A DNA stretch of 64,000 bases from contig MTMA02000006.1 of NCBI GenBank assembly GCA_002011075.2, positions 93,842 to 157,841 on the forward strand, in the 5' to 3' direction. Below the pieces are notes generated by a model that had not been told where the DNA came from, did not search any database, and saw only the letters and a list, made by a program, of their open reading frames with translations. Position numbers and translations under genes: made by a program. Shown one piece after another: positions 1 to 64,000 of the stretch (positions within the stretch are counted from its first letter, which is position 1; every line of letters starts with the position of its first letter). The DNA is from Candidatus Scotarchaeum otlingeri (GTDB taxonomy: Archaea > Thermoproteota > Nitrososphaeria > Geothermarchaeales > JDFR-13).

Positions 1-4
1 AGTT

Positions 5-1231
5 TTATTGCTTTTCTTCATGAATAAGGAGATTTATCAGAAATAACGCGGAAATTGCACCCAATAGGTTAAGTAACAGTGGTGCCCTAAAGCCCCATAT
101 ATCATAGAGTATTCCTCCTATAAATGGAGCTGGAAATGAAAGTATTCCTCTAAATATTTGAAGTCTACCCATAGCTTCCCCCTTAATATCTTCCGGAGCA
201 AGATCAGTTAATAATGCTATTGTCGTTGGGACCCATGTAGAGATAACTACTCCATAAAGTATCTGTAAAATTAAGAATGATGTGAAGTCAGTTGAAATCA
301 TCCAACCGATCAATGCCCCTGCACCTATTACTTCAGACGCCATCAGAAAGATTTTCCGTCCATATATATCAGCGAGTTTTCCTATAGGTATCTGAGTAAT
401 TGCCCACGATAAACTTAAGACCGTAGACATCAGGCCTAATTGATAAGTATTAAAACCATATGTTTTGACAAGCATCCCATATAATATGGCTGAACCGGAG
501 CCCCATGCAAATGCATCAACAACAGCAGATATATATAGTCCCCTGAGGTATGGATCTGGCTTAAACAAACCTATAACTGCTTTTATATCTAATCCACTAG
601 AATTTAATTTAAATTCTCTTTTTCCTGCTAAAGTCTCTTTAATTAATATTTTAGTTAATAAAATACAAATCAGTTCTGTTACAATAGCAATATAGAATAT
701 AGGTTTATAACCGAAAATAAGAGCTATAAATCCGCCTATTGGCGCTATAATACCCGAGGTCAACTGAGATGCAAACATAATGACACTATAAGCCGTAGCC
801 CTCTCTTTCACATCGACTGATTCCATTACTAATGATGCTCTGGCAGGGTTAAACTGCATATAGCTAGCGGATAATCCCATTAAGACGGAATATGGAATTA
901 AGACTATCCATGTCTCTGCAATGATACACAAGATATATGCTGTTAGCCTGAAAACATTAGAAAGTATAATAAATATTTTTCTGCCTATATTATCGGATAG
1001 CCACCCCCATACTGGAGATGATGAGGATCCCAATAAACGGATGATTGCACCTAGCATTCCAAGTGCAGCCATGGACGCTCCTAGACTTAAGACAAACGGT
1101 TGCCATATAACGATAAACATACCGAAGGAAAGAGATAGTAGGATAGATTCTACAACTAGTACTTTTATGTTTTTTTCTAAAGCTAAAGCCCTCGCGATAC
1201 GGTGTATCACGCCAGTTTTCAATAACAACAC
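5..1231 (-). CDS. MFS family transporter
   Basis: A 408-residue hydrophobic protein with about 12 membrane segments, the usual length for the major facilitator superfamily. The family's cytoplasmic loop motif occurs twice, once per half: GWLSDNIGRK near residues 76-85 and GKLADIYGRK near 284-293. The duplicated six-helix layout indicates a secondary transporter; the substrate cannot be read from the sequence and drug or metabolite efflux is only a guess. The start is a TTG preceded by a GGGTG stretch; a TTG two codons later is also possible. The stop lies at the extreme left edge of the window, so the gene is complete. It is separated by nearly 190 bases from the copper operon and is probably transcribed alone. 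Confidence 0.9.
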   Translation of the reverse strand: MLLLKTGVIHRIARALALEKNIKVLVVESILLSLSFGMFIVIWQPFVLSLGASMAALGMLGAIIRLLGSSSSPVWGWLSDNIGRKIFIILSNVFRLTAYILCIIAETWIVLIPYSVLMGLSASYMQFNPARASLVMESVDVKERATAYSVIMFASQLTSGIIAPIGGFIALIFGYKPIFYIAIVTELICILLTKILIKETLAGKREFKLNSSGLDIKAVIGLFKPDPYLRGLYISAVVDAFAWGSGSAILYGMLVKTYGFNTYQLGLMSTVLSLSWAITQIPIGKLADIYGRKIFLMASEVIGAGALIGWMISTDFTSFLILQILYGVVISTWVPTTIALLTDLAPEDIKGEAMGRLQIFRGILSFPAPFIGGILYDIWGFRAPLLLNLLGAISALFLINLLIHEEKQ

Positions 1232-1419
1232 CCATTAACCGAATGATATACCTAATAGTGATAATTTAAACATATAGCATAGATTAAGAGTGCTCAAAAT
1301 CATATTTAACCATTAAACGGCTACGCTTGCTTTCTGTTGTAATAGAAAATTTATCAGTACTATCACTTATAGAGAATTCTGAGATATATAGTTATCCTTT
1401 TAAATCTCTTAATAAAAAA

Positions 1420-1899
1420 TTAAGGGAGGTATTTTTCTAAATCGTCAATAGTTATATAATCACTACTTTGAAGAGATTTTCCTTTACTTGTCTCTTGGCT
1501 TAGATGCTTTTTACTACATGCACACCAACATCCATCATCCAGTCCTTCCCGTAATACTGCGAAGTAGCGAGCAGGTTTTCTACAATTGTTATAGAAGCAT
1601 AAGACTTTAGTCGCATATAGTCTAAGAATTCTTGCGCCCCAAGAGATAACATCCATGGCATCTATAGCTTCTTTTCCGTATAACAATATCAATGGGAATA
1701 AGGATAAAAGTGATTGTTCAGAGGGCAGTTTTACAAGCTTAACATTTCTAAAGGCCTCATCTGAGCGGGAAATATACACAAAATACCCCGCTTTTTGCAG
1801 GATACCATTATTACCGAACTTTTCTATAGGTGTTTTTGAAACATATAGATAAACCTTAGAACCGTTAACAAGTAATTCTTGTGTAAACACTTTTCTCAT
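1420..1899 (-). CDS. Uncharacterised Cys-rich protein of the CuA operon
   Basis: A 159-residue protein that I do not recognise. Its second half carries five cysteines: C101 and C106 in CFYNNC, and C124, C126 and C128 in CWCAC, followed by KKH. The arrangement could bind a metal ion such as zinc or copper. No membrane segment or signal peptide is evident. Its start lies four bases after the stop of the upstream CuA cupredoxin gene, so it is almost certainly the last gene of the five-gene copper operon. That position allows a role in copper delivery or CuA assembly, but this is inference from context only. Confidence 0.7.
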   Translation of the reverse strand: MRKVFTQELLVNGSKVYLYVSKTPIEKFGNNGILQKAGYFVYISRSDEAFRNVKLVKLPSEQSLLSLFPLILLYGKEAIDAMDVISWGARILRLYATKVLCFYNNCRKPARYFAVLREGLDDGCWCACSKKHLSQETSKGKSLQSSDYITIDDLEKYLP

Positions 1900-1903
1900 A
1901 TTA

Positions 1904-2320
1904 CTATCCCTCTACAACTATGATTTTTCCGGTCATCTTGTAGTGAAGAGGGCTGCAGTATACGCTACAATAGAACACATATATCCCTGGCTTCTCAAAA
2001 GTAACTTGAATGGATTTTTCGCTTCCAGGTTTAACTACACCACTGTCCACATTGAGTTCAGGGATAATTAAACCGTGTGCCATATCCATACTTCTTATAA
2101 CAAAAGTGACCGTTTCACCTTTCTTTACAATAATCTCATTGGGCATCCAACCGCCATCTTCTTGGGTCCATGCATATACTATAACAGTCCCCTCTTGCTT
2201 TTCCTTCCAAGGACCTATGGGTAGTGTCTTACCATTATATTTTATGTATATTGCGGCTGTAGGTATAAGTATTAAGACTAAAATCACACTCACTGTAAGA
2301 ATAAGTTCCTCTCTATCCAT
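1904..2320 (-). CDS. Membrane-anchored CuA-type cupredoxin
   Basis: A 138-residue protein with one N-terminal membrane anchor (about residues 7-26) and an extracytoplasmic cupredoxin domain (about 45-138). The binuclear CuA ligand set is complete: H82 in MAHGL, then C118-x3-C122-x3-H126-x2-M129. Such domains receive electrons in cytochrome oxidase subunit II and nitrous oxide reductase; the aromatic residue before the second Cys (CSVYC) recalls the nitrous oxide reductase form. The length resembles small ba3-oxidase subunit II. No oxidase subunit I or NosZ is encoded nearby, so the electron acceptor is unknown. It sits six bases after the polyferredoxin gene in the same operon. Confidence 0.9.
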   Translation of the reverse strand: MDREELILTVSVILVLILIPTAAIYIKYNGKTLPIGPWKEKQEGTVIVYAWTQEDGGWMPNEIIVKKGETVTFVIRSMDMAHGLIIPELNVDSGVVKPGSEKSIQVTFEKPGIYVFYCSVYCSPLHYKMTGKIIVVEG

Positions 2321-2326
2321 ATCTCC

Positions 2327-3769
2327 TCACCCCAGGAATAACCAGGCAAATGTCGATGAGGCTATAACGATGAATACCAGCTGCGGAAGAAAACCTCGAA
2401 GCACAACATTTCGATCAAAGTATTGTGCGGCTAATTTATAGCCCGTTTTTATAGAGTAATATAGCCCTATAAGTAAAATGATAAGTTGTTCATATGGTAT
2501 TAAACCTGGAAATATTGGATTCCAAGAGATGTTCTTTGTACCCAGAAGATTCCATCCCCAACCGAAAGGATCAGATATCGTATTAAGTATATATGACCAG
2601 TTAACTTGGATAATTGGAATGCTAAATGCTATCCAGGCCATTAAAGCAAGTGGAACTAATTCATAAGAGAATCCTGTAAATATATCTTTAACTGAATGCT
2701 TAGATTCTGAAAAATATTTCGATATAGCTGCTGTCACATAGAATAAAGCGGGAACAATGGCTAGACTTAGTCCCCAAACGATAGCAAGGTAAAATATATA
2801 GTTATTGAGCCCTGTTAATGCGAAGCCATATGGTGGAGAGTAAAACACATTTGCCCAATCTCTAAGCCATCCCCATGGACCTTGCATAACTGCAACATAA
2901 ACTCCGGCTAAACTTAGCATTATAAACACTTTCCACGCTTCATCCAGACCTTTACCTTTACTCACTAGTAAATCCCTTCCAAAACCACGGGCATTCAACC
3001 TTATATTATCAAATGGACACGCTTTAACGCATTCAAAACATAGTCCACAGTAAGCATTTCTATCCATATTTCCTGGATACTCAAACCATGGACAGCCGTA
3101 ACTTATATCTGACCCTCTAATACATTCCTTGGTTATATGTTTTTTGCATAGCTGTCGGTCCTTAACCCTTAACTCTATCGATGAAAACATCGAGAACAAT
3201 CCTATAAACCCTCCAACGGGGCATACATATCTACAAAAAGCCCTTTTACTATAGAATAGCATTAATACTGTACTTATGATAAATAAGCCCCCAAGAACTA
3301 ACGATGTAACTATGGGTCTTGATACAAGCAGTACACTAAATGACGCCAGAGATAAGAACCCTATATTCTGAAGCCAAATATTCCTGAATCTACCAGGCCA
3401 ATTTAAGTTAAGTCCAAGAGGCTTCTGATAATTAGTCTTTTTTATCATACTTTTTCGTTGAAGCCACTCTCCAAATATCGGTAATGGACATATTGTACAC
3501 CACCCCCTAGCTAGAAATGGAACTAAGATAGCTATTAGAGCAAACCACCATAGCATCCAGACAAACGTAATTGATATATTCATGTTACCTACGGGGCTTC
3601 CTACGAACCCTGCAGTGATTAAGAACCAAAAAACAAATAGATTTGGCACTATAACGGCCCATTGAAATGCTCTATGAATAACAACTCTTTTTACCCATTT
3701 AACTCTAAGAATATCTATGTACTCATTATGTAAAATAAGGCTTTTAACCCACCTATTTAGATTCTTCAT
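2327..3769 (-). CDS. NosR/NapH-like membrane polyferredoxin
   Basis: A 480-residue integral membrane iron-sulfur protein. It has the two membrane-edge motifs of the NapH/NosR/CcoG family, C91-x2-C94-P and C179-x3-C183-P, and a classical 4Fe-4S site C241-x2-C244-x2-C247-x3-C251-P. Further cysteines at 208, 216 and 226 may hold another cluster. Several extra membrane helices follow residue 280, making it longer than typical NapH. Family members carry electrons from the quinol pool to periplasmic reductases or support copper-site assembly. Its start overlaps the stop of the upstream CuA gene by four bases (ATGA), implying coupled translation. I infer that it passes electrons to, or assembles, the neighbouring CuA centres. 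Confidence 0.9.
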   Translation of the reverse strand: MKNLNRWVKSLILHNEYIDILRVKWVKRVVIHRAFQWAVIVPNLFVFWFLITAGFVGSPVGNMNISITFVWMLWWFALIAILVPFLARGWCTICPLPIFGEWLQRKSMIKKTNYQKPLGLNLNWPGRFRNIWLQNIGFLSLASFSVLLVSRPIVTSLVLGGLFIISTVLMLFYSKRAFCRYVCPVGGFIGLFSMFSSIELRVKDRQLCKKHITKECIRGSDISYGCPWFEYPGNMDRNAYCGLCFECVKACPFDNIRLNARGFGRDLLVSKGKGLDEAWKVFIMLSLAGVYVAVMQGPWGWLRDWANVFYSPPYGFALTGLNNYIFYLAIVWGLSLAIVPALFYVTAAISKYFSESKHSVKDIFTGFSYELVPLALMAWIAFSIPIIQVNWSYILNTISDPFGWGWNLLGTKNISWNPIFPGLIPYEQLIILLIGLYYSIKTGYKLAAQYFDRNVVLRGFLPQLVFIVIASSTFAWLFLG

Positions 3770-4236
3770 ATTTCAACACCACCCATAACCTTTATCAATG
3801 TTATGATGCCGAACAACAGTATCAATCCGATAGAGACAATAAATGGTGTATTAACATTGTTCTCCTCAACTAAAAAGTCTCCTACCATAAAAGGATGTAG
3901 GGGTCCACATGTTACTGAGCAGCGTATCTTGAATTTTCCCACCATATCCGCCGTAATGCGTATTGTAACTACTTCTCCAGGTGGTGCTTCAACATTAATG
4001 TTATATCCATCTATGTAGAAACCGTGTGTTACATCTGTAGATCTAAGCTCCAAAATAACCGTATCGCCTTTATTTACTATAATGCGTCCTGGGTTGTATT
4101 TGAATTGGCTAAGTTCTACATAGATGGTTTTTGGATTAGAAGCAACTGCATAATTAGTATAAAAGCTTAGTCCAGAAAAAACCAGTGTTAAAATAAGGAT
4201 ATAAAAAAATATTTTGGATGACTTGGATGAAGACAA
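3766..4236 (-). CDS. CuA-type cupredoxin with C-terminal membrane anchor
   Basis: A 156-residue protein with a signal-peptide-like helix at residues 8-30, a cupredoxin domain at about 37-125, and a C-terminal membrane helix at about 131-150. The CuA ligands are H71 in VTHGF and C106-x3-C110-x3-H114-x2-M117. This topology (cleaved signal plus C-terminal tail anchor) differs from the N-anchored CuA proteins on either side. The three therefore look like parallel or sequential electron carriers rather than recent duplicates. It starts six bases downstream of the first cupredoxin gene. Confidence 0.88.
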   Translation of the reverse strand: MSSSKSSKIFFYILILTLVFSGLSFYTNYAVASNPKTIYVELSQFKYNPGRIIVNKGDTVILELRSTDVTHGFYIDGYNINVEAPPGEVVTIRITADMVGKFKIRCSVTCGPLHPFMVGDFLVEENNVNTPFIVSIGLILLFGIITLIKVMGGVEI

Positions 4237-4242
4237 TCATCT

Positions 4243-4854
4243 TCACCCCCTGACAACAAATCCTCCTTGGATCTCCATCGAACTATGTCCATATCCACAG
4301 TAGACTGTGCATACTATAGTGAAATAACCTGCCTTATCCGCCCTGAAAGTGATTGAATGTGCCTTGAGGACATCTTGTCCCTCGGTCTGTAAAATACCCT
4401 CTATAGACTCAGCTGAACCCTTAAATGCCTGATAATTTGTTTCTATATTTACACCGTATCCATCGATGCCTAAGCCATGATCAAAATATCCTTGGTCCAG
4501 CGCCTCCTCCATCTTTTCATGTAATTCCTCGCTTCCAGGGGGAAGATCGCCCACCCCCCTTTCAAGTGTTCTATGCTCAAATTCTTCGTGAGCCTCTTCA
4601 GCAAATGCAACTCCTGGAAAGAGATAGATAGTAACGGTGTCGCCTTTATTTACCTCTATTTTAGGTATCTCATTGAAATTTTCATCGTAAAATACGAAGC
4701 CCCAGTGATATGCAACTACATAAAACACTCTTTTCTCTCCGGACGATGTGCCTTGTGATATATACCAATAGCCACCGATAGCTAGAGCTATTGCTATAAC
4801 GATCAACAACACTGCTAAAGCCATTTTTCCCGTTAGTGAAGCTCCTTTTTTCAT
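4243..4854 (-). CDS. CuA-type cupredoxin with His/Glu-rich insert
   Basis: First gene of the copper operon, 203 residues from the chosen ATG. An in-frame ATG 23 codons upstream would add a hydrophobic stretch that overlaps the TATA-like region and is unlikely. One N-terminal membrane anchor (residues 11-31) precedes a cupredoxin fold with CuA ligands H126 (FDHGL) and C182-x3-C186-x3-H190-x2-M193. Between the first strands lies an insert at about 85-125 very rich in Glu and His (H89, H94, H112), absent from the other two cupredoxins of the operon. It may be a copper-loading or docking loop; that is speculation. Confidence 0.88.
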   Translation of the reverse strand: MKKGASLTGKMALAVLLIVIAIALAIGGYWYISQGTSSGEKRVFYVVAYHWGFVFYDENFNEIPKIEVNKGDTVTIYLFPGVAFAEEAHEEFEHRTLERGVGDLPPGSEELHEKMEEALDQGYFDHGLGIDGYGVNIETNYQAFKGSAESIEGILQTEGQDVLKAHSITFRADKAGYFTIVCTVYCGYGHSSMEIQGGFVVRG

Positions 4855-4879
4855 GTTAATTATATGGTTAAATAAGAAA

Positions 4880-4890
4880 TATATATTTTT
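4880..4890 (-). promoter_or_regulatory. TATA-like box of the CuA operon
   Basis: On the minus strand an ATATATATT stretch lies 26-36 bases before the ATG at 4854. That is the spacing expected for an archaeal TATA box driving a nearly leaderless mRNA. No Shine-Dalgarno sequence precedes the ATG, which agrees with leaderless initiation. Confidence 0.5.
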
Positions 4891-4903
4891 TTCATAAATA
4901 AAA

Positions 4904-4920
4904 TTGTGTATTATACACAA
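4904..4920. promoter_or_regulatory. Perfect palindrome, candidate operator
   Basis: TTGTGTAT, one central T, then ATACACAA: a perfect 8-base inverted repeat. It stands in the intergenic space between the divergent CuA operon and the winged-helix/RDD gene, about 14 bases upstream of the operon's TATA-like box. The symmetry and place suit a dimeric winged-helix regulator, and the adjacent divergent gene encodes a candidate for that role. Confidence 0.55.
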
Positions 4921-5002
4921 CAAAAGTTGAGTAGTCTGTTAAAACACTTCCAAGATATATTTCCCGTAATTATAAGGAGAATCTATAATATACTCATTGG
5001 GA

Positions 5003-5779
5003 ATGAAAAAGAGCAAGTTAGAGGCACTCTGTTTCGATGTGCTAAGTCACGAAATAAGAAGAGAAATAATCAACCTACTATATCAAAGGATAGAAATGAG
5101 CTATACCGAGTTACTTAAAACCTTAAATATAGGAGACGGATTACTAAACTTTCATCTAAAAAAGATGAAAGACTTTATTACAAAAACAGAGAAAGGGACC
5201 TACATTTTAACTGAAAAGGGCCGATTAGCATATAATTTGATACGCACCGTTAGGTCTTATTACCATATTACTTCTCTACTAACTCCAACTACATTACTGG
5301 ATAAAGGCATAGTTTTCAGGCGAATAATCGCCTTTCTGGTAGATGCGGTAATTTTCTTTATCTTTACAGGTATATTTTTAGATCCTCAGCTATGGGATAT
5401 GATATTTGAAGCTATAAATCACCTAAACACTATTATAGAGTTACATCCTTGGATATTTCATCTAGAACATCTAACACTTGTCGGTGAACTCACCTTCCGA
5501 TTAGTAGGAATATACTCACATGTCTTCTTCGCCGTATATATCTTCTTAACATTACTAGAGGCGTATAAAGGTCAGACGCCGGGCAAATATCTACTTCGAA
5601 TTCGAGTAGTCAAAATAGGGGGTTTACGGCTTGGACTGATAGAGTCGGCAATAAGAAATGCGGGAAAGGTCTTTTTATTACCTTTAGATCTAATTGTAGG
5701 GTTACTGCTATTCAGTAAAAGGGGATTTATAAGATTTTTTGACTATTATACAGATACCGTAGTTGAGAGGGTCATATAG
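5003..5779 (+). CDS. Winged-helix regulator fused to RDD membrane domain
   Basis: About 258 residues from the ATG; a TTG two codons earlier is also possible. The first 75 residues form an ArsR-like winged helix-turn-helix. The rest is an RDD-family membrane domain with an FRRIIAFLVDAV segment, three to four membrane helices and the typical GQTPGKYLLRIRVV loop. Membrane-tethered winged-helix proteins of this layout occur in archaea, but I know of no defined function. It is divergent from the CuA operon across a palindrome, so I infer control of that operon, possibly sensing membrane or redox state. Confidence 0.8.
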   Translation: MKKSKLEALCFDVLSHEIRREIINLLYQRIEMSYTELLKTLNIGDGLLNFHLKKMKDFITKTEKGTYILTEKGRLAYNLIRTVRSYYHITSLLTPTTLLDKGIVFRRIIAFLVDAVIFFIFTGIFLDPQLWDMIFEAINHLNTIIELHPWIFHLEHLTLVGELTFRLVGIYSHVFFAVYIFLTLLEAYKGQTPGKYLLRIRVVKIGGLRLGLIESAIRNAGKVFLLPLDLIVGLLLFSKRGFIRFFDYYTDTVVERVI

Positions 5780-5792
5780 ATCCTTATATCAG

Positions 5793-6344
5793 CTACAAAT
5801 ACTTGTTTGCCAAGTATTCTACTAATTTGTGCATCTCTTCATGTACCCCTGGGCCTACTATTTTTTCTTCAACATCATTAAATCTTTTCAAAAGATCCTT
5901 CATCTTTTCTTCTGTTAATAAGTTGTCAGCCATAGGATAGAGAATATTATCCTCTTTATAGATGTGTTGCTCCAGCAACTGAATATACCCCTCGGCATTA
6001 TCTATGAAATCAGATACGGCCCTACCACTCTCATCCAAATTTTCTATCGCTTCCTTCATATTCCTTACATATTTCCTTCCTACTTCATGCTCTGTCAACA
6101 TAACCCCTATGGGACCAGATTCCTTGGGCACACCTGCCTCCTCCATAGCAGGAAATAGCAAGTCCTCTTCCTTTCCGTGATGGCATTTGTCTGCAAATGT
6201 TCTGATAAAGTTTATTACCTTGCTAAGGTCTTCACGAGGAACTTTCTCTCCTTCTCTGAGTCTATGGCATATATTTTCGATAACCTTTAGCATCTTTTTG
6301 ATGACCCTATGCTCATCCATTAATATACTGGTTGGTCTGCTCAT
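5793..6344 (-). CDS. Hemerythrin HHE-domain protein
   Basis: A cytoplasmic all-helical protein of 183 residues from MSRPTS; an ATG four codons upstream is also open. It carries the hemerythrin metal signature: DEH near the N-terminus, CHHGKEEDLLFP in helix 2, a central EHE, and QHIYKEDNILYP in helix 4. This ligand pattern fits a di-iron centre. HHE proteins bind oxygen or nitric oxide or act in iron homeostasis and nitrosative stress defence. Being next to a copper/iron-sulfur respiratory operon, a role in NO or O2 handling is plausible but not shown. It converges on the winged-helix/RDD gene. Confidence 0.9.
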   Translation of the reverse strand: MSRPTSILMDEHRVIKKMLKVIENICHRLREGEKVPREDLSKVINFIRTFADKCHHGKEEDLLFPAMEEAGVPKESGPIGVMLTEHEVGRKYVRNMKEAIENLDESGRAVSDFIDNAEGYIQLLEQHIYKEDNILYPMADNLLTEEKMKDLLKRFNDVEEKIVGPGVHEEMHKLVEYLANKYL

Positions 6345-6666
6345 GATAAACTCCAATTAACATAATTAATGTTCCTAAATAGATTTTGATATTAATAAAT
6401 GGGCTACCCGTATATTCAGCTGCTTATATCATAATCTCAATAAATATTGGGTGTCTATAAGAGTTACCAAATAACCAGATATTAAGCCATTATTATGATG
6501 ATAAAGGAAACTATCCAAAAAATGTGAGGAATGAACGGTAAAGACTATTCCAATACCCTTATTACAGGTTAGAATATGAAATCACCTTACTTATCTAAAA
6601 ATCTGAAGGAGAGAAATTAACATTATTTACATTTGATCACGAAAGAGAATATAGCTTAAATAGTAA
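6345..6666. other. Intergenic stretch without a visible gene
   Basis: About 320 AT-rich bases between the hemerythrin gene and the end of hyuB. Only very short open frames are present, for example a 13-codon frame from an ATG near 6530. I see no RNA fold, repeat or promoter that I would defend. Confidence 0.5.
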
Positions 6667-8337
6667 TTATATAAAGTAATGTTTTTTAGCGTATACAGTA
6701 GTTATTTTTCCTTCTTCTAAATCTTTATTTATCATTTCTAAGTTTCGTTCATAGGGATCTCCATATCCACCGCCGCCCGGTGTATTTATATATACCCGGT
6801 CACCTTTTTTTAATATCACTGTTGTTTTGCTTGGTAACATTATTTTGTTTCCATCTTCTTTCATTATAAAGTGATTACCTGGTTGTCCCGGTTCCCCCCC
6901 ATTAAGTCCCCAAGGCTTCGTTATATTTCTCTCAGTCATAATAGTGAGTGTAGCTTCATCACTAACCAACATAAAAGCCCGCGTAATTCCCAATCCTCCT
7001 CTATACTTACCTGGGCCGCCACTATCAACTCTAAGGCTATATTCAATAAACAATATGGGATATTCTCTTTCTAGGACTTCTATGGGAGTATTTAATGTAT
7101 TGGTCATATTAGTATGAACGCCATCTACTCCATCCAATCCCGGTCTACCGCCACTTCCGCCGCCTACCGTCTCATAAAAAGCCCATTGAGAACCATCCTC
7201 GTTTATACCCCCAACCATAATATTATTCATGGAGCCGCAGCTAGCCGCTGGAACTCTTTCTGGAAGGAATTTTGATAGCACTTTAAAGATTACATCAGCT
7301 ATTCTTTGAGAGGTTTCTACGTTGCCTCCAGATACTGGTGCAGGAGGAATAGGGTTCACGATAGATCCAATTGGGGCCTTAATTGAAACCCGTCTCAGGA
7401 AACCATGGTTCATAGGCATATCTGGGTCTATAACGCTCTTTAGTGAATAACTAGTGGCTGCAACAGTAACTCCATATACCGCGTTAATGGGATAATTAAC
7501 TTGATCATCAGTACCGCTAAAATCGACATTAATTTTTTTCTTTTTTATGGCTACTGAGGCTCTTATTTTTAGGGTTCCCGTCCCAGGGTGTTCCAAATAG
7601 TCTGTGGCACTATGTCTACCACTAATCTCTAATTCCTCTATCCTTGTAATTAGATACTTCTCACTATAATCTAAAATGTAATCCCACGCGTCCTCTAGTT
7701 TTTCAATACCATATTTATCTGCTAATTCTATTATTCTCTTCTCTCCCACGTTTAGAGAGGCTATCTGGGCACTCAAATCGCCCTTAAAATAACTTGGTGT
7801 TCTAACGTTTTCTTCAAGTAAACGCCTAACTTCTCTATTTTCCCTTCCTTTTCTATAAAGCTTTACTGGCGGTATAATTATCCCTTCCTCTATTAGTTCT
7901 CTTACATCTCCCCCTATACTTCCAGGTACTGCTCCGCCGACATCTACATGGTGCGCTTTATTAGCGACTATAGCTATAAATCTACCTTTCATATATACAG
8001 GTTTCAATAACGTAATATCGTTGAGGTGTGTACCAGAGATATAAGGGTCATTTACAATTACAACGTCTCCACCATCTAATGTATCTCCTACTTTCTCAAG
8101 ATATTTTAGGGTGTTTTTTACGCCTATAGCCATGCTGCCTATATGGACAGGTATATGCTCCGCTTGAGCAACCAAATCTCCTTCTGGGTCTAGTATAGCA
8201 CATGTGTGGTCAAGCCTATCCTTAATATTAGGGCTGTATGCGGTGTTTCTAAGGATTATCCCCATCTCCTCAGAAATGTAAACAACAGCATTACTTATTA
8301 CCTCCATAGTTATTCTATTGCTAGACCTAGACATCAT
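6667..8337 (-). CDS. hyuB: Hydantoinase B/oxoprolinase-family subunit
   Basis: 556 residues from the ATG-ATG at 8337, which a GGAGGAGGG ribosome binding site precedes directly; an upstream in-frame ATG lies inside hyuA. The protein is typical HyuB in length and sequence: an N-terminal core with VISNAVVYISEEMG and NDPYISGTHLND, a central DGVDGVHTNMTNT segment, and a C-terminal NTPGGGGYGDP glycine cluster. With HyuA it forms an ATP-dependent enzyme opening cyclic imides (5-oxoproline, hydantoins) or an acetone-carboxylase-like ligase. The exact substrate is not predictable. The start overlaps the end of hyuA, indicating an operon. Confidence 0.92.
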   Translation of the reverse strand: MMSRSSNRITMEVISNAVVYISEEMGIILRNTAYSPNIKDRLDHTCAILDPEGDLVAQAEHIPVHIGSMAIGVKNTLKYLEKVGDTLDGGDVVIVNDPYISGTHLNDITLLKPVYMKGRFIAIVANKAHHVDVGGAVPGSIGGDVRELIEEGIIIPPVKLYRKGRENREVRRLLEENVRTPSYFKGDLSAQIASLNVGEKRIIELADKYGIEKLEDAWDYILDYSEKYLITRIEELEISGRHSATDYLEHPGTGTLKIRASVAIKKKKINVDFSGTDDQVNYPINAVYGVTVAATSYSLKSVIDPDMPMNHGFLRRVSIKAPIGSIVNPIPPAPVSGGNVETSQRIADVIFKVLSKFLPERVPAASCGSMNNIMVGGINEDGSQWAFYETVGGGSGGRPGLDGVDGVHTNMTNTLNTPIEVLEREYPILFIEYSLRVDSGGPGKYRGGLGITRAFMLVSDEATLTIMTERNITKPWGLNGGEPGQPGNHFIMKEDGNKIMLPSKTTVILKKGDRVYINTPGGGGYGDPYERNLEMINKDLEEGKITTVYAKKHYFI

Positions 8338-10387
8338 GGCCCTCCTCCTTAATACAGATATTCCTAAATCCATCGATTCTACATATATATCCTTGAGGAA
8401 TTAGAATTGTACTCTCATCTTCTTCAATAATTGCAGGACCTAGTATACAGGCACCAGGCGTTAACATTTCTCGAATATATATATCTGTATTTCTCCACTC
8501 ACCATCCAAATAGACCTCTCTTTTTATGTGGGGCCGCGGTATATAATCAGTAGCTGAATATATAGGTATTCTGGGCTTAGATGTTATCCCCACCGCCTCA
8601 AGTCTAGCTGTTATAACCTCAACTTCCTCCTCCATCATTTTATAACCATATCTATTTTCATGCAAATTATGGAACTCATTTACACATTCGGATATCTTGC
8701 CTTTATAATATACCCTAAGCTCGTAGGCTTGACCCCAATACCTCATCTCTAATACTCTAAACAGTTTGATATCCCCCTCTTTTATTCCCCCACTTATTAA
8801 ATCGTTTACAGCCCTCCTCTCCATCTCATTAAATAATGATTGTAAATCCTCATCATCCAACTCACTAGCCCTCTTAACTATACTAGAAACATAATCATGC
8901 TTATAATCTGTTGTTAACAAGCCAAATGCAGAGAAGACCCCGGGCAACATAGGAATTATGACTTCCTTAATTCCTATCTCCATAAGTGCCACTGCATGTA
9001 GTGGCCCTGCACCCCCGAAGGCAAATAACTTGAACTCTCTAGGATCATGCCCTCTCTCTATAGAGACAAGCCTTAATGCTCTTGACATAACGTGATTAGC
9101 TATCTCAATTATACCCGACGCAACTTCTATAGGGTCCATTGCAAGTTTATTTCCCAATTTTTTAATAGCTTCGTAAGCCAAATTTCTTCTTAATTTTATA
9201 GCCCCACCAGCCAGTTCTTCTGATAACCTTCCAAGCAAGAAATTAGCGTCTGTAATAGTGGGATATTTACCACCTAACCCATAGCACGCGGGCCCTGGCT
9301 CCGCCCCTGCGCTCATTGGTCCTACCCTTAAAGCCCCCCCTACATCAACCCAAGCAATTGTACCTCCACCTGCACTTACCTCTGCTAAATCTATATGTGA
9401 TATTCTAATAGGATATCCTGAGCCCCTAACCGGCCTTCCCATATGTACTGTGCCACCGACTTCATATTCAGAAACCAAGTCAGGTTCTCCATTAATTATC
9501 GCGGAAGCTTTGGCCGTGGTACCTCCCATATCCAGCCCCAAAACCTTATCTAAACCCATTATCTTAGACATATAAGACACGGCGACTGCACCGGCAGCAG
9601 GGCCACTTTCTATAAACGCCGCTGGTTTCTTAACAGCTATATCGCTATCAGAAACCCCTCCATCACTCCTCATCACCAGAAATTTTCCCTTAAATCTGTT
9701 GGCATCTAACATATGGCCTAATCTTTTCAAATATGAGGATAATATAGGTTTAAGAATCGCGTTTATTAATGCTGTGGATGTACGTTCATATTCTTTTGGT
9801 TCAGGATCCACTTCATGGCTCGTCATTACAATAGCCTCAGAGCATTCTCTACTGATAATCTCTTTAGCCCTTTTCTCATGGATAGGATTAATATAGCTAT
9901 GAAGAAAAGATATTACAAATACATCAATCTCACTAGAATATTTTTGAGCTATCTCCTTAATTTCATCCACATCCAACTTTTCCAGTTCCTCCCCAGATGG
10001 ACCTATTCTACCCCTAACACCTATCCTCAAGTTCCTGGGAACAAGAGGCTCTGGTTTTGTAAAAAACAGGTTATACAGCTGAGGCCTATTTTGTCTACCA
10101 ATTTCGATTATATCCCTAAAACCTTTATTGGTAATCAACAGAACTTTCGGCCTCATAATACCTGTCTGGCCAAAAAACATATTAGTACCTAATGTAGTAG
10201 CATGTATCAATACTTTTATTTTATTAAAAGCGATTCCGGCGCCTTTAATTGCCTGTATAAAGCTTTCTTCAGGTGCGTTGGGATTGGTCAAACATTTAAA
10301 GCGTAGAAGCTTCTTTGTATCTTCATCAAATGCGACTAGATCAGTAAATGTACCCCCTATATCTATCCCTACTCTATATCTTGCCAA
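8327..10387 (-). CDS. hyuA: Hydantoinase A/oxoprolinase-family subunit
   Basis: About 686 residues, with N-terminal YRVGIDIGGTFTD (phosphate loop of the ASKHA ATPase fold) and a second loop LGLDMGGTTAKAS near residue 290. That is the hallmark of HyuA, which supplies the ATP site for hydrolysis of cyclic amides. I favour the TTG at 10387, because a GGGGTGA ribosome site lies eight bases before it; a GTG four codons upstream is part of that site. The full C-terminal domain is present. It is the first gene of a two-gene operon with hyuB. No transporter or racemase is beside it, so physiology is unclear; recycling of 5-oxoproline is one possibility. Confidence 0.92.
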   Translation of the reverse strand: MARYRVGIDIGGTFTDLVAFDEDTKKLLRFKCLTNPNAPEESFIQAIKGAGIAFNKIKVLIHATTLGTNMFFGQTGIMRPKVLLITNKGFRDIIEIGRQNRPQLYNLFFTKPEPLVPRNLRIGVRGRIGPSGEELEKLDVDEIKEIAQKYSSEIDVFVISFLHSYINPIHEKRAKEIISRECSEAIVMTSHEVDPEPKEYERTSTALINAILKPILSSYLKRLGHMLDANRFKGKFLVMRSDGGVSDSDIAVKKPAAFIESGPAAGAVAVSYMSKIMGLDKVLGLDMGGTTAKASAIINGEPDLVSEYEVGGTVHMGRPVRGSGYPIRISHIDLAEVSAGGGTIAWVDVGGALRVGPMSAGAEPGPACYGLGGKYPTITDANFLLGRLSEELAGGAIKLRRNLAYEAIKKLGNKLAMDPIEVASGIIEIANHVMSRALRLVSIERGHDPREFKLFAFGGAGPLHAVALMEIGIKEVIIPMLPGVFSAFGLLTTDYKHDYVSSIVKRASELDDEDLQSLFNEMERRAVNDLISGGIKEGDIKLFRVLEMRYWGQAYELRVYYKGKISECVNEFHNLHENRYGYKMMEEEVEVITARLEAVGITSKPRIPIYSATDYIPRPHIKREVYLDGEWRNTDIYIREMLTPGACILGPAIIEEDESTILIPQGYICRIDGFRNICIKEEGHDV

Positions 10388-10558
10388 TATTAGTGTCACC
10401 CCTTAAATTACCATAGTTGACCTATCGACAAAGTATAAATGGAATTTAACAGGCTAATCTAATTAACATTTAAAATTAGCTGAAAAATAGGTTTTAGTTA
10501 AACACTAATATTATAAGCCTATCTTCAACGTTTAACTACATATTACAGATCTACTTAA

Positions 10559-11740
10559 TTAGCGGGCTGTTGAGGGCCATTTAAGCCACAGTCCTTGCTG
10601 GATATCGGATTTCATCTTATTAATTAAAGCTATATATAGCTGTTCCAGTTCCTCTTTTCGCCCCATTATGATGTTCTCACGGCCGGCATAAAATTCAAAG
10701 AAAGGACTCGGCCGCTTTTTAAATGGATATAATACATACACAGGGTTATTAGCTTCTTTACGTGAATGGATAATCTCGCTCATAACTCCATAGGATGCTT
10801 TATCAGAGAAATGGCAAACGACCGTTGCATGGGTGCTTTCTATGAGCTTATAATCTCTATCAACTGTCTGAGCACGAATTTCGTCAATCGCTTCTTCAAC
10901 CTCGATTAAATCAAGAATCTCATTATCAACTACAACCTTATCGGTCCCTTCCTCTACTGCTTTGTCATATGCATTAATTATATCCCAATCCTTAATAGCA
11001 TACGGATCTATACACACAAAGTGAGGCTGAAGGTTCCTTTTAACATCACCTATAGTCCTATCTAACTCTTTCTGAGGAATATTAGTTATATGATAACTCA
11101 GGTATATCCTAGGTTTCTTACCATATATCAAATCGATAAATGTAGATGAATCATGTGCTCTCGCAAAGATAATCGTATCTATATTTCGATTAAGCTCCCT
11201 GAAAACCGTCTGTTTAATGTCATATACAAATTCTATAGATTCTTTCCGCCATTCTGCCAGTGTTCTCAGATTAGGCTCCACCCTCCTAATCCAATCACTA
11301 TCTTTCCTCAGCCTGCCCCGCACTTTTAATAAATCATCGATAAAAATAACCATCATGCTAGGATTTAGTAGCATAATATCATTTAACTCGAAGCCGTTTA
11401 TAGTGCCGCCTGGAGACGCCGGTGAAGGTCTTATTTTGAATTTTGCGGGAGTACTGACTATATCAAGATTTTTCTTTGATTTTCTCACTGTTTCTCCTAT
11501 TTCTCTAAACGCCTCCCTTCTTATCTGAGATAATAATGCCGAGCTTATCTCAAGGACATTTCCTCTAGTCAGATTTATATTATATCGATTACGGGCAATC
11601 GACTGCATATACTCAAACAAGTGATGATACCCTATTTCTCCATCGAGGCCTTTTTGATTTAGAGCCTCCCTTACATAGTCGTCTCGACCGTTTAATGGCG
11701 GTCCAGTTATGACAATTACCTTGTGGTTTCTTTCTTTCAT
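10559..11740 (-). CDS. P-loop protein with nucleoside-deoxyribosyltransferase-like C-terminus
   Basis: 393 residues in two parts. Residues 7-200 resemble an adenylate-kinase/AAA-like NTPase: beta strand VIVITGPPLNGRDD (an unusual P-loop with R-D where GK(S/T) is expected) and VIFIDD near 131-136. Residues 209-355 look like a nucleoside 2-deoxyribosyltransferase or related Rossmann-like fold: RIYLSYHITN, then ATVVCHFSDKASYGVMSEI, then PVYVLYPF. The pattern of a variable strand followed by GxxxEI recalls the catalytic region of that family. A role in nucleotide turnover or signalling is conceivable. It is isolated, with 159 and 259 bases of non-coding DNA around it. Domain assignments are from pattern recall, not alignment. 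Confidence 0.75.
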   Translation of the reverse strand: MKERNHKVIVITGPPLNGRDDYVREALNQKGLDGEIGYHHLFEYMQSIARNRYNINLTRGNVLEISSALLSQIRREAFREIGETVRKSKKNLDIVSTPAKFKIRPSPASPGGTINGFELNDIMLLNPSMMVIFIDDLLKVRGRLRKDSDWIRRVEPNLRTLAEWRKESIEFVYDIKQTVFRELNRNIDTIIFARAHDSSTFIDLIYGKKPRIYLSYHITNIPQKELDRTIGDVKRNLQPHFVCIDPYAIKDWDIINAYDKAVEEGTDKVVVDNEILDLIEVEEAIDEIRAQTVDRDYKLIESTHATVVCHFSDKASYGVMSEIIHSRKEANNPVYVLYPFKKRPSPFFEFYAGRENIIMGRKEELEQLYIALINKMKSDIQQGLWLKWPSTAR

Positions 11741-11999
11741 CCCCTAACCCTATAGATAATAATAGAGTCAAGCACACATCTTCTCTGAAGACTAACATTT
11801 CCTTTTACTCCTGAGATTACCGCATTCATTTGTACCAACCGCTCCAACTAAATAATTGGGCTATGGTATAATTAACAACAGCCCAAAATGATAAAATACG
11901 ATATTTCACATTAAAAATGTTGCTAATAAGTGTATTACCATATTAAATTGATGTTTTCCTTATTTCTTATAAGAATATATATGTGTTATTGGTGGATTT

Positions 12000-12242
12000 A
12001 TGACTGAAGAATTATATTGCCCCCACTGTCACAATCGCCTCTCCATGCATAATGAGTATGATGATGAAACATTAATTATTAGTTTCTTCTGTGAAGGCTT
12101 TGGAGATGATGAGTTTGAACTGGAGATAAGTATACCTCTAGACATAGGTGAACTAATCTTCGCGAAAGAGGGAGCTGTTTTTGGTAGGGAGGCTAAGATA
12201 ATCATAAAAACCTCGAAACCAGAAAGAGATAATGAGGAATAG
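12000..12242 (+). CDS. Small acidic protein with partial zinc-ribbon motif
   Basis: 80 residues, with CPHC at positions 7-10 and a further Cys in FFC near 31, so only three candidate metal ligands plus His residues. The rest is strongly acidic beta-strand-like sequence (DDEFELEISIPLDIGEL). A GGTGG ribosome site precedes the ATG by five bases, and the intergenic DNA upstream is AT-rich, supporting expression. I do not recognise the family; the CPHC start suggests a zinc-ribbon-like RNA- or protein-binding module. Function unknown. Confidence 0.6.
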   Translation: MTEELYCPHCHNRLSMHNEYDDETLIISFFCEGFGDDEFELEISIPLDIGELIFAKEGAVFGREAKIIIKTSKPERDNEE

Positions 12243-12431
12243 ATGGGGGGCAAGTGCTAATAAGTTTAATAGAGACCGAAGTATCGAGATATATAGACAA
12301 TTCAGTTATTTAAGGTGCTGTATGAAATGGTTACCAAGCCATTTCACAACTGTTTTGCTACACCCTATCTCTATTCTCCACTTTTATACAAAGGATCTTT
12401 AACTAGGGAGGGGTCTTGGAAAAACGGTTTT

Positions 12432-12966
12432 CTAATCGATAACCAAGGTATTCAGTTTATGGTTCGTGAGGGTGTCTCTATATTTATAGATACCTCTGAT
12501 ATTAATTGCATGTAGAATATTGTATCCCGCAAAACCTATGTGTCGAGTTACTTCTTTCTCTAAATCTATATCGGATACCACTCTGTGGCTAGATAAGACC
12601 TTATCTAGATCTCCTATTTTATCTACTATAATCTTGTAGGGACCAATATCTCTATTTGCCCTTCTACGCAATAACAAAGATCGACTTCTAGAAAATTCTC
12701 GAGTATCACGCCATACATCATACAATTAGGCCACTCCATTTCAAATGTAAAGAGGGTATTCCCTAGTTCACCTGCAAAAATCTGTTTCTCATTATATAGC
12801 TCATCAAAATCCTCATCATTAACCAGAATGTAGATGTCGATATCTGAGAATCTATCTCCTTCACCTGTGGTCATCGAACCTACGAGTCATACACCTAGAA
12901 TACGTGTATCCTTTTCCGCAATAGACTTTATCTTATCAATAATAGTACTATGAGTGGGAGAATAGA
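12432..12966 (-). pseudogene. Decayed nucleotidyltransferase gene
   Basis: Reading the minus strand, a frame runs through ...KDTRILGV, a TGA at about 12884-12886, then LVGSMTTGEGDRFSDIDIYILV. This is the GS-x9-D-x-D catalytic signature of DNA polymerase beta-like nucleotidyltransferases (aminoglycoside adenylyltransferase type). The TGA stands where Trp is usual. Near 12630-12680 the homology-like reading moves to another frame (GPYKIIVDKIGDLDKV...) and ends at 12432. No convincing start codon exists upstream. One nonsense codon plus a frameshift argue for an inactivated gene. Overlapping short frames on the plus strand are not credible genes. Confidence 0.65.
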
Positions 12967-13127
12967 TGCCCAAAATTATATTCGCCGTTATTAATAAGCC
13001 TGTGCCTAAGAATAAAGAATTATTATTCCACTTTTCATTGGCAACGTATTGAGATATAGTTGGTACACTGATAAATAGGGATGATTAAGCCGTCAAGGTA
13101 CTTATTAAGATATAGAGCAACAATATG

Positions 13128-13721
13128 TTAACGTTTATACCTTCCCATAAGTATTCCATAGGCCAATACATTATTTTTTATTGACTTCAGGATATCGAAA
13201 GCGTCTTCTCCAGCCGGAATATCCAAGTACCTATCTAAGGCTAGAACAACAAAATAATATCTATGTTCAGCGCCGCTCGGGGGGCAAGGACCATCATATC
13301 CAACTCTTCCAAAATCATTTTCGGCTTCAAGACCCAAGCCTAGCTCTTCTAGTTCCCCTGATGCACCTTCATCTAAGCCATTGATCTCTGGAGGGATATT
13401 ATAAGCTATCCAATGGATAAAGTAGCCGCCTGGAGCATCGGGGTCATATACCAAGATCAACAGGGACTTAGTGTTTTCTGGAATATTACTCCATGTAAGG
13501 CCGGGTGAAATATCGGCGCCTTCACATGTATACCTTAATGGTATATATCCCCCCTCTGTAAACGCATCTGTAGATACTTTAATGCTTTCGATGCCCGAGA
13601 GGAGACTGTTTATCAACTCTTCTTTACTCTCTATAGACGAGTAGCGAAGAGAAACATAAATCATGGAGGCTACAATAACCAGCAAAAAAACTAGATATAG
13701 TATCCTTATTCTCTTCATCAA
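13128..13721 (-). CDS. PEBP family protein (YbhB/YbcL-like)
   Basis: 197 residues: an N-terminal membrane segment at about 5-23 that could be a signal anchor, then a phosphatidylethanolamine-binding-protein domain. Diagnostic segments are YTCEGADISPGLTW, LLILVYDPDAPGGYFIHWIAYNIP (with the D-P-D-A-P and H-W motifs) and YDGPCPPSGAEHRYYF. Prokaryotic YbhB/YbcL proteins have a conserved anion-binding pocket, but their role is poorly known. The membrane anchor implies an outside location. It appears monocistronic. Confidence 0.92.
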   Translation of the reverse strand: MMKRIRILYLVFLLVIVASMIYVSLRYSSIESKEELINSLLSGIESIKVSTDAFTEGGYIPLRYTCEGADISPGLTWSNIPENTKSLLILVYDPDAPGGYFIHWIAYNIPPEINGLDEGASGELEELGLGLEAENDFGRVGYDGPCPPSGAEHRYYFVVLALDRYLDIPAGEDAFDILKSIKNNVLAYGILMGRYKR

Positions 13722-13833
13722 AAACTATATGAGTAGACAGAGGAATAAAGCTATATCAACTCACGACCAATAATAAGCTGAATAAGTTTTCAGCTCCCAT
13801 ATATACAGGGGTATCGGCATGACCTGGGTAGAC

Positions 13834-14259
13834 TTATTCTAATATCTCAGTAACTTCTCTCTCGAGATGTCTCCTTATCCTCCTCGACATAAATATCAAT
13901 ACAAAAATATTCCTTAGTATACTGCCGGTATCGAATTTAACGAACTGTGTAAGTCTAGTTCCACCATCAATTTTCTCGACTATGTATCCAAATTCCAAAG
14001 CCTTGATGTCCCGGCTATCCACAACAGCATATACACAACGATCCCCCACCTTATACCGCATCCTACCCCTAATTACCTTACCAAATATCTCAACAACTAC
14101 TTTTGCGAAGCCACTACTCTCGTCCCCCTCTTCAATTATAAATTCCTTAAACTCATCTTCATATCTAACAAGTTTATGAACGGTATCTATTTTACTGAAA
14201 ACTTGTTGAGGCGACTTATTACAGGTCTTAGAGGCCGAGAAATATAGAGTGCGGAACAC
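13834..14259 (-). CDS. SRPBCC-fold protein
   Basis: 141 residues with a START-like/polyketide-cyclase pattern: an N-terminal strand and helix, YFSASKTCNKSPQQVFSKIDTVHKLVRYEDEF, several strands, then a long C-terminal amphipathic helix (SRRIRRHLEREVTEILE). Such proteins form a hydrophobic ligand cavity; many archaeal members have no known ligand. A hydrophobic run at about 116-126 (IFVLIFM) might touch membrane. It is divergent from the aminopropyltransferase gene, sharing a 150-base intergenic region. Confidence 0.7.
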   Translation of the reverse strand: MFRTLYFSASKTCNKSPQQVFSKIDTVHKLVRYEDEFKEFIIEEGDESSGFAKVVVEIFGKVIRGRMRYKVGDRCVYAVVDSRDIKALEFGYIVEKIDGGTRLTQFVKFDTGSILRNIFVLIFMSRRIRRHLEREVTEILE

Positions 14260-14411
14260 GTAATATCCCTCGTAGATAAACTATGTGTCTCTCCCTAATA
14301 ATAACTTTCGATAATATAATTTGATGATAAGGATGGTTACCTCAAGGATAGGCTGAATAATAGAACTTATTTAAATTTGACTTAATAGCATTGTAATATT
14401 CTGAACCCGCC

Positions 14412-15335
14412 ATGTTGAGAGAAGGTATTCATAAGAAAAACAGCGGAATCTACTATGTCGAGGAGTTGTCAAAGAACACGATAAGGATAATCAAAGTATC
14501 AAGGATATATGCCTCATATACATCTGGCCACCACAAAATAGACTTTGTAGAAACAGTAGACTTTGGACCGATGCTCTTCATAGATAACAAAGCTCAACTC
14601 TCGAAATCAGATGAATACATATATCATGAGTCACTTGTGCATCCTACCCTGTTTTCACATCCAAATCCTCGTAAAATACTTATAATAGGTGGGGGAGACG
14701 GAGGAACCCTGAGGGAAGTATTAAAACATAATTGTGTAGAGAGAGTGACTCTGGTGGACCTCGATAGAACCGTCATCGAAGCATCACAGAAACATATGCC
14801 GTATGTAAGTAAAGGTGCATTCAACGACCGGAGGGTAGAGACCGTTATAAGCGACGGTATGAGATACATAGAACATACAAATGAGAATTTCGACGTAATT
14901 ATACTGGATCTAACAGACCCGATAGGCGATTCGAAAAAACTATACACGCTAGAATTCTATAGAAAAAGCAAAGAAAGATTAAGGGAGAATGGCATTCTTG
15001 CAACCCACGCCGAGAGTCCCTACCTACTACAAACCCAATTCCTAAGAATATATAAAACACTCAAAACAGTATTCAAATACACTAGAGCTTATGGATCGTG
15101 GATACCATCCTTCGGACTACACTGGATGTTCGTAATAGCCTCAGACTATATAGACCCAAGCAGAACCCCAATATACCGGGTAACAAAGAGACTAAAAGAG
15201 AGGAAGGTTAAAACCCACTATTATCATCCTAAACTACATAAAAAACTATTTATTTTACCAAAAGATATAGAGCAAGCGATAAAGAACAAGAATATAAAAA
15301 TCTCAACAATAAAAGATCCAGTAACACTAGAATAA
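14412..15335 (+). CDS. speE: Polyamine aminopropyltransferase (spermidine synthase family)
   Basis: 307 residues with the full family core: YIYHESLVHPTL near 69-80, the decarboxylated-SAM-binding glycine loop GGGDGG at 93-98, VDLDRTVIE after strand 2, SDGMRYIE, and DLTDPIG at 166-172 in place of the usual D-S/T-x-D-P-x-G. It transfers aminopropyl groups to putrescine, agmatine or longer amines; in thermophilic archaea agmatine is a common acceptor. The C-terminal tail from 245 is Lys/His-rich and longer than in bacterial enzymes. The coding strand becomes strongly A/C-rich in its 3' half, in line with the regional strand skew. It ends 86 bases before the CRISPR array. Confidence 0.93.
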   Translation: MLREGIHKKNSGIYYVEELSKNTIRIIKVSRIYASYTSGHHKIDFVETVDFGPMLFIDNKAQLSKSDEYIYHESLVHPTLFSHPNPRKILIIGGGDGGTLREVLKHNCVERVTLVDLDRTVIEASQKHMPYVSKGAFNDRRVETVISDGMRYIEHTNENFDVIILDLTDPIGDSKKLYTLEFYRKSKERLRENGILATHAESPYLLQTQFLRIYKTLKTVFKYTRAYGSWIPSFGLHWMFVIASDYIDPSRTPIYRVTKRLKERKVKTHYYHPKLHKKLFILPKDIEQAIKNKNIKISTIKDPVTLE

Positions 15336-15421
15336 TTATATCAAAAAGAGACCCTACTACAATAGTCTCCTGATTATTATTGTACATATAGGATGTCGGG
15401 ACCCAAACAACCTCATATCAT

Positions 15422-18123
15422 CTTTCAACTCTCCTTTAGAGATTCAGAATTCAAAGGGTGAAAAAATTCCTGCGATAACTCAACGCTTTCAACTCTCCTT
15501 TAGAGATTCTGAGGAGGTGATATGGGATGACTCATTTTATTATTAATGTTCTTTCAACTCTCCTTTAGAGATTCGGTAGGGCACTTGTTTCTGTAGCAAA
15601 GAGCTGGAGGTGGACTTTCAACTCTCCTTTAGAGATTCTTCAATTTTTCTACGCACCCAACAGAGAGCCTATCTTACCTTTCAACTCTCCTTTAGAGATT
15701 CAATTAATAATTATAATATTAATAATATTGATGTCTTATCTTTCAACTCTCCTTTAGAGATTCTGGAGTTTAGTTATAGGTAATACATTAATCTTAAGTT
15801 GGTCTTTCAACTCTCCTTTAGAGATTCTTCTACGGGTGCTTTGTGCTTACCACCCCATAAATATACTCTTTCAACTCTCCTTTAGAGATTCCAAGGATAT
15901 GTTGAGGCTCTTGATAGTCACATAGAGATAGCTTTCAACTCTCCTTTAGAGATTCTCAGTAAGGAATGGGGGGACAATACTGAGATGGAGATACTTTCAA
16001 CTCTCCTTTAGAGATTCGGGCTAACCGGTTATTCCGTTGAAGAGCAGAATTTTACTTTCAACTCTCCTTTAGAGATTCTACAGAAAATAGATAACGAAAT
16101 CAAGGAGCTAAAGAAAACTTTCAACTCTCCTTTAGAGATTCATAACCACTCTAACGGCACAATGCCATACCGAGATAACAGACTTTCAACTCTCCTTTAG
16201 AGATTCAAAAGTTATGGAGATAAAGATAGAGATAGAATACATAGACTTTCAACTCTCCTTTAGAGATTCGTATAAGAAAGCAGTTAAGGGACTGACTGAG
16301 TATTCTTCTTTCAACTCTCCTTTAGAGATTCTTAGGTGTCGAAGATGAAGCTGACGCCAGAAAACTTGCATATACTTTCAACTCTCCTTTAGAGATTCGC
16401 TGATAGATGGGGAATGAATAATATCCACCCGGAATATCACTTTCAACTCTCCTTTAGAGATTCTCGAGGAGAATAAAACTGAGTCTGAAGGTCATAGAAT
16501 CCGTCTCTTTCAACTCTCCTTTAGAGATTCTTATAGGCATCCTAGCATACTTCTTTACACTAAAGCCTTTCAACTCTCCTTTAGAGATTCAACACGATAA
16601 TCAGTATCTACTTATTGAACATCAATGGGACTTTCAACTCTCCTTTAGAGATTCTTATACGGTCTTCATCGTTAAAGGTAAGAATTATTACGTCTTTCAA
16701 CTCTCCTTTAGAGATTCATTTTTCGGCAGCATCGTGTTATGGATTCTACGCTTATATAGCTTTCAACTCTCCTTTAGAGATTCAGGCGGAGAAGATAACC
16801 TTACAAGAATAAGGTGACATAAGACTTTCAACTCTCCTTTAGAGATTCTGAGGTCAAAAAATACAATGTTGATGGTCTCTATATCTTTCAACTCTCCTTT
16901 AGAGATTCCTTAGCTTGGAGAGTTCCTTGTGTATCTGGATTATCATGCTTCCTTTCAACTCTCCTTTAGAGATTCATGTTTGTCGGTATGGCGGTTGCGC
17001 CCATTCCTATGCCGTCTTTCAACTCTCCTTTAGAGATTCAAGAGTAAATATAATGGATGAATGGAAATGGATGGTGGGCTTTCAACTCTCCTTTAGAGAT
17101 TCAGCAGATTGGTAGGCGAATATAACCATATAAAAATATGTTTTGCTGCTTTCAACTCTCCTTTAGAGATTCACCCCATGCTCAGCATAGTTTATATTTT
17201 TTAAAAAACACGCTTTCAACTCTCCTTTAGAGATTCAATGCCGTATTGCTTTTGATGATCAGAACCGGCTTATGTTCTTTCAACTCTCCTTTAGAGATTC
17301 AAAATGCCGGAACCACCTTACATTCCAACTAAAGAAGAATCTTTCAACTCTCCTTTAGAGATTCACGAACTCGAAGAATGAGGATAACGTAACCATGTAG
17401 ATAACTTTCAACTCTCCTTTAGAGATTCGAGAACAAACTTAATGATGCCAATATACCATACCAACGAACCTTTCAACTCTCCTTTAGAGATTCGTTAATT
17501 GCCTACCTATCCCTCTTCGTCTTGCTTTTACCGTCTTTCAACTCTCCTTTAGAGATTCTCCGAGAAACACGTGCAGCACGAATAGTAAAGAGATATCTTT
17601 CAACTCTCCTTTAGAGATTCACCACCCTTCCTCATCGAGGAGATAGAGGAGGTTAGCTTTCAACTCTCCTTTAGAGATTCTAATATTGCGGTGAAGGAGA
17701 AATGAGCGTAAAAAAAATCTTTCAACTCTCCTTTAGAGATTCGGCTTACCCACACCGGTAGCACCTTCAAGCCACTTGATTACTTTCAACTCTCCTTTAG
17801 AGATTCATTACGATAATAGCCCTCATCTACAGGACAACTACAACGTGCTTTCAACTCTCCTTTAGAGATTCACTGAAATACTATGGATTGTCTTTTGACC
17901 CCTATAAGCTCTTTCAACTCTCCTTTAGAGATTCTCTTCTTTCACATGGCTCAAGCCAACACTCATAATAATCGCTTTCAACTCTCCTTTAGAGATTCGC
18001 TAATCGATGAGGAACTCTTCATCGAGTCTCTTCTTACTTTCAACTCTCCTTTAGAGATTCACAGTTGAAAACGAAGGTTGATGAATCTCTCCTAACAACC
18101 TTTCAACTCTCCTTTAGAGATTC
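15422..18123 (-). CRISPR. CRISPR array, 43 repeats and 42 spacers
   Basis: A 24-base repeat that on the plus strand begins CTTTCAACTCTCC and ends TTTAGAGATTC occurs 43 times; I saw no variation. The 42 spacers are 36-46 bases, mostly 38-41. On the minus strand the repeat ends in GTTGAAAG, matching the 8-base crRNA handle (ATTGAAAG type) of crenarchaeal I-A/III-B systems. The array is therefore probably transcribed leftward from a leader at 18124 onward. No cas gene lies in the window, so processing and interference proteins must come from elsewhere. First repeat 15422-15445, last 18100-18123. Short frames inside the array are artefacts of the repeat. Confidence 0.98.
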
Positions 18124-18240
18124 CGATATTCTAAATGGGTATTTTTATTATTTAAGGGTTTCTGGTGGGAGTTTTTTTGGGATGAAGTGGGACAACCGCC
18201 GATCTGTCTGGCCTTTATAAAGGTTGTCCCAAAAATGTAT
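18124..18240 (-). promoter_or_regulatory. Probable CRISPR leader with TATA box and inverted repeat
   Basis: Immediately beyond the right-hand repeat the DNA is AT-rich. A self-complementary CCTTTATAAAGG at 18212-18223 reads as a TATA box for minus-strand transcription into the array, with a start expected near 18185-18190, some 65 bases before the first repeat. TGGGACAACC at 18188-18197 and GGTTGTCCCA at 18222-18231 form a perfect 10-base inverted repeat that brackets the TATA box. Such a site could bind a leader regulator. Confidence 0.6.
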
Positions 18241-18499
18241 AATAAATGGGCATTAATGTACAAAAATGTTCATAAGCATTATCCAACCATGTTCTAAAGA
18301 ATCTTTATGCTGATGTTATAGTGATAGTTATTTTATGGATACTTTTGCGATTAACATTTGGACCGGATTACTATGTGTCATGGTATGGATGAAGGGGTTA
18401 TTAACTTCTCATTTCTTTCCATGGCAGAAGGAATTGGAAACCAAACCTACAATATTTATGATTAAAGTAAAAAGTTTACCCGATAGATTAGCAACGACT
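18241..18499. other. Non-coding stretch beyond the CRISPR leader
   Basis: AT-rich sequence between the leader and the permease remnant. A 65-codon plus-strand frame from 18335 has no recognisable features and runs into the permease remnant on the other strand, so I do not call it a gene. I see no tRNA or further repeats here. Confidence 0.5.
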
Positions 18500-18817
18500 T
18501 TATTCCCTTCCCCAGGTAATCAATTTACTTAATATAATTAGCGAGGCTAGGAACCAGAGAGCTAGAGTTACAGCGGCCTCTATGGGAGTTAATACCCTAG
18601 GTATTCCACTATAATACCTAGCTATCTCCATTACAGTCGGTGTAGGAACCAACGCCGAAATTTTCCCTATTGAGAGGGGCAGGATATATGCTGGATAGTA
18701 TACTGGGGGTATTACATTAGTCAAAGTAACTAGGGGATTTGTTATCGCCGAGATACTCGTGGGGTTCCGTATCCTCGCGAATATCCGGAAGATAAAAACA
18801 TTAGAGGCATAGACATA
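18500..18817 (-). pseudogene. Remnant of an ABC-2 type transporter permease
   Basis: About 100 residues of the C-terminal part of an ABC-2 permease. A short frame beginning MSMPLMFLSS (the end of a membrane helix) is followed, in another frame, by TNPLVTLTNVIPPVYYPAY, LVPTPTVMEIARYYSG and a last membrane helix ending ITWGRE. The frame changes near 18760-18790, no ribosome site or start is convincing, and the N-terminal two thirds and the ATPase partner are missing. It directly follows the stop codon of the gene at 18818. It looks like debris of a transporter operon broken when neighbouring DNA, perhaps the CRISPR locus, arrived. Confidence 0.65.
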
Positions 18818-19438
18818 TTATGTAATGCGACCGATCTTTCTGAAGAGGACTCTCTCAACGTCTCTGGGCTTTACATCCCCTTCAAATGCGTATCGTATCC
18901 AGACATGATACCTATCAATATCAAGGTCAACATTAATATCGATATCCTCCAAGCCGAATTTCATTAAGAACTCATCATATAGATCATCCATATTTTCTTT
19001 AAGCCTCTGAATCCAGATCTCCCTATCTTTCTCAACATAATAGTTGAGGTCAACATATATCTCCACCCCGTTTATGATGACGTCTACCGTGTGACATGTT
19101 AATTCTCCGTTGGGTGGCACTATTGTTATTATCGAGATACGCCCCTTTTCAATAATAAATTCTTCAATGGAAGCTTTCTCTGAGAGGCCTAGGTTCCCCA
19201 ATAAATCCCTTACATAATTTTCATACGCCTCGAAACCTATCTTGATAACATTATAAAGCGGGTGGTACCGCCCTTTTCGAACAGCGTCCTTAAGATAATC
19301 GATATAGCCTACATGATAGCTATCTGAAACCAGCTCTATACCTAGCATAACAATACTGTTTTTTGAGCAACTTAATCTTTTAGATAACTGGTCTAAAGTA
19401 TAAGCAGCTTGATCATCTAACTCAATACCTAGCTTCAT
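18818..19438 (-). CDS. Uncharacterised protein with N-terminal RHH-like segment
   Basis: 206 residues; I do not recognise the family. Residues 1-40 (LGIELDDQAAYTLDQLSKRL...) resemble the ribbon-helix-helix pattern of antitoxin-like DNA-binding proteins, with a beta strand then two helices. The remaining part alternates strands and helices and ends with acidic repeats (DIDINVDLDIDRY). No membrane segments. It lies alone on the minus strand, with a degraded permease immediately downstream. A regulatory or toxin-antitoxin related role is only a guess. Confidence 0.6.
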   Translation of the reverse strand: MKLGIELDDQAAYTLDQLSKRLSCSKNSIVMLGIELVSDSYHVGYIDYLKDAVRKGRYHPLYNVIKIGFEAYENYVRDLLGNLGLSEKASIEEFIIEKGRISIITIVPPNGELTCHTVDVIINGVEIYVDLNYYVEKDREIWIQRLKENMDDLYDEFLMKFGLEDIDINVDLDIDRYHVWIRYAFEGDVKPRDVERVLFRKIGRIT

Positions 19439-19598
19439 AAAACCCCCTATAAAGACCCGCTAAAGAACTAATTATAAGAAAAAATTAAAAACATAGAACA
19501 AGATAAAACAAGAAAGATTTTCAGCCTTAACGACAATATACCGATTGATACCAAGCCAGACAGGTATAACAATAAAAATTTTATGGGATAAAAGCTGG

Positions 19599-20699
19599 TT
19601 AAAGCACTTCTTCAATGAACTTTCCTTCCTTGTATATCAATTCGCCGTCGGCATAGACCTCTCCCTTCTCCATACCCTTAATCAAGTCCCAATGTATAGC
19701 AGACTTATTCTTTCCACCCGTCTTTAGATAGGCTGAGCCCAAAGCAAGATGCACCGTACCCCCAATCTTCTCGTCAAATAATATCTGCTTAACAGACCGC
19801 GTAATATCATAATTCAACCCGAAGGCCAGTTCCCCTATACGTTTAGCCCCCTCATCCGTCTCAAGCATCTTCCTCAAAAATTCTTCTCCCACCTCGGCCC
19901 TTGCCTCCGTAACGCCACCATCCTTAAATACCAATTTAACTCCCTTGACCTCAACACCCCGCCATATAGCTGGATAATCAAACTTAATATATCCATCGGC
20001 GGAGTCCTCATGAGGCGCAGTAAATATCTCTCCCCCCGGCATATTGACCTTCCCATCATCATTAATCCACTTTCTACCCTCCACCTTAACAGTTAGATCC
20101 GTATCATCAGCCAAGAACCTCAGCTCACTAGCCTTCATCAGCATATCAACAATCCTTTCTTGCCACTTAGCCTGTGCAGTCCAAGCCCCCACGGGATCCT
20201 CACTATAAAGCTTCAAAGCCTTGAAGACGAACTCCTCAAACTCCAAGGGAGACATACCTGCCTCCTGAGCCAGTGCCCTCGTCGGAAAAGGAGTTACAAC
20301 CCACCTCAGCTTTCCCTCGGCGTCCCGACGCATAAAGATCTCTGTCAACTTCGCTGTAGCCTGAGCCCTAACCTTCATCTTCTCAGGGTCCGTGCTAACA
20401 AGTGGCTTCGTATGCGTCGATGAAAGTATCGCGACCCTCACATCGATATTCTCCACAATAAACTCATCTATCTTCGAATAATACTTTAACAAGCTCTCAG
20501 GTGCATACTTATAAAACACCTCCGTCAGCACCTCATCAACTATGTTCAGCCTCGGATACCCCCCTCTAGACACAACCTCCCTCCACAGCTCCTTAATCAA
20601 GGGATAAGCTTCATATGTACCTGAAATCAGCACCTCGTCACCAGCCTTTACACCCGTACAATAATCAGCCAGCAATCCCGCAAACTTCCCATACACCAT
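19599..20699 (-). CDS. Leucyl aminopeptidase, M29 family (aminopeptidase T/AmpS-like)
   Basis: 366 residues, the usual size of M29 peptidases. It has the family's N-terminal domain (KAGDEVLISGTYEAYPLIKE) and C-terminal metal-binding region with GEIFTAPHEDSADG, GELAFGLNYDITR, GTVHLALGSAY and SAIHWDLI, which supply the Glu/His/Asp ligands of the two-metal site. It removes N-terminal amino acids from peptides in the cytoplasm. The start codon lies on the boundary of a plus-strand C-rich region. Probably monocistronic; divergent from the SET-domain gene, with 145 bases between. Confidence 0.93.
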   Translation of the reverse strand: MVYGKFAGLLADYCTGVKAGDEVLISGTYEAYPLIKELWREVVSRGGYPRLNIVDEVLTEVFYKYAPESLLKYYSKIDEFIVENIDVRVAILSSTHTKPLVSTDPEKMKVRAQATAKLTEIFMRRDAEGKLRWVVTPFPTRALAQEAGMSPLEFEEFVFKALKLYSEDPVGAWTAQAKWQERIVDMLMKASELRFLADDTDLTVKVEGRKWINDDGKVNMPGGEIFTAPHEDSADGYIKFDYPAIWRGVEVKGVKLVFKDGGVTEARAEVGEEFLRKMLETDEGAKRIGELAFGLNYDITRSVKQILFDEKIGGTVHLALGSAYLKTGGKNKSAIHWDLIKGMEKGEVYADGELIYKEGKFIEEVL

Positions 20700-20844
20700 C
20701 CATCACTCCCCCGATATAGATACCTAGATAAAGGCATGACACGCCTAATAACTAAAGTTTCCAGACCTCACTATATAAACCTTCATCATCACCCTTAGAG
20801 GAATATATTTATAGCGGAAAACAAAATTTCCATTCTGAATATTC

Positions 20845-21375
20845 ATGAATGTAAAGATCAAGGAATCCCCAGGGAAGGGCAAAGGACTATACGCAGCCAG
20901 AGACTTCAAACCAGGAGAAGAAATCCTATACATAGACCTAACCCGGATAAAGAAGACCTATACCCAAGGAGAAATAGAGCGAAGCGGGATAGACTCAGAC
21001 CACTGGGACTACATAGGAGACGGCAAATACGTCCTAGACTACTCACCAGCCTCCTACGTAAACCACTCATGCGACCCAAACGCATACTTCGAATTCACAG
21101 AGCCAGGCAAAAAATACCTAATAGCAATAAAACACATAAAGAAAGGAGAGGAAATAACAGTCGACTATACATTAGGAGCGCCAGACCAGATAGACAACGA
21201 AACATGGACCCTAAAATGTAAATGCGGATCCAAAAACTGCAGAGGAACCATAACAGGAAACTTCTTCAAACTACCCAAAGAACTACAAAAACAAAAACTC
21301 AGATACCTACCCACATACACCAAACAAAAATACCAAGACAAAATAAGAAAGATTTTGGAAGAAACGAACCGATAA
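20845..21375 (+). CDS. SET-domain protein, probable protein-lysine methyltransferase
   Basis: 176 residues consisting of one SET domain and a post-SET tail. The SAM-binding start GKGKGLYAARDFKPGEEI, the pseudoknot motif NHSCDPN at 73-79, GEEITVDY with the catalytic Tyr at 108, and post-SET cysteines C125, C127 and C132 (CKCGSKNC) are all visible. The key residues are intact, so an active lysine methyltransferase is expected. Targets in archaea are poorly known; chromatin proteins such as Alba or Cren7, or ribosomal proteins, are candidates. SET proteins are sparse in archaea and possibly exchanged with bacteria or eukaryotes. Coding strand strongly A/C-biased like the surrounding DNA. Confidence 0.92.
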   Translation: MNVKIKESPGKGKGLYAARDFKPGEEILYIDLTRIKKTYTQGEIERSGIDSDHWDYIGDGKYVLDYSPASYVNHSCDPNAYFEFTEPGKKYLIAIKHIKKGEEITVDYTLGAPDQIDNETWTLKCKCGSKNCRGTITGNFFKLPKELQKQKLRYLPTYTKQKYQDKIRKILEETNR

Positions 21376-21472
21376 TTAAATCGAGTCTAAGGCGGAAAAG
21401 TTATGCAGAGTATTTTTCATGAGATATTCATAAGCTAATTAATATGCATAATTCAAAAAAGGAGGACATATA

Positions 21473-21562
21473 ATGTTAAAAGCTGGGTGTCTAGAACATG
21501 TTTTTTACATTAATGGATTAACAGATGGATATTATAGTAAATCGAGAAGCCTAATCACCTAA
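21473..21562 (+). CDS. Possible 29-residue small protein
   Basis: A short frame (begins MLKAGCLEHVF, ends RSLIT) whose ATG is preceded by AAAGGAGGACATATA, one of the best Shine-Dalgarno sites in the window, at ideal spacing. It ends inside the stop region of the convergent membrane-protein gene. No homology recognised. It may be a real small protein, a leader peptide, or the truncated front of a lost gene. Confidence 0.35.
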   Translation: MLKAGCLEHVFYINGLTDGYYSKSRSLIT

Positions 21563-22660
21563 GATAAATTCTTTGATAAATCTACTCAGGTAGTGATCTG
21601 GATCACTGTAAACTATCATTACAATATTACTAATGGTTAACAATAAAACGGTTATAAAGGGATAGATCGAGGGATAAATGAAGTAATATCCCGTAGAAAA
21701 AGTAAAGTCTATAATTTGAAGGTCACTTGTAATAGTTCTGATCCCTATTTTTACTGGGATTCTAGTAAAAGGAATGCTCAAGGAGCCTAAAATTAAACCA
21801 ATAACAAAACAAAATAATACGCCAGCAACTATGATAAAATTCCTATAGCCTCTATGTCCCACAGATCTCGAACCCAAAACATAACCTAAAGATATAAAAA
21901 ATATAGCAAGCAAAATAGGGCTAAATGCTACTGTATGTTTAATGAAACCGAGATAACCTGGTTGTCGTGCAGCAAATATCATGAGAACAATAACAATTGA
22001 GAAAATGGAAACAATATTTAAAAGAGTTCGGGCAACATCATTTTCACTTTCTGCTTCCGCACCTAAAAGAACACCAACACGATAGGGAATAACCGAAAAT
22101 AATCCATAAAGTATACCTAAAATTCCTGCTAACCGCTGATTCTTGTAAAATGTTTCATATATATAAAATGCTGTAGTGTTATCATACGCAATAATAATAT
22201 CTCGGAATTTTCTGCCAATCAAATCGCTTAAATTACCTAACATATCGTTATAATTACTATTAGTAACTATAAGTGACTGTATAGTATCATATAAATCTCT
22301 TAATTGTTGATAAAAATGTGCATAAAAACCACTTGTCATCTCTGTTAGAATTAGCAAAAATACTATACTTACAGTAAACATTATAATAATAGATATACAT
22401 ATTATTGTGCCGATTGTAGTTTTTCGATATTCATTCTCGCTCTTATGACTCAGATAACGCCAAAACCATATCAGATTAAGAATTATCAAGAACAAAGCCT
22501 CATAGAAATAAACGCCTAAGTAGTAGATGCCGGGTAAAACAACCTCGGAAGGCTTAAACTTACTATAAAAGAAATAAAATAGGAGAGGAAAAGATAAGAA
22601 GACGGCTGTAACCAGGATCTCAATAAAAGTTCTATAGTTAATATGAGACTGGCTCCTCAC
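21551..22660 (-). CDS. Uncharacterised polytopic membrane protein
   Basis: 369 residues with roughly nine membrane helices: about 10-32, 46-68, 84-107, one near 175-195, and several from 210 to 355. Between helices 3 and 4 lies a soluble loop of about 70 residues (TSGFYAHFYQQLRDLYDTIQ...). No transporter or channel signature, ATP site or catalytic motif is recognised. Base usage is more AT-rich than in neighbouring core genes, and it lies in the accessory region between the SET gene and a restriction-modification locus. A membrane effector is possible but not supported by any motif. Confidence 0.6.
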   Translation of the reverse strand: MRSQSHINYRTFIEILVTAVFLSFPLLFYFFYSKFKPSEVVLPGIYYLGVYFYEALFLIILNLIWFWRYLSHKSENEYRKTTIGTIICISIIIMFTVSIVFLLILTEMTSGFYAHFYQQLRDLYDTIQSLIVTNSNYNDMLGNLSDLIGRKFRDIIIAYDNTTAFYIYETFYKNQRLAGILGILYGLFSVIPYRVGVLLGAEAESENDVARTLLNIVSIFSIVIVLMIFAARQPGYLGFIKHTVAFSPILLAIFFISLGYVLGSRSVGHRGYRNFIIVAGVLFCFVIGLILGSLSIPFTRIPVKIGIRTITSDLQIIDFTFSTGYYFIYPSIYPFITVLLLTISNIVMIVYSDPDHYLSRFIKEFILGD

Positions 22661-22943
22661 AAAAATATCATATAGTCTTAGAAAAATAAAAATATAGGAT
22701 TGAGAAAGGACTGATTTTACGAAGATTAAAAATTAATGATAAAAAAGAAACCCTGTCACAAAATATAACATTTGTTAAGAAGTTAAAGGATCAATGCATG
22801 AAGTAAATATGTAAATTATAATATATATTTATTTAAGTGTGAAGATGAATTAACTAGCTGATAGAAACTATTTGAAATGCTAGAGGACTAGTATTTATGA
22901 TACTGATTTATTTCATATAATTAACAAGGCTCACTACGGAACA

Positions 22944-23909
22944 TCACGTTGACAATTTCAGGTACCCAAGAAGGTCATTAAATGTGTATGTTTTGGATGG
23001 GTCGATGTCTAGAGAGTAGGGTATACATACGATTTCTTTGCTCGATAAAACCGTTTTTGTGAATTCCTTAGCTATTATACAGCTACCTATACATTCATCA
23101 CCAAATTCTGATTTATACTTGATAACCTGGTTAAGCTCCCCTTTTCCCGCTTTTCCCTTCTTTACTTCAACTATTATAAAACGCGATTTACCAAGAGGCA
23201 CTCTCTCCTTGATAAGTATATCAATATGGCCTTCAGGTAGAGCCTTCTCTCCCAATACCTCCCATTCATCTACACTGACATCATCAACAGCAAGAGTTTC
23301 CAATATTCTTTTTAAATTATTAGATTTAGATACCGTCTTCTTTATCAAAGCCTGTATTATGACTTCTCTAAGAGGATATACCCTGAACCAGTCAACAAGC
23401 TCCTTATTAACCGTTAATTCCGGTTCAAAATGGCCGTATGATCTTAAATCTATCTCCACGGATTCTTCGGATTTACTAAGTTTACCTATTTGCGATACAT
23501 ACTGTAGAGTAGTTTGGTCAGCTTGAAAATGAGTCTTAGCATAACCCCCTCGTAACAATAGATTTTCAGCTACATAACTAAACTCCATCCTAACTAAAGA
23601 TGCCTCAAATTCTCTAATAGGCCTAAGTAATACTCTAAAAGGAAAATAGTAAGTCCTCCCGGATCTCATTTTTAATATATTCCACCTGGGCAGAGCATCT
23701 GTAACATCAGTAATGGCGAGCTTATCAACAACTCTATATAAATTATATGCCCTCGCGGCATATAGAAAAGATATATAATCACCTTGGCTAATATCAATAA
23801 AAGCCCATAACCCATTAATACTATTCGGAAATCCAGCCACATTATAATCTAAACATAAATCAAGATTAAATTTATTCGATACCGCCACTAAATAATAAGC
23901 TTCACCCAA
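22944..23909 (-). CDS. EVE-like domain fused to PD-(D/E)XK nuclease
   Basis: 321 residues. The first 110 resemble an EVE/PUA-related domain (YYLVAVSNKFNLDLCLDYNV... GLWAFIDISQGDYISFLYAARAYNLYRV), a fold that reads modified bases. The C-terminal part has the nuclease core D230 in EGHIDILI, E248-V-K250 in IIVEVKKG, and a Q in ELNQVIKYK, as in NucS/RecB-like endonucleases. It is divergent from a DNA methyltransferase 112 bases away. I infer a restriction enzyme whose cleavage depends on the modification state of DNA. Both domains look complete. Confidence 0.78.
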   Translation of the reverse strand: MGEAYYLVAVSNKFNLDLCLDYNVAGFPNSINGLWAFIDISQGDYISFLYAARAYNLYRVVDKLAITDVTDALPRWNILKMRSGRTYYFPFRVLLRPIREFEASLVRMEFSYVAENLLLRGGYAKTHFQADQTTLQYVSQIGKLSKSEESVEIDLRSYGHFEPELTVNKELVDWFRVYPLREVIIQALIKKTVSKSNNLKRILETLAVDDVSVDEWEVLGEKALPEGHIDILIKERVPLGKSRFIIVEVKKGKAGKGELNQVIKYKSEFGDECIGSCIIAKEFTKTVLSSKEIVCIPYSLDIDPSKTYTFNDLLGYLKLST

Positions 23910-24021
23910 ACTATATCACCAAAAATAAAAAACGACCTAAGAATATTAAACACAATAATATGCAGATATCCAATAGTAAATCTAAAAATAGTGTTATCAA
24001 GATATTATTCTTGGTGTATTA

Positions 24022-24909
24022 ATGACTTTCCATAGAATTATATTCGGAGACGCTAGGAACATGGGTGAAATTCCAGACAATTCTATTCATCTTGTAGTTA
24101 CTTCTCCTCCTTACTATAACGCTCCTTTTGACTACCCAGATCTATTTCCGAGTTATGGAGCATACCTAGATCTCATTAAAGATGTTGGCAAAGAGATATA
24201 TAGAGTTTTAGAGAAGGGTAGAGTAGCATGTTTTGTTGTTCAAGATGTGAGAATAAATAAGGAACTATATCCTGTTACATCTGATATTATAAATGTTATG
24301 AGAGAAGTAGGATTCAGCTATAAAGAGAGAATTATTTGGCGAAAACCTGAAGGGTACATTAGAATAAGCCGGAGGAGCGGAGTCCTACTCCAGCATTCAT
24401 ATCCTATGTATTTTTATCCAGATAATATCTATGAGGACATTGTTATATTCCAAAAAGGACAATATAATCATGCAAGAAAAAGGAAGATGCTTGGTGACCA
24501 GATATTCAGAGACTCAAGGATAGATATAAAAAAGTTCCAAAAGGAAAAATGGTATTTAACGGTCTGGGATATAACTAATGTGTTGCCACTAGAAGGTAGA
24601 CTGGAGGAAGGCGTAGCGTCATTTCCCGAGGAAATACCTAAAAGGCTTATTACTCTATATAGCTTTAAAGGCGAAACAGTATTAGACCCTTTCCTTGGTA
24701 GTGGAACAACAACCAAAGTCGCTATTGAACTTGAAAGAAACAGCTGGGGATACGAGATCGATCTAGAGTTAGAACCAATAATAAAAGAAAAAATTGGCTT
24801 TATACAGAAGAGGCTTTCCGAGGTGGAATTTGAAATAATTAAAAGAAAAGATGCAACTCGCCTAAGAACCTTTTTGCAGGAAAAAGTGAAGAGTAAAAGG
24901 CGAAGATGA
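24022..24909 (+). CDS. DNA methyltransferase, N4-cytosine/N6-adenine, beta type
   Basis: 295 residues. The catalytic motif TSPPYYN at 27-33 precedes the SAM-binding motif DPFLGSGTTTKVAIE near residue 220, giving the beta-class order. TSPPY is most usual in N4-cytosine enzymes, though some N6-adenine enzymes share it. A target-recognition region lies between (about 60-200). The protein is full length. The stop overlaps the space before the next ATG by a single base, so it is co-transcribed with the PD-(D/E)XK protein at 24911. It would protect host DNA against one or both neighbouring nucleases. Confidence 0.93.
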   Translation: MTFHRIIFGDARNMGEIPDNSIHLVVTSPPYYNAPFDYPDLFPSYGAYLDLIKDVGKEIYRVLEKGRVACFVVQDVRINKELYPVTSDIINVMREVGFSYKERIIWRKPEGYIRISRRSGVLLQHSYPMYFYPDNIYEDIVIFQKGQYNHARKRKMLGDQIFRDSRIDIKKFQKEKWYLTVWDITNVLPLEGRLEEGVASFPEEIPKRLITLYSFKGETVLDPFLGSGTTTKVAIELERNSWGYEIDLELEPIIKEKIGFIQKRLSEVEFEIIKRKDATRLRTFLQEKVKSKRRR

Positions 24910-24910
24910 G

Positions 24911-25951
24911 ATGGCTATTTCAATATATGCCGAGATAACAGGCATAAAATACACTCCATTATTATGTAGAGAATTAAGAGAATATGAAATAAATCAGCTT
25001 GATAATGCATTTAAAGATTCGGCTTTTCTACTTAACATAGACGAAAAAAATAAATTAGCTGTTAGCTGGTGGGTTTCACCAAAAAGAACAAGATCATATC
25101 CTTATGCAAGAGTATACGATACACTAGCATTTACAGGTAAAAAAGTAACCGTAATCCCAATATTCAAGGATGAAGGTCTAGATGGAGACAGAGACTTCCT
25201 TCAATGGGATACAGTTTCACTGATGAGTCTGCTAGGTATATACACGATAATATCATATTATTCAGACGCAGAGAAGAACCCGCGCTTCGAAAATAAAATA
25301 ACAAACCAACGATTTAACCTACCCTTAATAAAACAAAAACTAAAAGAACTAATTTCATATCAATCAGATGCATTACACTGGAACCTAGAGCAATTACATA
25401 GAGTAGGAAAAATAGCAGAGAAAGCATTAGAAGCGTACGATGAAATATCGGAAAGACTAAATGTAAAAATGCACTCTCGTGAATCGGCGCTAAAAAGAAT
25501 AGAAAGGCTAAAAAAAGGAGCAGAAGAATTCAAGACACTTTCAAGAGAGCTAGCAAAACAGGCACAGAAAAGAGAGGCAATGACAGTACAACCGAAAGAA
25601 GAAACCATCGGCATAAAAGGAAAAATAACAATAAAAAATTATCTCGGAGGATACTACTACTTCACAATAGACGAAATAAAGCTGGTGGGAAGAGACCTGT
25701 ACATATATGAATCAAAACACAGCAAGACACAGCCATTACCATCACTAGAAGATATAAAAGATGGACTACTAAGAATGGTATTATACACTAACCTAAAAAA
25801 TGTCAAGATAAATGGATGGCGAGTAAATCCAATACCGATACTCAAATTAACTACAAGCAAGGATAGACAATTAAGTAAGAAACATGAAGAAACACTAACA
25901 TTATTGAAAAAAGAAGCTGAAATAAACATGTTTAGAGTATCTTACGAGTAA
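24911..25951 (+). CDS. PD-(D/E)XK protein, probable restriction endonuclease
   Basis: 346 residues, one base after the methyltransferase stop. The N-terminal 150 residues form a mixed alpha/beta region (VSWWVSPKRTRSYPYARVYDTLAFTG). A helical, probably coiled-coil stretch covers about 155-225. The C-terminal half contains a candidate nuclease core: D254-E255 in TIDEIKLVG, then E267-S-K269 in YIYESKHSK. No named restriction family comes to mind. Operon with the methyltransferase points to the cognate restriction enzyme. Coding strand is A-rich, following regional strand bias. Confidence 0.78.
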   Translation: MAISIYAEITGIKYTPLLCRELREYEINQLDNAFKDSAFLLNIDEKNKLAVSWWVSPKRTRSYPYARVYDTLAFTGKKVTVIPIFKDEGLDGDRDFLQWDTVSLMSLLGIYTIISYYSDAEKNPRFENKITNQRFNLPLIKQKLKELISYQSDALHWNLEQLHRVGKIAEKALEAYDEISERLNVKMHSRESALKRIERLKKGAEEFKTLSRELAKQAQKREAMTVQPKEETIGIKGKITIKNYLGGYYYFTIDEIKLVGRDLYIYESKHSKTQPLPSLEDIKDGLLRMVLYTNLKNVKINGWRVNPIPILKLTTSKDRQLSKKHEETLTLLKKEAEINMFRVSYE

Positions 25952-26084
25952 TCCTCCTCAAAGCCATCTTAAAATTGAAATTAGGTTTAATAATTAAAAA
26001 TATGAATTTCTGTGGGAATAAAAAAATTGGAGAAGTAATTATGGAATATACTATATTAATTTATGTAGATCTATAGATAATCAA
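25952..26084. other. Start of the AT-rich gap before tRNA-Asp
   Basis: The gap 25952-26516 is about 565 bases with no intact gene. This first part has only a ten-codon frame from 26041. The middle (26085-26395) holds a frameshifted gene remnant described separately, and the last 120 bases are A/T-rich DNA containing the tRNA-Asp promoter region. Confidence 0.5.
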
Positions 26085-26395
26085 CATGAAATTTTGATCT
26101 GTAATGATAAAATCATGCAACAAATCAAACAATCCATTGATTTATTAAAGAATAGATACCCTTATTAGCTAAATTAATAACTGAAGGCAGTGTGCCGAAA
26201 TTAATAATGTATATGGCTCAATCGATAAAATCATACTACGCAATACCATTACATATATCCCTATCGAGATATGAATCAGCCTTAAGATATCTCGACGCCA
26301 AACAACCTCCAGTAAAAGACCTAGCTACATTAAGAACATCAATAGAAGCAGTAAAGCATTTAATAAAAGTAGTGGAACTAACCATCAAACAATAA
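26085..26395 (+). pseudogene. Frameshifted small-protein gene
   Basis: One frame reads IMQQIKQSIDLLKNRYPY and stops; a one-base shift at about 26160 continues it as YPLLAKLITEGSVPKLIMYMAQSIKSYY... to residue KQ at 26395. The join is smooth in codon use and helical character, so a single ancestral gene with an indel is the simplest reading. The intact 3' frame (67 codons from a GTG at 26192) has no good ribosome site. Family not recognised; the helical, Lys/Leu-rich pattern is uninformative. Confidence 0.45.
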
Positions 26396-26516
26396 CCATA
26401 TTAAACAACATAATCTCATAACAAAATGAAAAATTTATAATAAATCACACTATTTAATCATATAATAGAAGTGGAGAAAAACGCAAATATTAAAAAATAT
26501 ATAATTCATATATAAA

Positions 26517-26593
26517 GGGTCGGTAGTATAGTCAGGTTAGTATACGGGCCTGTCGAGCCCGTGACCCGGGTTCAAATCCCGGCCGACCCGCCA
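26517..26593 (+). tRNA. tRNA-Asp (GTC)
   Basis: Full cloverleaf without intron. Acceptor GGGTCGG pairs with CCGACCC, anticodon stem CGGGC/GCCCG closes loop CTGTCGA with anticodon GTC, and T arm CCGGG-TTCAAAT-CCCGG follows. G discriminator at 26590, and CCA is encoded at 26591-26593. An A/T-rich TATATAAA precedes the gene. The minus-strand cassette with the DpdA-like gene ends 47 bases downstream; no duplicated 3' tRNA fragment was noticed to mark an integration. Confidence 0.97.
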
Positions 26594-26640
26594 ATATATA
26601 TTTTGAATATAACTTATGGATTTTTTAAATAGATAAACCT

Positions 26641-27600
26641 CTATAGGATTTTTTCTAGGATTTTTGTAAGAAATGTCAGCATTTGATGTAGGCTTGATTT
26701 TTCCGTAGATAGAATAACCATTTCCGTATAGTAGTCGACTCTTACTTTATTTGATTTTTTTATTTCATTTATTAGGTTTAACGAGTTTTCTTTTATGCCA
26801 TAAAGACATATTTTAGCCTTTACTTGATTATAAGTTAGGTTTACTTGTATTTCTAATTGTTCCAGAAGTCCTCCAATTATGAATAGAGATATATAGTTGT
26901 CAGTATCACTCTGTCCATTATTGATCACTAATCTTTTTATCTCTATCTGCTCACTAAAGGGTTTTAGTAGTTCTATGACAAATTTTATTTTTTCTCGGGT
27001 TTGCATCCAATGAGTCTCTTTTTCTGTATTAATAAGAGTATATTCTTCTTGGAAGCCATATTGTTTTAGATAGATTTCTCTTAATATTCTAATGCCTTCT
27101 ATTATCTTTTCAATAATACTTTTACTATCTTTTTTATCTACTTTATAAACTATCTCTGTAACCACATAACCATCTTCTAATATCCTTTGTCGAATTTTCG
27201 TATCACTGATCTCGTCAATTAGTCTTTGTCTAGTGTTATAATCGTCAAATGCTAGAGGAAACTTTTCTGCCATCTTTTCAATAAACTCATTATTTTTCCA
27301 TAAGTCATGAGTATATTCTTTTATTTCTTCTCTAAGAGAGATACCATAATTTTCTTCAATCGCTTCTTTTATGGAATATCCATAATCCATTATATGTAGA
27401 ATACTTTTTTTGTCTAAGTATGCTGAACCGAAGTAGTGTAAATATACATAGGGTGTAGTGATACTGGAGAGTGTCCATTGATACTCATCTTCTTTCTTTT
27501 TTATTGTAAATCTAGTTTCAGGATTAATATATGGAACCCTTTCTAATATTTCACTTAATTCCGTAAAGAAATCTAATATTTCAAATATCTCATTTGTCAT
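26641..27600 (-). CDS. Unknown protein, third gene of the DpdA-like cassette
   Basis: About 319 residues from the ATG at 27600, chosen because GGTGA lies 11 bases upstream; a GTG four codons earlier is possible. It overlaps the 3' end of the nuclease gene, so the two are translationally coupled. Sequence is soluble, charged and helical (EIFEILDFFTELSEILERV; YSIKEAIEENYGISLREEI), with a strand-rich C-terminal third. I recognise no domain. By position it is an accessory subunit of the nuclease/transglycosylase pair, for example a specificity or regulatory factor. Confidence 0.65.
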   Translation of the reverse strand: MTNEIFEILDFFTELSEILERVPYINPETRFTIKKKEDEYQWTLSSITTPYVYLHYFGSAYLDKKSILHIMDYGYSIKEAIEENYGISLREEIKEYTHDLWKNNEFIEKMAEKFPLAFDDYNTRQRLIDEISDTKIRQRILEDGYVVTEIVYKVDKKDSKSIIEKIIEGIRILREIYLKQYGFQEEYTLINTEKETHWMQTREKIKFVIELLKPFSEQIEIKRLVINNGQSDTDNYISLFIIGGLLEQLEIQVNLTYNQVKAKICLYGIKENSLNLINEIKKSNKVRVDYYTEMVILSTEKSSLHQMLTFLTKILEKIL

Positions 27601-28777
27601 GTTTCTCTTCACCTTTTAAATCCCAAATCATGATATATAAATTCCCATAAGCATCAAATCTTTCTCTTTGGAAATTTATTGTAATGACTATAACACCATA
27701 TTTCTTTATTCTTACAGATCGTATAAAATCTCTATATCTTTCGAATACATGTTCTCTAATTTCGTTAATAGCATCCTTTAGATGTAATCGTTGCATCTTA
27801 GGTGTTGTGATTTTTACCTCAAATGCAGTGCGTGCTCCATTGATTATAGCAGTTAGATCTACTCCCCTTCTGCATAAAGGGTGTTCTTCAATATTAACCG
27901 CCCCTATTTCCATTAAAAACTTCTTGGCTATTTTTATTCCGACGGGTTCCCTTGACGGTGATGCATGTGCTTTACCCAGCGTCATAGAAAGTCCATATAT
28001 ACATCTAAAGATATATCCCGTTCTCTCATCAGTTTTATAAGTGTATATTTCAAGATTATCTCTCTTTGTAACTAGATTGAAGGATATATTTAGCTGTTCT
28101 AACTTGTTTAACGCATCGACTACATGTTTTGGTGCTACATATGTGACATAATATTCTTTAGTTGAATGTTTGTATAAGATTCCAAATCCTAAATCTTTAA
28201 AAGATTCTATTATTTTGACTTCTCTTGTTGTCTCACCTTTTTCTTTTCTAACATCAGTGACTATCCTAATGTCGGCAAAGCCCTCCGGATTTAATCTAAA
28301 AAGCAAAACTATTATTTCTCTGGTTAGCCCAATAGCCTCAGCTCTAATACGTAATCTTCCGCCTAGTGCCTTTTCAAATTTCCAATTGTATAACTGATAT
28401 TTCCCATCAGGTGTTACTAGGTATAATTTCTCATTCTCTAGGCTAAGCGCTATCTTATGTCTTTTCTCTATTTTCCGATTAAAATCGTATACAAATTTTT
28501 TTAGAGTGACTGGTGAAAAAGAAATTCTATATTTTCCGGGTTTTAGTAATTTGGACTGTATCTTAATGCTAGGTTGCCCCTTATACTCAAAGTAATATTC
28601 AAGATTTTGATCGTTTTGTATCTTTATCTTATAGATTCCTTTAATTAGGTTAGCTGCGTTTATTATATTTTTTGTTAATAAAATATATGGTTTACCCTTG
28701 CGTTTTACAGCCTGCACTATGAATTCTACTTTTTCTTCTTTTGGTTTTCCTTTTTTTGTTTTTCTGTATTGTCCCAT
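27590..28777 (-). CDS. PD-(D/E)XK nuclease of the DpdA-like cassette
   Basis: 395 residues from the ATG nine bases after the end of the transglycosylase gene; the frame is open far upstream inside that gene, but that part is compositional shadow. N-terminal 250 residues are strand-rich, unrecognised. Residues 275-345 hold a nuclease core: IKIAKKFLMEIGA helix, RRGVDLTAIINGARTAFEVK with D307 and E320-V-K322, then a helix, as in Mrr/Holliday-junction-type folds. A DNA endonuclease is expected. Its operon with a base-exchange enzyme suggests restriction tied to 7-deazaguanine DNA modification. Confidence 0.75.
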   Translation of the reverse strand: MGQYRKTKKGKPKEEKVEFIVQAVKRKGKPYILLTKNIINAANLIKGIYKIKIQNDQNLEYYFEYKGQPSIKIQSKLLKPGKYRISFSPVTLKKFVYDFNRKIEKRHKIALSLENEKLYLVTPDGKYQLYNWKFEKALGGRLRIRAEAIGLTREIIVLLFRLNPEGFADIRIVTDVRKEKGETTREVKIIESFKDLGFGILYKHSTKEYYVTYVAPKHVVDALNKLEQLNISFNLVTKRDNLEIYTYKTDERTGYIFRCIYGLSMTLGKAHASPSREPVGIKIAKKFLMEIGAVNIEEHPLCRRGVDLTAIINGARTAFEVKITTPKMQRLHLKDAINEIREHVFERYRDFIRSVRIKKYGVIVITINFQRERFDAYGNLYIMIWDLKGEEKHDK

Positions 28778-28785
28778 TTTTTGTT

Positions 28786-30339
28786 TCACTTTTTGGGTTT
28801 GATTATTTTTAGTTGTGCGTTTTTTGTTAGGTGTAGTGCTGCTGGTTGTGGTTGTTTGTGTGTTGGTTGGTGGGTTAGCCATGTTCCTGGGTTTGCGACT
28901 TTGTTTTTTGGGTCGATGTATGGTTGGTTTAGGCTTGTTATGATTAGCCAGTTGTGTCTGTGTCGGTATCCTTTGTAGTATTCTGTGAGTTGTTCTGGGG
29001 GTGTTGTGGTGTCTAGTCCGGTGGTGATTATTTTTAGTGTTACTGGTTTTTTGTGGGTTTCTTTTTTGATTTCTAGGTTTGTTTTTGCGTGGTTGTGGTG
29101 TCTTATTATTGTTAGGATTGTGTTGTCGTGGGGTGTTGTTTGGTGCCATTGGGTTAGTGGGTCCTTGTTTGCCTGGTATAGGAGGGTGTGTCTCCGTGTT
29201 AGGGGGATGGCTTCTTCTGTGCGTGGTGGGCGCATTGGTATGGTGATTGTTCCGTATTGTTTCCATAGGTTTTTTAGTGTTTCTATGTATTCTGTCCATT
29301 CTTGTTTTTGGTTTTCGGTGTTTGGCGTGGTGTCTATTTGGTTTGTGGTTATGAGGTAGCTTGGCTTTATTTTGTGGGCTGTTTCTATTAGGGTTCTCCA
29401 TTGGCTTTCTGGTAGTCCTACATGTAGTGCTCCGGTTATTAGTAGGTCTTCGTGTGGGTCTAGGATTAGGTCCCATGGTTTGTGCCATGTTTCGATGTCT
29501 AGGTCTTCTACGGTTGCTTTGTCTATGATGAGGTTGTGTCGGGCGATGTATCCTGGTTTTCTCCTGTCTCTTGCTGTTGTTGTGGTGCAGCTTGGGCATT
29601 GGCATTCTATGTATCTTGTTTTGAGGCTTATAGTTGTTTTGTGGCTGTGTAGCGTCATGTTTTGGGCGTTTAGGTACCAGCTATATCCCGCTACGGCTAT
29701 TCTCTTGTCGAGTTTTAGTAGGTCCTGTCTTATCCTGGGGTTTGATCCACCTATTAATATGAGTTTTTGGAGGGGCCGAGTTAGTATGGCTTCTATGTGT
29801 CGATACATTAGGTTTTTGGGTGTTAGGTGTGGCTCTGGGATTTCCGGGTATGGTGGGTGGGTTGTTGTTAGGTATTCGGTTATGTGGAATGCTAGGGTGC
29901 GGTGGCCTAGCATGATGTATTGGTCGGTGGAGTGTATGATGTGTTCTTGGTACGCTCCTTTTATTAGGGGTATTATTTTTAGGCCTTGTTTCTCGAGCCA
30001 CTCTGTGATTCTAATGGCTTTCAGCATGTTATGTTTAGATCCCTTTTTGTCTTCGAGGTAGGTGGGTGAGTCCCAGGCTATGACCATCTCTACACCTAGT
30101 TCGTTGGCTTGCCTATGGAAATCTCTGTGGGTCTCCGGCTCTTCTAGTAGTTCGTCTGGCATTATGCTTGATAGTATCCATCTTGTTTCTCTGTGGAGCT
30201 TCTCCTTGAATCGTTGTATCGGCTCGTCTAGTGTGGTGTGGTATGGGATTATCGCTTCCTTGAATAGGCGGCCTGTGTGGTTGAATGTGTCTATGGATTC
30301 CGGGGTTACTATGGGCATGTATCTTGAGGATATCTCCAT
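28786..30339 (-). CDS. DpdA/TGT-superfamily 7-deazaguanine transglycosylase-like protein
   Basis: 517 residues. TGT-like features: VIAWDSPTYL (D90, place of the first active Asp), KLILIGGSNPR near 192-202, and the zinc site C246-x-C248-x2-C251 with H268 in IARHNL. The His comes only 17 residues after the last Cys, closer than in bacterial TGT. The N-terminus and C-terminal 200 residues diverge from archaeosine tRNA transglycosylase and have no PUA domain I can see, which fits DpdA, the enzyme inserting preQ0 into DNA. tRNA specificity cannot be excluded. First gene of a cassette with a nuclease. The plus strand here is extremely G/T-rich. Confidence 0.7.
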   Translation of the reverse strand: MEISSRYMPIVTPESIDTFNHTGRLFKEAIIPYHTTLDEPIQRFKEKLHRETRWILSSIMPDELLEEPETHRDFHRQANELGVEMVIAWDSPTYLEDKKGSKHNMLKAIRITEWLEKQGLKIIPLIKGAYQEHIIHSTDQYIMLGHRTLAFHITEYLTTTHPPYPEIPEPHLTPKNLMYRHIEAILTRPLQKLILIGGSNPRIRQDLLKLDKRIAVAGYSWYLNAQNMTLHSHKTTISLKTRYIECQCPSCTTTTARDRRKPGYIARHNLIIDKATVEDLDIETWHKPWDLILDPHEDLLITGALHVGLPESQWRTLIETAHKIKPSYLITTNQIDTTPNTENQKQEWTEYIETLKNLWKQYGTITIPMRPPRTEEAIPLTRRHTLLYQANKDPLTQWHQTTPHDNTILTIIRHHNHAKTNLEIKKETHKKPVTLKIITTGLDTTTPPEQLTEYYKGYRHRHNWLIITSLNQPYIDPKNKVANPGTWLTHQPTHKQPQPAALHLTKNAQLKIIKPKK

Positions 30340-30451
30340 AAAATATTAAATTGCCTTTTCTGTGTTTATTGGTTTTATTTATGTCTCTATTATTAATAAT
30401 TATATAGTTATGTAGTGATATAGTTATGTGGTGATAATTGTGGGTGAAAGG

Positions 30452-30673
30452 ATGTATGTAACTATTTCTGTTCCTAGGTGGGTTAAGGAGGCTCTTGAGA
30501 AGGGTAAGGGGGCGCTTGATTGGGGTGAGTACTTATATATGTTATATGAGAGCTATGTGGAGTGTAGAAGGAGGGAGGCCTTTGAGAAGTTGAGGGCGCT
30601 TTTAACTGAAGAAGATTTAGATAATATTGAGAGGGAATATCGGGAGTTTAGGGAGAGGTTCAGGTTGAGGTAG
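30452..30673 (+). CDS. vapB: VapB-type antitoxin
   Basis: 73 residues from the ATG with a GGTGAAAGG site just upstream; an in-frame GTG eight codons earlier is also open. MYVTISVPRWVKEALEK forms the strand-helix start of a ribbon-helix-helix or AbrB-like antitoxin, followed by a long charged helix (TEEDLDNIEREYREFRERF) that would wrap the toxin. It lies six bases before a PIN-domain toxin. It should repress its own operon and neutralise VapC. Confidence 0.85.
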   Translation: MYVTISVPRWVKEALEKGKGALDWGEYLYMLYESYVECRRREAFEKLRALLTEEDLDNIEREYREFRERFRLR

Positions 30674-30679
30674 GTTATT

Positions 30680-31036
30680 ATGCCTATATTTGATACCTCT
30701 TTTGTTATTGATATGCTTCGGGGCGGCAGGAAGTTTTCCCATGGTTATATATCGATTCTTACTTTGCTTGAAGTTCTTAGAGGTGTACCGAGTGATAAGG
30801 TTTTGGATGTTAAGAGGTTTATGGAGGAGAGTTTCGAGGTTGTAGGGCTTACGAATGATGTATTGACGGCTTATCACGAGTTATATATTACGCTTAAATC
30901 ATCTGGTGAATTGATCCCGGACATTGATCTGTTGATTGGTGCCACGGCAAAGGCGCTTGATGAAGAACTCTACACTTATGACATGGATTTTGAGGTTCTT
31001 GAGAAGCATGGTTTAAAATTACATATAGAGAAATAG
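30680..31036 (+). CDS. vapC: VapC-type PIN-domain toxin
   Basis: 118 residues, typical PIN size. Acidic ribonuclease residues are all present: D5 in IFDTSFVIDML, E31 in LLEVLRG, D81/D83 in IPDIDLLIGATA and D101/D103 in TYDMDFEVL. The enzyme would cleave RNA, often tRNA or rRNA, when freed from VapB. Co-transcribed with vapB. Such pairs accumulate in defence regions of thermophilic archaea. Confidence 0.93.
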   Translation: MPIFDTSFVIDMLRGGRKFSHGYISILTLLEVLRGVPSDKVLDVKRFMEESFEVVGLTNDVLTAYHELYITLKSSGELIPDIDLLIGATAKALDEELYTYDMDFEVLEKHGLKLHIEK

Positions 31037-31191
31037 GCTTGTAGGCATTTTTTAGTGGTTTGGACATGTATTTTTGTTAATATATATTTTCCGTAAATTT
31101 TTTTGTTAAATTATGTTAAGTTTTATTTTTACCGTTTTGGTAATTGTGATGGCTATATACTAGTGTTGTTATTAGGTATGTAAGGTGTTAA

Positions 31192-31671
31192 ATGTTGCCT
31201 AAAGAAATTAAAATTCCATCAGAGATGATATCTATGGTAAATACGCTGGCAGCGGCGCCTGAGGAGAAGAGGCGTAGCATGCTTCAGTCTCATCTTAGGA
31301 AGTTTATTGATATGCCTGAGGAGAAGCGGGTTGGTGAGATGGCTACGATGATTAGAGCCGTCTCTACCTTAGATGCCCCGAGGAAGGAGGCTTTGATTAA
31401 GAGTCGTGTGGCTTGTTTATGCGATGATTTTGATGAGCCGGAGAGGAAGAAGCTTGTTGCTACTCATATAAGGGCTCTCCAAGAAGTGCCTAGAGATGTG
31501 AGGGAGGCGGATATTCGGTCTCTCTTCAATGCGATTCCTAGGCTTGAGGATGAACATAGGAGGGTTACCCTTATAACGATGAGGAATGTATTGCTAGAGG
31601 CGCCGGAGAGGCAGCGTATGGAGATCGTTAATCTCATTCCTGAGGAGACTCGGGAAATATTAGGTGTGTAA
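31192..31671 (+). CDS. Helical-repeat protein of unknown function
   Basis: 159 residues, almost entirely helical. Six or so units of about 20-25 residues share a turn such as APEEKR, MPEEKR, APRKEA, EPERKK, VPRDVR and APERQR, followed by a helix. This resembles HEAT/armadillo-like repeats and would make a small superhelical binding scaffold. One CLCDD segment in the centre is the only cysteine pair. I do not recognise the family. Monocistronic, with AT-rich flanks. Confidence 0.7.
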   Translation: MLPKEIKIPSEMISMVNTLAAAPEEKRRSMLQSHLRKFIDMPEEKRVGEMATMIRAVSTLDAPRKEALIKSRVACLCDDFDEPERKKLVATHIRALQEVPRDVREADIRSLFNAIPRLEDEHRRVTLITMRNVLLEAPERQRMEIVNLIPEETREILGV

Positions 31672-31828
31672 ATATCATACACATCTTTCCATACTTTTTA
31701 TATTTATTTATTAAGTGACTCGTTGAAGCAGAATTGTAATTATTGACTGTTTATAATCAGGGTTGCTATTATAGTTTAGGATATACCTAAATCCTGTCAT
31801 GCACATATTTATTTAGGATGATACAGAG

Positions 31829-32191
31829 ATGTCTTCAAGTTCTGATGTTATAAGCGAGGTCGCTAAGGCCAAGATTGTTGAGCTGATTATATCGGGTAAA
31901 GTGGAGGAGGCCCTCGGTAGATTGGCGGATCTTTATGGTGTTTCTCCTCCTAGGGTTAAGGTGGGTAGGGTTAAAGGGAAGAGTAGAGTGCCGGCTGTAT
32001 ATGTTTCTAGTGAGGAAACAATTTATATTCAGGATGGCTCTTACTATAATAATCCATTTATAGTTCTGCATGAGTTTTATCATCACATCAGGATGGGTGG
32101 AGGTAAACACCGTGGCACAGAGGGTTATGCAGATAGATATGCCCTCGACTTCATTAAAGCATATAAAAGGTTTAAGCCTCGCCGTCAATAA
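31829..32191 (+). CDS. Small HExxH zinc metallopeptidase-like protein
   Basis: 120 residues. The zinc site is HEFYHH at 81-86 with a likely third ligand E98 in GTEGYADRY, the gluzincin layout seen in ImmA/IrrE-like and SprT-like peptidases. An N-terminal helical region of about 50 residues precedes a basic linker (KVGRVKGKSR). The protein is far smaller than typical peptidases. It could be a minimal protease acting on a specific partner or a zinc-binding structural protein. No RHH or HTH partner lies next to it, unlike ImmA. Confidence 0.75.
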   Translation: MSSSSDVISEVAKAKIVELIISGKVEEALGRLADLYGVSPPRVKVGRVKGKSRVPAVYVSSEETIYIQDGSYYNNPFIVLHEFYHHIRMGGGKHRGTEGYADRYALDFIKAYKRFKPRRQ

Positions 32192-32243
32192 CCATATTAC
32201 GAGGCTAAAATTTTTTATAAATATTATATGTAATAGCTGAATA

Positions 32244-32666
32244 TTATCTTGGCGGATGGACTATAATTGTTATCTTTATTTTCCCTTCTTTCTGCAGATA
32301 TTTTATTAGGTTTCTGTTGAGTTGGGCCGCAGATTTATTGGCATTTATTGCTAGTGTCCTATCATCTATATACTGTGATTTTCTAATTACTATTGATGTA
32401 TTGGAGGTTAGGAGAAGCTTGTCACTGCCCCAGGCTAAGATTATATCTCTATATCCCCCTCCTTCAAGCACTAATTTTACTTGTGTACCAGGGGTTTTTA
32501 TCATTTTCTTTATGTCTTTTGGCAATCCGTTGCATGCTAATTCGGATTGAACGGCTATTATACAGTCTCCCTTGGGCGTTAGATAGTTTTCCTTTGTTAT
32601 CTCTATAGTAGATCTATGGGTAGCCCTAATCTCCCTATGCCCGTGGGCATAGAACGTTATCTCCAA
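32244..32666 (-). CDS. DUF371 family protein
   Basis: 140 residues matching the archaeal DUF371 pattern: FYAHGHREIRATHRSTIEITKE at the N-terminus, LTPKGDCIIAVQSELAC, and DDRTLAINANKSAAQLNRNLI near the C-terminus. The family is conserved in many archaea, mostly beta-structured, and has no established function. It lies seven bases after the PCMT gene and in the same operon as fen1. The gene appears complete. Confidence 0.9.
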   Translation of the reverse strand: MEITFYAHGHREIRATHRSTIEITKENYLTPKGDCIIAVQSELACNGLPKDIKKMIKTPGTQVKLVLEGGGYRDIILAWGSDKLLLTSNTSIVIRKSQYIDDRTLAINANKSAAQLNRNLIKYLQKEGKIKITIIVHPPR

Positions 32667-32673
32667 GGATTAA

Positions 32674-33360
32674 TCACCAGCCATTTTTCCCTTTCAGTGG
32701 TACGAACATACAGCCAAGCGTCTCTTTCGCCTTAATACTTCCGTCTCTTCTTTTCTCGACTATCATTAGTCTCTGCATATATAGATTGCCTACCGGTATA
32801 ACTAGCATTCCCCCTCGCTTTAGTTGATGGAGAAGCATCTTGGGTATCTTTGGCGCTGCCGCCGTTACCAGTATCTTATCATAAATCTCCTTCTTGTAGT
32901 ATGGTGGATATCCTACGGTTCCATCTTTGTGTAAAATAATAATTTTATCGCTATACCCCGCTCTGGATATATTTTTTCTGGCGAATTCAACTAATTCATT
33001 GACGATCTCTAGGCTTAATACATGGCCCCACATATTATTTTTTTCTTTAGCCGGTGCAACGGCTTCCGCTAATAAGGCTGCTTGATATCCACTGCCGCTT
33101 CCAATCTCTAGTATATAGTCCCCTGGCATTGGCTTTAGGGCTTCAAGCATGTAGGCACACATATGGGGCGCGGATATGGTCTGCCCCGTGTCTCCTAGGG
33201 GTAGCGCGTTATCCATGTATGCATAGTCTTCATATCCTGGCCATACAAATAGGTGTCTAGGCACTTTACTCATAGCCTCTATATACCGGCCGGTTCTAAG
33301 TATCCCTTCTTTAATAAGTCTATCCACCAATCTGCTTCTTGCTTCATAATATTTAGTCAT
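32674..33360 (-). CDS. pcm: Protein-L-isoaspartate O-methyltransferase
   Basis: 228 residues from the ATG two bases beyond the fen1 stop; a GTG inside fen1 is also in frame. Diagnostic segments: RHLFVWPGYEDYAYMDNALPLGDTGQTISAPHM (isoaspartyl-binding start), YILEIGSGSGYQAALLA (SAM motif I), and ILVTAAAPKIPKMLLHQL. The enzyme repairs isoaspartyl residues in aged proteins using SAM, of value in thermophiles. Part of a four-gene minus-strand run with DUF371, fen1 and a small winged-helix protein. Confidence 0.95.
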   Translation of the reverse strand: MTKYYEARSRLVDRLIKEGILRTGRYIEAMSKVPRHLFVWPGYEDYAYMDNALPLGDTGQTISAPHMCAYMLEALKPMPGDYILEIGSGSGYQAALLAEAVAPAKEKNNMWGHVLSLEIVNELVEFARKNISRAGYSDKIIILHKDGTVGYPPYYKKEIYDKILVTAAAPKIPKMLLHQLKRGGMLVIPVGNLYMQRLMIVEKRRDGSIKAKETLGCMFVPLKGKNGW

Positions 33361-33362
33361 AA

Positions 33363-34385
33363 CTATCCGAACCACTGGTCTAGAGATTTAACGCTTTTAG
33401 CGCGTTTAAGGCTATCGAGGGCTTTTGTAACCCTATCTATACTGAAGTCATGTTCGTCGCATAAGAACCCGATTATACCATCATAATTTGGCTCTGAAAA
33501 TTCGAGGCTATAGTTATCTGTTACGGTAGGCTCTAAGAAGAGCTTCCTAACCTCATCTACCTCATCTAGACTAATCTTATCTTGTATATCTGGGGTATCC
33601 TCTATCCTACCGTATTTCTTTATCAATGAATAAGCCTTCTTAGGCCCTATTCCTCTAACCCCATCATTATAGTCTGTACCTATCAATATACCTATATCTA
33701 CAAGTTGCTCCCTAGTTAAGTCGAGTTTACTGAGTATTTCATCTAGGTATAGGACCTCGGGCTCAAGCTTCACTTCTATACCCTTGCTTGGCAGCCTCTG
33801 CTTCCCGGTTAAAGTGATGTTTCTGGCTACCCTAACGGAGCCAAATAGTAAAGAGTCATAGTCTTGGGTGCCAGAGGCCCATACATCTCCTTTTCTAACC
33901 ATATGGGCTGCCTGTGCCTCCGCTTCACCAGGAGCGAAGACTATGGGTATGCCTAAGAGCTCTAAAAGCTTTGCAGCATCTTCCACCATCTTATCCTCTA
34001 TCTTACTGGCTAGAGCGGCGTATTTCCTTGCTTCTTCATAATCCTTTCTCTCGATAGCCTCGAGATATTTTTTCCAGCTTTCCTCTTTGATCTCCTGCCT
34101 CCTCTTTAGCTCTTTCATCTTTCTGATTGGTGGTGCACCATCGAATACATATACTAGCTTGATATTTTCAACTAAAAGATTTATATTTCTATAGAATAGA
34201 CCGCTTAAATGGCTTGTTACATTTCCTTTTCGGTCTCTCAAGGGTCTACCTGTGGGATCCCGGATTATAGATATGAATTGATATATCGTGTTGTATGCAT
34301 CTATCGCTACGGCTTTATTCGCTAGATCCTTGAACCCTATCTTGTGTTTATATTCCGATATTAGTGGAGCTAGGTTTACCCCCAT
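33363..34385 (-). CDS. fen: Flap endonuclease 1
   Basis: 340 residues, the usual archaeal FEN1 length. The XPG N-region (DLANKAVAIDAYNTIYQF), internal region (VFAPGEAEAQAAHMVRKGD, DYDSLLFG) and helix-two-turn-helix (DIGILIGTDYNDGVRGIGPKKA) are intact, with the catalytic acidic residues. The C-terminus ends in KSVKSLDQWFG, a PCNA-interacting PIP box. The enzyme removes 5' flaps in Okazaki fragment maturation and repair. Starts seven bases after the small winged-helix gene. Confidence 0.97.
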   Translation of the reverse strand: MGVNLAPLISEYKHKIGFKDLANKAVAIDAYNTIYQFISIIRDPTGRPLRDRKGNVTSHLSGLFYRNINLLVENIKLVYVFDGAPPIRKMKELKRRQEIKEESWKKYLEAIERKDYEEARKYAALASKIEDKMVEDAAKLLELLGIPIVFAPGEAEAQAAHMVRKGDVWASGTQDYDSLLFGSVRVARNITLTGKQRLPSKGIEVKLEPEVLYLDEILSKLDLTREQLVDIGILIGTDYNDGVRGIGPKKAYSLIKKYGRIEDTPDIQDKISLDEVDEVRKLFLEPTVTDNYSLEFSEPNYDGIIGFLCDEHDFSIDRVTKALDSLKRAKSVKSLDQWFG

Positions 34386-34392
34386 ATGTCGG

Positions 34393-34614
34393 CTACTCCT
34401 CCCTCCTCAACACTATCCTCCTGTTATTACCCTCGGTCTCTACAGCTATCTTACCCCATATCTCGAGTTTCAACAAAACTCTCCTAATTTCTTCTTCACT
34501 TACATCTTCTAGCGTCTCCTTTACATGTTTAACTAAATCTGTAAATAGGATATTCCTCTTATTTTCTATTATTGAGTATACTAGGGTGTGTATCGGTTTT
34601 TTACTCCAATCCAA
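34393..34614 (-). CDS. Small winged-helix protein upstream of fen1
   Basis: 73 residues with a single winged helix-turn-helix pattern: HTLVYSIIENKRNILFTDLVKHVK, EEEIRRVLLKLEIWGKI, and a beta-wing VETEGNNRRIVLRREE. The start is an ATG with no strong ribosome site. The tight link to fen1 (seven-base gap) suggests a DNA-associated or replication-linked role, perhaps regulatory. Conserved small winged-helix proteins are common in TACK archaea; function unknown. Confidence 0.75.
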   Translation of the reverse strand: MDWSKKPIHTLVYSIIENKRNILFTDLVKHVKETLEDVSEEEIRRVLLKLEIWGKIAVETEGNNRRIVLRREE

Positions 34615-34683
34615 TAATGATCAACTCCAATAAACTAAATACAATTCACTTATTAAGTATAAAAAATTACTAGTAATGAGTCC

Positions 34684-36870
34684 CTAGGTTATCGCCATAG
34701 GCAGGTTCATCTTCTTCGCAATAATTTTCTTGGTATACTCGCTGTACCAACTGATTAGTTTTTCATTTAGCGACGGCCCTATCTTATTTAATGCATCTAT
34801 AAAGTCATTCATAGTTACGTATTCTGCGTCTATATCTCTACGCAGCGCATTCATGGCGGCTTCTCTGACGATCGCCGCTAGGTCGGCTCCTGAATAATAT
34901 TCCGTCATCTCTGCAAGTTTATTTAGATCCACGTCTTCATACAGGTTCATTCCTCTAGTATGTATCTTTAATATATGGAGCCTAGCCTCTTTATCAGGTG
35001 AAGGTACATATATTAGGAGGTCCATTCTACCAGGTCTCAGTAAGGCTCTATCAACCATATCAGGTCTATTTGTAGCACCTATAACTATGATGTCCTCTAG
35101 CCTACTTATTCCATCGAGCTCGGTTAGGAACTGGCTTATCACCCTATCCATTACACCACTTACATCCAAGCCTCTCTGCGGTATCAACGCCTCTATTTCA
35201 TCGAAGAATATTATCGCTGGAGCTGCCAGCCTCGCTCTCTTAAAGACTCTACGTACTCCCTTCTCGGATTCACCTACCCACTTAGAGAGCAACTCAGGTC
35301 CTTTCACAGCTATAAAATTCATATTCGTCTCTGAAGCTATCGCTTGAGCTAATAAGGTTTTGCCTGTACCTGGAGGGCCGAATAATAGTATCCCCTTAGG
35401 TGGTGTTATACCCATCTTCTTGAATTTATCTGGATATTTAAGTGGCCACTCAACAACTTCTCTTAACTGCCTCTTTACCTCGTTTAATCCGCCTATATCG
35501 TCCCACTTGACGTTAGGTATTGATATCTCTACCTCCCTCATGGCTGTAGGCACAATCTCTCTATAGGCGTTCATGAAGTCCTCCATGTTAACCTTCATTT
35601 CGTCAAGTATCTCGCGTGGTATCTCAGCTTCATCTAAGTTGATTAGCGGGAGATATCTCTTTAAAGCCTTCATAGCCGCTTCCTTACATAGAGCTTCTAT
35701 ATCGGCGCCAGTATATCCATGGGTAATACTGGCGAGCTTCTTTAGATCGACTTCCTCGGCTAGAGGCATTCCCCTCGTATGTATATGAAGTATCTCCAGT
35801 CTACCTTTCTCGTCAGGTATCCTTATCTCTATTTCTCTGTCAAAGCGGCCTGGTCTACGTAATGCGGGGTCTACAGCGTCAACCCTATTTGTAGCTCCTA
35901 TGACTATCACTTGCCCCCTGCCCTTCAATCCATCCATCAATGTCAATAATTGTGCAACAACCCGCTTTTCCGCTTCACCTGTAACCTCCTCCCTCTTTGG
36001 AGCTATCGCATCCAACTCATCTATAAATATTATGCTCGGAGCATTTTCCTCCGCCTTTTTGAATATTTCCCTTAGCTTCGCCTCAGATTCACCATAATAT
36101 TTACTTGTTATCTCCGGGCCATTAATCGCGAAGAAGTTGGCCTCCGATTCGTTGGCCACGGCTCTAGCCAATAGAGTCTTGCCGCATCCTGGCGGTCCGT
36201 GTAACAATACTCCTTTTGGGGGTTCTATACCGAGTCTACGGAATAACTCTGGGTATCTAAGCGGTAGCTCAACCATCTCCCGGATCTTCTCTATCTCTCT
36301 ATCAAGCCCGCCTATATCATCATATCTGATATCGATCTCTTCAAGCTTTTCACTTACAGGTTCACGGGAAACCATTACACGCGTATATTCTCTAACTACA
36401 ACTGGACCTAACGGAACAGTTTTTCTAACCTTAAATGAGAGATAACTGCCGAATAGATTAAGTATTAATGAATTTCCTTTTAATACAGGTCTATTAATTA
36501 GCCTTGAGTGGATAACCCCCTCAAGACTCTGGTCTACATCTATTCTTGTGTCGATAGGGGCAAGTAACACCTTATTTGCATCCCTAACAGACACCTTCTT
36601 AATCCATACTATATCATCTATATTAGCACCAGTATTACTTCTAATCTCTCTATCCATAAGAATAACTTCTTCTCCTCTATCCTCAGTTAATGCCCATACA
36701 ACCGCAACAGCAGCTCTCTTCTTTTCTATAAGAATTACATCTCCCTCCCTCAATCCTAGTTTATCCAGGACATACCTGTTTACTCTAACCCTACCTTTTC
36801 CAAAGTCTTTGGGTAGGGACTCCTTTACCTTGAGGGGGTACCCGTCTTTCTTGTCATATGGATTTCTCAT
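34684..36870 (-). CDS. cdc48: CDC48/VAT-type AAA ATPase
   Basis: 728 residues: an N-terminal substrate-binding domain (1-175), then two AAA modules. D1 has Walker A GPPGCGKT at 225-232 and Walker B IIFIDELDAI; D2 has GPPGTGKT near 500 and IIFFDEIEAL; both have arginine fingers (RRPGRFDRE, LRPGRMD). The enzyme forms hexamers that unfold proteins for the proteasome. The tail ends NLPMAIT without an HbYX proteasome-docking motif. It ends 70 bases from the fen1 cluster and is divergent from nothing; aEF-1-beta lies upstream on the same strand. Confidence 0.97.
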   Translation of the reverse strand: MRNPYDKKDGYPLKVKESLPKDFGKGRVRVNRYVLDKLGLREGDVILIEKKRAAVAVVWALTEDRGEEVILMDREIRSNTGANIDDIVWIKKVSVRDANKVLLAPIDTRIDVDQSLEGVIHSRLINRPVLKGNSLILNLFGSYLSFKVRKTVPLGPVVVREYTRVMVSREPVSEKLEEIDIRYDDIGGLDREIEKIREMVELPLRYPELFRRLGIEPPKGVLLHGPPGCGKTLLARAVANESEANFFAINGPEITSKYYGESEAKLREIFKKAEENAPSIIFIDELDAIAPKREEVTGEAEKRVVAQLLTLMDGLKGRGQVIVIGATNRVDAVDPALRRPGRFDREIEIRIPDEKGRLEILHIHTRGMPLAEEVDLKKLASITHGYTGADIEALCKEAAMKALKRYLPLINLDEAEIPREILDEMKVNMEDFMNAYREIVPTAMREVEISIPNVKWDDIGGLNEVKRQLREVVEWPLKYPDKFKKMGITPPKGILLFGPPGTGKTLLAQAIASETNMNFIAVKGPELLSKWVGESEKGVRRVFKRARLAAPAIIFFDEIEALIPQRGLDVSGVMDRVISQFLTELDGISRLEDIIVIGATNRPDMVDRALLRPGRMDLLIYVPSPDKEARLHILKIHTRGMNLYEDVDLNKLAEMTEYYSGADLAAIVREAAMNALRRDIDAEYVTMNDFIDALNKIGPSLNEKLISWYSEYTKKIIAKKMNLPMAIT

Positions 36871-36987
36871 GATGTCACCAACAAAATTAATTATAGCTTC
36901 AAATAATTTTCTCTCTACTAATCATATAAATGCTGATATTAAAATCTGAATATAATAGACTAGTTACTTAAAAATAAGTTGCTTTAT

Positions 36988-37260
36988 TTACGCCCTAGTC
37001 ATCCTCATAACTTCAACACTACTTATATCCTCAATACTATTTATGGCCTCCTCCACCTTATCTAACACGCCTTCCCTCTCATCAACCACTACCAATACAA
37101 GTAAGGCCTTCAACCCGAAAGCTATGGGTTCCTCCTTATGATCTACGACTTCGAAGCCTACCTCCCTCCCTTTGTCCCTCAATTCCTCTAGTATACTACT
37201 TAGAACCTCGTCTCCAGCTTCACTTGGAAATATTTTATATATAATCCTGACTTGAGCCAT
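36988..37260 (-). CDS. ef1b: Translation elongation factor aEF-1 beta
   Basis: About 90 residues, the size of the archaeal factor. Features: VRIIYKIFPSEAGDEVLSSILEEL, VVDHKEEPIAFGLKALLVLVVV and a C-terminal VMRMTRA. It is the nucleotide exchange factor that recharges aEF-1 alpha with GTP. A second ATG one codon earlier is equally possible. It follows the zinc-ribbon gene with 12 bases between, a pairing widely seen in archaea. Confidence 0.95.
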   Translation of the reverse strand: MAQVRIIYKIFPSEAGDEVLSSILEELRDKGREVGFEVVDHKEEPIAFGLKALLVLVVVDEREGVLDKVEEAINSIEDISSVEVMRMTRA

Positions 37261-37272
37261 CAAGAATTCACC

Positions 37273-37458
37273 TCATGGACCCTTAAAGCCACAGCTTGGG
37301 CATACATATTGCCTTGAGAACCGACGGCATTTCTCGCATCTCCAGATTATAGCCTTACCACACTTTGGACAGAAGAATTTGGTTGATAACTCGAAGCTAG
37401 TAATAACTTTATTACAGGACGTGCATTTTGGAGGCATATATAGTTCTGCTGAAGCCAT
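37273..37458 (-). CDS. Small zinc-ribbon protein, HVO_2753-like
   Basis: 61 residues with four CxxC-type knuckles: CTSC, CPKC, CEKC and CPSC, forming two zinc sites. This is the archaeal DUF1610/HVO_2753-like small zinc protein, regularly upstream of aEF-1 beta, and probably binds RNA or ribosomes. The length is complete. Ends GFKGP as in relatives. Confidence 0.92.
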
Positions 37459-37541
37459 TCTTCCCTCACCTGACTGTATTAAAGCATTTACATAACTAAG
37501 ATAAATACTTTATATCTTTTTATATAGAAAATTAATTTTGC

Positions 37542-38660
37542 TTATCCAATTAGTTTAAAGATAATCTTTGTTAAATGACGTACAGATTTAGGAGCCCCAA
37601 TTAGAAGCCTTAATAACGACCTAGCATGCATGTCAACTTCTCCTTTCATAAGAAATTTATCTATTATACCCACATTATCAAGATCACTAAGAATATTTAT
37701 TATCTCATTTTCACTCAATTTCAAATAAATTTTTCTCGCTATTTCCTGAAGTTTAATCTCTCTCCCCCACTTATCCAGCCATATCTCTTCATATTTTTCT
37801 AGATCTTCATTTTCACTAATTACTTGAGATAAAATGTCGCCGGCCGAAAAACCATATCTCAGTCCCCCGCCAGTAGTAACCTTAGTTTGACCGGCCGAGT
37901 CTCCTATATAAACAACATTACCTTCTGTAAATGGAGTTATGGGGCCTGTTAAGACTATATGCCCATGATATTTATTCATAATGTTTCTAGACAGGCTATC
38001 TCCTATAAAATGTTCCAAGGCCCTACGTGGATTATTATGCGTGGCGGTGCCAACCCGGTATATCGGCTTCCCTCCGTCGATCGGGACTGTCCATAGAAAG
38101 AAGTCGCTATTCAATTTCTTATTGATATAGAAATTTATGGTGTCCCTCCATTCCTCCTTCTCGGAGTATAGGTCGACTTGATATCCTGGCAAGATATCCA
38201 CCATCCCTCTTCTCTCAATAGCCCCGATAGCCCCCTTCGCCACGATTATAATATCAAATAGATACTTTTCTCCCTTTTCAGACATTATAGCGTTGTCTAG
38301 CCATCGACTTTTTGAATTAAGGTTTATTACACCGCCTGAATCAATAAATATCTCGGCTAACTTCCTATCCAACTCAGCTCTATCAATTATATATACCTTA
38401 TGCCTGCTTTCCTTACTTAGAATATATTTATCAGCTATATTCAGAGTTAACCTATTAGTTTTATATAGAAAGACGTCTTCAACATCTATATATCTAGATA
38501 TGTGTTCCTCAACAGTATCCTCGCTGACGATTCCTGTACAATGCATGGGCAACCCTATACTTTCATGCTCCTCAAAGATATAGACTTCATATCCCTGACT
38601 AAGTAGATTTAGACCTGTATAGAGACCTACTGCCCCCGCCCCTATAATACCTATCTTCAT
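37542..38660 (-). CDS. Geranylgeranyl reductase-family flavoprotein
   Basis: 372 residues. It has the FAD-binding GIIGAGAVGLYTGLNLLSQGYEVYIFEE at the N-terminus, CTGIVSEDTV (the family's active-site Cys region), and a second FAD motif VVYIGDSAGQTKVTTGGGLRYGFSAGDIL. Members reduce the double bonds of archaeal membrane lipids (digeranylgeranylglycerophospholipid reductase) or act on other prenyl compounds. The GDSAGQTKVTTGGG signature favours this family over general flavoprotein monooxygenases. Substrate not certain. Divergent from pth2. Confidence 0.9.
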   Translation of the reverse strand: MKIGIIGAGAVGLYTGLNLLSQGYEVYIFEEHESIGLPMHCTGIVSEDTVEEHISRYIDVEDVFLYKTNRLTLNIADKYILSKESRHKVYIIDRAELDRKLAEIFIDSGGVINLNSKSRWLDNAIMSEKGEKYLFDIIIVAKGAIGAIERRGMVDILPGYQVDLYSEKEEWRDTINFYINKKLNSDFFLWTVPIDGGKPIYRVGTATHNNPRRALEHFIGDSLSRNIMNKYHGHIVLTGPITPFTEGNVVYIGDSAGQTKVTTGGGLRYGFSAGDILSQVISENEDLEKYEEIWLDKWGREIKLQEIARKIYLKLSENEIINILSDLDNVGIIDKFLMKGEVDMHARSLLRLLIGAPKSVRHLTKIIFKLIG

Positions 38661-38770
38661 CTTAAAAACCCTTATTAACCATCGTGAACCAGTAATTCAA
38701 TGTATTTCTGATTAACCAATAGTGTTTTAAATTAATAATTATATTATTGAGATAAATTTATGGATTAGAG

Positions 38771-39142
38771 ATGAACTCCACCGAGAAATATATGTATAAA
38801 CAAGTGATAGTTGTGCGTAGAGACCTAAATATGAGTAAAGGCAAATTAGCAGCTCAAGTTGCCCACGCATCCGTATCCTCATTTTATAAGACATATATTG
38901 AGAAAAAGGAGTGGGCTCTCGAGTGGCTCAGAAATAAACAGCCTAAAATAATATGTAAGGTGGATGGGCTGAAGGACATTCATAAACTAGGTGAGTCAGC
39001 GGATCACCTCGGGATACCTAACGTAGTAATTGAGGATGCTGGGCTGACTCAACTGGCGCCTGGAACCGTGACATGTATAGGCATCGGCCCGGCACCCGTG
39101 GAATTTATAGACAAGATTACAGGTAAATTACCATTATTATAG
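38771..39142 (+). CDS. pth2: Peptidyl-tRNA hydrolase Pth2
   Basis: 123 residues, typical of archaeal/eukaryotic Pth2. Core motifs: KQVIVVRRDLNMSKGKLAAQVAHAS, GLKDIHKLGESADHLGIPN, VIEDAGLTQLAPGTVTCIGIGP. It frees tRNA from peptidyl-tRNA dropped by ribosomes. The start could also be an internal ATG at YMYKQ; the first ATG gives an eight-residue extension. Two bases separate it from truD, so they form an operon for tRNA metabolism. Confidence 0.96.
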   Translation: MNSTEKYMYKQVIVVRRDLNMSKGKLAAQVAHASVSSFYKTYIEKKEWALEWLRNKQPKIICKVDGLKDIHKLGESADHLGIPNVVIEDAGLTQLAPGTVTCIGIGPAPVEFIDKITGKLPLL

Positions 39143-39144
39143 TC

Positions 39145-40404
39145 ATGAAACAGGTTCCCAAGATAGATAAAGATATAGGGCTATTGACCTATGCCAATTA
39201 TATAACTAAAAATACAGGATACCGGATAAAGCTGTATAAAGATGATTTTATAGTTATAGAAGAGCTGCAACCTACAAATTATATTACATGTGATACTGAG
39301 CAGGGTGCTATCGCTACTCTCATAAAAGTATCTAAACCCTGGATGAAAGATACATTCATGATAATCAGAATTATAGCTCGAAGACTAGGCATCAGCTCAA
39401 AGAGAATCAGGCCCCTCGGGTTAAAAGATTCAAAGGCCTATGCAGTTCAACATATCCTTATCAGAGGACATATTGATAATAGGGATATAGATAAAATAAA
39501 GGTATTTAACCCTGAAATAGTGGGATATGTATCCCAACGTTTTATAGACAAATTGACATATCTTAATCACTTTTACATAAAGGTCTATAAGGACGACAAA
39601 TCAGATAAGTATTTAGATAGTCTCTCTGGATTCCTTGATGAGAATATAGAGATACCTAATTTCTATGGCTACCAACGGTTTGGACAATTAAGATATATAA
39701 ACCATAAAATTGGAAGATACATCATTCATTCGCAATATAAAGAAGCTGTTTTAACATTTCTAACCCAATCATCAAGGTATGAAGACCCAGAGGTGTATAA
39801 ATGGAGAAAGGAACTAGCTAAAGGAAAAAAATTTGAAACAGCGCTTAAGGAAGCTCCACCAAAACTGGATTACGAAAAACGTATATTGAAATACCTAATA
39901 CGATATAAAGAAGACTATAAGAAAGCGTTGAAAGCATTTCCCAAGAGGCTACTAAAATTATTGATCCAATCATATCAGTCATATTTATACAATCTTATGT
40001 TAAGCCATAGGCTAATGGAGGGTTTACCTATATCAAGCAGTATAGAGGGAGACTTTATAATTAACTCAGGGAAAATAACAAGAACCATCGATAAAACAAA
40101 ATATCCTCCGGCGATACCTCTTATCGGATATGCCTATCGTCCATCCAAAGGTCCACAAGGAGAAATCGAGAAAAAAATATTGAATGAGTTAAGGATAGAT
40201 TCTAAGGATTTCTATCTACAAGATTTCCCTGAGTTAAGCTTGAAAGGAGGCTTTAGACCGGCTAAACAAGAATTATATATGCTTCTTTTGAAGGAACATC
40301 CAAGTCACATAACGGTTGAAACTGTATTGTCTAAGGGGTGTTATTGCACAATACTATTACGAGAATTATTTAAGCCTATAGACCCAGTTAGACAAGGATT
40401 CTAG
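39145..40404 (+). CDS. truD: tRNA pseudouridine(13) synthase TruD
   Basis: 419 residues. The catalytic segment RPLGLKDSKAYAVQHILI has the active Asp, with FYGYQRFGQLRYINHKIGRYII further on, and the long insertion domain usual in archaeal TruD. It isomerises uridine 13 in tRNA, and in archaea may also modify U35. Its 3' end overlaps the end of the convergent eL15 gene by four bases. Confidence 0.95.
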   Translation: MKQVPKIDKDIGLLTYANYITKNTGYRIKLYKDDFIVIEELQPTNYITCDTEQGAIATLIKVSKPWMKDTFMIIRIIARRLGISSKRIRPLGLKDSKAYAVQHILIRGHIDNRDIDKIKVFNPEIVGYVSQRFIDKLTYLNHFYIKVYKDDKSDKYLDSLSGFLDENIEIPNFYGYQRFGQLRYINHKIGRYIIHSQYKEAVLTFLTQSSRYEDPEVYKWRKELAKGKKFETALKEAPPKLDYEKRILKYLIRYKEDYKKALKAFPKRLLKLLIQSYQSYLYNLMLSHRLMEGLPISSSIEGDFIINSGKITRTIDKTKYPPAIPLIGYAYRPSKGPQGEIEKKILNELRIDSKDFYLQDFPELSLKGGFRPAKQELYMLLLKEHPSHITVETVLSKGCYCTILLRELFKPIDPVRQGF

Positions 40405-40835
40405 CTAGTTACAGATTTAACCGCCGGATGAAGCGGGTCTTTCATAACCACTTCATACCATATATATTTGCCGTCTTCCCCAAGATAATATGCACCTAAA
40501 ACATCGAGATTTCTAAATCTCTTTTTAGCCCTCTGCTCAGCTATCTCCTTAGCCGATAGACCACGCTTTATTTTGGTGATACCCATACGTTTCTGTCTTC
40601 TCCCTAAAGCAGGAGGTATCTTACTTAGTCCACCCTTCCTGACTCTAACACGCGCTACAACATAACCTTGTTTAGCTCTATACCCCAGTTGCCTCGCCTT
40701 ATCTATCCTAGTAGGCTTTTCAACCCTTTCTATGGTCTTTCCTCTCCTCCACTCTCTTCTCTTCTCTGTTAAATATGCCCTAAACTCGGGGTCCCTCCGG
40801 ATCCTCTTCCACGTCTCATTGAGATATCTGTACAT
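40401..40835 (-). CDS. rpl15e: 50S ribosomal protein eL15 (L15e)
   Basis: 144 residues, highly basic: MYRYLNETWKRIRRDPEFR, RQLGYRAKQGYVVARVRVRKGG and RRQKRMGITKIKRG, all characteristic of eL15. Part of the large subunit. In many archaea this gene heads the exosome superoperon; here it stands alone, some 8 kb away and on the opposite strand. Short terminal overlap with truD. Confidence 0.97.
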   Translation of the reverse strand: MYRYLNETWKRIRRDPEFRAYLTEKRREWRRGKTIERVEKPTRIDKARQLGYRAKQGYVVARVRVRKGGLSKIPPALGRRQKRMGITKIKRGLSAKEIAEQRAKKRFRNLDVLGAYYLGEDGKYIWYEVVMKDPLHPAVKSVTS

Positions 40836-40924
40836 TCGTATTCACCAACTCTCTATGAATATCTTATCTATCAAATTTAAATATTTACATTAGACCGAAA
40901 AGGTCAAATACATATAGTATATTA

Positions 40925-41836
40925 TCATAAGTGTTCCTTAAGTATCTCTACAACTTCATATATTGCTCTATCCCTCGCCTCAACGGTCTGTGCGCCTATA
41001 TGTGGAGTGAATAACGTCCTTTCCATCTCTAAGAGTTCCCTGTCTGGGTTAGGTTCATCTTCGAATACATCCAAAGCTATTCCACCGATTTTCCCTTCTC
41101 TAAGAAGCTTTTTAAGGGCCTCTTCATCGACGACTCCACCTCTAGATGTGTTAATTATATATGCTCCCTCCTTACATAGACCTAGGGTCCTACTATTTAG
41201 TAAGTGATAGGTTTCAGGGGTCAGTGGTACATGGATACTAATTATATCCGACAGCCTCAATAGAGTATCAAGATCAACCTGTTTTACACCCCTATTAATA
41301 TATTCCTTTGGGACAGGGATGATGTCATATGCCAATATCTCTACATTAAACGGCTCTAATAACTCTGCCAATCTTCTACCGATTCTACCGAATCCAATTA
41401 TACCTATTGTTTTATCCATTAATTCCCGTCCAACCAATTGTTTCTTTATCCACACGCCTTTCTTTATATTAAAGTGGCCGTCCCCTACACCACGTAGGAT
41501 TCCTAGAATAAGAGCCATAGTTAACTCGGCTACCGCTTCTGTAAAAGCCTTTGGCGTATTAAAAACCTTGATTCCCCTTTCTCTACAGTATTTCAAATCT
41601 ATGTTATCGAGGCCTACGCCATACCTTACTATTAGTTTAAGATTCCGGGCTCTCTCTAATATCTTACTATCGATTTTTAATCTTCCCCTGATAATAATGC
41701 ATGAATATGGTTCTATGATGCGTTTCAACTCTTCTATCGATACATCCGGCTTGTAATCTATACTCCAATTCTTCTCCAAAAGACTGATAAGTTTATCGCT
41801 AACAGGATCCGCTATCAAAACTCTATATGACAACAT
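40925..41836 (-). CDS. D-2-hydroxyacid dehydrogenase, 3-phosphoglycerate dehydrogenase-like
   Basis: 303 residues, without the regulatory ACT domain of long SerA. NAD-binding motif IGIIGFGRIGRRLAELL near 145, substrate Arg in INTSRGGVVDEEAL, Glu in LDVFEDEP and catalytic His in FTPHIGAQT are all intact. The sequence is nearest to phosphoglycerate dehydrogenases of serine synthesis, but glyoxylate or other 2-hydroxyacid reductase activity cannot be excluded. Monocistronic. Confidence 0.92.
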   Translation of the reverse strand: MLSYRVLIADPVSDKLISLLEKNWSIDYKPDVSIEELKRIIEPYSCIIIRGRLKIDSKILERARNLKLIVRYGVGLDNIDLKYCRERGIKVFNTPKAFTEAVAELTMALILGILRGVGDGHFNIKKGVWIKKQLVGRELMDKTIGIIGFGRIGRRLAELLEPFNVEILAYDIIPVPKEYINRGVKQVDLDTLLRLSDIISIHVPLTPETYHLLNSRTLGLCKEGAYIINTSRGGVVDEEALKKLLREGKIGGIALDVFEDEPNPDRELLEMERTLFTPHIGAQTVEARDRAIYEVVEILKEHL

Positions 41837-41954
41837 TGTGCATCAGGTATAAAATTGACTATCCCCTTTTTTAGTTTAAATTATGATTTGCTGGCATGTT
41901 TCTTTTTTAGTCTGAGATAGATTTAATTTTGGTTGGGTAATTATGGGGGGAGAT

Positions 41955-43154
41955 ATGCTCATTGGTATTGTAGGCAAACCAAATTGTGGCAAATCAACAT
42001 TATTTAATGCATTAACAATGGCGGATGTACCTGTGGCCAACTATCCCTTCACAACTATAGATGCACATATCGGAGTGGGATATGTTCGGGTGCCATGTGT
42101 TTGCAGGGAGTTCGAGATGAAGGACAACCCAAAAAACTCTTATTGTATAGATGGAAATAGATTTATACCAGTAAATATAGTTGACACGGCGGGATTGGTG
42201 CCTGATGCCTGGAAAGGACGTGGCCTAGGAAACCAATTTCTAGATAAAATAAGTAAAGCCGATGTATTAATCCATGTTGTAGATGCTTCGGGTGGAACCG
42301 ATAAAGAAGGCAAGCCGGTGGAACCAGGTACAAATGATCCCCTAGAAGATATAGTTTTCTTAGAAAGAGAACTGGTATACTGGGTGAAAGGGATACTGGA
42401 ACGTGAATGGCCCAAGATCATTAAGAGTATTGAGCATCAAAAGAAGAATCCATTGGAAGTATTTTATAGCCAGTTATCAGGACTAAAGTTTGATATAGAT
42501 ACCGTTAGGAAAGGGCTAGAATATATGTTGGAACGCGCCGGGAAACCATCTAAGTGGCTGGATCATGAAAAACTAGATTTTGTTAAGAGATTATTGATAG
42601 AGGGAAAACCCATCGTTATCGCTGCGAATAAGATAGATATTCATACGGCTCAAGATAATATAAAAAGAATGTCTGATAAGGGGTATGACGTATGGCCAAT
42701 TAGCGCATTATCCGAATATGTGTTGAAGAAACTTTCAAGTAAAAATATCATTAGATATATGCCAGGAGACTCTAGCTTCGAATTGGTTAAAGAAGATGCA
42801 TTAGATGAAAGGCAGAAAAGGGCTCTGGATAAAATAAGGAAATTAATATTTGAACGTTACGGTGGCACAAATATTCAGAACCTAATTAATCATGTTGTTT
42901 TCGATATAATGAATTTCATAGTTGTATATCCGGTTAGGAATCCCTCTAAATTATCTGATGCCGATGGAAATATATTACCAGACGCATATTTAGTGCCAAA
43001 TGGCACCACAGTACGTGATCTAGCCTATATGATACACAGTGATGTAGGTGAACACTTATTACATGGAATCGATGTAAGGACAGGTAATCGTCTCAAAACG
43101 GATTACATCCTGAAGAATAACGATGTGATTTCCCTGGTTACAACATTAAAATGA
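41955..43154 (+). CDS. YchF/Obg-related GTPase with TGS domain
   Basis: About 399 residues from the ATG in ATGCTCATTGG, preceded by GGGGGGAG; an ATG four codons earlier is open. G1 is GIVGKPNCGKSTL (position of x in the loop is Cys), G3 is VDTAGLVP, G4 is ANKIDI, and a C-terminal TGS domain covers about 310-399 (LVPNGTTVRDLAYMIHSDVGEHLLHG). The archaeal branch of the YchF/Obg family is ribosome associated. Cofactor preference ATP or GTP not decided by sequence; NKID favours GTP. Confidence 0.95.
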   Translation: MLIGIVGKPNCGKSTLFNALTMADVPVANYPFTTIDAHIGVGYVRVPCVCREFEMKDNPKNSYCIDGNRFIPVNIVDTAGLVPDAWKGRGLGNQFLDKISKADVLIHVVDASGGTDKEGKPVEPGTNDPLEDIVFLERELVYWVKGILEREWPKIIKSIEHQKKNPLEVFYSQLSGLKFDIDTVRKGLEYMLERAGKPSKWLDHEKLDFVKRLLIEGKPIVIAANKIDIHTAQDNIKRMSDKGYDVWPISALSEYVLKKLSSKNIIRYMPGDSSFELVKEDALDERQKRALDKIRKLIFERYGGTNIQNLINHVVFDIMNFIVVYPVRNPSKLSDADGNILPDAYLVPNGTTVRDLAYMIHSDVGEHLLHGIDVRTGNRLKTDYILKNNDVISLVTTLK

Positions 43155-43157
43155 TAT

Positions 43158-43742
43158 TTACAAAGCGGCGCCAAGTAATTTTACTTTAGCGACACCTGCA
43201 TGGCGAATAGGATAAATCTTTTTAGAAACCTCCTCCAGCTTGACATCTATAGCACCCGTAACCACGTCATTAATAAATTTCTCATTGTTAGACCGTGAAG
43301 ACCAATTGTTTAATAAATCAAATACTACCTTTCTTATAGCCCTTTTCTTGGAAGTATTGATTCTCCGGGTGGTAAATACCGCGACGGTTATCCTATAATT
43401 TATATTATCAGCTGTCCTAACTTCCTTAATACAATCTATATAACTCGTTCCCCGCATAACAAGTGATCTGAAATATTCTCTTAGGTATTCTTGTCCTGCA
43501 TAAATTGTATATGCTCGATCAGATTCTGGATCCACTTTTATAATCTTGAGTTTAACCTTTACATACCACCTATCAGGATCATTGATAAGATCAGACAATA
43601 AAACAGTATATGTCCTACCTAATAGTGTGTCAGGGCTTGTGGCCACCACCTCATTTAACTCCCTTTCACCAAAGTATGAGGGAGCCACGATAGTGAAGTA
43701 CCTCTTTCTTCTCCTTCTTTTTACTGATACATATCTACCCAT
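43158..43742 (-). CDS. rps3ae: 30S ribosomal protein eS1 (S3Ae)
   Basis: 194 residues with the eS1 features: KRRRRKRYFTIVAPSYFGERELNEVVATSPDTLLGR, VRTADNINYRITVAVFTTRRI, KKIYPIRHAGVAKVKLL at the C-terminus. Small-subunit protein at the platform. Last gene of the minus-strand kae1-bud32-rdgB-uS15-recJ-pcc1 cluster. It converges on the GTPase gene with three bases between stops. Confidence 0.96.
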   Translation of the reverse strand: MGRYVSVKRRRRKRYFTIVAPSYFGERELNEVVATSPDTLLGRTYTVLLSDLINDPDRWYVKVKLKIIKVDPESDRAYTIYAGQEYLREYFRSLVMRGTSYIDCIKEVRTADNINYRITVAVFTTRRINTSKKRAIRKVVFDLLNNWSSRSNNEKFINDVVTGAIDVKLEEVSKKIYPIRHAGVAKVKLLGAAL

Positions 43743-43821
43743 ATAGTTCCACCGACTCCGTAGTAATATGATACATAATTTTTGATATTGTCAGTATTCC
43801 TTTATATATTTATTTCTATGT

Positions 43822-44079
43822 TTACTCAATATCTGCTAATTTCAATATACTATGAATACATCTCATCAAATCCTCCAACGTATTTCGCAGTCTACCTAGT
43901 CCTCTACACTCTATATATATCTCTAATGAATCTCCTTTAATGTCCATCGAAATCTTCATGTCACTAGGTATTTCTTTATTATCAGCCTCAAGAGCTTTAT
44001 ATAAGGCAGACGCAGCCTCTGAACTCAAATTGATTCTTAATGACGCTGAAATTTTAACATCTCGATACATAATCCTCAA
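43822..44079 (-). CDS. pcc1: KEOPS complex subunit Pcc1
   Basis: 85 residues with the Pcc1 fold pattern: VKISASLRINLSSEAASALYKALEADNK, a strand pair MKISMDIKGDSLEIYIECRG, and the helical RNTLEDLMRCIHSILKL. Pcc1 dimerises and bridges Kae1 in the complex that makes N6-threonylcarbamoyladenosine at tRNA position 37. It lies 20 bases after the RecJ-like gene and in the same cluster as kae1 and bud32. A second Pcc1-like gene is at 54476. Confidence 0.88.
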   Translation of the reverse strand: MRIMYRDVKISASLRINLSSEAASALYKALEADNKEIPSDMKISMDIKGDSLEIYIECRGLGRLRNTLEDLMRCIHSILKLADIE

Positions 44080-44099
44080 CCCTATAGGTTTTGTTGCCT

Positions 44100-45542
44100 T
44101 TACTTTGCAGTGTAGCCAATAATTTCACTTATTATTAGGCTTTTAAGCCCTTCCCCTTGATTGAGTGTTGCCCCTGCAGCTACCTTATGCCCTCCTCCTC
44201 TTCCACCTATCTTCTCTGCTAGTCTCCTCATAATTTCAGATAAATCAAGGCCCTCTGCTACCTTCTCTTTAGGCGCCCTAGCCGATAACTTAATTTTTCC
44301 TTCTTCAATCTCACATAATACGATAATAACTTTATCTTGATAAACTATTGACTTGGATAGAATCGTTGATATACTGCCTGCAAATTTAGGGTTGAAATCG
44401 GTTTCTCTAAAATCTATTATAGCAACAGTATCGTGATATATCTCGACAGTTTTAGATGCTCTTTCTAGATATTCAGCCAGCAATTTTCTCCGTTTTTCCA
44501 GAACCCTTAAAGCATCATCTATTAACGTGCCTCTTACACCACTACCCAGTAACATACCCATATCCTCTTTATCCATTCTTCCCAGTGCACTGATTAGCGT
44601 TGAAAACGAATCTGCATAGTAGAGCTCCTCATGTTCTTCCAACAACAATTCATAGCTCTCTCCTAGTAGTTCATCGCTGGTAACTTCGACTCCTAAACTC
44701 GATATATATTCTAAAATAGTATTAAGAATGTTCTCCTTCTCGGCATCAGATAAGTCGGCTGCAGTTATATATTTTCCTTCTCTCTCAATGGGTACCCCGG
44801 CTTTCTCAAGAATATTAAGGCCTACATCATCGCGGCCAGAGAAATTGGGGATATATGGTATTAGTCTCCAAGTCAGTGCTTTGTATAACGGTATCTTTGT
44901 ATTCAAAAAGAAAATGAAATCATGGATGTATCGTATCACCCCCCGCTTTTGCGCTAAATCGATGAAGAATTTATTGAACGGAGTGACGCTAGTAGCACTA
45001 TTATATAGCTGCATATCGCCGATCCCCCCTATAACACCTATCTCGAGCTGATAAGGATCCTCTTCCCCCTCGGCATAATAAGTTATTAGGGAAGTTGAGA
45101 TAGCTGATGAGGAATTAGCACCTCCATCCAAACCATATATCTCGGGGTTAACCAGCGATATATAATCTATATAATCGGATTTATCATGGATTCTATGATG
45201 GTCAATTATGATCAGCTCACTCCTGTCCTCTTTTTCTTTCCAATACTCATAAATATATTCTAAGTCGCTTCCTAAATCAAGTATTATATAATTATCGGCC
45301 TCTAAATCAAAGAAATCCCTAAGAATATCATCTGTTAAACCATGAACAGCTCTAACTATAAACGGAATCTCATTTCTGGCTAGATATCTTAATATACTAG
45401 CCCCCGCCATCAATCCATCGGCATCATAATGGGTTAGAGCCGCTGTGATACCCTTTAAATCCCTAAATAGCCTGCTTACATCCTGTATTCTCTTTAGATG
45501 CTTCTTTTCGCTGTTTGATAAACCGGTATTTACACCACGCAA
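44100..45542 (-). CDS. RecJ/GAN-like DHH-family exonuclease
   Basis: 480 residues, the usual size for archaeal RecJ-like proteins. DHH motifs: ALTHYDADGLMA near 35-46, ILDLGSD, IIDHHRIH near 112-119, IGVIGGIGDMQ, and the DHHA1 motif GGRGGGHKVAAGAT at the C-terminus. Manganese-dependent single-strand exonuclease; archaeal GAN associates with GINS/Cdc45-like functions in the replisome. All key acidic and His residues are present. Sits between uS15 and pcc1. Confidence 0.93.
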   Translation of the reverse strand: MRGVNTGLSNSEKKHLKRIQDVSRLFRDLKGITAALTHYDADGLMAGASILRYLARNEIPFIVRAVHGLTDDILRDFFDLEADNYIILDLGSDLEYIYEYWKEKEDRSELIIIDHHRIHDKSDYIDYISLVNPEIYGLDGGANSSSAISTSLITYYAEGEEDPYQLEIGVIGGIGDMQLYNSATSVTPFNKFFIDLAQKRGVIRYIHDFIFFLNTKIPLYKALTWRLIPYIPNFSGRDDVGLNILEKAGVPIEREGKYITAADLSDAEKENILNTILEYISSLGVEVTSDELLGESYELLLEEHEELYYADSFSTLISALGRMDKEDMGMLLGSGVRGTLIDDALRVLEKRRKLLAEYLERASKTVEIYHDTVAIIDFRETDFNPKFAGSISTILSKSIVYQDKVIIVLCEIEEGKIKLSARAPKEKVAEGLDLSEIMRRLAEKIGGRGGGHKVAAGATLNQGEGLKSLIISEIIGYTAK

Positions 45543-45571
45543 CTATACTCACTAAAATTATCTATATATGA

Positions 45572-46021
45572 CTATTCTATTTTAGCTACAGCTGTTTTAT
45601 ATCTCCATTCCTTAGGGAGTTTCCCTATCTTCTTATAATAATCAGACAGATTATGTATCTTGGCCTCGATCAACTCAAGAGAATGTTTATTCTTTCTATC
45701 CTTCCTATGAGTCTTAAGATGATTTATGAGTCTTCTAGCTTTCTCCAATAACTTAGCTAAATCCTCCGGATAGTCATATGTAACTCCCTTCTCCTCCAAA
45801 TATCTAACAAGCTTCTTACCCATAACTTGCCTAAAGGTAGGAACCCCATACTCATCCCGCAAGATCCTACCTATTTCGGAAGGATATTTCCCTTCTTTTG
45901 CGAGTTTGACAGCTATCTCCCCAATTTCTTCCGGAGTATACTTTAGCCAATCTGGCCTCTTTAAGGATGGAGGCCTTTTTGAATGTGATTTACCTTTTCT
46001 TCTAACATGCATCCTTGCCAT
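45572..46021 (-). CDS. rps15: 30S ribosomal protein uS15
   Basis: 149 residues, the long archaeal/eukaryotic form. N-terminal extension (MARMHVRRKGKSHSKRP, YTPEEIGEIAVKLAKEG) then the 16S-binding core EKARRLINHLKTHRKDRKNKHSLELIEAKIHNLSDYYKKIGKLP. Classic neighbour of the RecJ-like nuclease gene in archaea, with 29 bases between. Confidence 0.97.
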   Translation of the reverse strand: MARMHVRRKGKSHSKRPPSLKRPDWLKYTPEEIGEIAVKLAKEGKYPSEIGRILRDEYGVPTFRQVMGKKLVRYLEEKGVTYDYPEDLAKLLEKARRLINHLKTHRKDRKNKHSLELIEAKIHNLSDYYKKIGKLPKEWRYKTAVAKIE

Positions 46022-46123
46022 ACTGTCTTCCCTCTATTGAAACATCGACTTATATCTATACCCTCTATACTCATTTCTATCTCGGTATTATTAAAACTTT
46101 CCGTAACTTTTAATTTAGAAAAT

Positions 46124-46696
46124 CTATTCCTCAGCTATCTTCATATAACTACTCATGTATTCGGCAAATTTTCTGAATGCATTACCTCTATGGGAGATTA
46201 TGTTTTTCTCCTCGACACCTATCTCTCCCAGCGTCTTATCCCATCCATCGGGAATAAAAATGGGGTCAAATCCAAATCCTTTTTCTCCTCTTATTTCCTT
46301 AGATATACTTCCCTTGACTTCCCCCTCAAATAGTTTTATTACATTTGGAAGTATAACTGCGGCTATGACCGTCCTAAATATAGCTGTTCTATCCTTAACA
46401 TTCCGCATCAACTTCAAAATTCCTTTGTTACCTATTGTTTCGAATATAAAATTAGAATAAGGACCCGGGAACTGATTTAGGGCGTTTATAAATAGACCGC
46501 TGTCCTCGACAAGATAGATCGGTTTGACCATGTTTATGATACTCTCCGCTTTTCTTAATACGATCTCTTTTAATGAATTAGATTGAATCTCATCTGTTGG
46601 AACATATACTCCTACAACGCTGAAGCCATATGGCTTCAACAACTTTTCAATTTCCCTTAGCTTATTTCTGTTCTGCGTCACCATCTTTATTTCCAT
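46124..46696 (-). CDS. rdgB: XTP/dITP diphosphatase (RdgB/HAM1 family)
   Basis: 190 residues. Motifs: MVTQNRNKLREIEKLL at the start, VEDSGLFINALNQFPGPYS, GEKGFGFDPIFIPDG, TLGEIGVEEKNIISHRGNAFRKF. It hydrolyses deaminated purine nucleotides so they are not built into nucleic acids. The start overlaps the end of bud32 by ten bases, so translation is probably coupled. Confidence 0.96.
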   Translation of the reverse strand: MEIKMVTQNRNKLREIEKLLKPYGFSVVGVYVPTDEIQSNSLKEIVLRKAESIINMVKPIYLVEDSGLFINALNQFPGPYSNFIFETIGNKGILKLMRNVKDRTAIFRTVIAAVILPNVIKLFEGEVKGSISKEIRGEKGFGFDPIFIPDGWDKTLGEIGVEEKNIISHRGNAFRKFAEYMSSYMKIAEE

Positions 46697-47361
46697 ATCC
46701 GTTTCTCCCTCTCAATATATCTACCCATTCTCCTAATGGCTTTATATCTCTTGTATACATTTTCCCCATTTACTGCGGTATCAATATATTTATTAATAAA
46801 TAATTTGAAGAAGCTCTTGGCTATCCTTGTATGACTGGAGGTAAGTACTCTATGAAAAAGCTCTATATCCACAGCTCTCTCCTCAATATCATCACTTACA
46901 CTACCCAATCCAAAATCAATTATATATAAGTTGCTATTAGGAGTAACAATAATGTTAGAGGTCGTCAGGTCGCCATGAATAACCGAGATGTTATGCATCT
47001 TTCCGATCATATCGCCTAATGCAATGGCTATAGGTTTCCAATCCCCATTATCATTTAGATACTTTCTTAGAAGAATGCCTTGGATTTCCTCCATTATAAA
47101 AAATGCGTCTTTCCGTGAGACATAATAAATATACGGGACATTTATTTCAGCTTTCTTCGCCCGATGCATAAGCTGTATCTCTCTACTCATTCTTCTATGT
47201 CTAATCGCTTCATCTAATCTAGAATCTCTATATGGCTTAGGCCTCCTCCACTTTAGTATGGCGTTAAGACCAAGATATTTTACACGATACAGGTCAGACT
47301 CGGCTCCTCTATGAATAAACTCAGCTTTTCTGATTAACTTTTCTATTGTTATTGCCTCCAA
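46687..47361 (-). CDS. bud32: KEOPS complex kinase/ATPase Bud32
   Basis: 224 residues, the compact atypical kinase fold. Nucleotide-binding Lys in AILKWRRPK, catalytic loop VIHGDLTTSNIIV, and metal-binding IIDFGLGSVSDDIEERAVDIELF. The ATPase activity supports tRNA t6A synthesis with Kae1. Overlaps kae1 by 13 bases, a two-gene arrangement rather than the fused Kae1-Bud32 of some euryarchaea. Confidence 0.96.
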   Translation of the reverse strand: MEAITIEKLIRKAEFIHRGAESDLYRVKYLGLNAILKWRRPKPYRDSRLDEAIRHRRMSREIQLMHRAKKAEINVPYIYYVSRKDAFFIMEEIQGILLRKYLNDNGDWKPIAIALGDMIGKMHNISVIHGDLTTSNIIVTPNSNLYIIDFGLGSVSDDIEERAVDIELFHRVLTSSHTRIAKSFFKLFINKYIDTAVNGENVYKRYKAIRRMGRYIEREKRIWK

Positions 47362-48335
47362 GGAATCTCCACCTCTTCTATGCGATATCTCTGTTTAACT
47401 ATAGCTTTTTCAGCGCCTACAGGTGGGTGACCTGTTTTCTTATATAATAATCCGACTATTGCTATTTGTACAGCATTATCCGCATTATATTTACTTTCTA
47501 GTCTCGCAACATGCACATTATGTTCATCAGCCATCTTCCTAACCATATTAAATAGATATGTATTTGACGCAACGCCTCCCGTTATACCGATCTCCCGTTT
47601 ATTTAGCTGCACAAGAGCCCGTTCAGTAGCTTCAACTAAAATCGAAAAAGCTGTTTCTTGAAGAGAATAGCAGATGTCTTCAAGCGGATATTTATTAAGT
47701 ATTGATATGGCATATGTCAATAGACCCGAATACACCATATTATTACCCTTAATTGTATAGGGCATTTCGATTAGTCTACTGCCTTTTGACGCTAGTTCCT
47801 CGATTTTAGGACCTCCCGGAAAAGGAATGCCTGCCTCCCTAGCAAACATATCGAGTAGATTTCCTAAGGTAATATCAAGTGTCTCACCGTATACCCTCCA
47901 TCTTCCCTCGCTGAACCCCAGTATAGATGTATGGCCGCCTGAAATCAATAATATTAATGGATCCTCTAGCCCCAGCATCTGAGACGTTAGTTCAACATGC
48001 CCTAATCCGTGATGAACAGGGTACAAAGGAACACGAAAATACTCCGATATGAATCTAGCGATTGTGGCGCCTATCCTAAGGCAAGGTCCCATACCCGGGC
48101 CCATAGCATATGCCACGGCCGATAAATCTCTGTAAGTAATGTTTGCTTTTTCAAGGGCCTCCTTTACGGCATATGCCGCTATTTGGGAGTGGTGTTCAGC
48201 CGCTTCCTTGGGATCTATACCAAGCGTCCTCTTCGGAGAATATACTCTCCGTATATCCGATAATATATTTAGATTATCATCTATGATAGCCACTCCAAAT
48301 GTGTGTGCTGTAGACTCGATGCCCAATACTAACAT
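47349..48335 (-). CDS. kae1: KEOPS catalytic subunit Kae1 (TsaD family)
   Basis: 328 residues. N-terminal LGIESTAHTFGVAIID, metal-binding HHGLGH in PVHHGLGHVELTS, LLISGGHTSI, ITGGVASNTYL, and the C-terminal YNADNAVQIAIVG. It transfers threonylcarbamoyl to A37 of ANN-decoding tRNAs. A GGAGGG ribosome site lies about 12 bases before the ATG on the minus strand. First gene of a long minus-strand cluster; divergent from the exosome superoperon. Confidence 0.97.
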   Translation of the reverse strand: MLVLGIESTAHTFGVAIIDDNLNILSDIRRVYSPKRTLGIDPKEAAEHHSQIAAYAVKEALEKANITYRDLSAVAYAMGPGMGPCLRIGATIARFISEYFRVPLYPVHHGLGHVELTSQMLGLEDPLILLISGGHTSILGFSEGRWRVYGETLDITLGNLLDMFAREAGIPFPGGPKIEELASKGSRLIEMPYTIKGNNMVYSGLLTYAISILNKYPLEDICYSLQETAFSILVEATERALVQLNKREIGITGGVASNTYLFNMVRKMADEHNVHVARLESKYNADNAVQIAIVGLLYKKTGHPPVGAEKAIVKQRYRIEEVEIPWRQ

Positions 48336-48438
48336 CTAATACTAACCCTCCTATAATATACGAATTATCATTATTGTAATAAAACTAAGCAGCTAGATTC
48401 ATATCTAAATTTGGTATTGAAAATGTAGATACATCATT

Positions 48439-48450
48439 GTTTATTTAATG
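48439..48450 (+). promoter_or_regulatory. TATA-like box of the exosome superoperon
   Basis: GTTTATTTAATG lies 22-33 bases before the ATG at 48472, proper spacing for an archaeal TATA box with a leaderless transcript. No ribosome site precedes that ATG, while internal genes of the operon have GGTGA sites. The 136-base region also serves kae1 on the other strand. Confidence 0.5.
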
Positions 48451-48471
48451 AGTTTGTAAATAAATTAATGT

Positions 48472-48873
48472 ATGCGATGTGAAATCAACTATATCGTTCA
48501 TGCAACAGAGGATCAAAATAAAATTATGTCTTCATTAGAGAATACTCTAGGTCTAAAGATTAATACTAAGAAAATAAGAAGAAGCGATGTATCCGGCCAC
48601 TTCGGCAATCCCATCATATATATAAAAATCGTCTTCAAAGATCCGGAAGCGAATGAACTGTTAAAAACCATAATCTCGAAACTAGATAGTATTGATAAAT
48701 TATCCCTGGGTAGAGATTTAGACGATTATTTTGAGAAGAAAAAATTTTTTATGAGGCTCGACAAACAGGCGATGTGCCTAGGCAAAATAAAATTATCTGA
48801 AAAGGACTCTATCAGGATAATGTTTTCAGGAGTTTCTAAAGAATTAATTATTAAATCTTTATCGGGTGAATAG
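48472..48873 (+). CDS. Predicted RNA-binding exosome-operon protein (COG1325-like)
   Basis: 133 residues: EINYIVHATEDQNKIMSSLENTLGL, then RSDVSGHFGNPIIYIKIVF, then FEKKKFFMRLDKQAMCLGKIKLSEKDSIRIMFSG. The pattern and the place just before Rpp30 identify the protein called a predicted exosome subunit in the archaeal superoperon. It is thought to bind RNA, but no experiment is known to me. First gene of the superoperon; overlaps the next gene's ribosome site. Confidence 0.85.
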   Translation: MRCEINYIVHATEDQNKIMSSLENTLGLKINTKKIRRSDVSGHFGNPIIYIKIVFKDPEANELLKTIISKLDSIDKLSLGRDLDDYFEKKKFFMRLDKQAMCLGKIKLSEKDSIRIMFSGVSKELIIKSLSGE

Positions 48874-48877
48874 ACAA

Positions 48878-49492
48878 TTGAGTATACACCATTATTGCGA
48901 TCTATTAATTAGGCCAAATAAGATAGGGTATGAAAAGCTACTACATACTTTATATGAGTATGACTATAAATACATTGGCATACTATATAATGAATTGCCC
49001 CGAGCTATCATCAAGGCTATAGAAGAGTTTGCTGAAGACAGAGGATTAATCATAATTAGAAGGATTCATATTAATAAGTCTAATGTAAATGATTTTCAGA
49101 GATACTTATCCAAATATAAGAAGAAGAGGCATATTTTCTCTATCGATATGGATATAGCTGAAACAGCAAAAAAATATCTGAAACACATAAGTATAATCAC
49201 ATTTCAGACCACAGCTTCTTTCAAGACCCTAAAACTATTAGGTAAAAATGGAGTCTCACTAGAAGTACAATATAACCTATTAAAGAAATATCTACATAAA
49301 AGTGGAGATGAATTTGCCAGAATTATTAGAGCATTAAAAATAGCGGATTCCCATAAGTCTCTAGTCATATCTTCAGGCGCCGAATCGGATAAGGATATTT
49401 TTCCGCCTAAACAGCTCGCCTACACAATACTGGGACTAATAGACGCATCTAGCTACTACGACTACTACATAAAGTTCAGATGGGAAAAATAG
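48878..49492 (+). CDS. rnp3: RNase P protein component 3 (Rpp30)
   Basis: About 204 residues from a TTG preceded by GGGTGAA at the right distance; a GTG at 48866 inside that site is the alternative. TIM-barrel-like PHP-family pattern: HHYCDLLIRPNK, KYIGILYN, HIFSIDMD, HKSLVISSGAESDKDIFPPKQLAYTILGLI. Rpp30 pairs with Pop5 to activate RNase P RNA in tRNA 5' maturation. Divergent from the canonical sequence, so identification leans on the order COG1325-Rpp30-Pop5. Confidence 0.88.
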   Translation: MSIHHYCDLLIRPNKIGYEKLLHTLYEYDYKYIGILYNELPRAIIKAIEEFAEDRGLIIIRRIHINKSNVNDFQRYLSKYKKKRHIFSIDMDIAETAKKYLKHISIITFQTTASFKTLKLLGKNGVSLEVQYNLLKKYLHKSGDEFARIIRALKIADSHKSLVISSGAESDKDIFPPKQLAYTILGLIDASSYYDYYIKFRWEK

Positions 49493-49547
49493 GCGTATAA
49501 TAACAATTGATAAGCAACATTACATAATATAAAATTGGATAAATGAC

Positions 49548-49829
49548 ATGAAAAGAAGGTATATTTTCTTAGACGCTGAAAATATGGACTATAAAGCCTT
49601 CAAGAAATCATACCAAGAATTATACATAAAAATATATGGACTACAGGGATATGCGGAGGGAGATATAAAGATCTTCCGGAAAAATGGCAGTATAATTATA
49701 TCTGTAACACCGAAGCATGTATATAGGGCGGTTGCTGTATCAACGCTTTTATCAAGCAAAATGGGTAAAAAGATCTTGTTTCAAGGTGTCTATACAACGG
49801 TAAAGAGAGGTCTCAGGAACCTTAGGTGA
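49548..49829 (+). CDS. rnp2: RNase P protein component 2 (Pop5)
   Basis: 93 residues: KRRYIFLDAENMDYKAFKKSYQELYIKIYG, DIKIFRKNGSIIISVTPKHVYRAVAVSTLL and GVYTTVKRGLRNL. The RNP-like fold binds RNase P RNA with Rpp30. A little shorter than many Pop5 proteins. Follows Rpp30 with 55 bases between. Confidence 0.88.
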   Translation: MKRRYIFLDAENMDYKAFKKSYQELYIKIYGLQGYAEGDIKIFRKNGSIIISVTPKHVYRAVAVSTLLSSKMGKKILFQGVYTTVKRGLRNLR

Positions 49830-49938
49830 AACATTACCCCCTATTTAACAGGCTAGGTTTCCCTCAATAAAAATTTAAAATAAAATATAAATCAAAGGAA
49901 TCCAAATTATAATGGGTAAATACTCATAATAATATGAT

Positions 49939-49945
49939 GGAGGAG
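49939..49945 (+). promoter_or_regulatory. Ribosome binding site of psmA
   Basis: GGAGGAG ends eight bases before the psmA ATG. A 124-base gap from Pop5 with an AAAATATAAATC element near 49881-49894 may add an internal promoter, allowing proteasome and exosome genes to be expressed above the upstream genes. Confidence 0.6.
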
Positions 49946-49953
49946 AATATAAC

Positions 49954-50688
49954 ATGTTTCCACCTAGTCAAATGGGTTATGATAGAGCAATAACTGTATT
50001 TTCACCTGATGGCAGGTTATTTCAGGTTGAATATGCTACTGAGACTGTGAGGAGAGGAACATTATCGATGGGCCTCATAACCAAAGATGGAGTACTACTT
50101 GCAGCCGAAGAATATCTAACAGATTTCCAAGACGAGAATTTTAGCAGAAAATTATTTATTGTCGATATGAATATGGGAGCGGCTGTAGCCGGGTATGTTC
50201 CAGATGGACGGATATTAATTGATTATGCAAGGGAAATGTGTCAATATCAACGATTATTATATGATGAACCAGCTAATGTAGAAGTTATAGCTAAACGGAT
50301 AGGCGATATAAAACAGAGCTACACCCAGCATGGCGGTGTTAGACCTTTCGGCGTTTCAATTATATTTGGAGGTGTAGATCCTGATAAGACTCCGCACGTA
50401 TTTGTTACGGATCCAAGCGGATCTTATATTAAATATTATGTTGCAGTTATCGGGGCTAGAGCTGAAGAGACAAGGAAAATCCTTAAAGAAAATTATACTA
50501 AAGATATATCGACTGAGGACGCTATGGTTCTCGTTGCAGCGGCAATCTTGAAAGCCACCGGCATAAAGGAAGATTTAAAGATAAGGTATCTAGTAATAAA
50601 TAAAGAAGATATGAAGGCGGAGCTTCTTCCTCTAGAGGCTTCTATTGAATATATCAATAGGGCTAAGGAGAAGTTTGGAATAGAATAA
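49954..50688 (+). CDS. psmA: Proteasome subunit alpha
   Basis: 244 residues. The alpha-ring signature GYDRAITVFSPDGRLFQVEYATE at the N-terminus distinguishes it from beta subunits, and no propeptide is present. Also GVLLAAEEYL, RPFGVSIIFGGVD and GARAEETRKIL. Alpha rings gate the 20S proteasome and dock AAA unfoldases such as CDC48 or PAN. The beta subunit is not in the window. Confidence 0.98.
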   Translation: MFPPSQMGYDRAITVFSPDGRLFQVEYATETVRRGTLSMGLITKDGVLLAAEEYLTDFQDENFSRKLFIVDMNMGAAVAGYVPDGRILIDYAREMCQYQRLLYDEPANVEVIAKRIGDIKQSYTQHGGVRPFGVSIIFGGVDPDKTPHVFVTDPSGSYIKYYVAVIGARAEETRKILKENYTKDISTEDAMVLVAAAILKATGIKEDLKIRYLVINKEDMKAELLPLEASIEYINRAKEKFGIE

Positions 50689-50726
50689 TATTCGATTTCA
50701 TACTCTTTATTCTATTGGTGAATGTT

Positions 50727-51428
50727 ATGTCAGGGGGATATACGATAGCTCGTTTACAAAGGGGATCTAAGAGATTTGAAGTTCTCGTTGATCCTGATAA
50801 AGCGTTAGACTATAAACTTGGGAAAAAGAAAGATTTCATAGATATCTTGGTATATGATGAGATCTATGTGGATGCTAAGAAGGGATTAAGGGCTTCTAAA
50901 AATGATGTGAAAGCTGTTTTTGGAACGACAGATATTAACCAAGTAGCGGAAAGGATTCTGAGGGAGGGGGATCTACTAATCAAGACTGAACAACGTAAGA
51001 AGCTTATCGAAGACAAGAAAAAGCAGATAATTTCATTTATTTCAAAGTATTGTGTTGATTCACGTACGGGAGCACCTTTACCTCCTCTTAGAGTAGAGAC
51101 AGCTCTAGAGGAAGCCGGTGTACGAATAGATCCCTTTACACCAGCGGAGGAGCAGCTAAGGTATATAATAAGTGAATTATCAAAGATTATACCGATTAAA
51201 CAGACATTAGCATTGCTTCAAATAAAAATTCCAGCTGTATATGTGGGTAAGGCGTATGGATTTATTAAGAACTCTTCTGATATATTAAATGAAAATTGGT
51301 TGAGTGATGGATCATATTCTGCTCAGGTGGCTATACCCGCTGGGTTGAAACAAGAATTCATGGAGAAACTGGGGTCTATAACGGCGGGTACAGCCTATGT
51401 AGAAGTGGTAGGTGAAAAAACAATTTAG
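50727..51428 (+). CDS. sbds: Ribosome maturation factor SBDS
   Basis: 233 residues from the ATG with GGTGA upstream (a TTG four codons earlier is in frame). Three-domain SBDS pattern: RGSKRFEVLVDPDKALDYKLGKK, FGTTDINQVAERILREGDLLIKTEQRKKL, then YCVDSRTGAPLPPLRVE and a C-terminal ferredoxin-like domain. It helps release aIF6 from the large subunit. Standard member of the superoperon. Confidence 0.97.
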   Translation: MSGGYTIARLQRGSKRFEVLVDPDKALDYKLGKKKDFIDILVYDEIYVDAKKGLRASKNDVKAVFGTTDINQVAERILREGDLLIKTEQRKKLIEDKKKQIISFISKYCVDSRTGAPLPPLRVETALEEAGVRIDPFTPAEEQLRYIISELSKIIPIKQTLALLQIKIPAVYVGKAYGFIKNSSDILNENWLSDGSYSAQVAIPAGLKQEFMEKLGSITAGTAYVEVVGEKTI

Positions 51429-51439
51429 GTGAATAATAA

Positions 51440-52138
51440 TTGAGTGAAGAATCGCAAGATGAGAAGAAAATAGTAATACCGGGTGAGGTTTTAAAGGATA
51501 AGAAACTTAGGCCCGGTGAAAAAGTAATTAAAACTGTTGGTGGATTAACAGTAACAACATACGGTATCCTAGCCGTTGAGAGAAATAAGGCTACAGTAAT
51601 ACCCTATAAGGAGATATATCGGCCTCGGAAAGATGATATTGTGATAGGGGCGGTTGTGGGATACGGTAACAGTGGATGGTTCGTCGACATAGGGTCTTAT
51701 ACAAAAGCGTTTCTACATGTTTCTGAGGCTATTAATGAGAAATTTGATTCTAGACATGATGAGCTAAGCAATTATTTGAAGATTGGAGATATAATTCTCG
51801 CTAAAGTCACTGATGTAGCTCGACTAGGGTATTTCCAGATTACGATTAAGGATAAGGGCTTAGGCAAAATTGGAGACGCGTTTTTCATAAAGGTGAATCC
51901 TGTAAAGCTAAGGAGAATAATTGGCAGGAAAGGATCAATGATAAACTTGATTAAGAAAAATATAAATGGCGATATCATCCTAGCAAAAAACGGGGTTATA
52001 GTTTTCAAAGGAGACTATGACTCGTATATAAAGCTTAAAAAGACGATAAAATTAATTTCGGAGAAGACTTTTGCCTCGGGGTTAACGTCTAAAGTTTCCG
52101 AGATATTATCTAATGATAATACAAATATAGATGAGTAA
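51440..52138 (+). CDS. rrp4: Exosome RNA-binding subunit Rrp4
   Basis: 232 residues starting from TTG with AGGTGAA just upstream. N-terminal domain IVIPGEVLKDKKLRPGE, an S1 domain with DIVIGAVVGYGNSGWFVDIGS, and a KH domain with LRRIIGRKGSMINLI. Rrp4 caps the Rrp41-Rrp42 ring and feeds RNA into it. Next to rrp41. Confidence 0.97.
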   Translation: MSEESQDEKKIVIPGEVLKDKKLRPGEKVIKTVGGLTVTTYGILAVERNKATVIPYKEIYRPRKDDIVIGAVVGYGNSGWFVDIGSYTKAFLHVSEAINEKFDSRHDELSNYLKIGDIILAKVTDVARLGYFQITIKDKGLGKIGDAFFIKVNPVKLRRIIGRKGSMINLIKKNINGDIILAKNGVIVFKGDYDSYIKLKKTIKLISEKTFASGLTSKVSEILSNDNTNIDE

Positions 52139-52154
52139 GTAATAGGTGTATAAG

Positions 52155-52883
52155 ATGTCTAAGTCAAAAGAAGAATATATTCGACGCGATGGTAGAAAAG
52201 TAGATGAGCTGAGGCCATATTCCATAAGAACTGGTATATTTAAGAACGCAGATGGCTCAGCCGAAATAAGATTAGGAGGAAACTGGATAGTGGCAGCTGT
52301 ATATGGACCTAAGGAGCATTTTCCCAAATTCCAGATATCCCAGGATGAAGCTATACTTAACTGTAGATATCATATGGCTCCTTATAGCACAAGCGAACGA
52401 AAATCCCCTAAACCCTCGAGAAGAGAAATAGAGTTATCTAAGGTTATAAAAAGTGCGTTAGAGAAAGCGGTTTTGCTAGAGGCATTTCCGGAGATGAGCA
52501 TAGATGTATATATAGAGGTGCTACAAGCTGAAGGAAGTACTAGAGTGGCAAGCATAACAGCTGCCAGCGTAGCATTGGCAGATGCAGGAATACCGATGAG
52601 AGATATGGTGGTGGGCTGCTCCGCGGGCAAGGTCGACGGGCATATAATCTTGGATGTCGGGGAATATGAAGATAAGGAGGGAGAGGCGGATCTACCTATC
52701 GCTATAATGCCTAATCTAAAGAAGATTGTTTTACTTCAAATGGATGGTAAACTGACGCATAGCGAGTTCAGGGAGGCCTTTGAATTAGCCTTAAAGGGTG
52801 CAATGCAGCTATATGAAGCTCAAGTTAATGCATTAGTCTCTAAGGTTAAAGAGATGGGTGAAATAGAGGAGGCGGAGGAATGA
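52155..52883 (+). CDS. rrp41: Exosome catalytic subunit Rrp41
   Basis: 242 residues from the ATG with AGGTG upstream; a GTG three codons earlier is in frame. RNase PH fold: RRDGRKVDELRPYSIRTGIF, GSAEIRLGGNWIVAAVYGP, the phosphate-binding EGSTRVASITAASVALADAG, and DLPIAIMPNLKKIVLLQMDG with the catalytic Asp. Phosphorolytic 3'-5' RNA degradation and tailing. Confidence 0.98.
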   Translation: MSKSKEEYIRRDGRKVDELRPYSIRTGIFKNADGSAEIRLGGNWIVAAVYGPKEHFPKFQISQDEAILNCRYHMAPYSTSERKSPKPSRREIELSKVIKSALEKAVLLEAFPEMSIDVYIEVLQAEGSTRVASITAASVALADAGIPMRDMVVGCSAGKVDGHIILDVGEYEDKEGEADLPIAIMPNLKKIVLLQMDGKLTHSEFREAFELALKGAMQLYEAQVNALVSKVKEMGEIEEAEE

Positions 52884-53713
52884 GGGACTTGAGGAAAAGG
52901 ACTTTATCAGATATATTACGGATAAAACAGGTATCCAAATTCATACGGGAGAACAAGAGGATGGATGGACGAAAGCTTGATGAATACAGAGATATAGAGA
53001 TAAAAACGGGTGTCGTAAAGAAGGCATATGGCTCTGCATATGTCTCTCTTGGTGATACTATAGTTATTGCAGGCATTCATTTCGAGACAGGAACCCCGTT
53101 TTCAGATACTCCTGATCAAGGTATCCTTATAACTGAAGGCGAATTCTTGCCGACGGCTTCATTCTACGCTGAGCCGGGCCCTCCCACTGAGGAGGAGATT
53201 GAATTAAGTAGAGTAGTAGATAGAGGAATCAGAGAAAGCGAAATGATAGACCTCTCTAAACTGGTAATTACCCCTGGAGAGAAGGTATTAAAACTCTTTA
53301 TAGATTTCAATATACTGAATGACGATGGAAACTTGGTGGATGCGGCGATGCTTGCAGCTGTATCCGCTTTATTAACAACTAAATATCCAAATCCGGAGAA
53401 GGTGGCGGAATTAGAGAATGATCGTGCTGAACTAAAAGACGTTGAGAGGATTCCTTTACCTATAAGAGATATACCGATGACGGTAACGATAGGCATCATA
53501 AATAATAGATATATAGTCGACCCCACCCTTCCGGAGGAGATAGCGGCTGATGCCCTATTATCAGTTACACATACAAAAAATGATGAAATATGTGCTATGC
53601 AGCTGCTTAGAGGAGAGCTAGATTATAACCAGTTATTTGAAATACTTAATATAGTGCTAGAGAAGAATAAAGAATTAAGAGAATTAGTTCTCAGTAAAGT
53701 TGGAGGTGGATAA
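52880..53713 (+). CDS. rrp42: Exosome subunit Rrp42
   Basis: 277 residues, ATG overlapping the rrp41 stop by four bases. RNase PH-fold member with GSAYVSLGDTIVIAGIHFETG, PGPPTEEEIELSRVVDRGIRES and NDDGNLVDAAMLAAVSALLTT. Lacks the catalytic Asp context of Rrp41 and acts as its structural partner in the hexameric ring. Confidence 0.97.
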   Translation: MRDLRKRTLSDILRIKQVSKFIRENKRMDGRKLDEYRDIEIKTGVVKKAYGSAYVSLGDTIVIAGIHFETGTPFSDTPDQGILITEGEFLPTASFYAEPGPPTEEEIELSRVVDRGIRESEMIDLSKLVITPGEKVLKLFIDFNILNDDGNLVDAAMLAAVSALLTTKYPNPEKVAELENDRAELKDVERIPLPIRDIPMTVTIGIINNRYIVDPTLPEEIAADALLSVTHTKNDEICAMQLLRGELDYNQLFEILNIVLEKNKELRELVLSKVGGG

Positions 53714-53716
53714 ATA

Positions 53717-53959
53717 TTGCCAAGGAGAAAAGTTCCCCGGGTCGACGCGAGGTTCAAGGCTAGATACGGTTCTACTGTAAGGAAACGCTGGAACTTGATA
53801 ATGCTAAAAAGGATAAGGAGCTATGAGTGTCCCAAATGTAAACATAAGACAGTTAAAAGGACCGCGGTAGGCATATGGAGATGTAGAAAATGCGGATTTA
53901 CCTTTGCAGGCGGCGCGTATACACCTCTAACTATAACTAGAGCGGTCCAGGTAGAATAA
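53717..53959 (+). CDS. rpl37ae: 50S ribosomal protein eL43 (L37Ae)
   Basis: 80 residues starting from TTG three bases after rrp42. Zinc ribbon C-x2-C-x14-C-x2-C (CPKC ... CRKC), basic N-terminus RFKARYGSTVRKRWN and C-terminal GGAYTPLT. Constant partner of the exosome genes in archaea. Confidence 0.97.
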   Translation: MPRRKVPRVDARFKARYGSTVRKRWNLIMLKRIRSYECPKCKHKTVKRTAVGIWRCRKCGFTFAGGAYTPLTITRAVQVE

Positions 53960-53961
53960 AT

Positions 53962-54492
53962 GTGGTATTATACATCACATCTTCCCGGCGGCCATCGGTA
54001 AGAACAAGGATCTTTATTAAGGAACTAGAGCGGGTAATTCCTGGATCAAAGAGGCTAGTTAGAGGAAAGAAAAGCCTGGACGATATATTAAAACTAATGG
54101 TTGCAGAGGGAGCGTCTCATATTTTTGTAATTGATAACGTTAAGGGCAATCCGTCAAATATTAGAATATACGAGTTATACCCTGGACAGCCCAAGATGAT
54201 AGCTAGACTATTTATAAGTGGTTTATCTCTCCAGGTAGATGTCAAAAAGAAAAGATATATATCGCAGTTGGAGATCGTGGATAGATGTAATAACAAAGAC
54301 TCTACATCATTATTTGATCTATTACGGCGCGTAATTCCTGAAACAAGATTCAGTGTTACAGAAAAAGGCGTTCCTGGAAAACTTGTTATCGAATGTGATA
54401 AATATTTATTATTAAAATTTCTTGACGATAGGGATAGAGTTCTATATCCCGTAATCCGGGTTAGTAGGGTGGATTATGAAAGATCTATTTGA
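53962..54492 (+). CDS. Brix-domain ribosome biogenesis protein (Imp4-like)
   Basis: 176 residues from a GTG two bases after eL43. ITSSRRPSVRTRIFIKELERVIPGSKRLVRGKKSLDDIL and HIFVIDNVKGNPSNIRIYEL match the archaeal single-Brix protein (Mil). It is expected to bind rRNA precursors during subunit assembly. Its end overlaps the following Pcc1-like gene by 17 bases. Confidence 0.93.
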   Translation: MVLYITSSRRPSVRTRIFIKELERVIPGSKRLVRGKKSLDDILKLMVAEGASHIFVIDNVKGNPSNIRIYELYPGQPKMIARLFISGLSLQVDVKKKRYISQLEIVDRCNNKDSTSLFDLLRRVIPETRFSVTEKGVPGKLVIECDKYLLLKFLDDRDRVLYPVIRVSRVDYERSI

Positions 54493-54733
54493 GCTTTCCC
54501 TTAACATAGAGATTGGTGATGAGCACCTGGCAAAATGCATATTTAGATCTATAAAACCAGATTTGAAGGCTGAAGGATTGGGAGGGGTCGATGTGGATAT
54601 TCTATTGAGGGGGTCTCAAATAATAATTACAGTATCTTCACAGTATTACGGTAGATTTAGAGGTGTATATAATAATATCTTACGTTTAATAGCTGTTTTA
54701 ACAGAATTGCATTCGGCTGAACAAGTTGGTTGA
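54476..54733 (+). CDS. Pcc1-family protein, second paralogue (Pcc2-like)
   Basis: 85 residues, same length and fold pattern as Pcc1: FELSLNIEIGDEHLAKCIFRSIKPDLKAE, strand pair VDVDILLRGSQIIITVSS, and helix FRGVYNNILRLIAVLTEL. The conserved Arg in the last helix start is kept, but overall identity to the 43822 protein is low. A Pcc1 paralogue (Pcc2), compared with eukaryotic Gon7, is known in archaea; one of these two genes probably serves that role. Which one is canonical Pcc1 I cannot decide. Confidence 0.8.
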   Translation: MKDLFELSLNIEIGDEHLAKCIFRSIKPDLKAEGLGGVDVDILLRGSQIIITVSSQYYGRFRGVYNNILRLIAVLTELHSAEQVG

Positions 54734-54870
54734 CCATTTTGAACGCTGAATAACTATATATGTTTTCTAAATAGAGTATATAGTCCTTATTAATACAATA
54801 AATGATATTAACTCAAAAATGATTAAGAATTAATTTATTACTGCATAGTTAAATATAGATGTGATGGGCT

Positions 54871-55230
54871 ATGAGTCAAAAAATACCACCTAAAGTCCAA
54901 CAATATCTCAAGCAGTTAGACGACCTACAAAAAAGTTATGCGGCAGTAATTTCGCAAAAACAATCTATTGAAGCGCAACTGAATGAGATCAAAAACGCTT
55001 TGGAGGAACTTGGAAAAGCAACAGAAGGCACGGATGTATTCAAGATAGCGGGCAGCATATTGGTAAGGGTAGATAAGGATAGTGTTACAAAAGAGCTTGA
55101 GGAGTCGAAAGAACTATTTGAAACAAGGCTCAAGGTGTTGGAGAATCAGGAGAAAAGGCTTGTAGAAGAGATGCGTAAGATTAATAATGAAATAAGTAGG
55201 GCGATGGGTGAAGCCAAGCTTTCGAGTTAG
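54871..55230 (+). CDS. pfdB: Prefoldin subunit beta
   Basis: 119 residues: two long coiled-coil helices (PPKVQQYLKQLDDLQKSYAAVISQKQSIE...; ELEESKELFETRLKVLENQEKRLVEEM) joined by the beta hairpin EGTDVFKIAGSILVRVDKDSV. The beta subunit with one hairpin forms the hexamer with alpha and passes unfolded proteins to the thermosome. Last standard member of the superoperon. Confidence 0.97.
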   Translation: MSQKIPPKVQQYLKQLDDLQKSYAAVISQKQSIEAQLNEIKNALEELGKATEGTDVFKIAGSILVRVDKDSVTKELEESKELFETRLKVLENQEKRLVEEMRKINNEISRAMGEAKLSS

Positions 55231-55231
55231 A

Positions 55232-56308
55232 ATGGAGAATGTTGATATGGTCGATATACTCAAGAATATAAAAGATCTAGTTAAATTATTGGAGTCATTA
55301 TCTAAGGATAAGGATATTCTGATAATCACTCATAGACGTGCTGATCTCGACGCGTATATCTCGACATATATACTCCGCAGAATACTAAAGAGCTATCTTG
55401 GTTTCAATAAAATAAACTGTCTAATTCCGAATGGTTTTTCAACCAGAATTACACATATAGCGGATATACTGAAACTTGATTTCTCCGCCAAACCCAGCTC
55501 TATCTCCTTAGATAAAGAGTACCTCTTATTTGCTCTCGATATAGGGGGAGAGGCTGTAGTTAAGGAAGTAATGGATATTATTTCAGATATCGATATAGAA
55601 ACAAAGATACTAATAGATCATCATATACATAAAGATATTTTCCTGAGGAACTTTACCCATCTATTTCTTGATAACACCAAATATTCCTCAACCATTGAAA
55701 TATTGCTGGACCTAGGATTATCCCTTGACGAATCTTTTCTCGATAAAATTAGTTATGATGAAGCATCTGTTATTATCGCATCAATTCTTGTTGAAACTAG
55801 ATTTATCTTACATGCAAAGCCAAAGGCAATTAACTATATATATCAGCTCTCAAGTAGGTACCCAGAAAGTATATCAAATGCATTTAATCTACTTCATATA
55901 GAAACAGATAGGTCGGAGAGGATCGCCTTATTAAAAGGGCTACAGAGGATAACCTTATATGAAGCAGATGGATACCTAATCGTTTTATCAAGGCTAAGCG
56001 CATATCAATCTACATTGGCTTCTAAACTGTTAACGCTAGGCGCCGATATAGCCGTAGTATATGGAGAAGAAAACGGTGTCTTAAGAGTTAGCGTTAGACT
56101 CTCAAATAGAGCTTTAGACAAATTAAAATTAAATGCGGTCTCAAATATCGTTAATCCTCTAATTGAGAGGCTCGGGGGAGACGGTGGGGGGCATCCAGGT
56201 GCAGCTATGTATATGGTTAAAGATGTAGATATAGAGTTAAGTGAAACCATAATCAGCATTTTAACTGATTACTTGAAAAAACAAGGGCTATTCATTAAGA
56301 ATTTATAG
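55232..56308 (+). CDS. DHH/DHHA1-family phosphoesterase
   Basis: 358 residues from the ATG one base after the prefoldin stop (a GTG inside the prefoldin gene is in frame). DHH motifs: ILIITHRRADLDAYISTYIL, LFALDIGG, ILIDHHIH, and DHHA1 GGDGGGHPGAAMYM. Resembles NrnA/RecJ-like phosphoesterases acting on nanoRNA, cyclic dinucleotides or single-stranded nucleic acid; the exact substrate is unclear. Different from the RecJ-like protein at 44100. Follows prefoldin as in several archaeal genomes. Confidence 0.88.
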   Translation: MENVDMVDILKNIKDLVKLLESLSKDKDILIITHRRADLDAYISTYILRRILKSYLGFNKINCLIPNGFSTRITHIADILKLDFSAKPSSISLDKEYLLFALDIGGEAVVKEVMDIISDIDIETKILIDHHIHKDIFLRNFTHLFLDNTKYSSTIEILLDLGLSLDESFLDKISYDEASVIIASILVETRFILHAKPKAINYIYQLSSRYPESISNAFNLLHIETDRSERIALLKGLQRITLYEADGYLIVLSRLSAYQSTLASKLLTLGADIAVVYGEENGVLRVSVRLSNRALDKLKLNAVSNIVNPLIERLGGDGGGHPGAAMYMVKDVDIELSETIISILTDYLKKQGLFIKNL

Positions 56309-56318
56309 AGTGTTCGAT

Positions 56319-57170
56319 ATGAGCGTAATATTAGAATTTAAGGATTTCGGTTTTCGATATACTGGAAACAAAGAGTTTACGGTAAGGGATATAAACTTTA
56401 GGATTCGGCATGGAGAGTTTGTAATGCTCTCCGGACCCAGTGGAGGCGGTAAAACGACGCTTGCTAGGGCAATGGTCGGTTTAATTCCGCATTTCTATAT
56501 GGGTGAGATGGAAGGTTCAGTTTTGATAGATGGAGTTTCAACGAAGAATAAAGAGGTCAAAGAGATTTCGCGAACTATAGGTTATGTATTCCAGAATCCT
56601 GATAACCAAATATTTATGACCACAGTGATCCGAGATGTGGCTTTTAGGCTAGAGTTTATGGATCTGCCAAAAGAGGAGATGATTAATAGAGTAAGATATA
56701 TTCTCGATAAACTTGGCATCGCTGATTTAATGTATAGGCGTGTGGAAACATTATCTGGTGGTGAAAAGCAGAAAGTCGCTATTGCAGGGGTGTTAGTTGC
56801 CCAGCCAAAAGTATTAATTCTTGACGAGCCTACAGCATATTTATCCCCTAAATCCGCCCTTGGTCTAATGAAGTTACTGGACAGATTAAACAAAGAATTG
56901 GGTATAACAATTATATTGATTGATCACCGGATGGATCTAGCTATACAGTATGTGAAGAGAATGATAGTACTATATAATGGTAGGATAGTTCTCGACGCCT
57001 CTACTAAGGATGCCTTGGAAACTGCATTGGACAAGCTTTATGGAATAAACATCCCAACTATATCGCGGTTGTATCATATATTTAAGAGATGGGGTTATAA
57101 TCCTCCAAGTCCTATTATAGAAGCTGAAGATCTAAGTCGATATATTCTGAAGGAAGTGGTGAAGGCATGA
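56319..57170 (+). CDS. ECF transporter ATPase, first subunit
   Basis: 283 residues from the ATG three codons inside the longest frame. Walker A GPSGGGKT at 39-46, Q-loop VFQNPDNQIF, signature LSGGEKQKVAIAG, Walker B VLILDEPTAYLS, and switch His in LIDHRMD. The Q-loop form QNPDNQ is typical of energy-coupling factor ATPases for vitamins and metals. Four-base overlap with the second ATPase gene. Confidence 0.94.
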   Translation: MSVILEFKDFGFRYTGNKEFTVRDINFRIRHGEFVMLSGPSGGGKTTLARAMVGLIPHFYMGEMEGSVLIDGVSTKNKEVKEISRTIGYVFQNPDNQIFMTTVIRDVAFRLEFMDLPKEEMINRVRYILDKLGIADLMYRRVETLSGGEKQKVAIAGVLVAQPKVLILDEPTAYLSPKSALGLMKLLDRLNKELGITIILIDHRMDLAIQYVKRMIVLYNGRIVLDASTKDALETALDKLYGINIPTISRLYHIFKRWGYNPPSPIIEAEDLSRYILKEVVKA

Positions 57171-57982
57171 TTCTCGTAGAAGACCTATGGTTCACATATG
57201 GGGAAGATTTTATCCTAAAGAATATAAATTTGGAGATAGGCAAGGGAGAGTTCATAGCTATTATGGGTGATAATGGTGCAGGTAAAACAACACTAGTAAA
57301 GCACTTTAATGGATTATTGAAACCTAGTAAGGGTAAAGTAATTGTAGATGACCTCGATACATCTAAGGCATCTATATACGACTTATCTAGGAAGGTAGCT
57401 TTGGTATTTCAATATCCAGAGAAGATGTTTTTTAGCGAAACGGTATGGGATGAGGTCAATTTTGCCTTAAAAAACTTTGGTTTCGATGAGGATTATAGAA
57501 TTCACAGAATTAATAAGGTATTAGCATTGCTATGGTTAGATGGGCTTAAAGATAGGTCGCCTTTTACTCTTAGTGGAGGAGAACAACGTAGATTAGCATT
57601 GGCCTGCGCACTTGCTTGGGACCCAGATTATATCGTGTTAGATGAGCCCACAGCAGGACAAGATAAGTATCAGAGGGAAATACTTACAAAGATCATCCAG
57701 GTTTTAGTAGAGCAGGAAAAATCCGTTATTATCGTAACTCATGATATAGAATTTGTAGCTGAGTTAAAACCTAGGGTAGTACTAATGTACAATGGGGAGA
57801 TAGTTGCTGATGGAGCAGCTGAAGACATTTTATCCAACGAAAAGTTATTGAGAAGCTCCGGATTATATCCTCCATCAGTAATTGATGTATCTAGACCATT
57901 ATTTGATAAAGGCATAATCAAAAAGCCTATAATAAATATACACGATTTTATCGCGGCACTTGAGATGTTGGCTAGAGGGTGA
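57167..57982 (+). CDS. ECF transporter ATPase, second subunit
   Basis: 271 residues. Walker A GDNGAGKT at 34-41, Q-loop VFQYPEKMFF, signature LSGGEQRRLALAC, Walker B YIVLDEPTAGQD, switch His in IVTHDIEF. Forms a heterodimer with the preceding ATPase. ATG overlaps the previous stop. Confidence 0.94.
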   Translation: MILVEDLWFTYGEDFILKNINLEIGKGEFIAIMGDNGAGKTTLVKHFNGLLKPSKGKVIVDDLDTSKASIYDLSRKVALVFQYPEKMFFSETVWDEVNFALKNFGFDEDYRIHRINKVLALLWLDGLKDRSPFTLSGGEQRRLALACALAWDPDYIVLDEPTAGQDKYQREILTKIIQVLVEQEKSVIIVTHDIEFVAELKPRVVLMYNGEIVADGAAEDILSNEKLLRSSGLYPPSVIDVSRPLFDKGIIKKPIINIHDFIAALEMLARG

Positions 57983-57992
57983 TAAAAATATT

Positions 57993-58733
57993 ATGCTTAA
58001 GCTAGACGCTTTATTTAGATATGTTGAGCGAGATACACTGATGCATAAGCTGGACCCCAGAACTAAATTCATAGTTATACTGATATACTCTATATTCATA
58101 ATATTAAGCCCATCATATACTACGCAAATAATCATAATATTACTCTCATCAATTTTAGCGATATCCGCGAAGTGCTTCAGAAATATGATGAGGAGTGTAT
58201 TAACTGTTACACCGTTTTTCCTTATTATACTCTTTGCAAACTACTATTTTACCCGTCTAGATATTACGGCCGCGTTAACTCCATCTCTCCGGATATTATC
58301 CCTTGTAACTGTATTTACACTATTCTTTTTAACTACGTCACCGGATGATTTCTCGACAGCCTTAGACAAGTCTGGATTGCCATTAACCATTACTCTTTCC
58401 TTCTCTTTGGCGCTAAAGTTTATACCTACGATGATGCAGCAAATAAATGAGGTTATGGAGGCTCAGGTAGCTAGAGGCCTCAAGCTAGACAAAGGTAATA
58501 TCTTAAGCAGAATTCGAAATTATATCCCTATCCTCATTCCGGTAATAATATTATCGATTAAAAGGAGTATAGAGGTAGCTGAAGCATTAGAAGTCAGGGG
58601 CTTAGACCTCAAAGCTAAAAGAAAACCAATTGTTGAAACCAGCATGAGTTGGAGAGATTATATATATCTAGCGCTAAACACCCTTATAGTTGTTTTACTC
58701 ACTGCTATTGTGATATACCTAGCAATACCATAA
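57993..58733 (+). CDS. ecfT: ECF transporter transmembrane subunit EcfT
   Basis: 246 residues from the ATG ten bases after the second ATPase stop. About five to six membrane helices and the two coupling-helix motifs that dock into the ATPases: EAQVARGLKLD and EALEVRGLDLKA (A-R-G type). Couples the ATPases to an S component that binds the vitamin. No S component is encoded beside it. Confidence 0.93.
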   Translation: MLKLDALFRYVERDTLMHKLDPRTKFIVILIYSIFIILSPSYTTQIIIILLSSILAISAKCFRNMMRSVLTVTPFFLIILFANYYFTRLDITAALTPSLRILSLVTVFTLFFLTTSPDDFSTALDKSGLPLTITLSFSLALKFIPTMMQQINEVMEAQVARGLKLDKGNILSRIRNYIPILIPVIILSIKRSIEVAEALEVRGLDLKAKRKPIVETSMSWRDYIYLALNTLIVVLLTAIVIYLAIP

Positions 58734-58775
58734 AAAATTTAACTATAAAATAAATACCTATATATTAGGTAGATA

Positions 58776-58848
58776 GGGCCCGTAGCTCAGAAGGCAGAGC
58801 ACCGGGCTCATAACCCGGGGGTCCAGGGTTCGAGTCCCTGCGGGCCCA
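58776..58848 (+). tRNA. tRNA with CAT anticodon (Ile2 or elongator Met)
   Basis: 73-base cloverleaf without intron: acceptor GGGCCCG/CGGGCCC, D arm GCTC-AGAAGGCA-GAGC, anticodon stem CCGGG/CCCGG with loop CTCATAA, T arm CAGGG-TTCGAGT-CCCTG, discriminator A. The DNA continues with TCA, so CCA is not encoded, unlike the other two tRNAs here. The GGGCCC acceptor with A73 is what I recall for archaeal Ile2, whose C34 becomes agmatidine; elongator Met is the alternative. A T run follows at about 58866. Confidence 0.95.
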
Positions 58849-59108
58849 TCAGGCTCTTCATAATTTTTTTGTTTGATAATGTTTTTCTTATATCGTTACG
58901 CTCTTCTAATGATGTATTTATATGATTTCATTGCTCTGTGAGCAGCGCTTCGTTACGGTAACATATAAATATCTTTCAAGTTAGATACCATTAATTATTA
59001 TCTCTATGGACCGACTATACCTTCATTACGAAGCATCTGTCTATTAAGACTCTAGCAAAGAGGGTAAAAATATCCTGATGAAAAATATTATTGTGGTGCT
59101 ACCTAGAT

Positions 59109-60047
59109 ATGATTACTGTTCTCAGTGGAGGTAGAGGTACCCCAAAATTGCTGATGGGGCTTAGGAGGGTTCTCGGCGATTCTAGACTGATAGTAATAGT
59201 TAACACAGCGGATGATATCTGGTGGAATGGTTTATATGTGTCACCTGACCTCGACACCGTAATATATCTATTTGCTAATATTCTAGATACAAACAGATTC
59301 TGGGGGGTAAAGGGTGATACTTTCCATTTCTTGACTCAAGCAAAAAGGTATGGTATAGACTGGCCTTGGTTTAATATCGGGGATAGAGATTTGGCTATGC
59401 ATGTAACTAGAACATTTCTTATGAATAAGGGATACACCCTTAGTAAGGTAACAAAATATATAACCAGTAAACTTGGCATCGAATCTATGATTCTTCCAGC
59501 CACTGATGATAAGATAGATACATATGTTACCACTTCCCTCGGAAAGCTACATATACAGGAATATCTAGTTAAACACCGGGCCAAATTAGATGTCTCTAGA
59601 ATCGAGTTCATAGGACTTGGAGCCGCTAAAGCTGCGCCAAATGTATGTGATGCAATAGAATCTTCTGATCTAATAATTATAGGGCCGAGTAACCCTATCA
59701 ACAGTATAGGCCCTATTATACATATTAAGGAGATTAAGGAGGCTCTTAGGAATATCTCGAATCCTATACTTGCTGTATCTCCTATAAAAGCTGGGCGACC
59801 ATACTCTGGCCCAGCGGATAAATTTATGAAGGCAGAGGGATTCGAGCCATCCCCCATCGGTCTAGCCGAGCTATATAAGGATCATATCGATTATCTTATA
59901 ATAGATACGGCGGATAGTAATTATGCTTCAGAGATAAACAGGTCTTTCGATATAGATGTATATGTGACAGATATATCCATAAATAACCTCGATGACTCGA
60001 TAAGATTGGCTAAGGAAATATTCAAATTTACGGGGATAAATTTATGA
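59109..60047 (+). CDS. cofD: 2-phospho-L-lactate transferase CofD
   Basis: 312 residues from the ATG of MITVLSGGRGTPKLLMGL; an upstream ATG-like frame would add six unusual residues. The N-terminal glycine loop, IVNTADDIWWNGLYVSPDLDTVIYLFA, and GPSNPINSIGPI are diagnostic. It joins lactyl (or PEP-derived) phospho-diphosphoguanosine to Fo, making F420-0. Its stop overlaps the cofC start (ATGA). Confidence 0.96.
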   Translation: MITVLSGGRGTPKLLMGLRRVLGDSRLIVIVNTADDIWWNGLYVSPDLDTVIYLFANILDTNRFWGVKGDTFHFLTQAKRYGIDWPWFNIGDRDLAMHVTRTFLMNKGYTLSKVTKYITSKLGIESMILPATDDKIDTYVTTSLGKLHIQEYLVKHRAKLDVSRIEFIGLGAAKAAPNVCDAIESSDLIIIGPSNPINSIGPIIHIKEIKEALRNISNPILAVSPIKAGRPYSGPADKFMKAEGFEPSPIGLAELYKDHIDYLIIDTADSNYASEINRSFDIDVYVTDISINNLDDSIRLAKEIFKFTGINL

Positions 60048-60700
60048 AGGTAACATGCATAATACCGATGAAAGAATTATCTTCTTCTAAGACCCGTTTA
60101 TCTAACTATTTGACTAGTGATGAGAGATGTGAATTATCATTATCTATGTTAAAGGATGTAGTTACATCGGTAATGCTATGCAAATATATCGACTATACGA
60201 TTATAGTGACACCGGATGCTCAATTAAAAGAATTGTTAGCAGAGTTCAGCGGAATAGACTTCATTTATGATAAAGGTATAAGTCAGACACTCGCTGTTGA
60301 ATATGCTATTAGCTATGCATCAAAGCACGTAGCCCCAGACATTACTGTAATATGTGTAGCGGATATACCCTTGTTGCAAGCGAGAAATCTAGATGAAATT
60401 ATATCTATAGCGTTAAAAGAAGAGTCATGTGTATTGGCTCCATCCTCCGATGGAGGTACAAATGTAATAGCTCAGCATCTGGTTAAGCCCCTGAAACTAA
60501 TGTATGGTCCACACAGCTTTGAGAAACATCTAGCTACCGCAAAGAACCAAGGTATAAAGATAGATGTCTATAGGTCATCCGAGACATTGATCGACGTAGA
60601 TACTATAGACGATTTAAGATTGTTATCTAAGATCGGGTGTCACGGATATACCTCTAATATACTAAATAAAATAGCTGACAAAATATTAGGTAAGTTATAG
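60044..60700 (+). CDS. cofC: 2-phospho-L-lactate guanylyltransferase CofC
   Basis: 218 residues. Nucleotidyltransferase start CIIPMKELSSSKTRLSNYL, CVADIPLLQARNLDEII, LAPSSDGGTNVIA and IDVDTIDDLRLL agree with CofC. It activates 2-phospholactate (or PEP) with GTP for CofD. Translationally coupled to cofD, so together they provide the side chain step of F420 synthesis. Confidence 0.95.
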   Translation: MKVTCIIPMKELSSSKTRLSNYLTSDERCELSLSMLKDVVTSVMLCKYIDYTIIVTPDAQLKELLAEFSGIDFIYDKGISQTLAVEYAISYASKHVAPDITVICVADIPLLQARNLDEIISIALKEESCVLAPSSDGGTNVIAQHLVKPLKLMYGPHSFEKHLATAKNQGIKIDVYRSSETLIDVDTIDDLRLLSKIGCHGYTSNILNKIADKILGKL

Positions 60701-60790
60701 TAGGAAATATGGATATAGATTTCACGGTGAATATGATTTAGCTACAATAATTGATATATTTATAACCCTAACCCACCTTATACCCGCGAT

Positions 60791-61372
60791 TTATTGTATT
60801 AATTTGTTTCCCCATTCTTCAACAAATACTATTTCCTTCAGTGGGAGCCTGCCCGGGTCACTAGGCGCCTCATCAGGTTTTCCTATAGGGATTATCGTTT
60901 GTAATCGATATTCCTCTGGTACATTAAACATAGAGTTGGCCCATCTTGTATCTGACGGTGTATATGTCAATGTAGCATATCCTTTTTCCTCGGCCGCAAG
61001 TAATAGGTATCCTATCATAAGCCATACACTCTCTATCCAATATGGAGTGCCCCTTCTACCAAACACTAGAATTAATACTGGAGCTTCTGTTAAATGCGGC
61101 TTTCTCCAAGTGATGTTCCTTGAGGCAGCCCATTCTACGAATTCCCGAGGCGCTCGGTTATAAAATTTTCTTTCTATCTCCTCACATATCTCTCTAATCT
61201 CCTTCTTCTTCTCGGGGCTAGATACCAATAGAAATCTCCATGGTTGACGGTTCCCACCACTAGGAGCATATCTAGCAACATCTAGAATATACATTAAATC
61301 GTTTAAAGGAATATCTTCCTTTTTATATCTCCTTACACTTCTTCTAGTCACCGCGTATTTTTGAATATACAT
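60791..61372 (-). CDS. Nitroreductase-family flavoprotein
   Basis: 193 residues from the ATG with GGGTGAG upstream; GTG three codons earlier is in frame. FMN-binding start TRRSVRRYKKEDIP, central RYAPSGGNRQPWRFLLV, and GYLLLAAEEKGYATLTYTP, PIGKPDEAPSDPGRLPLKEIV. Reduces nitro compounds or quinones with NAD(P)H, or acts on dehalogenation-like substrates. Convergent with cofC. Confidence 0.93.
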   Translation of the reverse strand: MYIQKYAVTRRSVRRYKKEDIPLNDLMYILDVARYAPSGGNRQPWRFLLVSSPEKKKEIREICEEIERKFYNRAPREFVEWAASRNITWRKPHLTEAPVLILVFGRRGTPYWIESVWLMIGYLLLAAEEKGYATLTYTPSDTRWANSMFNVPEEYRLQTIIPIGKPDEAPSDPGRLPLKEIVFVEEWGNKLIQ

Positions 61373-61439
61373 CAGACTCACCCGTTAAGTTATTAATAAG
61401 AATATGATAGAATTTCCACAAAAAATAACATTTTTACAA

Positions 61440-61517
61440 TGGTGGGTCCGCGGGGATTTGAACCCCGGACCACCGGCTCCCAAGGCCGGCATCCTAGCCA
61501 AGCTAGACCACGGACCC
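61440..61517 (-). tRNA. tRNA-Pro (TGG)
   Basis: Minus-strand cloverleaf: acceptor GGGTCCG/CGGACCC, anticodon stem CCGGC/GCCGG with loop CTTGGGA giving anticodon TGG, T arm CCGGGG region with TTCAAAT, discriminator A at 61443 and encoded CCA at 61440-61442. No intron, although tRNA-Pro genes often have one in Thermoproteota. Confidence 0.95.
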
Positions 61518-61668
61518 GGCGCGTTCTTGTATCCATATATCATTTAGACTGCTGTTTGCTTATAATTCTTAATTTAATTAGGTTTTTCAGTTATTAAATT
61601 TTGGGTAGATATATTTTTACTGGAGTATTATCTGCATTAACGTTTAGTTCTTAAGTTTCTAGGGGGTA

Positions 61669-62436
61669 ATGAAGTTGAAGGTATATGAAGCCGTAATATT
61701 AGCGGCGGGAGTAGGAAGTAGATTAAAAGAGTATATTGGGGAGACCCCTAAGCCTATTGTCAGGGTGGGGGGGATACCGCTTATTTGTTATTCAATAGCA
61801 TCATTATTAGATATCGGTGTGAATAAATTCCATATCGTTGTAAATCCTTTCAATAAAGATAGTATCGAAGAAGTATTGGTAGATACTGACCTAAACTTTG
61901 AATTAATTGTTAATAATAGCCCTGAGAGGGGGAATGGATATAGCTTGATGATAGGAATGGAGAGGGTTCAAGGTCAGTATTTTTATCTTTCCATGTCAGA
62001 CCACATATATTCATATGGTATCCATAGGATGATGTTAAATTCGGAATTTGCCGATGTTGTTATTGCTGTAGATTCTAAGCCTATCCTCATAAATGTAGAG
62101 GAAGCTACTAAGGTCTTTGTTGATAATTATAACGTGGTAAATATTGGAAAGAAGCTGAAAAAGTATACTCATGTAGATACGGGGCTATTTATTATCAGCA
62201 TGAATCTCTACCCATATTTTCTAAGGTTGATGGAGGATAGGGAGGTTCTGGAGTTGTCAGATATGATAAGATCAGCTGTCCAAGATAATTATAATGTAAC
62301 TATTTTTGATGTATCTGGGTCTGCGTGGATGGATATAGATACTATGGAAGATATTAGGAGAGCCGAATCGATGAGGGAATACCTCTTGTCTTCTCTGCAT
62401 ACTAATCTAGGTCATATACTCAAGTTATTCGAGTAA
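61669..62436 (+). CDS. Nucleotidyltransferase, inositol-1-phosphate cytidylyltransferase-like
   Basis: 255 residues. N-terminal sugar-nucleotide motif VILAAGVGSRLKEYIGETPKPIV, then NNSPERGNGYSLMIGMERV, YFYLSMSDHIYS and THVDTGLFIISM. The NGYSL and SDHIYS elements resemble archaeal CTP:inositol-1-phosphate cytidylyltransferase, which starts di-myo-inositol-phosphate or archaetidylinositol synthesis. No fused or adjacent phosphotransferase is seen. Other sugar-phosphate substrates remain possible. Confidence 0.8.
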   Translation: MKLKVYEAVILAAGVGSRLKEYIGETPKPIVRVGGIPLICYSIASLLDIGVNKFHIVVNPFNKDSIEEVLVDTDLNFELIVNNSPERGNGYSLMIGMERVQGQYFYLSMSDHIYSYGIHRMMLNSEFADVVIAVDSKPILINVEEATKVFVDNYNVVNIGKKLKKYTHVDTGLFIISMNLYPYFLRLMEDREVLELSDMIRSAVQDNYNVTIFDVSGSAWMDIDTMEDIRRAESMREYLLSSLHTNLGHILKLFE

Positions 62437-62632
62437 AAGGGGATATTCACCGTTGATAACAACGGGTTATTCAATAGGGATTATTGGAGTATTTATTTGA
62501 AAATAATCGTTTCACAAGGCAAATTTACATTATGTAAAAACACGTTTACACACATTTATTTTCTGGGTTATTACGGGAGGAAATATAAGGGTTTTATTAT
62601 TGAAGTACCTTACGATATAATGGGTGTCTATC

Positions 62633-63340
62633 TTGACTGAACTACTATATATGAATGATTCATATATGCGTGAGTTTAATGCAACGGTCACAAGGGTAGA
62701 TGGTGAAAAAGTCTTTCTTGATAGGACTTGCTTCTATCCCTTGGGAGGCGGGCTAGTTTCAGATACAGGTGTATTGATTAGAGGAGAAGATAAATATCCC
62801 GTTACTTTTGTGGGTAAAGAGGGGGGCGATGTATACCACTTGACTGAGAAACATACACTTAAACCTAATGATGAAGTAGTGGGAATTATAGACTGGAAGC
62901 GGCGTTATCGACTGATGAGGATGCATACTGCTTGCCACATAATTAGCGCTATACTATATAAAGATGAGGGATCGTTAATAACAGGGAATAAAGTTGATAT
63001 TGACAAGTCTAGGGTAGATTTCAACTTGGAGAGGATGGATAAGGCGCTTATGGAGCTAGTTATCGATAAAACGAATCAGGTAATAAAACGAAATCTACCT
63101 GTAAAAATATATTATTTACCTAGAGAAGACGCTCTAAACATACCTGGTATAGTAAAGCTTGCGGCAAAGTTACCTCCGCATATAAAGACTCTCAGAATCG
63201 TGGAGATAGAAGGTATAGATATCCAAGCCGATGGCGGGCCTCATGTACATAATACAAGAGAGATCGGTGATGTTATCTTACTTAAAACTGAAAATAAGGG
63301 AAAAAATAATAGAAGACTATATTTCACTATTAAACCATAA
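62633..63340 (+). CDS. alaX: Alanyl-tRNA editing protein AlaX
   Basis: 235 residues from a TTG eight bases after a GGGTG site, giving MTELLYMNDSYMREFNATV, a typical AlaX start; a GTG three codons upstream is in frame. Glycine-rich FYPLGGGLVSDTG, zinc motif HTACHI, and QADGGPHVHNTREIGDV near the C-terminus. The usual C in the CGGPHVxNT motif is replaced (ADGGPHVHNT), so the fourth zinc ligand may be lost. Deacylates Ser- or Gly-tRNA(Ala). Confidence 0.93.
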   Translation: MTELLYMNDSYMREFNATVTRVDGEKVFLDRTCFYPLGGGLVSDTGVLIRGEDKYPVTFVGKEGGDVYHLTEKHTLKPNDEVVGIIDWKRRYRLMRMHTACHIISAILYKDEGSLITGNKVDIDKSRVDFNLERMDKALMELVIDKTNQVIKRNLPVKIYYLPREDALNIPGIVKLAAKLPPHIKTLRIVEIEGIDIQADGGPHVHNTREIGDVILLKTENKGKNNRRLYFTIKP

Positions 63341-63446
63341 TTAATGACGAAATACCTCAATTTAGTCAGCAAAAGATTTCAAAAGAGTTATCGTAATAAA
63401 TAGCTGTGAAGAAAATTACCTAGATAAAAATGATTTATTTATATAC

Positions 63447-64000
63447 CTATGGTAATTTTGGAATTATCTTCGTACCGGTTATAGAAATAGCTTCGAATAG
63501 ACGGTCTCTCTCTATCCAGTATGGCTCTAGGATTATATGTTTACATCCAGCGTCATAGAACCTAGATATCTTATCGACGCAATCCTCCGCATTTCCATAG
63601 ACTATTGTTTCATCAGCTAGATCATTTGGAATATCCCTTGCCAACTTATCCCATAATTCTTTATTAACTACTATTTGGTGGGTTCTTAATCCTGGATGGC
63701 TGTATCCCTCTATCCATAGAATATCGGGATAAGTAGCTAGATAATGTTTGGCTCCTTCTAAGAGCCTCTTATAGCTATACTCATCCGTCTCAAAGGGATA
63801 GAATATAACGCCTAGACACATCTCGAATTTATCAGGGTCTCTATCAAAATCTTCTATCAACCGCCTAAGGTTATCTGAGGTTATTTTATATGAATCTGGA
63901 GTATGGGACTCGGGTAGCCATCCATCACCATATTTAGCTGTAAGCCTAAGCATCCGGGGACCATAGGCAGCTATATAAATCGGTATCACTCCAACTGGGT
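63447..64000 (-). CDS. LLM-class oxidoreductase (probably F420-dependent), partial
   Basis: The frame is open to the window edge, so the N-terminal part is missing; about 184 residues are visible. PIYIAAYGPRMLRLTAKYGDGWLPE is the family's core motif in methylenetetrahydromethanopterin reductase and F420-dependent dehydrogenases. The C-terminal half (LADETIVYGNAEDCVDKISRFYDAGCKHIILEP) is complete. CofC/CofD nearby support F420 use. Substrate unknown. Confidence 0.9.
   Translation of the reverse strand, partial: PVGVIPIYIAAYGPRMLRLTAKYGDGWLPESHTPDSYKITSDNLRRLIEDFDRDPDKFEMCLGVIFYPFETDEYSYKRLLEGAKHYLATYPDILWIEGYSHPGLRTHQIVVNKELWDKLARDIPNDLADETIVYGNAEDCVDKISRFYDAGCKHIILEPYWIERDRLFEAISITGTKIIPKLP

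Follow-up and report, generated by a model that had tools for sequence, protein, structure and literature searches.

In this study we find that a five-gene operon of the archaeon Candidatus Scotarchaeum otlingeri probably encodes a membrane relay from quinol to CuA centres, which would feed most likely nitrous oxide reductase (NosZ) and perhaps an NO reductase. Judging from gene content and sequence, we put the probability of this reading at roughly 0.58. The operon lies in a window of 64,000 nucleotides (the whole stretch analysed, on contig MTMA02000006.1) and combines three CuA cupredoxins, here called CupA, CupB and CupC, with an iron-sulfur membrane protein (FeS protein) and a Cys-rich protein. 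To our knowledge, very few contexts for CuA exist beyond oxidases and NosZ. How electrons from the quinone pool are supplied to archaeal and clade II NosZ, and to outward-facing NarGH without NarI, is poorly known; the operon and its relatives offer a conserved and testable answer in the form of a CuA-based replacement for NosR, NarI or NapGH.

The operon and its proteins

The five genes occupy window positions 1420 to 4854 on the same strand:

4243..4854, minus: CupA, first gene of the operon, 203 amino acids; CuA cupredoxin anchored in the membrane, with an extended acidic insertion and the motif CTVYCGYGHSSM
3766..4236, minus: CupB, 156 amino acids; CuA cupredoxin with an N-terminal signal/anchor and a C-terminal helix; 4-base overlap with the FeS gene
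2327..3769, minus: FeS membrane protein, 480 amino acids; NapH-like core and five-helix C-terminal extension
1904..2320, minus: CupC, 138 amino acids; CuA cupredoxin with a single N-terminal membrane anchor
1420..1899, minus: Cys-rich protein, last gene of the operon, 159 amino acids; small, soluble and conserved in this sub-type

An earlier sequence-only reading had described these genes as separated by 4-6 base gaps or overlaps. All open reading frames are indeed present with spacings of 6, -4, 6 and 4 bases, and from this spacing the genes are presumably co-transcribed. The complete CuA ligand set claimed for the three small proteins was found in each of them, as C-x3-C-x3-H-x2-M with an upstream His (CTVYCGYGHSSM in CupA, CSVTCGPLHPFM and CSVYCSPLHYKM in the other two), and their topologies differ as stated, with one N-terminal helix in CupA and CupC versus an N-terminal signal/anchor plus a C-terminal helix in CupB. 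These motifs are not chance occurrences, because CupB and CupC exceed the Pfam COX2 cut-off and match solved CuA domains (E 7.5e-21 and 6.5e-12, respectively) and because the ligands of CupA are invariant in 5 homologs. The similarity of CupA is confined to the surroundings of the motif (4e-6 against the CoxB model, only 0.15 against solved structures). All three proteins would bind copper as CuA. They share the complete ligand set and the cupredoxin fold with ba3 oxidase subunit II (2cua/1ehk) and with the CuA domain of NosZ, but they are separate proteins that stand in an operon with an Fe-S protein and not with a catalytic subunit. In a tree of the short CuA domain (~130 columns), a CoxB clade of 14 rows (support 99) and a NosZ clade (support 100) both exclude CupA, CupB and CupC, and CupA forms a clade of its own with its homologs.

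The FeS protein matches the Fer4_5 and NapH/MauN models, which bears out its earlier description as a NosR/NapH-like iron-sulfur membrane protein. It scores 35.1 bits against a curated NapH cut-off of 213 and matches the NosR model weakly (12.4 versus 1000 bits). With NapH and MauN it shares a four-helix core, the CxxCP and CxxxCP motifs and a ferredoxin-type Cys cluster (one CxxCxxCxxxCP); it differs from them in having nine helices, five of them extra, no NapG gene in the operon as a partner, and CuA proteins as apparent partners instead. A second 4Fe-4S cluster might be formed with C208, C216 and C226. The 11 Cys are kept in 87-88 of 88 homologs, among which no conserved membrane His was found. 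The likeness to NosR lies in the NapH-like polytopic Fe-S part and in the presumed role of feeding NosZ, whereas the N-terminal FMN-binding domain of NosR was not found by domain search. An AlphaFold2 model of the protein reached a pLDDT of 92.6 and a pTM of 0.90; a search for a solved relative gave no weighty sequence match, and comparison of folds returned nothing better than E 0.67, which is no match. By the positive-inside pattern the Cys domain is predicted to lie in the cytoplasm. With the Fe-S clusters predicted on that side and CuA outside, the path across the membrane is not accounted for, a point against the relay proposed below.

The proposed relay in its genomic setting

The sequence-only reading had noted an operon with no oxidase or NosZ. 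This holds for the window, but not for the genome, where a search for heme-copper oxidase subunit I and NosZ found one COX1-type gene and nosZ on the same contig as the operon. The genome assembly is 88% complete, and the absences given here apply to that coverage. It encodes nosZDFY, with nosZ ~0.42 Mb from the operon (G000:C6:518730-520805; C-terminal CuA; 736.3 bits versus the curated TIGR04246 cut-off of 625) and NosD/NosF/NosY-like genes downstream of it. The single COX1-type gene (G000:C6:1255563-1257089, ~1.16 Mb from the operon) has its own subunit II, in which the CuA cysteines are lost. The COX1-type protein keeps the heme ligands and the HH and HxH motifs, while WWGLDLIADGN replaces HPEVY, so that a CuB His is changed to Asp and the cross-linked Tyr is missing. 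A His-to-Asp change has been noted for some NOR types (PMC3475470), and by its motifs this heme-copper oxidoreductase (HCO) appears to be of the NO-reductase (gNOR) type. No oxygen-reductase-type oxidase was found in the 88% covered, nor was any NosR or other NapH/NosR-type protein beyond the FeS protein. Likewise, no cytochrome c maturation families were detected, NirK gave nothing above cut-off and NarG only weak molybdopterin matches, with no Nar genes in the window. The genome does contain the CuA-FeS-CuA unit a second time, and it has an operon of Rieske, cytochrome b and blue-copper genes. Two observations speak against the relay at this point: nosZ does not adjoin the module in this genome, and the Rieske/cytochrome b/blue-copper operon could also feed NosZ.

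In the relay that we propose, the NapH-like, heme-free FeS protein would take electrons at the cytoplasmic or membrane side, most likely from menaquinol, and pass them to a tightly associated, exoplasmic CupB. From there they might reach the membrane-anchored CupC and CupA and finally acceptors outside the membrane. The most likely acceptor would be the CuA-containing N2O reductase encoded elsewhere in the genome; the CuA-less NO-reductase-type enzyme would be a second possible one. Thus the unit would stand in for NosR, NarI or NapGH, using CuA instead of FMN, heme b or NapG. A separate chain from quinol through Fe-S to CuA had been suggested before. We find its Fe-S-to-CuA part supported, while quinol as the donor is inferred, as are the direction of flow, the order of the CuA carriers and the acceptor. 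What was read from sequence is which genes are present in the operon and in the genome, their neighbours and fusions, and the ligands, fold class, topology and conservation of the proteins.

Relatives of the unit

The CuA-FeS unit recurs in about ten phyla of archaea and bacteria, and in some of them CuA is fused to the FeS protein. Such N-terminal fusions occur in Desulfobacterota, Acidobacteriota, Archaeoglobus and genome G363, in the same order as CupB and FeS, with CupB corresponding to the fused CuA domain; the fused protein is predicted to fold as one chain with CuA N-terminal. The fused proteins, for example the one at L114:9440-11365, together with the third CuA protein, are compact targets for spectroscopy. 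Cultivable carriers of the trio include Prolixibacter bellariivorans, in whose version the CuA Met is missing, and Desulfobacula. A survey of gene order places homologous units beside nosZ, NarGH or multiheme cytochromes. In Geothermarchaeum rappei the unit and nosZ are immediate neighbours that point away from each other, and in G009 a CupA homolog has nosZ as its direct divergent neighbour. These arrangements, together with nosZ and the NO-reductase-type enzyme in the window genome, support the N2O- or NO-linked role that had been considered from the sequence. The unit stands beside NarGHJ in Methanoperedens and Planctomycetota, where NarI was not seen. Speaking for the relay are the ligand sets and fold class, the conserved Cys of the FeS protein, the CuA-FeS fusions, the adjacency to nosZ, NarGHJ without NarI, and nosZ in a genome with no other NapH/NosR-type protein, no cytochrome c maturation family, no NarG or NirK and a single COX1-type gene with NO-reductase-type motifs.

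Also in favour, 3 of 398 genomes of the phylum have both the module and nosZ, where 0.3 would be expected (Fisher p 0.003); two of the three belong to the same genus and carry a divergent variant. On the other side, relatives G002, G006, G009 and G010 have nosZ and no FeS homolog, so NosZ does not depend on the module in every genome. The module is also missing from most nosZ clusters of Thermoproteota, some of which have a blue copper protein instead, and we rejected an obligate pairing of module and nosZ. A further point against the relay is G001 (74% complete), in which a window-type module is present and nosZ was not found.

Part of this arrangement has been noted before. Arshad et al. (2015) described an 'HCO II - NapH (9 helices) - HCO II' trio in the nar operon of Candidatus Methanoperedens; they saw that its NapH-like member has five additional helices and that the other two resemble HCO II, and they proposed that the proteins form a complex in the membrane (PMC4683180). 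Its FeS protein (trio MPEBLZ_02039-02041) is homologous to ours at ~42-44% identity, and both share the order CuA-FeS-CuA with a CuA protein on either side. However, the trio sits with NarGHJ-Orf7, whereas the window has no Nar genes and includes a third divergent CuA protein (CupA), the Cys-rich protein and, pointing away from the operon, an HTH-RDD regulator, in a genome that, unlike the Methanoperedens nar setting, contains nosZ and the NO-reductase-type HCO. The breadth of distribution, the link to NosZ and the third CuA carrier appear to be new, and we found no biochemistry of such CuA-FeS units in the literature.

There is perhaps an even chance that CuA has here a third natural home, next to oxidases and NosZ. 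This would be a quinol dehydrogenase of modular build and wide distribution, whose NapH-like protein has no heme and supplies CuA proteins of its own, and which in the course of evolution has been connected to acceptors as different as N2O reductase, nitrate-reductase-type enzymes and multiheme or outer-membrane chains. The archaeon would then respire N2O, perhaps also NO, with copper carriers replacing cytochrome c. N2O is a greenhouse gas, and the archaeon that carries the operon is heat-loving. N2O consumption by thermophilic archaea bears on how the nitrogen cycle is inferred from genomes, because the module could mark genomes able to deliver electrons.

Among other explanations, it is possible, though clearly less probable, that the CuA proteins chiefly serve the NO-reductase-type HCO, the module being a detached donor complex for this enzyme and not for NosZ. 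In all family members examined, HCO subunit II has lost CuA ligands (both Cys to Ser, first His to Tyr), and HCO is present in 3 of 3 family genomes with the module. In G. rappei module and nosZ have the HCO with its HTH_10 regulator in their vicinity, and in G002 and G006 CupA homologs are found ~4 kb from HCO, although the interval holds unrelated genes. However, G002, G006, G008, G009 and G010 have HCO without the FeS module, and CuA-less subunit II is also found in quinol-oxidising enzymes, so an external donor for HCO may be unnecessary. We regard it as rather unlikely that the module works in reverse or toward extracellular partners, with electrons from outside donors passing through CuA to the quinone pool, as proposed for fox-like iron-oxidation clusters. 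The fox clusters of Sulfolobales, which are aerobic Fe(II) oxidisers, are reported to hold an Fe-S protein (PMC5461723), and distant FeS homologs of low similarity occur near HCO and CuA-type genes at putative fox loci of Sulfolobaceae-like genomes (E ~1e-48, part-length alignment). An Acidobacteria unit lies beside MtrB/PioB, and multiheme cytochromes adjoin many bacterial units. Against such a direction, the closest archaeal relatives stand beside terminal reductases (nosZ, NarG) and not beside donor-oxidation genes, and the window genome has neither detected cytochrome c maturation nor a second HCO.

A role in copper-site assembly, in which the three proteins would supply NosZ or an oxidase with the copper of its CuA site, had also been raised and seems improbable. 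Small anchored cupredoxins near copper enzymes would suit it, as would the G162 and G245 variants near DsbD-like genes and the copper-transport-ATPase-like homologs near some Chloroflexi units. It is disfavoured because homologous units adjoin NarGH and multiheme cytochromes, where there is no CuA target to build, and because heme c domains are fused to downstream CuA proteins, with heme c motifs seen in those of Chloroflexota, Planctomycetota and Acidobacteriota; moreover, none of the proteins has lost a CuA ligand, and copper delivery does not call for an Fe-S protein with 11 Cys. Least probable of all, and very unlikely, is that the three are simply the CoxB parts of a normal oxidase whose other genes lie elsewhere, a case that the sequence-only reading had itself named as its refutation. 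The CuA domains do match CoxB models and ba3 CuA structures, but at 47.8, 44.7 and 26.5 bits they score far under the curated cut-off (147.7 bits, NCBIfam TIGR02866). The case fails because the sole COX1-type gene found in the 88% complete genome, itself without the HPEVY motif, has its own subunit II and because the CuA domains fall outside the CoxB clade; by score, CuA tree and genome inventory we rejected it.

Cys-rich protein, candidate operator and neighbours

The Cys-rich protein has a conserved C-x4-C-R-x-P-A and a later C-x3-H, which resembles a zinc site. It has four homologs, one of them truncated before the second motif, and domain search assigned it to no family. Upstream of the operon we noted the following features:

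4904..4920, no strand: perfect inverted repeat TTGTGTATTATACACAA, a candidate operator in the gap that separates CupA from the candidate regulator
4997..5779, plus: candidate divergent regulator, with an ArsR-like winged helix and an RDD membrane domain
5793..6356, minus: hemerythrin-domain protein, weakly RIC/YtfE-like (below cut-off), a neighbour and a candidate member of the system

When up to 3 mismatches are allowed, the inverted repeat has no other match in the window, where chance alone would give 0.37, and it was not found near nosZ, the second module or HCO. A two-mismatch version occurs at the equivalent place in the related locus L086, where the HTH-RDD regulator is likewise kept next to the module in divergent orientation; in L087 the regulator lies near the module.

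Operon products and their arrangement

The operon (window 1420-4854) consists of five minus-strand genes spaced by 4-6 bases or overlapping by 4 bases. From its 5' end these encode:

first, minus strand: CupA, CuA cupredoxin, 203 aa
second, minus strand: CupB, CuA cupredoxin, 156 aa
third, minus strand: Fe-S membrane protein, 480 aa
fourth, minus strand: CupC, CuA cupredoxin, 138 aa
last, 1420-1899, minus strand: Cys-rich protein, 159 aa

The sequence-only reading had proposed three cupredoxins with full CuA ligands beside Fe-S membrane and Cys-rich genes, and open reading frames, motifs and database matches confirm this. The ligand set is complete in all three. CupB and CupC exceed the Pfam COX2 cut-off and match solved CuA domains (7.5e-21 and 6.5e-12). 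Profile and structure-sequence matches of CupA are confined to the surroundings of the motif because a long acidic insertion parts its strands; its CuA ligands are retained in five homologs. CupA and CupC have one N-terminal anchor each, and CupB has a signal or anchor sequence and a C-terminal helix. The AlphaFold2 model of the Fe-S protein (pLDDT 92.6, pTM 0.90) found no match in the PDB. Charge counts predict that the Fe-S protein has its N-terminus, CxxCP loop and Cys-rich domain in the cytoplasm. The CuA domains are taken to lie outside the membrane, and a membrane-crossing electron path would pose the same question here as in NapH and NosR.

Between CupA and a divergent HTH-RDD gene lies a perfect inverted repeat of 17 bases (4904-4920), unique in the window and present with two mismatches at the matching place in another genomic stretch (L086:1413-1429). 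It is a candidate operator for the HTH-RDD protein. Operons of the window sub-type end with a small protein that carries C-x4-C and C-x3-H motifs (window 1420-1899; L019:11105-11611; L087:10688-11155) and gave no family match.

Distribution, fusions and trees

A scan of public genomes confirmed 139 relatives of the Fe-S protein, 80 of which were retained. Their hosts are archaea (Geothermarchaeota, Nitrososphaeria, Geoarchaeota, Methanoperedens, Archaeoglobus) and bacteria (Acidobacteriota, Planctomycetota, Chloroflexota, Rokubacteria, Desulfobacterota, other delta-proteobacterial bins, Bacteroidota). The window protein has 11 Cys, each kept in 87-88 of 88 sequences; no membrane His is conserved among these, and therefore heme b is not expected. 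As a rule the Fe-S gene is flanked by genes for two CuA proteins in archaea, Chloroflexota, Planctomycetota and Acidobacteriota, and in several bacteria the downstream CuA protein carries heme c motifs.

In Desulfobacterota, some Acidobacteriota, Archaeoglobus and one further genome (G363) the Fe-S protein carries a CuA domain fused to its N-terminus. Since the domain order is that of the CupB and Fe-S genes, these fusions are strong evidence that CupB acts directly with the Fe-S protein. A model of one fused protein (L114, pLDDT 86) matches ba3 and NosZ CuA domains. Bacteroidota fusions (L136-L163, L165), carried among others by the cultivated Prolixibacter bellariivorans, keep both Cys and the His and replace Met by Glu (CHVWCGPMHAFE in those read). 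An FG-GAP repeat protein with a membrane anchor nearly always adjoins them, and a TPR protein often does. Two genomes (G162, G245) hold a variant Fe-S protein whose N-terminal domain has no CuA motif, near DsbD-like genes (L246:7847-9763, L247:1392-3311); a TGA interrupts one of the two copies.

In the Fe-S tree the window copy groups with L086, L087 and the second copy of its own genome (99), apart from the Candidatus Geothermarchaeum rappei/Geoarchaeota clade. The phylogeny against CoxB and NosZ that the sequence-only reading had suggested places CoxB (14 rows), NosZ (6) and CupA (5) in separate groups; upstream and fused CuA domains intermingle, downstream ones are mostly separate, and deep branches are unsure because the domain is short.

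Neighbouring genes and the nitrogen-oxide inventory

Gene order in related archaea, also suggested as a check, showed CuA-FeS-CuA units recurring beside nosZ or NarG-like genes. In G. rappei JdFR-14 (G003), of the same family as G000, the unit and nosZ-nosL-P181-nosD-nosF-nosY are directly divergent neighbours, and an NO-reductase-type heme-copper oxidoreductase (HCO) lies just beyond. NarG/NarH/NarJ/Orf7-like genes precede the unit in Methanoperedens and at three Planctomycetota loci, and in a Geothermarchaeota fragment it is divergent from a NarG-like gene; these neighbouring NarG-like proteins belong to the type II DMSO reductase group. CupA homologs also occur without an Fe-S gene: one relative (G009) has its copy directly divergent from nosZ, and two others (G002, G006) have theirs some 4 kb away from the HCO. 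Among 398 genomes of the phylum, 14 have the Fe-S family, 9 nosZ and 3 both (Fisher p 0.003), which we weigh lightly because two of the three belong to one genus with a divergent variant.

Oxidase and NosZ catalytic subunits had been read as absent. This holds for the window and fails for the G000 genome (1.69 Mb, 88% complete; window at G000:C6:93842-157841), where nosZ (736 bits, cut-off 625, with nosDFY-like genes alongside) and a single COX1-type gene, of NO-reductase type, occur elsewhere:

L002:8561-10731 (about G000:C6:1255560-1257730): NO-reductase-type HCO and CuA-less subunit II, then an HTH_10 regulator
about G000:C6:710777-713610: second unit, CuA-FeS-CuA-Cys-rich

In this HCO, WWGLDLIADGN replaces HPEVY of oxygen reductases, so that Asp takes the place of the CuB-position His and the Tyr is missing; some NO reductases are reported to carry the His-to-Asp change here as well (PMC3475470). 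All family members examined share a subunit II with both CuA Cys changed to Ser and the first His changed to Tyr. In the 88% complete genome we found no NarG, cytochrome c assembly family or further NapH/NosR-type protein, and no NirK above cut-off.

G000 NosZ shares 70-75% identity with the NosZ proteins of several other families in its phylum but only 60-63% with those of its own family, and its nos cluster (L018:7011-12806), in which no nosL was seen, may have been acquired horizontally. Genes resembling type III CRISPR (Cas10/Cmr-like), recognised by eye, lie nearby (L018:173-6104).

Proposed electron route

The CuA-NapH-CuA trio of the Methanoperedens nar operon was described by Arshad et al., who suggested a membrane complex (PMC4683180), and Chadwick et al. 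discussed ANME NapH homologs as possible quinol or methanophenazine oxidisers (PMC9012536). Beyond these papers, our literature searches, which reached few subscription journals, found no account of the trio's spread, nosZ linkage, fused forms or CupA.

Most probably, menaquinol or another membrane-side donor would reduce the Fe-S protein, the electron would pass to CupB, and CupC and CupA would ferry it to NosZ, perhaps also to the NO-reductase-type enzyme. Gene content, fusion and neighbourhood are observed directly, and the donor, the direction of flow, the order of the carriers and the acceptor are inferred. We give such a relay with a nitrogen-oxide acceptor in G000 a probability of roughly 0.6. 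The acceptor is the weakest link, because nosZ is not adjacent in G000 and also occurs in relatives that lack the module. An operon for a Rieske protein, cytochrome b and a rusticyanin-like blue copper protein, some 6-9 kb to the left of the window (L003:5328-7976), could offer NosZ or the HCO a second source of electrons.

Elsewhere, multiheme cytochromes lie near other units. An acidobacterial CuA-FeS-CuA unit (L153:4490-8370) adjoins an MtrB/PioB-type outer-membrane porin, the sole such case, and a cytochrome c, which suggests that it may be used in extracellular electron transfer.
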